Shown one piece after another: positions 1 to 36,196 of a DNA stretch of 36,196 nt. Position 1 is the stretch's first letter. Every line of letters begins with the position of its first letter. Origin of the DNA: Candidatus Colicola coprequi. GTDB lineage: Bacteria > Bacteroidota > Bacteroidia > Bacteroidales > Paludibacteraceae. The stretch spans positions 1-36,196 of the forward strand of contig JAGHSR010000158.1 of the NCBI GenBank assembly GCA_018065765.1, given 5' to 3'. The position numbers were made by a program, and so were the translations under genes. The notes beneath the pieces are model-generated. The model saw nothing but the letters and a program-made list of their open reading frames with translations. It ran no database searches and was not told the DNA's origin.

Positions 1-1
1 T

Positions 2-928
2 GCTGACAAGGCTTGGGAGCACATCCAGGAAATTGAGAAACTGGGTGGTATGGCTGCGGCTATTGAGACAGGTATTCCTAAGATGCGTATCGAGGAAGCC
101 GCTGCTCGCACACAAGCTCGTATCGACTCAGGTTCACAGAAGATCATCGGTGTCAACGAGTATCGTCTTGACCACGAAGATCCTATTGATATCCTTGAGG
201 TTGATAATACCGCTGTTCGCGAAGAGCAAGTAGCTCGTCTGGCTGAACTTCGCAAGAACCGTGACGAGAAAGCCGTGCAGGCTGCTCTTAAGGAAATCAC
301 AGCTGCCGTTCAGGCATGGGCTGATGGTAAGAAAGGTGAAAACCTCCTCGCTCTCGCTGTTAAGGCTGCAGGGCTCCGCGCTTCATTGGGCGAGATCTCT
401 GACGCTTGCGAAGCTGTCGTAGGACGTTATAAAGCAACTATTAGAACTATTTCAGGCGTGTACGCTTCAGGAACCAAGAATGATGAGTATTTTGTCAAGG
501 CACAAGAACTCACCGCTGCCTTCGCTAAGAAAGAAGGCCGTCAACCTCGTATTATGATTGCTAAGATGGGTCAAGATGGTCATGACCGTGGTGCTAAAGT
601 AGTAGCAACAGGCTATGCCGATTGTGGCTTTGATGTGGATATGGGACCGTTGTTCCAAACTCCTGCTGAGGCTGCTAAGCAAGCTGTCGAGAACGATGTT
701 CATGTATTGGGCGTCAGCTCTTTGGCTGCCGGTCACAAGACTCTTGTGCCTCAAGTGATTGCTGAACTCAAGAAACTTGGCCGTGAGGACATCATGGTTA
801 TCGCTGGTGGTGTCATTCCTGCACAGGACTATGACTACCTCTACAAAGCTGGCGTAGCTGCCATCTTCGGTCCTGGTAGCAACGTGGCTAAAGCCGCTTG
901 CACCATCATGGAATTGCTCATGCAATAA
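2..928 (+). CDS. Methylmalonyl-CoA mutase large subunit, C-terminal part (5' truncated by window edge)
   Basis: Frame is open from position 2. Protein carries the B12-binding DGHDRG motif (MGQDGHDRGAKVVATGYADCGFDVDMGPLFQTPAEAA) and the IAGGVIP...IFGPGS segment typical of the MCM C-terminal domain. Confidence 0.95.
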   Translation, partial: ADKAWEHIQEIEKLGGMAAAIETGIPKMRIEEAAARTQARIDSGSQKIIGVNEYRLDHEDPIDILEVDNTAVREEQVARLAELRKNRDEKAVQAALKEITAAVQAWADGKKGENLLALAVKAAGLRASLGEISDACEAVVGRYKATIRTISGVYASGTKNDEYFVKAQELTAAFAKKEGRQPRIMIAKMGQDGHDRGAKVVATGYADCGFDVDMGPLFQTPAEAAKQAVENDVHVLGVSSLAAGHKTLVPQVIAELKKLGREDIMVIAGGVIPAQDYDYLYKAGVAAIFGPGSNVAKAACTIMELLMQ

Positions 929-936
929 AAGGTTTT

Positions 937-1036
937 CTAGTATCCTAGGGTTCTAGTTTTCTAGTCATCTAGTTAACTAGTTCCCTAGAATCCTAGTTAT
1001 CTAGATTTCTAGTCTCCTAGTCTCCTAGTATCCTAG
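937..1036. repeat. Octamer array: 13 CTAG tetramers at exactly 8-bp spacing
   Basis: CTAG starts at 937, 945, 953, 961, 969, 977, 985, 993, 1001, 1009, 1017, 1025, 1033; the other four bases of each unit vary. Confidence 0.95.
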
Positions 1037-1064
1037 TTCGTTTAACTCTTAGTCCTCTTATCTT

Positions 1065-1628
1065 ATGCTCTCTCCCCTCGCCCCTGACGGTTTCCTCAAA
1101 CCCATCACCGACTACAAATCGCTGATTTTTTACAAGAAGACGGTCATTCTTTACGATATGACTTTCTTTTTTGTAAATCGCTATTTGGAGCGTGGTGACC
1201 GCACTATTGACCAAATGGTTCAGGCAGCTCGTTCGGGCAAACAGAATATAGTGGAGGGACTAGAAGACGGCATGGCATCAAAGGAGATGGCTATCAAACT
1301 ACTCAATGTTGCACGTGGCTCACTCAAAGAACTGCAAGAAGATTACGAGGACCAATTGCGTGTGCATGGTTTGCCTATTTGGACTACGGCTCATCCTCGC
1401 AGCAAAGCGCTGAAAGACTTTTGCTTTGCCCATAATGGGGTAGAGCAGTATGCTCCTTATTTTGAACGTTGGAGTTTGGAGGAGTTTTGTAATACGGCTT
1501 TAACCCTTATTCATCAGGCGGATAGGGGTATATTCTCATATCTCAAGAAACTTGAAGCCGCTTTCCTCACTGAAGGCGGTATCAAGGAACAAATGTCTGC
1601 CGCCCGTCGCCGTGTCCGTGGCTATTGA
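1065..1628 (+). CDS. Four-helix bundle protein (S23/IVS-like superfamily, 'four helix bundle suffix' type)
   Basis: 187-aa ORF. Segment TYDxxxFFVNRYLERGDRTIDQMVQAARSGKQNIVEG matches the conserved Q(A)ARSxxxNIxEG signature of the S23/four-helix bundle family. Confidence 0.8.
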   Translation: MLSPLAPDGFLKPITDYKSLIFYKKTVILYDMTFFFVNRYLERGDRTIDQMVQAARSGKQNIVEGLEDGMASKEMAIKLLNVARGSLKELQEDYEDQLRVHGLPIWTTAHPRSKALKDFCFAHNGVEQYAPYFERWSLEEFCNTALTLIHQADRGIFSYLKKLEAAFLTEGGIKEQMSAARRRVRGY

Positions 1629-1654
1629 TACCTGTTTTTGATTATCCTATTCTT

Positions 1655-1861
1655 CTAGTCAACTAGTTCCCTAGTTATCTAGTTCCCTCGTCCATAGCCC
1701 CCTAGTCAACTAGTCTTCTAGTGCCCTAGTAAACTAGCCCACTATTAGTTGTCCTAGTGCCCTAGTAAACTAGTCCACTATTAGTTGTCCTAGTGCTCTA
1801 GTAAACTAGTCAACTATTAGTTGTCCTAGTGTCCTAGTAAACTAGCCCACTAGTCAACTAA
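1655..1861. repeat. Second CTAG octamer array with higher-order 36-bp repeat
   Basis: CTAG at 8-bp spacing with small interruptions. The 36-bp unit ctagtgccctagtaaactagcccactattagttgtc starts at 1718, 1754 and 1790, with a partial copy at 1826. Confidence 0.93.
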
Positions 1862-1870
1862 CAAAACAAA

Positions 1871-1894
1871 AAGAGGAGATTTCGGTCTCCTCTT
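1871..1894 (-). terminator. Rho-independent terminator downstream of the 1926..2591 gene
   Basis: AAGAGGAGA-tttcgg-TCTCCTCTT inverted repeat. On the minus strand it is followed by TTTTTGTTTTGTT. Confidence 0.8.
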
Positions 1895-1925
1895 GGTTGA
1901 TCAATGTATTAGTGTCTTTCTTGGA

Positions 1926-2591
1926 TTACAACTCTTTATACATTTTTGCGAATGCTTCTAATAAATTATTACGCAAAATAGTTTTGTAATGCAAATTGAT
2001 AGCTTTTTGATTAGTCTCTTTATGTGAATATCGACCATTTAATCGTTCTGTTTGATTGATTGAGATAGTTTCACTTTTCACTAATGTTTTTTTTTCGGTA
2101 TCATACACGCAAAGATTATATTCCGCATTAAGTACGACTTCAGTTGTGTTGCCTTTACAACAACATAATAAAGGAACATATACTGGTACAAGAGTGAAGC
2201 ATGTTAGTCCTCCTATCAACCAACCTGCTAATTCCATATCTCTATTGTCATCCACAATGTCAGAATGTGTGTAATTCTGTCGTATTACATCCACAAATGA
2301 CACATATCTATGACTCCCCGAATAAGAGGATAGTTCCTGCAAATCAAAACGCCCAAGATAGAATTTTGTTCTATCTTCTGCAATCTGCATTTTTTGTAAG
2401 TCTTCGCCAAAATTTACCATCAGTTCATTGTAGCGCGATAGATTCTTGAATCCTAAAAAATCCATTTTAGGACTTTTTTGTTGTACAGAATATGGTTCAA
2501 TGTTACTTACAGTTACTGCTGTATATGTTTTGCATGCGGGTAATAAATATGCCACAACTAAAAGGCATATCAAATAAAAATACTTTCTCAT
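1926..2591 (-). CDS. Hypothetical lipoprotein
   Basis: 221-aa ORF with N-terminal hydrophobic stretch and lipobox (LLVVAYLLPAC). Confidence 0.75.
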   Translation of the reverse strand: MRKYFYLICLLVVAYLLPACKTYTAVTVSNIEPYSVQQKSPKMDFLGFKNLSRYNELMVNFGEDLQKMQIAEDRTKFYLGRFDLQELSSYSGSHRYVSFVDVIRQNYTHSDIVDDNRDMELAGWLIGGLTCFTLVPVYVPLLCCCKGNTTEVVLNAEYNLCVYDTEKKTLVKSETISINQTERLNGRYSHKETNQKAINLHYKTILRNNLLEAFAKMYKEL

Positions 2592-2612
2592 ACAACAATC
2601 TTTATATGGTTA

Positions 2613-3635
2613 TTAAAACTCTGCCATAGCATAGTATCCTCCATTTATTCCCGTTGCAAAGAAACTTTGCACTCCATTGTAGTTGGTATCTCCGTAGAAA
2701 AAGGCGAGAGGTTGTATATTAACACCTTTGTCTATGGCACCTGCAAGTACTCCAACTAAGCTTCCATTCCCTGAATTGAATACAATTTTATCTTTGTTTT
2801 CTTTACTTTCTGCCCATGTTGCTTTAGATAATGTTGATGATTCTATTAACATTGATGAGCTTATAGAATAACTCGGGTAAACGCATGTTAAAAAACTCCA
2901 ATTATATTTATAATTATTATATGCTGCTATACGTTCTTTTATTTTATCCATCTTCATAGTAGCATTCTTGAGTCCTGCACCTAAATGTTCTACAAATTGC
3001 AAACCAAATAATTCCAATTCATGTGCACCAGGAATAAACCAATCTTCACCGAGTTGAGTTACCCAATAGTATGCAGGAAACCAGTCTTGCATAGAAATAT
3101 CATTCTTTATACAATAATCTAAGATGGCTTGTGTATTTTCTTTGCCGTATTCACCGTTGGAACTTAAAATGTTTTGGTACATCTCATTCCATTCTTTATC
3201 TTTGTGTTTTACAGGACATGTTAGGCGTGGCATTTGTGCCATCATATCTATCAATTCTAATTGCATTTCCAATGTGTCACGCAGAGTACTCATGAGTTTT
3301 TCATAAACCACTTTATAGTCTTCCCCCGTTTGTTTACATTGTTTCTTAATTTTTCCTTTTACAATTCCTGCTACAAATTTCTGTTGGGCTTCAAACTGTG
3401 CTCGTGTTTCTACTTTGAAGTTTTCAAAATTGGGTTTAGTTTCCTTTTCTTCAAAACATTCATCTCCGAGGTATGCACGTGGAGATAACATAAGTCCATG
3501 TTCTCCAGACTCATCTACATAAACAACGAGTGCTTTGATACCATCTTTTTCACTTAAATCCCCTAATTTGTAAGTTTGGGCATACATTGTTAACGAGAAT
3601 GCGCTAACAAACATCATAAATAAACTTTTTTTCAT
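2613..3635 (-). CDS. Hypothetical secreted protein, possibly FISUMP/DUF1566-like C-terminus
   Basis: 340-aa ORF with signal peptide (MKKSLFMMFVSAFSLTMYAQ). Aromatic/Gly-rich C-terminus (WFIPGAHELELFG...IQPLAFFYG...FFATGINGGYYAMAEF) resembles this family, judged by eye only. Confidence 0.65.
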   Translation of the reverse strand: MKKSLFMMFVSAFSLTMYAQTYKLGDLSEKDGIKALVVYVDESGEHGLMLSPRAYLGDECFEEKETKPNFENFKVETRAQFEAQQKFVAGIVKGKIKKQCKQTGEDYKVVYEKLMSTLRDTLEMQLELIDMMAQMPRLTCPVKHKDKEWNEMYQNILSSNGEYGKENTQAILDYCIKNDISMQDWFPAYYWVTQLGEDWFIPGAHELELFGLQFVEHLGAGLKNATMKMDKIKERIAAYNNYKYNWSFLTCVYPSYSISSSMLIESSTLSKATWAESKENKDKIVFNSGNGSLVGVLAGAIDKGVNIQPLAFFYGDTNYNGVQSFFATGINGGYYAMAEF

Positions 3636-3725
3636 TTGGTTTATAATTTTATTTATCCCGCCTACTCACTTATGGCTTTTCGGCTTACTCCATTAAATTT
3701 GTTATTCTACGATTTAGACATAATA

Positions 3726-3760
3726 CAAAAAGCGCAGGTCCGAAATTTACTCGTCCTGCG
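3726..3760 (-). terminator. Intrinsic terminator of the small RNA candidate
   Basis: Minus strand reads CGCAGGACGAGTAAATTTCGGACCTGCGCTTTTTG: 6-bp GC stem then T-tract. Confidence 0.65.
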
Positions 3761-4021
3761 GTTCTGGGCTGTGAGAAGATGCCTGTCAATGTAAAACGAG
3801 CAACTTCGACCTGCACCGTATGTATCACACCTTATTATGTAATCGCGCGCATACACGCGCACAAGGTGTACCTAAATACACACAATACAGACATTTTCCG
3901 TTGCTTCGCCTTGGCATTGACTTTTAGAACTTCTCACATTCTGAACCGCCAAGAACAAAGCGCGTTAAACGCCTTTTTCAATATGTCTGGATCTTGAAAA
4001 AGATATATACCCCCACAAAAT
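3726..4021 (-). ncRNA. Structured small RNA candidate (long rod; 6S/Bacteroidales-1-like is a hypothesis)
   Basis: Long-range complementary arms: 3760-3764/3943-3947, 3770-3778/3930-3938, 3785-3791/3915-3921. Nested stems: 3797-3804/3900-3906, 3827-3833/3863-3869, 3845-3849/3856-3860. Preceded on the minus strand by a TTTG-N20-TACCTTTG promoter and ended by a GC hairpin plus U-tract. Confidence 0.55.
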
Positions 4022-4027
4022 CCACTG

Positions 4028-4059
4028 CAAAGGTACAACATTATTTGTACGTATGCAAA
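4028..4059 (-). promoter_or_regulatory. Bacteroidota-type promoter (TTTG-N20-TACCTTTG)
   Basis: Plus-strand CAAAGGTA at 4028-4035 and CAAA at 4056-4059, spacer 20. Confidence 0.75.
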
Positions 4060-4243
4060 TAATTTATTGTTTTTCTACTTTTTGCAACTTTTTGCAAACA
4101 TCTTTGTTCATTTCAGTTTTTGACCATTGCTTTTGCTGTGCATATACGGTTCATACCAAGGCTATACATGGAGCGCAAGTACACACTACACATGTTAGTT
4201 ATATTTCCTCACTATCTATAATTTTATGTAATACGCAAAAATA

Positions 4244-4275
4244 TTTGTGTATCTTGCAAAAAAAATGTACCTTTG
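4244..4275 (+). promoter_or_regulatory. Bacteroidota-type promoter for the signal peptide/hydrolase locus
   Basis: TTTG 4244-4247, N20, TACCTTTG 4268-4275, 20 nt before ATG 4296. Confidence 0.8.
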
Positions 4276-4295
4276 CAACGCAAATTACACGAACC

Positions 4296-5813
4296 ATGAA
4301 AAAAGTACTCTTTCTTTTATGTGCATTGGCACTAATGGCGTGCTAGCATACTACCAAGGAATAAAGCACGCAAGTTCAAGTGTTGGACTTATGGCCGGAT
4401 GGTCCCGCTGAGGATAATGGTTTGGAAGGACAGGAGATGAAGCAATATGGCTCCACGCTGAATGTGTATCATCCTATCTTGACAATCTTCCCCGCGGCAC
4501 ACCCCAACGGAACGGCTATTCTTGTTTGCCCGGGAGGTGCTTACACCGGCGTTTGCGAGGACTATGAAGGCACAGACATGGCACCTTGGCTGAATGACAA
4601 CGGCATTACCTTGGCTGTCTTGCGTTATCGTATGCCTAACGGACATTCCTCTATACCCTTGACAGACGCCTTGCGTGCCATGGAGATAATGCACGAAAAA
4701 GCCGATGAACTGGGCTTCCAACGACTGGGCATAATGGGTTTTTCTGCCGGAGGGCACTTGGCTTCGACCGTGGCAACACATTACACTTCCGAACTTAACC
4801 GACCGGACTTTCATATTCTCATCTATCCCGTTATCTCAATGGATACGACCATCACGCATGCCATAACACGTCGTAGCCTGATTGGCGATAATCCATCTAA
4901 GGAATTGGAAACTTTATATAGTAACGAGTTGCATATCAATTCTCAGGTTTCACCGGCATTCATTGCTCTAAGTGGAGACGATGAAGGGGTACCTATTGCC
5001 AATAGTCTGCGTTACTACGAGGCGTTGCAGCAAGCCGGTGTACCCGCCGTGCTGCACATGTACCCAAAAGGGGGACACGGATGGGGATTCCACCCAACCG
5101 ATTTCCGCGATATATGGACTACCGCACTGATGCAGTGGCTGATGGGAGATAGCCATAAGTGTGTTCCTCCGCAGCCCGAAGGAGCTAAATACGACTTCGT
5201 CAGTATCTCAGCAGAAATCCCCGATGCTATCTTGGAAATCCGTTATCACTCCTCTTATAATTTCGTGGGCGCGCGCGTAGATGGTTATGACGAACCTATC
5301 GCTCTTATGACACGACAAGCCGTCGATTCCCTAAAAAAGGTTAGCGATGAATTGAAGGCACAGGGCTATCGCATCAAGATTTTCGACGCTTACCGCCCGC
5401 AGTGCGCCGTGGACCATTTTGTTCGTTGGGCTAAAGATGTGGATGATACTATCATGAAACCTTATTTCTACCCCGAATTAGCAAAAGATCGTCTCTTCCC
5501 CGAAGGCTTCATCTGTGAATATAGTTCCCATACGCATGGTTCTACCGTTGACCTGACTCTTTTTGATATGAATACCGAACGCGAAGTCGATATGGGAGGT
5601 ACATTTGATTGGTTCGGCATGAGTTCATACCCTACATACACCGACCTCACAGAACAGCAGTTGGCCATGCGCCATTTGCTGCGAGATGCTATGTTGCGCC
5701 ATGGGTTCAAACCGTTTCCTACAGAATGGTGGCACTTTACTTTGGAGAATGAACCATATCCGGATACATTCTTCAATTTCCCTGTATCACTCAAATCTGT
5801 CCAATCTAGATGA
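4296..5813 (+). pseudogene. Lipoprotein alpha/beta hydrolase (esterase) fused to VanX/DdpX-like D-Ala-D-Ala dipeptidase, interrupted after the signal peptide
   Basis: ATG 4296 encodes MKKVLFLLCALALMAC, then in-frame TAG 4344 and TAA 4362. The same frame continues as 4380..5813 with GFSAGG nucleophile elbow, then SSHTHGSTVDLTL and EWWHF (M15D zinc dipeptidase motifs). Confidence 0.7.
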
Positions 5814-5910
5814 CAAGATATGGGTTCCTGAATACCTCTATTTTCGCAATGCTGCGCGTTGGCACTATGAGGGTAGATTAACTGCGAACTTTGCTTTTTT
5901 TTGAATTTGC

Positions 5911-5941
5911 TTGCATGTTCCCAAAAAAAGTCGTACCTTTG
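5911..5941 (+). promoter_or_regulatory. Bacteroidota-type promoter
   Basis: TTG 5911-5913, N20, TACCTTTG 5934-5941. Confidence 0.7.
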
Positions 5942-6031
5942 CGGCCGATATGCGTAAGTATGGATTTATAGTGGGGCTATAGATTGTCTTTGCGTAACAA
6001 AAATGAAGTTAAATATCAAATTCCGTTCAGT

Positions 6032-6466
6032 ATGAATACGTCCGGTAAAATTTTTGGTTGGCTCACTGCCATTGTGGTGCTTGGACTGGCTGGTTTTATC
6101 TTTGTCAAATTCTGCTATGTCTATAGCACAGGTGTTAACGAAGGAGATATCAACTATTTCCAAAACGAAGGATTTATCTTCAAGACTTATGAGGGGAAAA
6201 TGATTCAAACGGGCTACAATAGTAAGAACTCACAAGCTACTATCCAGTCCAATGAATTTCGCTTTTCTGTCGAAGATGAGCAGGTGGCACGACAGATAGA
6301 AAATAGTTCCAATCGCCAAATCAAACTGCATTGGAAACGCTATCTCGGTACGTTGCCCTGGCGCGGTAATAGTCAGTACATTGTAGATGGAGTGGCTGTC
6401 AACCAGGATGCAGCCGGCAAACAGGACGCAACAGATGATATTCTTTCGGTTCCTACCGCAGAATAA
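6032..6466 (+). CDS. Conserved hypothetical membrane-anchored protein
   Basis: ORF from ATG 6032 (MNTSGKIFGWLTAIVVLGLAGFIFVKF...), one N-terminal TM helix; longer 5984 start also open. Confidence 0.75.
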   Translation: MNTSGKIFGWLTAIVVLGLAGFIFVKFCYVYSTGVNEGDINYFQNEGFIFKTYEGKMIQTGYNSKNSQATIQSNEFRFSVEDEQVARQIENSSNRQIKLHWKRYLGTLPWRGNSQYIVDGVAVNQDAAGKQDATDDILSVPTAE

Positions 6467-6498
6467 CCAAAATACTATACCTCAAATACAATCATGTT

Positions 6499-8172
6499 AT
6501 GTTAGTTTCTGAGCAAGATAATTTCGTTAAGATTTACGAGCGTTCGCTCCGCGAACATTGGGATCTCGAAGCCATTACCGACTATGGGACTACCAATACA
6601 TTGACTTACGGACAATTGGCTGCGCAAGTAGCACGTTTACACTTGTTGTTCAAACAATGTGGTCTTAAAAAAGATGATAAAGTGGCTCTCATGGGACGCA
6701 ATACATGCAACTGGGTTACTGTCTATCTGGCTACAGTCACCTATGGTGCCATCATCGTACCTATCTTACAGGATTTCAAGGCGAACGACGCCCTACATAT
6801 CATCAATCATTCTGAGTCGAAGTTGCTTTTTATCTCCGAACTCAATTGGGAAGGACTATCTTTGGATGAATTAGAGAATGTTAGCGTGGTGTACTCCTTA
6901 AAGGACTTTGCTGTCTTGGGCACAACCCACTCGCATACCAATGTTACATGGCAGCGCGCACAAGTAATGTTCGACAAGAAATACACAACGTTCACCCAAA
7001 AAGATGTCTGCTTCCCGGAGCGCAGAAACAAGGAGATTGCCAGTATTAACTATACCAGTGGAACCACCGGTTTCTCCAAGGGAGTCGTCACTCCCTGCAA
7101 TGCTTTGGCAGGACATATCAAATATTTCATTGATACACAACGCCTCTGGCCCGGTTGCCGGCATGTGGCATTCTTGCCATTGGCACATGCCTTTGGTTGT
7201 ATCGTAGATTTCTTGGGCGTTTTGGCCGCCGGAGGACATACCTATTTCATCGGTCGTACACCGGCACCGAAAATCCTGCTACAAGCCTTTGCCGAAGTCA
7301 AACCAACACTGATTGTCTCTGTTCCTCTGATATTGGAGAAAATCTACAAAAAGATGATTGCTCCTCAGATTAGCAAAGCACCCATCAGTTGGGTCTTGAA
7401 AGTACCCGGATTGAGCGACATGGTGCTGAACAAAGTCCGTCAGCAGTTGATCGACGCTTTTGGCGGTGAGTTCTCCCAAATCATCATCGGTGGAGCACCC
7501 CTCAATGCGGAAGTGGAAGCGTTCTTGAGACGCATCAAATTTCCCGTTTCAGTGGGATATGGCATGACCGAATGCGCACCGCTCATCTCGTTCTCACTGT
7601 TTCAAGACTACAAGCCTTTCTCCTGCGGAAAACTCATACCGGGGCTGATGCAAGCTAAAATAGACCACCCCAATGCCGAAGGAGTGGGGGAAATACTTGT
7701 CAAAGGCGAACATGTAATGCAAGGCTATTACCGTAATCCTGATGCCACCGCTGAAGTGTTTACCAAGGATGGTTGGCTCAAAACCGGCGATTTGGGACTG
7801 ATAGACGAAGAGGGATATCTATTCATCAAAGGACGTAACAAAACAATGCTCCTTGGACCAAGCGGACAAAATATCTACCCCGAAGAGATAGAGGCAAAAC
7901 TCAACAACATGCCATACGTCATGGAGTCTATCGTGCTCCAACACGATGATAAACTGGTAGCACTTGTTTGCCCGGACTACGAAGTAGTCGATCAAAACTC
8001 ACTATCTGAGGAACAACTGGAAGAGGCGATGGAGGAAAATAGAAAAATCCTCAATACGCAACTGGCTGCTTACGAACCCATTACCAAAATCAAACTTTAC
8101 CCCCATGAGTTCGAGAAAACGCCTAAAAAGAGTATCAAGCGTTTCCTCTATACCCGCATGGCGGACGAATAA
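6499..8172 (+). CDS. AMP-binding long-chain acyl-CoA ligase/synthetase
   Basis: INYTSGTTGFSKGV (P-loop), GYGMTECAP, and GWLKTGDLG motifs. Confidence 0.93.
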   Translation: MLVSEQDNFVKIYERSLREHWDLEAITDYGTTNTLTYGQLAAQVARLHLLFKQCGLKKDDKVALMGRNTCNWVTVYLATVTYGAIIVPILQDFKANDALHIINHSESKLLFISELNWEGLSLDELENVSVVYSLKDFAVLGTTHSHTNVTWQRAQVMFDKKYTTFTQKDVCFPERRNKEIASINYTSGTTGFSKGVVTPCNALAGHIKYFIDTQRLWPGCRHVAFLPLAHAFGCIVDFLGVLAAGGHTYFIGRTPAPKILLQAFAEVKPTLIVSVPLILEKIYKKMIAPQISKAPISWVLKVPGLSDMVLNKVRQQLIDAFGGEFSQIIIGGAPLNAEVEAFLRRIKFPVSVGYGMTECAPLISFSLFQDYKPFSCGKLIPGLMQAKIDHPNAEGVGEILVKGEHVMQGYYRNPDATAEVFTKDGWLKTGDLGLIDEEGYLFIKGRNKTMLLGPSGQNIYPEEIEAKLNNMPYVMESIVLQHDDKLVALVCPDYEVVDQNSLSEEQLEEAMEENRKILNTQLAAYEPITKIKLYPHEFEKTPKKSIKRFLYTRMADE

Positions 8173-8206
8173 GAGTCTCAACGCGTAATCCAAATAGCAT
8201 TCACGA

Positions 8207-8947
8207 GTGAATATCTGCATTGATCATGGCAACTCAAGAGCCAAAGTGGCTCTGTTCGCGGAAGACGGACGTATAGTGAAGACTTTTGTGTATAAGTCTT
8301 TCACTGCTGCTGATGTTGAACGCGTGTTCGCTCTCTATCCTATCAACGATAGCATCATCTCATCGGTCGTCAATCTGGAGCCAGCCATGGTCAATTCACT
8401 CCATCGATTGAGCAAGCGTTTTGTCCTGTTGGACCACAAGACGCCGCTGCCTATCGTAAATGACTACGATACGCCTGCCACACTTGGACAAGACCGCTTG
8501 GCTGCTGCTGTAGGCGCGGCAGAACTCTTCCCTAATGAGAATGTGCTCATTATTGATATTGGATCGGCTATTACCTACGATTTTCTCAACAAGGACGCAC
8601 ACTACATCGGCGGAAACATAGCACCGGGACTGAAAATGCGTTTATCCGCACTGCATCAAATGACCAAAAAACTGCCTTTGGTTGAGGCAGGCGAGGGTGA
8701 ACTGATTCCCTTGTTTGGTGCTAATACACGAGACGCTATCTTGGCAGGCGTAGTACGAGGAATCTGCTTTGAGGTCAAGGGCTACATGCGTACCCTCAAC
8801 GAACGCATGGAGAACTATCAAACCATCATGACCGGCGGGCAAGCCAATCATATCCTGAGAAATATGCAAACCCATATTTGCTATGACAAACACCTCGTCC
8901 TAAAAGGATTAAATCGAATACTGGAGTTCAACAAAGCGCACGATTAA
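8207..8947 (+). CDS. coaX: Type III pantothenate kinase
   Basis: IDHGNSRAKVALF start, LGQDRLAA, IDIGSAITYDF, GGNIAPGLKMR; GTG start. Confidence 0.9.
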   Translation: MNICIDHGNSRAKVALFAEDGRIVKTFVYKSFTAADVERVFALYPINDSIISSVVNLEPAMVNSLHRLSKRFVLLDHKTPLPIVNDYDTPATLGQDRLAAAVGAAELFPNENVLIIDIGSAITYDFLNKDAHYIGGNIAPGLKMRLSALHQMTKKLPLVEAGEGELIPLFGANTRDAILAGVVRGICFEVKGYMRTLNERMENYQTIMTGGQANHILRNMQTHICYDKHLVLKGLNRILEFNKAHD

Positions 8948-8993
8948 CCATACAAAGCCGCGAATGGCACTAAATTTGTACTAACTGAAATAA

Positions 8994-10205
8994 ATGAGAT
9001 TGAAGTATATATATATCGCAATCATAGCTCTCGCAATGACCGTACCGGCTGGGGCACAAAATGCCACTTCATCGCCATCGTCGCGATTTGCGTATGGTGA
9101 GATGAACGACAATATCCCTAATGCCTATCGTGCTATGGGGGGTGTCAACTTAGGTATGCGACGCAATTCGGCTATCAACCCATCACAACCGGCATCTTAT
9201 ACTGCTTGCGATAGTACCTCTTTCATGTTCGACTTGGCAGGAAGTATCCTCTGGACGAACTATTCCGATGCGTCAGGCAAAAAAAACAAGATTAACGGTA
9301 ACCTCGAATACGTAACCCTACAGTTCCCAATTTGGAAACAACATATCGGTTTCTCGGCCGGTATCATGCCTTATACATCTATGGGATATGCTTTTGGAGT
9401 GACCGATTCGGTAGGAGGACACGAATATGGCATCTCCTACGTTGGTGCAGGAGGCATTACACAAGTCTATGGAGGACTGAGTTTTAATATCCTTGACTGG
9501 GTGGCACTCGGAGCTAACTTCTACTATATGTTTGGCGAAATCAACAACGAAACCGTTCTTACTTTTACGGAATCCTCCATCCATGGTTCCGACATGTGGA
9601 AAAACATGCACGTGGGCAGTTTCCGCTTTCGCTATGGTATGCAATTGTTCCACACGTTCGGAAAACATAGTTTCTGCCTGGGTGGTATATTTGAAAATAA
9701 ACAACGTCTGAATGGTGACTATGTCCAATACGAAATCAATTTCGTGGACTCTGTTCGTGTTACGGACAACGGATTTGAGGTGCCAATGACCTATGGCGGC
9801 GGGCTGAGTTACAACTATGCTGATCGTTTGACCATTGCTTGCGACTACTACCGTCAGGATTGGAACAATGTGCTCTGTTTCGGTGAGACGGGCACACTCA
9901 AAAATCACACGAAGATTTCACTGGGTTGCGAATACCGTCACAACCCCAACGGACGCAACTATGCCGAACGTATGTTCTGGCGTGTGGGAGCTTCCATGAT
10001 TGATTCGTATGTGGGCAATTCCGGACAAAAGGATTTTACTATTTCTGCGGGTTTCGGGTTGCCGCTGCGCACTTCCGCAACCTTGGTGAACACGACGCTG
10101 GAATACACGCACCGAGCATCTATCAATCAACTCAATGAAAACTGTCTCAAACTCACCATCGCGGTGGCTGTCAATGAGAACTGGTTCTTCAAGCGTAAAC
10201 TCTAA
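8994..10205 (+). CDS. Outer membrane beta-barrel protein, conserved in Bacteroidales
   Basis: Signal peptide (MRLKYIYIAIIALAMTVPAGAQ), barrel-like alternating strands, and position between coaX and a TPR protein. Confidence 0.75.
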   Translation: MRLKYIYIAIIALAMTVPAGAQNATSSPSSRFAYGEMNDNIPNAYRAMGGVNLGMRRNSAINPSQPASYTACDSTSFMFDLAGSILWTNYSDASGKKNKINGNLEYVTLQFPIWKQHIGFSAGIMPYTSMGYAFGVTDSVGGHEYGISYVGAGGITQVYGGLSFNILDWVALGANFYYMFGEINNETVLTFTESSIHGSDMWKNMHVGSFRFRYGMQLFHTFGKHSFCLGGIFENKQRLNGDYVQYEINFVDSVRVTDNGFEVPMTYGGGLSYNYADRLTIACDYYRQDWNNVLCFGETGTLKNHTKISLGCEYRHNPNGRNYAERMFWRVGASMIDSYVGNSGQKDFTISAGFGLPLRTSATLVNTTLEYTHRASINQLNENCLKLTIAVAVNENWFFKRKL

Positions 10206-10238
10206 GAAAGCAATCATAAAACTTAAAAAACAATACAA

Positions 10239-11648
10239 ATGAAAAAATCCCTTTTAATTATCGTTTTGTGTGCAACCGTTCCTGCACTGGCTATCGCTAA
10301 AAAACCTAAAAAAGTCGTAGAAGAAACTTCTCAACAGACCGTTGTAACAGAACCTGCAGAAGATGAAATTCCTGTCATCACCGAAGAATGTACTATCAAT
10401 ACTTCTCTGTTCAACGAGAGTGTGAAGAACAAACAATTTGCAGACGCCTACGAACCTTGGCTTAGTGTTTTCAACGAGTGCCCTAACTATTCGCGTGTTA
10501 TCTACACACAAGGTTCCAAAATTCTGGATTGGAAATATACGCAAGCCACTACCGATGAGGAGAAACATCAGATTCGTGACATGCTCATGAAGTTATACGA
10601 CAAACGTATCAAGTGGTTCGGTGACGATGCCAAATACCCAACTCCATATGTCTTAGGACTAAAGGGTTTAGACTACATCCAGTACTTCCCCGAGGATGAA
10701 CTCAAACTAACAGCCTACAATTGGCTGCGTCAGTCCATTGATGGGATGGGAAATAAATCACAGGTGATGGTGCTCGTCAAGTACTTTGAACTCAGTATGA
10801 ATATGTACAAGGCTGATGCCAATAAATATGCTGATCAGTTTGTTTCGGACTACACCCTCGTTTCGGGTATATTAGCTGCTTCTACCGACGCTTCTGATGC
10901 ACAATGGAAGGACTATGTGGATAATAGCTTTGCCGTTTCGGGTGCTGCTGATTGCACCAAGATGGATGAACTGTACGCAACCTTTGTTAAGGAGAACACC
11001 ACCAATCTTGATGAAATGCTCAAACTCATGAAACTCTATCGTCGTGTCAATTGCACAGAGTCAGAGGTTTATTTTGCTGCCGCAGAAGCCGCTCATAAAC
11101 TGAAACCGACCGAGGAATCAGCCGCAGGTTGTGCTAAAATGTGCCTCAAAAAAAATGATCCCCAAGGCGCAATTGCTTATTTCAAACAGGCGATCGAAAT
11201 GATTGACATTACGGACCCCGAAGCAAATAAGAATCGCGCAGATTACTACTACAACATTGCTATGACGCAATACAAGGACTTAGGCAACTACTACGAGGCT
11301 CGCAACTCGGCTCGCTTGTCATTGGAGTCTGACCCCGACGCAGGACGTAGCTATATCTTGATAGGTTTGTGCTATGCTGCTGCTAAACCATATAGCAATG
11401 GAGATGTGCCTGCCGCTAAAGCTGCTATCCTCAACAAAACCGTTTTCTGGGCTGCTGTGGATCAGTTCAACAAAGCCAAACGTGCCGATTCGTCTATAGT
11501 GGATCTTGCCAATAAGTACATTGCAGATTTTAGCAAATACTTCCCAACCAGGGAGGACATCTTTGACCTCCCCGAACTTGTAGAGGGCGAAACCTTTATC
11601 GTGGGCGGTTGGGTTGGTGAGAGAACTACCTGCCGTGCTGCGAAATAG
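10239..11648 (+). CDS. Tetratricopeptide repeat protein, periplasmic
   Basis: Signal peptide and TPR-like segments (PQGAIAYFKQAIEM..., YNIAMTQYKDLGNYYEARNSARLSLESDP). Confidence 0.8.
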   Translation: MKKSLLIIVLCATVPALAIAKKPKKVVEETSQQTVVTEPAEDEIPVITEECTINTSLFNESVKNKQFADAYEPWLSVFNECPNYSRVIYTQGSKILDWKYTQATTDEEKHQIRDMLMKLYDKRIKWFGDDAKYPTPYVLGLKGLDYIQYFPEDELKLTAYNWLRQSIDGMGNKSQVMVLVKYFELSMNMYKADANKYADQFVSDYTLVSGILAASTDASDAQWKDYVDNSFAVSGAADCTKMDELYATFVKENTTNLDEMLKLMKLYRRVNCTESEVYFAAAEAAHKLKPTEESAAGCAKMCLKKNDPQGAIAYFKQAIEMIDITDPEANKNRADYYYNIAMTQYKDLGNYYEARNSARLSLESDPDAGRSYILIGLCYAAAKPYSNGDVPAAKAAILNKTVFWAAVDQFNKAKRADSSIVDLANKYIADFSKYFPTREDIFDLPELVEGETFIVGGWVGERTTCRAAK

Positions 11649-11649
11649 A

Positions 11650-12321
11650 ATGTTCAATCTTCAATCTTCAACTTTTCACACGACCATCGCCGGTGTCGTA
11701 CTGGTGATGGGGGGGTGCTTTGTGAGTTGTTCTAAGGAAGTGCGCTTGCGTGCTGACGCTATCCAGGATCGTTCCATCGTTCCTGTGTTGGAAGCCAGCC
11801 AAGTGACAACGCTCATCTCCGATTCCGGAATTACACGGTACCGCATTACTGCTGACCGATGGGATGTTTATGACAAAGCTTCTCCTTCTTATTGGGAGTT
11901 CACACAAGGTATTTATTTGGAGAAATTCAACGAGAACCTTGAGGTGGAAGCATCACTCCAAGCCGATTATGCCAAGTACCTTGATTCAGAGGAACTATGG
12001 CAACTGCGGGGACATGTTCACGCAGTGAACGAAAAAGGCGAAGAGTTTGATACTCCTGAGTTGTACTGGAACCAACAAACGCAAAAAATCTATTCCGACT
12101 CCTCCATCACTATTGCTCGTTCTTCATCGGTCATTCAGGGGATAGGTTTTGTCAGTGACCAAACAATGAGCCAATATACCATCCTTCAACCGACAGGATT
12201 CTTCCCGATAGAGGATGACACCCATCAGCCATCGGAGGGCGAAAGTCAGGAGACTGAACTTGCTCCTCAGTCGTCTGACAAAAACGAAACAACCAACAAT
12301 ACTGAACTTATCAAATCCTAA
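11650..12321 (+). CDS. lptC: LPS export ABC transporter periplasmic protein LptC
   Basis: MFNLQSSTFHTTI...GCFVSC lipoprotein start; then DSGITRYRITADRWDVYD...GIYLEKFNENLEVEASLQADYAKYLDSEELWQLRGHVHAVNEKGEEFDTPELYWNQQTQKIYSD. Confidence 0.85.
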   Translation: MFNLQSSTFHTTIAGVVLVMGGCFVSCSKEVRLRADAIQDRSIVPVLEASQVTTLISDSGITRYRITADRWDVYDKASPSYWEFTQGIYLEKFNENLEVEASLQADYAKYLDSEELWQLRGHVHAVNEKGEEFDTPELYWNQQTQKIYSDSSITIARSSSVIQGIGFVSDQTMSQYTILQPTGFFPIEDDTHQPSEGESQETELAPQSSDKNETTNNTELIKS

Positions 12322-12326
12322 CCTAT

Positions 12327-13064
12327 ATGCTTTTACAATCTAAAACTGCCATCATTACAGGTGCCGCTCGCGGCATAGGCAAGGCTATTGCACTCCAATT
12401 GGCGTCAGAAGGGTGCAATATCGCTTTCACCGATTTGAAAATCAATGAGCAGGCTTTAGCCACACAAACAGAGATAGCCGCTTTGGGTGTCCAAGTGAAA
12501 GCGTATGCAAGCAACGCGGCTGACTTCGATGCCGCACATACGGTGGTCAACCAGATACTCCAGGACTTTGGCTCTATAGATATTTTGGTCAATAATGCCG
12601 GTATTACCCAAGACGGTTTGCTTCTGCGCATGAGCGAACAGCAATGGGATGCTGTTATCAATGTCAACCTCAAGTCTGCGTTCAATTTCATCCATGCAGT
12701 TACACCGATTATGGTGCGTCAGCGCAGAGGATCTATTATCTCTATGTCCAGCATCGTTGGCATCAATGGCAACGCGGGACAAGCCAATTATGCAGCCTCC
12801 AAAGCGGGGCTGATAGCTCTCACTAAATCCACCGCTAAGGAACTGGGCGGAAGAGGTATCCGTGCCAATGCCATTGCACCCGGGTTTATCATCAGCGATA
12901 TGACTGCATCACTACCCGAGACCGTCGTGCAAGAATACATCAAGTTGGTGCCGATGCGCCGTGGCGGTTCTGTCGAAGAAGTAGCCAAAGTGGCTCTCTT
13001 CCTTGCCAGCGACCTCTCCTCATATGTCTCAGGACAAGTCATCGAAGTCAATGGAGGTATGTAG
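12327..13064 (+). CDS. fabG: 3-oxoacyl-ACP reductase
   Basis: TGAARGIGKAIA, NNAG, YAASKAGL, C-terminal SDR signature ASDLSSYVSGQVIEVNGGM. Confidence 0.93.
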   Translation: MLLQSKTAIITGAARGIGKAIALQLASEGCNIAFTDLKINEQALATQTEIAALGVQVKAYASNAADFDAAHTVVNQILQDFGSIDILVNNAGITQDGLLLRMSEQQWDAVINVNLKSAFNFIHAVTPIMVRQRRGSIISMSSIVGINGNAGQANYAASKAGLIALTKSTAKELGGRGIRANAIAPGFIISDMTASLPETVVQEYIKLVPMRRGGSVEEVAKVALFLASDLSSYVSGQVIEVNGGM

Positions 13065-13067
13065 AAT

Positions 13068-14252
13068 ATGAAAACAATTCGAGATATTTTTCGTATAGGC
13101 AATGGTCCATCGTCCAGTCATACGATGGCTCCTCATCGTGCCGCAGAAATGTTCCTGGCACGCAATCCCAACGCCGCTCATTATGAGGTAACATTGTACG
13201 GCAGTTTGGGTTCTACCGGCAAGGGACACATGACCGATGTGGCTATCGCTGATGTGATAGCGGATATAGATATTATTTGGCAACCGGAGGTGTTCCTTCC
13301 TTATCACCCCAATGGTATGCTTTTCCTTGCGATGGATAAGGCCGGCAACGAACTGGATCGCTGGACGGTGTTTAGCATAGGTGGAGGTGCTTTGGCAGAA
13401 GAAGGGCGCGAGAGTCCATCACCGGATGTCTATCAAATGCACACTCTCACCGACATCAAAAACTACTGCGAATCCACCGGTAGAAGTTATTGGGAGTATG
13501 TGGAGGAGAACGAGGGCAAAGAGATTTGGAACTATCTGCATGAAGTTTGGCAGGTGATGGTCGAAGCGGTAGAAAGGGGATTAGACCACGAAGGGGTGCT
13601 ACCCGGACCTATCGGACTGCGCCGCAAAGCGGGTATGTACCATGTCAAAGCATCCGGATACAAGGATAACCTCAGAACACGTGCACTCGTTTTCTCGTAT
13701 GCGTTGGCAGTGGCTGAGGAAAATGCCTCTATGGGTAAGATAGTCACAGCCCCCACTTGTGGGTCGAGTGGGGTAGTGCCTGCCGTGTTATATCACCTGT
13801 GGAAAAGCCGCGATTTCAGTGAGACACGCATTTTGCACGCATTAGCCACTGCGGGACTGATAGGCAATATCGTTCGGACCAACGCCTCTATCGCGGGTGC
13901 GGAAGTGGGTTGTCAGGGAGAAGTGGGCGTAGCGTGTGCTATGGCATCTGCTGCGGCTAACCAACTCTTTGGCGGCAGTCCTGCTCAGATAGAATACGCA
14001 GCAGAGATGGGCTTGGAGCACCATTTGGGTATGACATGTGACCCGGTATGCGGGTTGGTGCAAATCCCTTGTATTGAGCGCAATGCCTATGCGGCCGCTC
14101 GTGCGCTGGATGCCAATATATACGCCTCCTTCTCGGACGGAAGTCACCGTGTGGGCTTTGACCGCGTAGTGGATGTGATGCGCGTTACCGGACACGATAT
14201 CCCATCGCTATACAAGGAGACATCCGAAGGCGGACTGGCTAAAGTGCTGTAA
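13068..14252 (+). CDS. L-serine ammonia-lyase (L-serine dehydratase)
   Basis: GPSSSHTMAPHRAA, TAPTCGSSGVVPAV, EHHLGMTCDPVCGLVQIPCIERNA (Fe-S serine dehydratase motifs). Confidence 0.93.
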   Translation: MKTIRDIFRIGNGPSSSHTMAPHRAAEMFLARNPNAAHYEVTLYGSLGSTGKGHMTDVAIADVIADIDIIWQPEVFLPYHPNGMLFLAMDKAGNELDRWTVFSIGGGALAEEGRESPSPDVYQMHTLTDIKNYCESTGRSYWEYVEENEGKEIWNYLHEVWQVMVEAVERGLDHEGVLPGPIGLRRKAGMYHVKASGYKDNLRTRALVFSYALAVAEENASMGKIVTAPTCGSSGVVPAVLYHLWKSRDFSETRILHALATAGLIGNIVRTNASIAGAEVGCQGEVGVACAMASAAANQLFGGSPAQIEYAAEMGLEHHLGMTCDPVCGLVQIPCIERNAYAAARALDANIYASFSDGSHRVGFDRVVDVMRVTGHDIPSLYKETSEGGLAKVL

Positions 14253-14287
14253 GGGATTGTGTTTTTTACACAAAAATATCCTTTTGC

Positions 14288-14318
14288 TTGCTCCTTCGGA
14301 AAAATTGTTGTACCTTTG
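14288..14318 (+). promoter_or_regulatory. Bacteroidota-type promoter for S9 peptidase
   Basis: TTG 14288-14290, N20, TACCTTTG 14311-14318. Confidence 0.7.
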
Positions 14319-14400
14319 TAGGCAAAAATACCGAAGGTAGGTTCTACAAATTATAAAGAACATACCGTAAATAATAACGCAGCCTTTAATGCGAAACATT

Positions 14401-16494
14401 ATGAAACGACTACTCTTGTACGTACTGCTATCGTTACCTATGCTGGCACAGGCAGATTTATTGGATGATATCCTTGATGGGAAATACAATGCCCAATCAC
14501 TATCCACACAGCAACAGGACTCTATCTTAAACGCGGCCAATGCGTCGTCGGAGTCGGCGTGCCGTTATCGTCTGGAATATGAGAACAAGCAGAAGATTTA
14601 CCGTCACTCGTTCGTGGCAGACTACTACCTTGTAGATACACAGCGTGGAACACGTGTACACTTGAGCGATGGTCCTGTGCGCGACGCTGCTCTGTCACCC
14701 AATGGCAAGTATGTGGTTTATGCCAAGGGCAAAGACCTCTATATCTACAAGACCGATTTCTCTACGGAGATTGCTATCACCAACGATGAAACCGAAGGAC
14801 GAGATGTGTTCAATGGCATCAGCGACTGGCTCTACGAGGAGGAATTTGGTATTACACGCATGTTTGCATTCTCACCGGATAGCAAGCAGTTGGCTTTCGT
14901 ACGTCTGGACGAAACCCATGTGCCGGAGTTTGCATGGCAGGAATACGTATTGGATGACAAGAGTCAAAATTATCCTATTCTCAAAGCCCTGCGTTATCCT
15001 AAAGCGGGTGAAATCAATGCTACCGCATCAGTTTGTGTGTATGATATCCTCTACAAAGGTATTCGCACGATGCAGATTGACGATTGCGAGGATGCCTATC
15101 TGCCGCGTATTGTGTGGGCTAAACCTCAGATAGACCCCAAAACCAAAGCACCTCAGGATGCCGGATTGAATATCCTCAAAGTCAATCGTGACCAAACACA
15201 ACTGGAAGTGCTGACAGCTAATACCAAATCAACGGTGTGCCGCTTGTTGTACAAGGAGCAGAGCGACAAATACTTTATGGATTACGAACTGTTTGACCAG
15301 TGGCAATGGCTGGCAGATGGACGTTTCATTGTGTTAAGCGAGAGAGAAGGATGGCGTCGTGCCTATTTGCACTCTGCTCAGGGTGCCCCTATCAAAACCC
15401 TCACTCCCGCTGCGATGGATATTACTCGTATCTACGGCGTTGATGAAGCACAAGGGCTGATGTACTATCAAGTAGCTTCTACGCCCCTGACACGGCAAGT
15501 GATGATGGTAGATATGCGCAAGGGAGAGAACACCCCCCTCACCACCACAGCGGGTACACACGATGCACGTTTCTCTAACGATATGAAGCGGTATATCGAT
15601 TGTTTCCAGTCGGTCGCTGTGCCCAATATCTATACCCTCTATACCCTCAAAAACGGCAAGCCGAACAAGGGAACTGTCGTCTTAGACAATGCCGCCTTAC
15701 AAACCAAGTGGAATGACATGAACCTGCCCAAGACAGAGTTTATCACCATCCCTACGGAACGAGGTGATACCTTAGATGCCTACGTCATTCTACCTGCCAT
15801 CGAGCCCGGTAAGCGCTATCCGGTAGTGGTGTTGCAGTATAGCGGTCCCGCTTCGCAGCGTGTACTCAATCGTTGGCGCAAACGTTGGGGAACATACTTG
15901 GCAACGCAGGGGTATATCGTAGTGAATGCTGATCCACGCGGCACCGACTGCCGTGGACGTCAGTGGCGAAACGAGACATACATGCTACTTGGTCAGAAAG
16001 AGGCACAGGATCATATATCCGTAGCCAATTATATGGCGTCCCTTCCTTATGTAGATAGCGCGCACATGTGTATGTGCGGATGGAGCTACGGCGGCTATCA
16101 GACGATTCGCACAATGTCTGAACCCAATAGTCCGTTCTGCTGCGGTATAGCTATTGCTCCGGTCACCGATTGGCGTCTATACGATTCCGGCTATACAGAG
16201 CGTTATATGCGCCGTCCCATGGTCAACGAAAACGGCTATAGCATGAGCTCGCTCCTGCCTTTGGCTGAGCAACTGCAGGGAAAACTACTTCTCATTCATG
16301 GCACAGCCGATGATAACGTCCATGCACAAAACGCATGGCTCTATGCCGACGCATTGGTACAAGCCGGAAAGCAGTTTGAGATGCAGATGTATGTGGATGA
16401 CAATCATCACCTCAAACGCGCTAACAACTACCGGCACCTACATCGCCGACTGATGCTGTTCCTGAATAATCAATTGAAAACTGCAAATAATTAA
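14401..16494 (+). CDS. S9 family dipeptidyl peptidase IV
   Basis: Signal peptide, SDWLYEEEF (DPP4 double-Glu motif), GWSYGGY nucleophile elbow, HGTADDNVH. Confidence 0.93.
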   Translation: MKRLLLYVLLSLPMLAQADLLDDILDGKYNAQSLSTQQQDSILNAANASSESACRYRLEYENKQKIYRHSFVADYYLVDTQRGTRVHLSDGPVRDAALSPNGKYVVYAKGKDLYIYKTDFSTEIAITNDETEGRDVFNGISDWLYEEEFGITRMFAFSPDSKQLAFVRLDETHVPEFAWQEYVLDDKSQNYPILKALRYPKAGEINATASVCVYDILYKGIRTMQIDDCEDAYLPRIVWAKPQIDPKTKAPQDAGLNILKVNRDQTQLEVLTANTKSTVCRLLYKEQSDKYFMDYELFDQWQWLADGRFIVLSEREGWRRAYLHSAQGAPIKTLTPAAMDITRIYGVDEAQGLMYYQVASTPLTRQVMMVDMRKGENTPLTTTAGTHDARFSNDMKRYIDCFQSVAVPNIYTLYTLKNGKPNKGTVVLDNAALQTKWNDMNLPKTEFITIPTERGDTLDAYVILPAIEPGKRYPVVVLQYSGPASQRVLNRWRKRWGTYLATQGYIVVNADPRGTDCRGRQWRNETYMLLGQKEAQDHISVANYMASLPYVDSAHMCMCGWSYGGYQTIRTMSEPNSPFCCGIAIAPVTDWRLYDSGYTERYMRRPMVNENGYSMSSLLPLAEQLQGKLLLIHGTADDNVHAQNAWLYADALVQAGKQFEMQMYVDDNHHLKRANNYRHLHRRLMLFLNNQLKTANN

Positions 16495-16505
16495 ATTTTT
16501 TTACT

Positions 16506-17756
16506 ATGAGTAATGAGCAAAAACTTAACGTCCCCGCTATTGTGGTGATGTATCTGCTTTTCTTCATGATTGCCTTTGTAACCAATTTTGCCGGTTCTAT
16601 GGGTGTCATTGTCAAGAGTCAGTTTAACGCCTCTGCGGCTATGTCGCAATTGGGCACATTGGCTAATTTTATCGCATACGCTTGTATGGGTATTCCGGGT
16701 GGTATCATTCTGAAACGCAAGGGCTACAAGTTCACTGCCTTAATGGCTGCCACTTTGGGCTTTATCGGTGTCGGTATCCAATGGCTGAGCGGATACGCTG
16801 AGTCTTTTGGTATCTATGTACTCGGTGCATTCGTAGCCGGATTCTCCATGTGTTTGCTCAATATCGTTGTCAACCCGATGCTCAATACTTTGGGTGGCGG
16901 TGGCAATCGTGGCAACCAACTCATTCAATTTGGCGGCTCCTGCAACTCCATCGGTGGTACGATTGCTCCTATCCTGTTAGGATATCTGATTGGTGGTGAA
17001 ATGGCTTCTGCTAAAGTGGCAGACGCGGCTCCTGCTATGCTGATTGCTATGTGTATTTTCGTAGTGGCATTCCTCGTGGTGTTCTTCAGCAATATACCCG
17101 AACCTCACATCGAAACGGCTGAACAACGTGCTGCCGCTAAGGCTGACAAATATTCTCCTATGTCCTTCCGTCACTTCGTGTTGGGGGCTATTGCTATTTT
17201 CTTCTACGTCGGCGTGGAAGTAGGTATTCCTAATACTGCCAACCTGTACATGTCAGGCCTTGAGAATGTAGGGCCTGCTATCGCAGGAACCATTGTTGGT
17301 TTCTATTGGTTGAGCATGATGTTTGGCCGTCTGATAGGAGGCGCACTGGGTGGCAAAGTTTCCAGTAAAGCCATGCTCTCCTCTGTCTGCATACTATGTA
17401 TAGCCATGTTGCTCTGCGTAATGCTGTTCCCTGAGACATGGGCAATCCAAATCGCCGGCAAGTTGGTACCTGTCAGCATGGTAATCATGTTCCTTTGCGG
17501 TCTGTGCACCAGTGTTATGTGGGGAGCTATCTTCAACCTCGCTGCTGAAGGCTTGGGCAAATACACCCCTGCTGCCAGTGGTATCTTTATGGCACTCGTC
17601 TGCGGTGGTGGTATCCTGCCATTCTTCCAAAACCTGTTGGCTGACCACTCTAACTACCTCGTTTCGTATATCGTTCCTATCTTGGGATTGGCATATATTC
17701 TCTTCTACGCCCTCATTGGTAGCAAGAATGTGAACAAGGATATCCCAACCGAATAA
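16506..17756 (+). CDS. MFS transporter (sugar-type, FucP/GluP-like)
   Basis: 12 hydrophobic segments; adjacent to ROK kinase. Confidence 0.85.
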   Translation: MSNEQKLNVPAIVVMYLLFFMIAFVTNFAGSMGVIVKSQFNASAAMSQLGTLANFIAYACMGIPGGIILKRKGYKFTALMAATLGFIGVGIQWLSGYAESFGIYVLGAFVAGFSMCLLNIVVNPMLNTLGGGGNRGNQLIQFGGSCNSIGGTIAPILLGYLIGGEMASAKVADAAPAMLIAMCIFVVAFLVVFFSNIPEPHIETAEQRAAAKADKYSPMSFRHFVLGAIAIFFYVGVEVGIPNTANLYMSGLENVGPAIAGTIVGFYWLSMMFGRLIGGALGGKVSSKAMLSSVCILCIAMLLCVMLFPETWAIQIAGKLVPVSMVIMFLCGLCTSVMWGAIFNLAAEGLGKYTPAASGIFMALVCGGGILPFFQNLLADHSNYLVSYIVPILGLAYILFYALIGSKNVNKDIPTE

Positions 17757-17768
17757 TATCTTTCTACT

Positions 17769-18722
17769 ATGAAAAAACAATATGTCTTAGGCCTTGACAT
17801 GGGAGGTACCAACTCCGTTTTGGGAGTAGTTGACAAGGAGGGTAAGGTGGTGGCTCGTGCTTCCATCAAGACACAACAATATCCGGAGATCAACGATTAT
17901 GTCGATGCTTTGTATCATGAGGCAGAACAACTGGTAGCTCCTCTGGGCGGATTTGCTGCTATTCGCGGTATCGGTGCTGGGGTTCCCAATGGTAACTACT
18001 ATACCGGCATGATCGATGGTGCTATGAACCTGCCTTGGCCGCATGTTCCTTTTGCCAAACTTATGTCCGATCGTTTCGGCATTCCTTGTACTATCACCAA
18101 TGACGCCAACGCTGCCGCTATGGGAGAGATGATTTATGGTGCTGCCAAAGGAATGAAAAACTTCATCATGATTACCCTCGGCACCGGTGTTGGTTCGGGT
18201 ATCGTGATTGATGGTAAGGTCGTCTATGGTCACGATGGCTTTGCCGGCGAGTTGGGACATACGATTGCAGTTCGCGGTGAAAACGCACGCCAGTGCAATT
18301 GCGGGCGCAAGGGCTGCTTAGAAACCTATTGCTCTGCTACAGGCGTAGCTCGTACTGCCAAAGAGATAGTTTCTTCTTCTACCAGTGCCACATCACTTCG
18401 TTCTTTGGATATTGACCACATCACATCCTACGATGTATTCAAGGCTGCAGAAGCAGGCGATGAGGTGGCTAAACAGATTTTTGACTTTACCGGCACATTG
18501 CTTGGACAAAGTTTGGCAGATTTCATCGCATTCTCTGCTCCGGAAGCTATCTTCCTCTTTGGCGGTTTGACCAAATCCGGTCATTGGATTATGGAGCCGA
18601 TTGTCAAGGCGATGAACGAAAACGTGCTTTCCTTGTGGCAAAACAAGGTCAAAGTGCAGTTCTCAGCACTCAATGAAGCGGATGCCGCTGTTCTTGGTGC
18701 ATCAGCATTGGCTTGGGAGTAA
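17769..18722 (+). CDS. ROK family sugar kinase (glucokinase-like)
   Basis: GLDMGGTNSVLGVVD, LGTGVGSGIVIDG, GELGHTIAV...CNCGRKGCLETYCS. Confidence 0.93.
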   Translation: MKKQYVLGLDMGGTNSVLGVVDKEGKVVARASIKTQQYPEINDYVDALYHEAEQLVAPLGGFAAIRGIGAGVPNGNYYTGMIDGAMNLPWPHVPFAKLMSDRFGIPCTITNDANAAAMGEMIYGAAKGMKNFIMITLGTGVGSGIVIDGKVVYGHDGFAGELGHTIAVRGENARQCNCGRKGCLETYCSATGVARTAKEIVSSSTSATSLRSLDIDHITSYDVFKAAEAGDEVAKQIFDFTGTLLGQSLADFIAFSAPEAIFLFGGLTKSGHWIMEPIVKAMNENVLSLWQNKVKVQFSALNEADAAVLGASALAWE

Positions 18723-19366
18723 TGATTCATTTCCGACCTTTATTTCAAATACCTTCCTGCCTACAGCACCTTTATCGTAAGGTGCTTTGGCGGGGAGATT
18801 TGTCTTGTAGGTGCGTTTATCTCACATTCGACGACGGGCCTATTCCTGATGTCACGCCGACGGTACTGGATATCTTAGACCAGTACCGCGTCAAGGCTAC
18901 TTTCTTTTGTGTGGGAGACAACGTGGCACGTTACCCGGATTTGGCACGAGAAGTGCTGTCGCGTGGTCATCAGATAGGCAATCATACTTATCACCATCTG
19001 CGAGGACTCCAATCGACCACTTCTACCTATGTGGCTGATACGGAGCAATGTGAGACAACGCTACAATCTGTCCTGCATGCACCATCATCTCATTTGTTCC
19101 GTCCGCCTCACGGCAGAACGAGATATGCTCAACGTCGTTGGCTGATGTCACACGGCTATCAGGTGGTTCTGTGGGATGTCCTCACACACGACTATAATCC
19201 ATCCTACACGCCGGCGGATGTACTCAGTGTTGTGCAACGCTATACCCGCAATGGAAGCATCATCGTCTTTCACGATTCTATCAAGGCGGCGGACAATATG
19301 TTGTCTGCTTTGCCGCAAGTGATAGAAATGTTAAAAAAACAAGGGTACGAATTTCGTACCCTCTAA
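18722..19366 (+). CDS. Polysaccharide deacetylase (NodB domain)
   Basis: VYLTFDDGPIPDVTP, IGNHTYHH, FRPPHGR motifs; ATG overlaps upstream TAA. Confidence 0.9.
   Translation: MIHFRPLFQIPSCLQHLYRKVLWRGDLSCRCVYLTFDDGPIPDVTPTVLDILDQYRVKATFFCVGDNVARYPDLAREVLSRGHQIGNHTYHHLRGLQSTTSTYVADTEQCETTLQSVLHAPSSHLFRPPHGRTRYAQRRWLMSHGYQVVLWDVLTHDYNPSYTPADVLSVVQRYTRNGSIIVFHDSIKAADNMLSALPQVIEMLKKQGYEFRTL
19331..19361 (-). terminator. Minus-strand intrinsic terminator embedded in the 3' coding end of the polysaccharide deacetylase gene
   Basis: GGGTACGAA-T-TTCGTACCC at 19343-19361; minus strand continues TTGTTTTTTTAA. Confidence 0.7.
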
Positions 19367-19410
19367 TGTGCAACGCATCTGCAACTGCTATGATGGGGAT
19401 AGAACACCCC

Positions 19411-21297
19411 TTATTTCTTTTTGCTATTGCTTTCTTTGCGGAGAGCTCGTGGTTTCTGCTCTAACACAGGAATCGATTTCCATGAGAAAGTTTCTTCAAA
19501 GTCCCAGTTAGCTCTCAGATTGAGTTTTTTAGGGAAATAATACACTGCCTCAGGTTGGCGCTTACTCATCCAGTCTCCTGTCGTCCATTTGCCATCGCCA
19601 TTGGAATCAATGAACATACGCAAATAGTAGGTTTTGGGCATTAGGTACTCAAATTTGCAACCATTCACGTTTGCTTGCATCTGTTTGACAGGTCGGTCTT
19701 TGTCGTCCAGTAGAACGATATATGCCTGCGGTGTGAAGTCTTCCAGTTTGACGTTGAGTGACGCATACTCCTCCAAACTGCGAACCTGCATTGAATATTC
19801 CTCCTCGTTGTTACACTTGCCATAGATATCCCATATCGCTGCCGAATCCACCAAGAGTTGATAGGTCTCATTGGGTTGCAATTTGGCAAGCAATTGCAAC
19901 TTCCGCTGCGTATAGGTGCTATTAGCCTCCATGCCGATGATTTCAAACGGCATATCTTGCCACGTAGTATCTACTTTGTGCTGCAAGTGAATACTGTCCT
20001 TGATGTACTTTCTAAGCGGCGTTGCACTCGTGATAGCAAGGGTATCATACACCTCAAATCCTTTTCGGGCGTTGCAACTGATGTGTAATGGTTCTTGTTT
20101 TTGCTTGCGGGCTTGCGCTTCACGTGCTTTGTCGGACATGCGTGGTGCACGGTAGATGGCCATCACGGTGTCGGTTTGCGTATGCAGCTGATAGAGCGAA
20201 TCTGATTTTTGGTAACGCATGGCAAACCGTATCGTATCCATCTTGATGGCAACCGAGTCAGTTAGCCAGTAGGTGAAAGTATCGCGAGTTAGGCTGGTCT
20301 GCAACAAACAGTACTGCGTAAAATCTACCCAATTGGTGTCTGTCCCCAGTGAATCGTTTTCCAATCGCAATGGCAGCAACATAGGCTCTTGTGCTTGCGG
20401 CGCAGAGAAGAGCAGCGTGAATCGGTGAGCTTCCTTGCGGTCGGCTCGCTGAAAATAGGTGCGATGTTTGTCTTCATGAAAGAAGTATAGCACGATATCC
20501 GACGGCTCGTAATAGTAGTATTCGGCAGTATAGACGCTATCAGCATAGCGATAAAGGGTGCTATCCGCACCGATTGAGTCTGCCCAAATGGTATCGGTCT
20601 CAATACGGATGTTGATGTAAGGAGTGATGGTATCCTCGTCAAAAGCCAATCCCTCTCCGGGCTGGTATAGGTAGTCACGACTGACATCTTGCAAGGCATA
20701 AAGCCGGTAACTCCCCTGCTTGATATTGCGAATAACAAATTCGCCCTCTTCGTTGGTTCGCCCGATGCGCGTGAAAGGAATCGTCTCCAAGGCAGAGTCT
20801 TCTATGTTCTCGTGTATGCCGATGGTCAAACCGGAAACAGGATTGAGGTCTTCAGCATGGATTACCTGACCATATATCTCCAGAGAATCGATATTGTCAC
20901 CGGTGGAGAAACTTAGCGAGAAGTTCTCAAGTGCGTTTCGCTCGTTGTTGTCCACGATGGCAGCACCAAAATCAATGGTGTAGGTGGTACTGTCGCGCAA
21001 GGGTTCTGCCAAGTCGATACGGATCTTCTTGCCGATTGCTTTTATTTCAGGAGGACGCTGCTGAGGTGGAGACATAACCACATTTTCAGCAGGGTTGGTC
21101 AATTGAATGTACTCATCGAACAGAAGGTCTATATGTTTGTCGTGAAAGTTGAGTGCTCCATCGATAGGGGTAGATTGTACCAGCACCGGAGGTATCGAAT
21201 CCACCGGTCCGCCCTGAGGACCTATACCGCGATTGGCACACGCACACATCGCTATCAGAGGTATAACCAACCCACCTATTTTCTGCCAACTTTTCAT
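19411..21297 (-). CDS. Ig-like (Big_5) domain lipoprotein
   Basis: MKSWQKIGGLVIPLIAMCACANRGIGPQGGPVDSIPPVLVQSTPIDGALNFHDKHIDLLFDEYIQL: lipobox plus Big_5-like N-terminus. Confidence 0.8.
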   Translation of the reverse strand: MKSWQKIGGLVIPLIAMCACANRGIGPQGGPVDSIPPVLVQSTPIDGALNFHDKHIDLLFDEYIQLTNPAENVVMSPPQQRPPEIKAIGKKIRIDLAEPLRDSTTYTIDFGAAIVDNNERNALENFSLSFSTGDNIDSLEIYGQVIHAEDLNPVSGLTIGIHENIEDSALETIPFTRIGRTNEEGEFVIRNIKQGSYRLYALQDVSRDYLYQPGEGLAFDEDTITPYINIRIETDTIWADSIGADSTLYRYADSVYTAEYYYYEPSDIVLYFFHEDKHRTYFQRADRKEAHRFTLLFSAPQAQEPMLLPLRLENDSLGTDTNWVDFTQYCLLQTSLTRDTFTYWLTDSVAIKMDTIRFAMRYQKSDSLYQLHTQTDTVMAIYRAPRMSDKAREAQARKQKQEPLHISCNARKGFEVYDTLAITSATPLRKYIKDSIHLQHKVDTTWQDMPFEIIGMEANSTYTQRKLQLLAKLQPNETYQLLVDSAAIWDIYGKCNNEEEYSMQVRSLEEYASLNVKLEDFTPQAYIVLLDDKDRPVKQMQANVNGCKFEYLMPKTYYLRMFIDSNGDGKWTTGDWMSKRQPEAVYYFPKKLNLRANWDFEETFSWKSIPVLEQKPRALRKESNSKKK

Positions 21298-21305
21298 AAT
21301 TCCGA

Positions 21306-21361
21306 ACCAATCACAAATCACAAATCACAAATAACAAATCACAAATCACCAATCCCCAATC
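21306..21361. repeat. Heptamer tandem repeat (CAAATCA-type)
   Basis: caaatca caaatca caaataa caaatca caaatca ccaatcc ccaatct: 7-bp period. Confidence 0.85.
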
Positions 21362-22914
21362 TCCTCTTTCGCACGTTTCAATTCTTTGTCGTAGCGCAGT
21401 AGGAAGGCGATGCGCCCTTTTTGGAAGTAGTAGCGTTCCATGATTTCTGCTCCCAGTGCCTGCTTCACTTCATCCAGATTGCGCATGATGGCATCTCTGT
21501 AGGATGGTTTGAGGCGTGCTTTTATTGCTTCTAATTCTTGCAGCAAAGTGGTGTCTATATCTTCATGCCGCGCCATTCGGAGCATGTCTTCGTAATACTT
21601 GCTTGTCTCGGTCTCGTAACTGAACTTCTTCTCGTCCAAGAATTGAATGAATTGCTCTATTTCTTCGTCGGTCAGTTCAAATTCTTCGGGAGAAGCCACT
21701 GTGGCATGCTCTCGATGATAGCGAACGGAGTAGTCAAACAGCATGTTTTTGGCATAGAGAGTATAACTGATATCCACTTTTTGCGAATCTGTCAGCACAA
21801 TGTCCGGCAACACACCACCTGTGGTGTCTTTTTCGGCTTTCCCGTCCTTGCGAGCTTTGTTATAGTCTATAGCTTGAATACAACGTCCGGAGGGTAGGTA
21901 GTAATAGGCTGTGGTTATCTTAACGTGACCGTCGTAGGCTATAGGACGAACCGATTGCACCAGTCCTTTCCCGAAGGTGCGCTGACCTATCAGTTTGGCG
22001 CGTCCCAAGTCTTGCAAACCGCCACTAACTATCTCTGCGGCTGATGCCGAGTTCCCATCTACGAGCACCACCAAAGGCATGTCTCGATAGAGTGGGGAAG
22101 TGGAGGTTGTGTAACTACGGCACGAACTGGCTATCTTGCCCTTGGTGGAAACAACTTCGGTGCCTTTATCGACAAAGTAGCTGACCAATTGCAATGCTTC
22201 GTCTATGATACCCCCTCCGTTGCTTCGCAAATCGATGATGAGACGGTCGATACCGTCTTGCTTCACCATCTTATCCACGGCTATGAGAAAGTCTTGGGCG
22301 CTGCCGGCAGTAAATTCACTGAACAGGACATAACCTGTCTTATTCTCCATCGCTTTCGCATAACTCACAGCAGGCAGGTGTATCTCTTTGCGCTCAATCT
22401 CACGAACGATGGGTTTGGCTTCACCCTCGCGCTCCAAGACTAAATGCACCGTCGTACCGGGCTTGCCACGCAGTCGGTCGGATACTTCTTTGGTGGTTTT
22501 TTTGCTGCATTTCATGCCATCTACTTCCAGTATCTTGTCTCCTGCCAACACATCGTTTAGCTGCGCAGGCATTCCTTCGTAGGGCTCAGCAATATACACG
22601 GCACTGTCGCGCTGCATAATGATGGCACCTATACCGCCGTATTTACCCGTAGTCATCATGCGCAGGTTGTCATCTTCGCGCTTGGGGATATACATGGTGT
22701 AGGGGTCTATGCGCCGGAGCATTTGGTTAATGGCTGTCTCGGTGAGCATTTCGTAGTCCAATGTATCGACATAGTTCATGTCCAACTGGCGCATGACATC
22801 GCTGTAAATAGTCATGTTCTTGGTGATACGATAACTCTCACGATTGCTCTGTTGTGCCGCCATACTCAGACTGCACAATGCCATACAAACTATTACATAC
22901 GTGTGTTTCATCAT
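21346..22914 (-). CDS. S41 family C-terminal processing peptidase with PDZ domain
   Basis: [41 protein letters not shown] (PDZ), [41 protein letters not shown]. Confidence 0.93.
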
Positions 22915-23360
22915 TTGAGTTTGTTAGGAACAAAGGCCGAAACGTCTTTGTTGTATGAATAAAGGTCTCTCACCAGTGTGGAAGAGATGTGAGCATATTC
23001 CGGACGGGTGTAGAGTAGGATAGTCTCTATGTCTCCCAGTTGCTTGTTGGCTTCCGCCATGTTGCGCTCGTATTCAAAATCCTGCACGCCCCGTACACCT
23101 CGCAGGATGAAATGTGCATCGTGCTGCTTGGCAAAATCCACCGTCAGGCAGTCGTATATCTGCACTTTGATGCGTGGCTCGTCCTTGAATATCTTACGGA
23201 TGGCTTCTTCGCGCTCACGAATGGGGAACGTCTCTTTCTTGGTACTATTCCTACCAATGCCTATCACTACTTCGTCAAACAGTTCCAAGCCTCGCTTGAC
23301 AATATCGTAATGCCCTAACGTGAACGGATCAAATGACCCTGGAAACACAGCTCGTCTCAT
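22911..23360 (-). CDS. coaD: Phosphopantetheine adenylyltransferase
   Basis: [57 protein letters not shown]; 4-bp overlap with the S41 gene. Confidence 0.95.
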
Positions 23361-23378
23361 AATCTACATTTTTGCCTG

Positions 23379-23410
23379 CAAAGGTACACAATTTTCCTGA
23401 CACAGGCAAA
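23379..23410 (-). promoter_or_regulatory. Bacteroidota-type promoter for coaD
   Basis: Minus strand TTTG-N20-TACCTTTG; CAAAGGTA at 23379-23386. Confidence 0.75.
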
Positions 23411-23414
23411 TTAT

Positions 23415-25472
23415 TTAGTTCGTAAATTGCAATTTGCCATCTTTGAGCTCTACCACTACCGGTCGTTTGCTATCTACATGCCCGCTGATAATCTGTTTGC
23501 TCAGCTCATTCAATACTAATCTTTGTATGGCGCGTTTCACCGGACGGGCACCAAACTGTGGGTCATATCCCTCGCGAGCGATGTACTGAATAGCATCATC
23601 GGTTACGCGAAGTTCTATGCCTTGTTCTGCCAACATTTTGTGTACGCGGCTGAGTTGCAATTCTACCACTTCGCGGATGGCGTCTTCGCTCAACTCTTCA
23701 AAACGAATGATATCGTCTATCCGGTTGATAAACTCAGGTCTCACTTGGGCACGCAGTTGCTCTTCGCTCAGGTTACTGGTCATGATGATGAGGGTATTCT
23801 TGAAGTTAACCGTTCTGCCCTTGTTGTCGGTCAGACGCCCGTCATCCAGCACTTGGAGCAGTACGTTGAATACATCCGGGTGTGCTTTCTCTATCTCGTC
23901 AAACAGAACCACCGAATAGGGTTTGCGTCGGATGGCTTCTGTCAGTTGCCCGCCTTCATCGTAACCGACATATCCGGGAGGCGCACCTATCAACCGTGTC
24001 GCTGAGAATTTCTCCTGATACTCCGACATATCTATTCGCGTCATCATGTTCTCGTCGTCAAATAGATAATCGGCCAACGCTTTTGCCAGTTCGGTCTTTC
24101 CAACGCCCGTTGTGCCCAAGAAAATGAAACTGCCTATGGGACGTTTAGGGTCTTGCAGTCCTGCACGTGAACGGCGGATAGCATCACTCACGGCAACGAT
24201 GGCGTCCTCTTGACCGATGACGCGTCGGTGCAGTTCGTCTTCTAATTTGAGCAACTTATCGCGCTCCGATTGCATCATCTTGCTCACGGGAATACCGGTC
24301 CAACGAGCCACCACTTCGGCTATGTCGTCTTCATCCACCTCTTCTTTGATAAGACTCTCCGCACTGATAGCATGAAGTGCGTCTTGAGCGGCACGGATGT
24401 TCGCCTCCGCTTGTTGCAATTTGCTGTAACGAATTTCTGCCACCTTGCCATAGTTGCCTTCGCGTTCGGCCACTTCCGCCTCGTGTTTCATCTGCTCAAT
24501 GTTGGCTTTTTCGTTTTGGATAGTGGCAACATAACCTTTCTCTTTTGCCCATTGCTCGTTCAACCCGTCCCGTTTCTTGGATAGTTCAGCTATGTTTTTC
24601 TCCACCTCATTCGACTTCTGACTCTCGCCTTTCGATTCCCTACGAAGTGCCTCGCGTTCTATCTCCAGTTGCTTGATTTGACGATCCAAATTATCTATCT
24701 CTTCGGGCTTGGAATCGACCTCCAAACGCAGTTTGGCTGCAGCTTCATCCACAAGGTCAATGGCTTTGTCAGGCAAAAAACGGTCTGTGATGTAGCGTGC
24801 AGACAAACTCACGGCTGCTATGAGTGCATCATCCTTGATACGAACCTTGTGGTGAGTCTCGTACCGCTCTTTTAGTCCACGCAAGATGGATATGGTAGCC
24901 GCCTCATCAGGCTCATCCACCGTCACTTTTTGAAATCGACGCTCCAGTGCTTTGTCGGTCTCGAAGTATTTTTGGTATTCGTCCAATGTGGTTGCGCCTA
25001 TGGCACGCAGTTCACCACGCGCTAAGGCAGGCTTCAGTATGTTGGCAGCATCCATGGCTCCGCTACTCTTGCCGGCACCTACCAGCGTGTGTATCTCGTC
25101 GATGAATAGAATAATCTCACCGGCTGCTTGTACCACTTCGTTGATGACACCTTTCAGCCGTTCTTCAAACTCACCTTGATATTTGGCACCGGCTATCAGT
25201 GCACCCATATCCAGCGAATAAATGCGTTTGTGCTTCAGGTTTTCGGGCACATCACCTCTCACGATACGATGTGCCAGTCCTTCTGCTATGGCTGTTTTAC
25301 CGGTGCCGGGTTCACCTATTAGAATAGGATTGTTCTTAGTGCGGCGGCTCAGGATTTGCAGTACACGACGTATTTCGTCATCGCGCCCGATGACAGGGTC
25401 CAATTTCCCTTGTTCTGCTCGCTCACACAGGTTGATGGCGAACTTCTGTAAATTTTCAATCGAATTGTTCAT
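23415..25472 (-). CDS. clpB: ClpB-type AAA+ disaggregase lacking the N-terminal Clp_N domain
   Basis: Two Walker A motifs ([16 protein letters not shown]) and a ClpB M-domain. Likely start [33 protein letters not shown] begins just before D1; the ORF track's longer start lies in repeat DNA. Confidence 0.9.
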
Positions 25473-25494
25473 AGTTGTATAATTTAGTATTCCG

Positions 25495-25626
25495 CATTTC
25501 GCATTTAGCATTTTGCATTTTGCATTCTGCATTTTGCATTTAGCATTCCGCATTCTGCATTCTGCATTCTGCATTTCGCATTTTGCATTTCGCATTTTGC
25601 ATTCCGCATTCTGCATTTTGCATTCC
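25495..25626. repeat. Heptamer tandem repeat (GCATTNN), about 18 units
   Basis: gcattta gcatttt gcatttt gcattct gcatttt gcattta gcattcc gcattct ... regular 7-bp period up to gcattcccc. Confidence 0.95.
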
Positions 25627-25667
25627 CCTCCCTTGCCCTATGAGGGAAAGGGCTGGGGATAGGGTCT
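25626..25667. repeat. G/C-rich imperfect palindrome, REP/MITE-like intergenic element
   Basis: cccctcccttgccctatgagggaaagggctggggataggg: CCCTccCTTgCCCT / AGGGaAAGGGCT-type arms. Confidence 0.5.
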
Positions 25668-25710
25668 TTTCTTCATCTCCTCTCTCAAACTCCATGCCAC
25701 GACAACTAGT

Positions 25711-25727
25711 ACTGCCAAAATGGCAGT
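25711..25727. promoter_or_regulatory. Perfect inverted repeat ACTGCCA-AAA-TGGCAGT, possible operator
   Basis: 7-bp arms in the divergent clpB / TonB receptor intergenic region. Confidence 0.4.
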
Positions 25728-25763
25728 GTTCTGCTTATTTTAAGAGAAAAAAACTACCTGCGC

Positions 25764-25794
25764 TTGCCCATTTAATAAAATTGTAGTACCTTTG
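25764..25794 (+). promoter_or_regulatory. Bacteroidota-type promoter for the TonB receptor operon
   Basis: TTG 25764-25766, N20, TACCTTTG 25787-25794. Confidence 0.75.
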
Positions 25795-25803
25795 CGGTCA
25801 ATT

Positions 25804-28134
25804 ATGAAGAAGATTTGTTTGTTTATACTTGTTGTGCTGTTTCCACTTTCGCTCTCAGCACATATTCATGGATTGGTGTTGGACGACAAGGGCAATGCCC
25901 TGCCCGGAGCGAATGTGTGGTGGATGAACACCACCATGGGGGTCGTCACCGATGCGGACGGACACTTTGAGATTGAACCCACACACGCCACTCGGCGCTT
26001 GATAACCTCCTTTATGGGCTATGTCTCAGATACTACTGAGGTGCATGGGGAAACGTCTCTGACTATCGTCTTGGTCGAAGACCTGCAGTTGGAAGAAGTG
26101 ACTATCTCCGAACGCAAAGCTGCCGTGATGCGCTCTCGCGTGTCAACACTCAATACGACCACACTCACAAACGAAGAATTGTGCAAAGCCGCCTGCTGCA
26201 ATCTGGCAGGTTCGTTCGAGACATCGGCTGCTGTGGATGTGGCATATGCTGATGCCGCTACAGGGGCTAAGCAGATTCGGCTGTTAGGGCTCAACGGTAC
26301 GTACGTGCAACTGCTTACCGAGAACACTCCCAACGTGCGTGGACTGGCTCAGTCCTTTGGTATGGAGTACATCCCCGCTGCATGGATGGACGCTATTCAG
26401 GTCAGCAAGGGAACATCATCCGTGCGCAATGGCTATGAATCCGTCACCGGGCAAATCAATGTGGAGTACCTCAAACCACAGACCACGTCACCTCTGTCTA
26501 TTGATGCTATTGTAATGGACAAATTAGAGACCGAAGTGGATGTAACCGGTGGCTGGAAAGTGAGCGATATTTGCCATACCGCCGTGCTGGCACACGTTCG
26601 CAATACTTCTATGGAGATGGATCACAACCACGATGGTTTTTTGGATATGCCTATCAATAGCAACCTGAACGTGATGAATCGTTGGTACTTCAAAAGCGGT
26701 CAGTACGGAGGGCAGATACTGGTTCGCGGTATCTATGATAAACGCATCAGTGGTATGTCTCGTGCCACTCAACATCCTTACCAAATCGACTTGCGCACAC
26801 GACGCGTGGACGGCTTTGCCAAGTTTGGCTATCATATGGATGAAGATTTAGGCCGTTCTTTAGGAATCATCGCCTCGGCTTCTTATCACAGCCAAACCAA
26901 TATCTATGGCTCGCGAGAGTGGGATGCAGCACAGACCAATGCCTATCTGAATGCCATCTTCCAAACCAACTTTGAGAACCCGCAGTTGGATCCCGAAGAT
27001 AAGCACGAACATACCTTGGCTGTCGGGCTCAGTCTCAACTACGACCGATACGAGGAAACAATCGCGTTATACGCGATACTGCAAGCCATGCGCCCATTGG
27101 ATCGTCAAGAACTGACACCGGGTATTTTTGCCGAATATACCTATTCGTATCTGGACGTTTTGACCATCTTGGCGGGTGTTCGCGAAGATTGGTCTTCGCA
27201 ATACGGTTTCTTCACCACGCCTCGACTGAATGTGCGCTACGCACCATTCAGCTGGTGGACATTGCGCGGTAGTGTCGGTTTGGGATATCGCTCTCCTAAC
27301 TTAGTGGCAGACAATGCAGCCTTCCTTCCCTCTTCGCGCCGGTGGACCACCAATGGCTTTGCCTCGCTGCCTACATGGTTGACGCAAGAGAAAGCCCTCA
27401 ATACCGGTGCAACTATGACTTTCTATATCCCTATTGCATCTCGCGAATTGCAACTGACAGGTGAGTATTACTTCACCAAGTTCCTCGATGGCGTTATCGT
27501 CGATATTGAAAGAGCAGGGTTGGTTAATGTGATGACTATGAAGGATAACCCCGCCTTGCAGCAGTTTGCTCACAACTGGCAGGTCGAGGCTAATATGGAA
27601 ATCTTGCGCGGATGGACTATGACGCTGGCTTTCCGTTATACGGATACGCGCCAAACAACCTTCGATAATGCTGTCAATGCCTATCAACTTCGCGAAAAAC
27701 CACTGCAAAATCGTTTCAAGGGAATCATCTCTACCTCATACCAAACGCCTAAAAAGACTTGGCAGTTTGACGCTACGATGCAGTTTAATGGTTATGGCCG
27801 CATGCCGGATTGTTTCTCCAATCCTGATAATGGGCAGTATTTTGAGCGCGATGGTCATCTTTATCATACATGGTATCCACAACTCATGGCGCAGATAACT
27901 CGCTATTTCCATGGAGGGTCAGTTTATGTCGGTTCGGAGAATATGACCAATTTCACGCAGAAGAATCCCATCTTAGGCGACAGGATAGAGGGTACTACAT
28001 ACATCGACCCCACATCCGCCGGCTATGATGCCGGTCAGGTGTGGGGACCGATTAAAGGATGGAATTTGTATATTGGTGTCCGTTGGGCTCTTGATACTCC
28101 GGAGAAATCGTCCGAACATCATCATGCGAACTGA
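25804..28134 (+). CDS. TonB-dependent receptor with N-terminal carboxypeptidase-regulatory-like domain (probable metal-linked)
   Basis: MKKICLFILVVLFPLSLSAHIHGLVLDDKGNALPGANVWWMNTTMGVVTDADGHFEI; plug-domain and barrel segments; next to CusBAC-like genes. Confidence 0.9.
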   Translation: MKKICLFILVVLFPLSLSAHIHGLVLDDKGNALPGANVWWMNTTMGVVTDADGHFEIEPTHATRRLITSFMGYVSDTTEVHGETSLTIVLVEDLQLEEVTISERKAAVMRSRVSTLNTTTLTNEELCKAACCNLAGSFETSAAVDVAYADAATGAKQIRLLGLNGTYVQLLTENTPNVRGLAQSFGMEYIPAAWMDAIQVSKGTSSVRNGYESVTGQINVEYLKPQTTSPLSIDAIVMDKLETEVDVTGGWKVSDICHTAVLAHVRNTSMEMDHNHDGFLDMPINSNLNVMNRWYFKSGQYGGQILVRGIYDKRISGMSRATQHPYQIDLRTRRVDGFAKFGYHMDEDLGRSLGIIASASYHSQTNIYGSREWDAAQTNAYLNAIFQTNFENPQLDPEDKHEHTLAVGLSLNYDRYEETIALYAILQAMRPLDRQELTPGIFAEYTYSYLDVLTILAGVREDWSSQYGFFTTPRLNVRYAPFSWWTLRGSVGLGYRSPNLVADNAAFLPSSRRWTTNGFASLPTWLTQEKALNTGATMTFYIPIASRELQLTGEYYFTKFLDGVIVDIERAGLVNVMTMKDNPALQQFAHNWQVEANMEILRGWTMTLAFRYTDTRQTTFDNAVNAYQLREKPLQNRFKGIISTSYQTPKKTWQFDATMQFNGYGRMPDCFSNPDNGQYFERDGHLYHTWYPQLMAQITRYFHGGSVYVGSENMTNFTQKNPILGDRIEGTTYIDPTSAGYDAGQVWGPIKGWNLYIGVRWALDTPEKSSEHHHAN

Positions 28135-28143
28135 ATAAGATAA

Positions 28144-28524
28144 ATGATAGCAAAGCGACCACATATTCGTAAATGGCTGGCAGCGTTTCTGCTGTTGATA
28201 TTTGGTGTGTACTACACCAATGTCACTTTGTTTTACCATACGCACATTATCAATGGTACGACCATTGTTCACAGTCACTGCCACAGCCATCAACACCACA
28301 GTACCAGTGATGGTGGTCACTCGGGCGTTCATGTTACACTCTATGCTCAACTGACCAGCCAATTGCTGATGACAGCGGCTGACATGGGAGTCGACTGGAT
28401 GGCTCCGTTTGGTTTGGTGGCTCGGTTGGGCGAACAGCAGTCGAAGGAAGAAAACTGTCCGATCTTGGACGGACTCTACCTGCGTGCCCCTCCTGTGTTT
28501 GTAAAAACATCGTTATTTCTTTAA
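28144..28524 (+). CDS. Small membrane/secreted His-rich protein
   Basis: 126-aa ORF, N-terminal hydrophobic helix, then FYHTHIINGTTIVHSHCHSHQHHSTSDGGHSGVH. Confidence 0.8.
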   Translation: MIAKRPHIRKWLAAFLLLIFGVYYTNVTLFYHTHIINGTTIVHSHCHSHQHHSTSDGGHSGVHVTLYAQLTSQLLMTAADMGVDWMAPFGLVARLGEQQSKEENCPILDGLYLRAPPVFVKTSLFL

Positions 28525-28557
28525 CCTTTTTTTACAAACATAATTCAGCATATTTCA

Positions 28558-29616
28558 ATGAGATATACCTTATTCGTCAGTGCCCTTATCGGCCTGACAT
28601 TGACAGCTTGTAGCCGTGTACAAACTGCCGACAACAATCGTGAGGATGTAAGTCGTTATCTTCGTATAGATATAGTACATTCCGCTCCTTTTTCTACCAC
28701 ATATACCACTGTAGGTACGTTACGTGCCGAAGCAGGCAAAATAGCCGAAGTGGGTTTGCCCATGGATGGTCGCATAGGAACCATTCATAAGCGTTTGAGT
28801 GACCCGGTACGGGTTGGAACACCTTTGTTCTCCGTATGCTCGCCCGGGTTTGCCGACCAGTGCAAATCCTATTTTCAGGCAGAGTCCAATTATCAGTTCC
28901 AACAAAAGACCTATGCCCGTCAGCAGGTACTTCATGAAACAGGTATCGTGTCTGACAGAGAGTGGGAAGAAACAACCAATAACCTGGAATTGGCTCGCAG
29001 AGAGTTGAAACAATGGGAATACACCATCAGGGCTTTGGGAATTGATATAGCCGGTTTGAAGGAATCCGGTGAACTGAATATAGTCTCCCCTATAAAGGGT
29101 GAGATAGTGCGTATGGAGTTGACTCCGGGACAATATGTTCGCCAAGACAGCCCCGCATTGATAACCATAGCCGATTTAAGTACGGTTTGGGTGGCTGCCC
29201 AAATTAAAGAACACTATCTGGACCGGATTCATTACAACGATTCGGTGGAGGTATTCCTGAACAATGACCGGCATTTTCATGTAACGGGTCAGGTAGTATA
29301 TATCGGGCAATTGTTAGACCCGGAAACCCGTTCCATAGAAGTTCTGATTTCATGTGCCAACCCACAGAGGGAACTCAAACCGGGCATGTTTGCTCATGTT
29401 CATTTCACGTCTGAGCCCACTGAGGCCATACAGGTGCCTGCCTCTGCGATATTGCAGGATGAGAATACTCCGTTTGTTTATGTGCAGGCCGAAGACAGCA
29501 GTTTTGTTCGCAGGCCGGTGACAGTGGAGAGTGGTGATTCCGGAATGGTTCATATTATCAGCGGTCTGGAAGAAGGAGAACGTATTGTAGCAGAGGGTGG
29601 ACTTTATCTGAATTAG
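28558..29616 (+). CDS. Efflux RND periplasmic adaptor, CusB-like
   Basis: Lipobox ...LTLTAC; adaptor segments GELNIVSPIKGEIVRMELTPGQYVRQDSPALITIADLSTVWV and LKPGMFAHVHF. Confidence 0.9.
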   Translation: MRYTLFVSALIGLTLTACSRVQTADNNREDVSRYLRIDIVHSAPFSTTYTTVGTLRAEAGKIAEVGLPMDGRIGTIHKRLSDPVRVGTPLFSVCSPGFADQCKSYFQAESNYQFQQKTYARQQVLHETGIVSDREWEETTNNLELARRELKQWEYTIRALGIDIAGLKESGELNIVSPIKGEIVRMELTPGQYVRQDSPALITIADLSTVWVAAQIKEHYLDRIHYNDSVEVFLNNDRHFHVTGQVVYIGQLLDPETRSIEVLISCANPQRELKPGMFAHVHFTSEPTEAIQVPASAILQDENTPFVYVQAEDSSFVRRPVTVESGDSGMVHIISGLEEGERIVAEGGLYLN

Positions 29617-29622
29617 GCGACT

Positions 29623-32600
29623 ATGAAAAAATTTATCAAACAACTCATAGAGCGCCGTTGGCTGGTGCTGGCCATTTTTGTTGTGCTGGCTTTGGCCGGA
29701 TGCTACAGTTGGAAGCAATTGGCGCTGGATGCCTATCCGGATATAGCGGACGTGACGGTTCAGGTCGTAACGCAAGTGCCGGGGTTGGCAGCCGAAGAAA
29801 TAGAAGAACAGATTACCGAGCCAATGGAAAGAGCCTTAAACGGTATTCCGAAACTGTCGGTAATGCGAAGCAATAACACTTTCGGGCTATCCATTATAGT
29901 ACTGGTATTTGAGGATGGAGTGGATGATTATTGGGCTCGTCAACGGGTGACGGAGCGAATAGCCGATGTGGATTTACCCTATGGGGCTGTTCCCGGACTG
30001 AATCCGTTGACCTCTCCTACCGGGGAGATATACCGATATATTTTGGTCAGTGAGAACAATCATTCACTCCGTGAGTTGACAGAACTCAATAAATGGGTGG
30101 TTATTCCCCGTCTGAAGCAGATAGCCGGAGTGGCCGATGTGAGCAATTACGGAGGTATCACCACGCAATATCAGGTGGAAATAGATCCTGACCTGATGGA
30201 CAGTTATGATGTTTCTCTCAGTGAAGTGACCGAAGCACTGGAACGCAATAATATCAATGCGGGAGGAAGTATGCTTACCCGCGGAGATTTGGGTTATGTG
30301 GTTCGAGGTGTGGGCTTGATACACGATTTGGAGGATATGGGCAATATTGTTATTAAATCGGTCCACGGTACGCCTATCTATATCAAGGACCTTGGCTCTC
30401 TCAAATACGGCAATCTGGAAAGAAAGGGAATATTGGGTTATACCGATGACCATTATCGCATCTCCGATGGGGTGGAGGGTATTGTTCAAATGCTTCGCCA
30501 TGAGAATCCCTCGCAGGTGTTGGAATCGGTTCATGCTGCCGTAGATGAACTCAATGAACATATTCTGCCCGATGGAGTGGTTATTCATACTATATTGGAC
30601 AGAACCAGTCTGGTTCAAACCACTTTGCACACCGTAACCCGTACCCTGCTGTTTGGTATGCTGTTGGTGATAGGAGTCTTGGTTCTTTTTCTCAGAAGTC
30701 CGCGGAGTGCCATGCTGGTGGCTATTACGATACCCGTTTCCCTGCTTATAGCGTTTATATTGATGCACATAACCAATATCCCGGCCAACCTGTTGTCGTT
30801 AGGGGCTATAGATTTTGGTATATTGGTGGATGGCGCTATCGTGATGGTGGAAACCATACTTAAACTCAGAGAGAAGAATCCAGACCAGGCGCTTGACCTG
30901 AAAGAGACTATTCGTCAAATCACAGCAGTGGCCAAGCCTATTTTCTTTGCTACGCTGATTATCATTGTGGCTTATCTGCCGTTGTTTGCTTTTCAGCGAA
31001 TCGAACGAAAACTGTTTACCCCGATGGCTTTTACGGTAGGATACGCCTTATTGGGAGCATTACTATGTGCTCTGGTGCTTATTCCGGGGCTGGCATACGC
31101 TATTTATCGTAAGCCACAAAAAATCTATCGCAATCACACCATAGAAAAACTGACAGACCGATATGCAGGACATACCTCGTGGCTCATCGCTCATCCAAAG
31201 AAACTGTTGGCTCCTGTGGGAGGCGTGTTGCTGACGGTGATGGTGCTGGCTTTTACTGTGGGAAAGGATTTCCTGCCTGCATTGGACGAAGGTGGTATCT
31301 GGATTCAGGTTCAGACTCCGTATGGCATATCATTGGAACGTTCTACCCAATTTGCGGATACACTTCGTGAACGACTCAAGACTTTTCCCGAAGTGACGTA
31401 TGTGTTGACGCAGGTGGGGCGTGATGATGAGGGTACAGAAGCCTTTACTCCATCACACATCGAGTGCAGTGTAGGACTGCGCCCGTACAGTGAATGGAAA
31501 CATGGAAGAACCAAGCAGGATCTGGTGGATGATATGTCAGCCATGATTGATACCATGCCCGGGTATTCCGTGGGATTCTCGCAACCCATTATCGATATGG
31601 TGATGGACCAGATGGCAGGTTCCCATTCGGATTTGGCAGTCAAAGTCTACGGGGAAAATCAGAGTGAAAGTCGTAAGGTCGCTCAACAGATTGTGGATGT
31701 ATTGTCCACCATTCGAGGTGCTACTGACGTGATGATAGATCAGGAACCACCTTTACCACAATTGCAGATTGATGTTAATCGTCCACGTGTAGCCCAATAT
31801 GGTTTGAATATGGCTGATGTGAGTGAATTGATAGAGGTTGGAGTAGGGGGAAAGGCTGTGGCATCACTGTATCACAATGGGCGTGTGCATGATATAACCT
31901 GCCGTTACAAGGAATCATCTCGTGATACACCGGAGAAAATAGGACAACTGATGTTGACCAATTCAGATGGGGTAAGAATACCTCTGGCCGCAGTTGCCGA
32001 TATTCATACATCATTGGGAGCCAGTACTTTGTCGCGAGAAATGAATCGTCGGCATCTGACCATACGTGTCAATTTGAGAGGTCGTGATTTGAGTTCGTTC
32101 CTGGAAGAGGCAGAGCAACGTATTGAACAGCAAGTGCAATATGACCACACCTCCATGCAAATCAAGTGGGATGGACAGTATCAGAATCAACAACGGGCTT
32201 ATGCGCGCTTAATGGTGGTTATCCCCTTTGTCCTGGCACTGATGTTCTTACTAATGTATGGTGCTTTCGGTAATTGGCGTCAGGCAGGCATGATGTTGTG
32301 CCTATTGCCACTTTCTCTATTAGGTGGCTTGGCCGCTTTGAATATCCGAGGCATGTCGTTCAATGTTTCTTCAGCTGTCGGATTCATCGCTTTGTTTGGA
32401 CTGACCATTCAAAACGGTGTGATTATGATTTCTCATATCAATCATTTGCGTCACGATGGGTTGGAACTCGGTCAGGCCGTATGTCAGGGTGTGACACATC
32501 GTCTGCGTCCCATATTGATGACTGCTTCCGTGGCAGTATTGGGCCTGTTGCCTGCTTCAATGGCAACAGGAGTGGGTTCGGATGTACAACGTCCATTGGC

Positions 32601-32727
32601 TACCGTGATTGTCTATGGGTTGTTGTGTTCCACTATCATCACGTTGTACGTACTGCCTGTTTTTTACTATTACGTGGAAAACCAAGTCCAAAAACATCTC
32701 GCACAAAAATATTCAGATAAAAAATGA
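29623..32727 (+). CDS. Heavy-metal efflux RND permease, CusA/CzcA-like
   Basis: 1034 aa; LALDAYPDIADVTVQVVTQVPGLAAEEIEEQITEPMERAL; LGAIDFGILVDGAIVMVE (HME-RND TM4 motif). Confidence 0.95.
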   Translation: MKKFIKQLIERRWLVLAIFVVLALAGCYSWKQLALDAYPDIADVTVQVVTQVPGLAAEEIEEQITEPMERALNGIPKLSVMRSNNTFGLSIIVLVFEDGVDDYWARQRVTERIADVDLPYGAVPGLNPLTSPTGEIYRYILVSENNHSLRELTELNKWVVIPRLKQIAGVADVSNYGGITTQYQVEIDPDLMDSYDVSLSEVTEALERNNINAGGSMLTRGDLGYVVRGVGLIHDLEDMGNIVIKSVHGTPIYIKDLGSLKYGNLERKGILGYTDDHYRISDGVEGIVQMLRHENPSQVLESVHAAVDELNEHILPDGVVIHTILDRTSLVQTTLHTVTRTLLFGMLLVIGVLVLFLRSPRSAMLVAITIPVSLLIAFILMHITNIPANLLSLGAIDFGILVDGAIVMVETILKLREKNPDQALDLKETIRQITAVAKPIFFATLIIIVAYLPLFAFQRIERKLFTPMAFTVGYALLGALLCALVLIPGLAYAIYRKPQKIYRNHTIEKLTDRYAGHTSWLIAHPKKLLAPVGGVLLTVMVLAFTVGKDFLPALDEGGIWIQVQTPYGISLERSTQFADTLRERLKTFPEVTYVLTQVGRDDEGTEAFTPSHIECSVGLRPYSEWKHGRTKQDLVDDMSAMIDTMPGYSVGFSQPIIDMVMDQMAGSHSDLAVKVYGENQSESRKVAQQIVDVLSTIRGATDVMIDQEPPLPQLQIDVNRPRVAQYGLNMADVSELIEVGVGGKAVASLYHNGRVHDITCRYKESSRDTPEKIGQLMLTNSDGVRIPLAAVADIHTSLGASTLSREMNRRHLTIRVNLRGRDLSSFLEEAEQRIEQQVQYDHTSMQIKWDGQYQNQQRAYARLMVVIPFVLALMFLLMYGAFGNWRQAGMMLCLLPLSLLGGLAALNIRGMSFNVSSAVGFIALFGLTIQNGVIMISHINHLRHDGLELGQAVCQGVTHRLRPILMTASVAVLGLLPASMATGVGSDVQRPLATVIVYGLLCSTIITLYVLPVFYYYVENQVQKHLAQKYSDKK

Positions 32728-33950
32728 AACAGACTATAAATATTATCGGACTGTGTTTGAGTCTTTCCGTCCAGGCACAGGTATATGATTATAATCAGTT
32801 GTTGGGTGCGGCCGCTCTCAATAATTCTTCCTATCTGGCCCAAAAATACAATGTGGATATTGCGATGGCAGAAGAACAAGCGGCTCGCGTTTTCAATAAC
32901 CCGGAAATCAGTTTTACTTATGGCAATAATCAGGATTGGAATTTGCATATGGGTCAAACATATGAAGCCGGTTTGAGTTACAACATTCCTTTGAGTTCCG
33001 TTCGCGGTGCCCAGATACGTGTTGCTTCAGCGAATCGTCAGGCCAATGAGGCTGAAGTGGCAGACTTTTGGTGTGCCCTCAAATTGCAAATCTCGCATGC
33101 TTACGCAGCAGCCTGGTTGGCCAAACAGCAGATGCAGTTGTGCTATGATAATTACCGTATGATGGAGCAGATTGCCCGTGGAGACAGCATCCGACTGACT
33201 ATCGGAGATGTAAGTCCTACGGATGCCATGCAGTCTTTCCTGGAAGTCAGGACGGCCCGTGGAGAATGGCTGATGGCAGGAAATGAGTACCACAATGCCT
33301 TGTTGAATCTGTCTGTGTTTATTGGCGGAACACAGGTGGATAGTATAGGTGAATTGCCCGAATTGCCTGATGCAGTCGCATCATTGCCGGAGTTGCAGCA
33401 GCAGGCCTGCGATAATCGAAATGACCTGAAAGCGGCCTATTGGCAACAAAACGCATCAGAGAAAGCTTTACAGTTGGTTCGTGCTCAACAAGCTCCTGAT
33501 TTGACCATTAATGCCGGCTATGTACACAGCACGGAGGTCAGAAATGAGATAGCTCCTGCTCCCAAATATGATGGTTTTTCTGTAGGAGTGTCCATGCCGT
33601 TGAATTTTTCTTCTCTCAATCGTGGTGAGCGTTCCGCTGCTGAAAATCGCCTCAAACAATCATCTTTGACATATCAAACTGTGCAACAGCAAATAAATGC
33701 AGAGGTGGCTCAAACTTACCATACATATCTGGTGGCCGAGGAAATAAGCAACAATTACGATGCGTCCATTTTGTCTGACGCCCAATTGATTCAACAGAAA
33801 AGGCATCAGGCTTATACGCAAGGTGACACAGGCTTATTACCGCTTTTGGATGCCAGTCGTACCTATCGAGACATTTTGTCTAGTTATTATGAGGCGATTG
33901 CCAACAGGTTTGTGGCATATTCTGAACTGATGCGAGCGACAGGGCAATAA
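32724..33950 (+). CDS. TolC family outer membrane efflux protein, CusC-like
   Basis: Signal peptide, coiled-coil TolC pattern, 4-bp overlap with the cusA-like gene. Confidence 0.88.
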   Translation: MKQTINIIGLCLSLSVQAQVYDYNQLLGAAALNNSSYLAQKYNVDIAMAEEQAARVFNNPEISFTYGNNQDWNLHMGQTYEAGLSYNIPLSSVRGAQIRVASANRQANEAEVADFWCALKLQISHAYAAAWLAKQQMQLCYDNYRMMEQIARGDSIRLTIGDVSPTDAMQSFLEVRTARGEWLMAGNEYHNALLNLSVFIGGTQVDSIGELPELPDAVASLPELQQQACDNRNDLKAAYWQQNASEKALQLVRAQQAPDLTINAGYVHSTEVRNEIAPAPKYDGFSVGVSMPLNFSSLNRGERSAAENRLKQSSLTYQTVQQQINAEVAQTYHTYLVAEEISNNYDASILSDAQLIQQKRHQAYTQGDTGLLPLLDASRTYRDILSSYYEAIANRFVAYSELMRATGQ

Positions 33951-34001
33951 CCCTATTGCAGGGTAAATGGAATTTGGGCTGAATACACGGAGACTATACA
34001 A

Positions 34002-34040
34002 AGTAAAACCACACAAGGTGCACTTGCGTGGTTTTACTTC
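34002..34040. terminator. Strong bidirectional terminator-like hairpin between converging cus-like operon and tyrS
   Basis: AAGTAAAACCAC (34002-34013) and GTGGTTTTACTT (34029-34040), a perfect 12-bp stem with A/T-rich ends on both strands. Confidence 0.75.
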
Positions 34041-34098
34041 TTTTGAGAGCTATCTATCCTCCCTCTATCCTCCGCTAATCCTCGGCTAAAAAGATAGG

Positions 34099-34188
34099 TT
34101 ATTTAACGACTACCAAGTAGTAGTTTTTCTTCCCTTTTTGGAAGAGGATATATTTGTCGTTCAATAGAGCAGTGGTCGTGATGGGTGT
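34099..34188 (-). other. In-frame continuation of tyrS beyond a TAA stop (orphaned C-terminal S4-domain tail)
   Basis: Minus strand after TAA (34191-34189) reads TPITTTALLNDKYILFQKGKKNYYLVVVK then TAA (34101-34099), all in the tyrS frame. Confidence 0.8.
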
Positions 34189-35394
34189 TTATGCATCCGT
34201 CAGTTTCTCCTTGTTCTTGGAGAACCCGTTTGCCAAAATCATCTTTCTGGCTTCTCCTTTGCTTGGGAATACTTGCGTTTTCTCAGCCAGTAAATCTAGA
34301 GGTGCGATGCCTGCTGCCAATTCGTCACGACTGATTTCGAAGGTCTCTACACCCTCAAACACCTGCAAGAACGTCTCTTCATCCAACCCGCGCAAAGCTT
34401 CTGCGGTAGCGTTGCCAAATAGGATGTTGGTAGCCTCCACAGCGGCATTGTAGTCTGCTTCGGAGTGTACCATGCAGGTCACCTCTTTGGCTAAACGTTT
34501 TTGTAGCGTGCGCATGTGAGGTGCTTGGTCGTGTTCGGCAATGAGGGCGTCAATCTCTTCCTTCTCCAAGGAGGTGAAAATCTTGATATAGCGTTTGGCA
34601 TCGTCATCGCTCACGTTTAGCCAGAACTGGTAGAAACGATACGGCGAGGTATATTCCTTGCTCAGCCACACATTACCCTGCTCGGTCTTGCCGAATTTCT
34701 TACCGTCCGCCTTGGTGATAAGCGGGCAGGTGAGGGCGTAAGCCTCGTTGCCGGTTAATTTCTTAATCAACTCCATTCCGGTGGTGATGTTGCCCCATTG
34801 GTCGCTACCACCCATCTGCAACTTGCAGCCTTTGTGGGTATTGAGATAGTAGAAATCGTAGCCTTGCAGCAGTTGGTAGGTGAACTCGGTGAACGACATG
34901 CCACAGTTGAACTCACCATTAAAACGCTTCTTGACACTATCCTTCGCCATCATGTAGTTAACCGTGATGAGTTTGCCAATATGGCGGGCGAACTCGATAA
35001 AGGTGAAGTCCTTCATCCAATCGTAGTTGTTCACCAATTCAGCAGCGTTGGGTTCGGTGCTGTCAAAGTCCAAGAAACGCTCTAACTGTTTCTTGATGCA
35101 AGCTACGTTGTGGTTCAGTGTCTCCTCATCCAGCAGATTACGCTCGGCACTCTTGCCACTGGGGTCACCAATCATGCCGGTAGCACCACCGATGAGGGCG
35201 ATAGGCTTATGTCCGCAACGTTGCAGATGACGCAGCATCATAATGCCGCACAAGTGACCGATATGCAAACTGTCTGCCGTGGGGTCTATGCCCAAATAAG
35301 CAGCTGTAACTTCCTTATTCAGTTGTTCTTCTGTTCCGGGAATGATGTCCTGCAACATTCCACGCCAACGCAATTCTTCTACAAAGTTTTTCAT
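34189..35394 (-). CDS. tyrS: Tyrosyl-tRNA synthetase, probably C-terminally truncated by an in-frame TAA
   Basis: [69 protein letters not shown] (KFGKT); S4-like C-terminus. Confidence 0.92.
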
Positions 35395-35412
35395 ACAAAA
35401 TCAAATTTGGTG

Positions 35413-35444
35413 CAAAGGTAGTTGTAATTTTTGACATAGACAAA
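35413..35444 (-). promoter_or_regulatory. Bacteroidota-type promoter for tyrS
   Basis: Minus strand TTTG-N20-TACCTTTG; CAAAGGTA at 35413-35420. Confidence 0.75.
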
Positions 35445-35642
35445 TTAAATCGTAATTTATTGTTCTTTGAGTCACCATTCAAAAAACCTATCGTAAACTC
35501 ACTAGTGTCTACTAAAAATTTTGACAATTAAAAATGCGTTTTTTGTGGCAGTGTGGCGGATACCCTTGTTCATCGTTTCTTGTCCGGCGATACCCTCGCC
35601 GCTTTGTTATGTCCTTTCTGCGTGCATTGTATGCGCGCTTTT

Positions 35643-35712
35643 TTTGTCGTTTCCGTTGTCGTTTCCGTTGTCGTTTCCGTTGTCGTTTTCGTTGTCGTTT
35701 CCGTTGTCGTTG
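35643..35712. repeat. 12-bp tandem repeat (tttccgttgtcg), about 5-6 units
   Basis: gtcgtttccgttgtcgtttccgttgtcgtttccgttgtcgttttcgttgtcgtttccgttgtcg. Confidence 0.9.
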
Positions 35713-35757
35713 TGCATTTCGCGTCCATTAGTTGGGCGCACTTGCTCCGTCCTCTCC

Positions 35758-35978
35758 CCTTTGTCGCGCTTTGCTGCGCTGCAGCGCTCCTTGTCGCCGT
35801 GCCTCTCTGTCCCCTTTGTCGCGCTTTGCTGCGCTGCAGCGCTCCTTGTCGCCGTGCCTCTCTGTCTCCTTTCTCCCGCTTTGCTGCGCTGCAGCGCTCC
35901 TTGTCGCCGCGCCTCTCTGTCTCCTTTGTCGCGCTTTGCTGCGCTGCAGCGCTCCTTGTCGCCGCGCCTTTCTCGACA
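35758..35978. repeat. 55-bp tandem repeat, 4 copies, each with a 12-bp perfect palindrome GCGCTGCAGCGC
   Basis: Units begin at 35761, 35816, 35871, 35926 (ttgtcgcgctttgctgcgctgcagcgctccttgtcgccgYgcctctctgtcYcct). Confidence 0.93.
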
Positions 35979-36026
35979 CTTTCTCGACACTTTCTCGACA
36001 CTCTCTCGACACTCTCTCGACACTTC
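35969..36026. repeat. 11-bp tandem repeat (ttctcgacact), about 5 units
   Basis: tttctcgacactttctcgacactttctcgacactctctcgacactctctcgacac. Confidence 0.9.
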
Positions 36027-36050
36027 TCCCCCTTCAGGGGGTTGGGGGGC
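36025..36050. repeat. Short G/C palindromic element CCCCCTTCAGGGGGTTGGGGGG
   Basis: CCCCC-TTCA-GGGGG stem followed by TTGGGGGG. Confidence 0.6.
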
Positions 36051-36196
36051 TTATTCTCTACATTCTCTGCATTCTTGATCTTTGTGCATCTTTCTCGCCC
36101 CCCCCCAAACCCTTCTCCGGGTGACATGGTGACAGATAAACCACTTTTCTATAATATATTTTACTTTTCTCTCCCTATGCGGGGATTAATATACAC

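Follow-up and report, generated by a model that had tools for sequence, protein, structure and literature searches.

Genes for four-helix-bundle suffix proteins (the family of TIGR04258, with the S23/IVP fold; here called 4HBS) in the genus of Candidatus Colicola coprequi, a member of the Bacteroidales, are commonly flanked by arrays in which a short core recurs at a fixed pitch, and both the core and the pitch follow protein lineage. This pairing points to an undescribed protein-and-DNA-repeat system. From the sequences compared below, we think it probable, if by no means assured, that array, 4HBS gene and array form one unit whose arrays serve the adjacent protein as recognition ladders and are dispersed in the manner of REP sequences and RAYT transposases. 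A search of open-licence papers for the pairing of 4HBS genes with arrays, or for palindromic arrays of 8- or 9-bp units, returned nothing.

The window analyzed here, a stretch of 36,196 nucleotides from this species (contig JAGHSR010000158.1), carries one such gene with an array on each side (Table 1). In the upstream array, CTAG cores start at positions 937, 945, 953, 961, 969, 977, 985, 993, 1001, 1009, 1017, 1025 and 1033, the last core ending at 1036, and the 12 spacers between them are nearly all distinct (TATC, GGTT, TTTT, TCAT, TTAA, TTCC, AATC, TTAT, ATTT, TCTC, TCTC, TATC). These positions bear out a sequence-only reading of the same DNA, which had reported 13 CTAGs at exact 8-bp spacing; the second array and the gene between the two were absent from that reading. 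It had also called CTAG rare, and rightly so: once the arrays are set aside, 7 CTAGs remain in the window where 75 are expected from tri- and dinucleotides, and 80.6 kb of the genome have 19 where 176 are expected (0.11 of expectation), an approximately tenfold depletion. Depletion in this genome extends to GATC (0.24 of expectation) and GGCC (0.32), as counted in the window, L016-L022 and L200-L202. All six frames are closed by the upstream array, with 4-7 stops per frame, as had been predicted, and the genome-wide pattern count that the reading had proposed as a check returned 24 occurrences of four CTAGs in 8-bp phase in 1.53 Mb against 0 for the reversed control pattern. An Rfam scan of positions 850-1950 gave zero matches.

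A slippage microsatellite, which the sequence-only reading had already set aside, is a poor description of these arrays: their units are not near-identical, spacers vary and cores are invariant, CTAG is depleted in the genome, and orthologous upstream arrays of the window's clade differ at 5% of core as compared with 35% of spacer positions, in alignments that favor a core-to-core register and in which cores lost in one partner are still counted. The same trend is seen in most clade comparisons. A CRISPR array was rejected as well, the unit being a 4-bp core with a 4-bp spacer and not a long identical repeat with long unique spacers. Other tandem repeats of the window include about 18 AATGCNN units of 7-bp pitch with variable last bases (25494-25624), a fixed-core array without known partner gene that stands just ahead of a ClpC/ClpB-like AAA gene on the minus strand; a GATTTGT array of 7-bp pitch (21306-21361) that fills the space separating an S41 peptidase gene from the gene that follows and has the TGA stop of the peptidase in phase within it; and dense 12-bp, 55-bp and 11-bp repeats near the window end (35644-36025).

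Table 1. Features of the window at the array-flanked 4HBS gene.
Feature	Position	Strand	Basis or remark
Methylmalonyl-CoA mutase gene, 3' part, upstream neighbor of the 4HBS gene	1..928	+	
Array 1: 13 CTAG cores, exact 8-bp pitch, variable 4-bp spacers	937..1036	.	
4HBS gene, 187-aa four-helix-bundle protein with C-terminal 'suffix' domain	1065..1628	+	TIGR04258, TIGR02436, AlphaFold model
Array 2: 19 CTAG cores, 8-bp pitch within blocks	1655..1853	.	Starts 27 bp past the 4HBS stop codon
36-bp higher-order tandem repeat, 3.8 copies	1718..1852	+	Part of array 2

The protein encoded between the arrays is a member of the 'four helix bundle suffix' family by its score against TIGR04258 (61.5 bits, cut-off 40) and also exceeds the cut-off of TIGR02436 (27.9 bits, cut-off 24); its score against PF05635 (23S_rRNA_IVP), 25.8 bits, lies under the Pfam gathering score of 33.8. 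AlphaFold predicts a confident four-helix bundle (pLDDT 94.6). The PDB structures that match it best are 2GSC and 2RLD, both S23/IVP proteins (TM by target of at most 0.78, probability 1.00, E 0.02-0.05), and on this model the protein is assigned the S23/IVP fold. Its sequence found no match among solved structures, no 4HBS relatives were found in a search of phages, and PADLOC gave no match for it and one sub-threshold match for the second 4HBS protein of the genome. The isoelectric points of 4HBS proteins are near neutral (mean 6.5-9.0 by clade). In the tested proteins of two array types, TCGA/8 (core and pitch in bp; the protein of contig C83 described below) and GGCTNCC/7, a zinc ribbon of the topoisomerase-type, DNA-binding family PF01396 is joined to the bundle, which supports contact of 4HBS with DNA. 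The possibility that the gene is a 23S rRNA intervening sequence was rejected, since it adjoins methylmalonyl-CoA mutase and does not lie within a 23S rRNA gene; the methylmalonyl-CoA mutase region also adjoins the window-type 4HBS gene in three related species, the upstream ~1 kb being 80-83% identical. Exactly one other 4HBS gene is present in the 1.53-Mb genome, on contig C83 between hsdS and hsdR. It has TCGA arrays of 8-bp pitch on both sides, and a third TCGA array lies in frame within the adjoining hsdR (L022:2504-2531).

Arrays, defined by at least four period-matched tetramer pairs, were found in 112 of the 208 250-bp flanks of same-genus 4HBS loci (54%), as compared with 6 of 538 distal windows (1%) that lie at a distance of over 800 bp in those loci; with a looser cut of three pairs, 92 of 106 loci have an array in at least one 250-bp flank. 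The flank arrays sit near the ends of the 4HBS genes and are, among other types, CTAG/8, CTAG/9, CTAG/10, TCGA/8, TCACGA/8, GCCTA/10, TTAA-GACC/9, TCCGA/9, TCCGA/10, AATT/9 and GGCT/7. When types labeled by hand from the computed consensus were placed on the protein tree, the 17 types at 105 labeled 4HBS loci gave 23 changes, compared with 65-76 for shuffled labels, and pitch alone gave 11 compared with 41-53. In the loci surveyed, core and pitch of the flanking arrays thus follow the 4HBS protein lineage, and because they track the protein that lies between the arrays, a protein-binding ladder, one of the functions put forward in the sequence-only reading, is the best-fitting interpretation, the binding itself being what we infer. 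Records of rumen Bacteroidales and of Prevotella likewise show arrays beside 4HBS genes, and short 9-bp arrays occur beside some 4HBS genes in a distant family of the phylum; several 4HBS genes of other genera (L024, L027, L029, L040-L043) have no clear array. The four 4HBS genes of one genome (G021) differ in array type, and its 4HBS region L128 also contains CCATGG (10-bp), GGTTACG (7-bp) and AGTGCAGAA (9-bp) arrays.

The pair is found in a cultured organism as well, which excludes an artifact of metagenome assembly: Prevotella nigrescens FDAARGOS_1486 (NZ_CP082843.1) has an annotated 4HBS protein (WP_004367454.1, 53% identical) with a CTAG/9 array just downstream of its gene. In 300 kb of this replicon (L341-L346), CTAG occurs 28 times where 463 are expected; four arrays, each with a 9-bp pitch, account for 17 of the 28, and a search of the same 300 kb for CTAG arrays with a pitch of 6-8 or 10-13 found none.

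Matching arrays are present elsewhere in the genomes. Array patterns were counted in 178 genomes of the genus with the 4HBS flanks subtracted, and compared by a genome-level Fisher test that ignores relatedness. These counts placed CTAG/8 arrays in trans in 25 of 28 genomes that carry a CTAG/8 4HBS gene and 66 of 150 others (7e-6), CTAG/9 arrays in 14 of 16 genomes with a CTAG/9 gene and 94 of 162 others (0.03), and TCGA/8 arrays in 10 of 11 genomes with a TCGA/8 gene and 70 of 167 others (0.003); reversed-pattern controls were near zero. Three genomes (G202, G156 and G216) have 193, 158 and 37 CTAG/9 matches, respectively, and zero CTAG/8 matches, and no link between CTAG/9 4HBS genes and CTAG/8 arrays was found over the 178 genomes. 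By these counts, dispersed arrays tend to match the type that flanks the genome's own 4HBS gene. The pairing is imperfect: TCGA/8 arrays are also enriched, more weakly, in genomes with CTAG/8 4HBS genes, and arrays are present in many genomes without a detected 4HBS gene, which could reflect incomplete assemblies, remnants or a looser link.

Solo CTAG/8 arrays lie between codirectional genes in 17 of 20 cases, usually filling the space that separates the upstream stop codon from the ribosome-binding region that follows, and in 11 of the 20 the stop codon of the upstream gene falls within the array. None of the 20 is internal to an ORF, as compared with 16 of 40 CTAG/9 and TCGA/8 arrays that are clearly so (Fisher 0.0005), and this absence makes the stops of CTAG/8 look like a liability. 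The ORF-internal arrays run in frame, without breaking it, through ligA (the same loop in two species), mutS2, valS, gltX, lpd and a suf gene, the names of array-bearing genes having been read from translations, and the peptides that they encode differ from gene to gene. On the simplest interpretation, arrays originate at many sites and selection purges those that would stop a gene. Between KIVGK and CPECG, LigA has a hypervariable loop filled with short repeats that differ among species of the genus (L310-L339, L274, L289).

Close relatives differ in whether a junction has an array. At the era junction, an array of eight CTAGs begins at the upstream stop codon in one genome (G000); the sequence there in a relative (G070) is TAA, with no array. 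In three species with unrelated neighbor genes, one 4HBS gene and the 80-100 bp to either side of it, which include the arrays, are 95-98% identical, as a mobile unit would be; other 4HBS units, the window's among them, keep one site across species. Solo arrays are not plain copies of a 4HBS-flank array, the solo spacers of G000 not following the spacer order of its flank array; some solo arrays of two genomes (G050 and G150) have a three-unit block in common with the downstream array of the window. Terminal inverted repeats were rejected as a general description of the flanks, since the upstream and downstream arrays run mostly as direct repeats in Bacteroidales, with inverted ones at some loci of the distant family. 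As regards the recombination substrate suggested in the sequence-only reading, dispersal of arrays is likely, and recombination as its mechanism found no support.

REP/REPIN sequences and RAYT transposases form a system in which a gene is flanked by short palindromic repeats that are also dispersed and whose type is tied to the gene lineage (PMC3116915). The 4HBS genes resemble them in being flanked by repeats, in the dispersal of the same repeats in the genome and in the tie between repeat type and lineage, but 4HBS is a four-helix bundle without HUH motif, its repeats are 7-10 bp units of fixed pitch, and its arrays also lie inside coding genes; since the H-hydrophobic-H motif is missing from 4HBS homologues (0 of 135), 4HBS is not a RAYT. 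With the S23/23S rRNA intervening-sequence family (PF05635, TIGR02436, including DGR Avd), 4HBS has in common its fold and a weak profile match, and differs by the extra suffix domain (TIGR04258), a gene outside rRNA and array flanks; no description of arrays for the S23 family was found in the open-licence literature searched. Rickettsia palindromic elements, which are about 150 bp long and encode a conserved peptide, are inserted in frame inside protein-coding genes (PMC10969869), as are some of the present repeats, but the latter are arrays of 30-150 bp made of 8-9-bp units with free spacers, and their peptides differ between genes.

We propose that each 4HBS lineage has its own flanking arrays, made of a short, mostly dyad-symmetric core at a fixed pitch of 7-10 bp, and that an oligomeric S23/IVP-type bundle, extended in some lineages by the zinc ribbon, would recognize the core of its lineage at the matching pitch, making an array a ladder of putative binding sites for the cognate protein. 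Protein and arrays may then act like a REP/RAYT-type family, cognate arrays being gained and kept at many sites in trans, where they would persist wherever no gene is broken. The sequences show the association of 4HBS genes with arrays; from the patterns described above we infer binding, recognition by an oligomer and the route by which arrays originate and spread.

The arrays might instead work as single strands, the cores of different units pairing into a long ladder hairpin of RNA or single-stranded DNA that is recognized by 4HBS or serves, where genes end, as a terminator or a structure of the mRNA end. This is in our judgment unlikely; it is a serious rival because three of the four P. 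nigrescens arrays, unlike the solo arrays of the window's genus, form near-perfect hairpins, their spacers being complementary and several of the arrays lying between convergent genes. Shuffled sequences fold much less well than either array of the window (z -6.4 to -6.6 for the arrays), and the related Avd protein acts together with reverse transcriptase in retrohoming (PMC10053308). Periodic palindromic cores, however, fold well by construction, and when spacers were shuffled with the cores kept, solo arrays of the genus had mean z values of -0.20, -0.65 and -0.05 (not significant) and 4HBS-flank arrays did only slightly better; arrays also lie within coding sequence.

Under ordinary autoregulation, a 4HBS repressor would have its operators in the flanks and its regulon in the dispersed arrays, with no mobility involved. 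MetJ met boxes and TrpR operators are likewise tandem 8-bp palindromic boxes, the trp operator (CTAGTTAACTAG) having CTAG spaced 8 bp, and the arrays do adjoin the 4HBS gene, with solo arrays often at gene junctions. The 4HBS arrays differ from these operators in having many more units, many core types, dispersed and intragenic copies and a protein of unrelated fold. We hold such autoregulation to be improbable: arrays lie in the coding sequence of ligA, mutS2, gltX and hsdR, the same junction occurs with or without an array in close relatives, and some genomes have more than 150 CTAG/9 matches, all of which is unlike a regulon. Neutral, microsatellite-like expansion, with 4HBS genes hitchhiking in variable regions, is in keeping with the hypervariable, repeat-filled LigA loops and with other short tandem repeats of the genus that have no known partner (25494-25624 and 21306-21361 of the window), but strikes us as more improbable still, given that cores are kept while spacers diverge, that array type follows protein lineage, and that flanks are so much richer in arrays than distal windows, with reversed-pattern controls near zero. 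The translation barrier or insulator envisaged in the sequence-only reading, acting through CTAG/8 stops in six frames, agrees with the closure of every frame and with the upstream stop codons inside solo CTAG/8 arrays; it is very hard to credit as the function of arrays whose sister types are built of stop-free TCGA or keep the frame by a 9-bp pitch, and are translated within genes.

Beyond the reading of the arrays as recognition ladders for the adjacent 4HBS protein, a further-reaching possibility compatible with the sequence comparisons, which we offer tentatively and with some doubt, is that 4HBS, a four-helix bundle in which no transposase motif is recognizable, acts in trans in a system that writes repeats: the protein lineage would set core and pitch, arrays of fixed core and free spacer would be written or maintained genome-wide, even in frame within essential genes, and paralogues would have diversified into a natural recognition code. 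The 4HBS-array pair is testable because a culturable species with a complete genome, P. nigrescens, carries it. If true, the proposal would provide a function for a widespread family of uncharacterized four-helix-bundle proteins and would define a class of dispersed repeats built without a known transposase, and its dozens of naturally diverged combinations of protein, core and pitch would make the recognition code readable.
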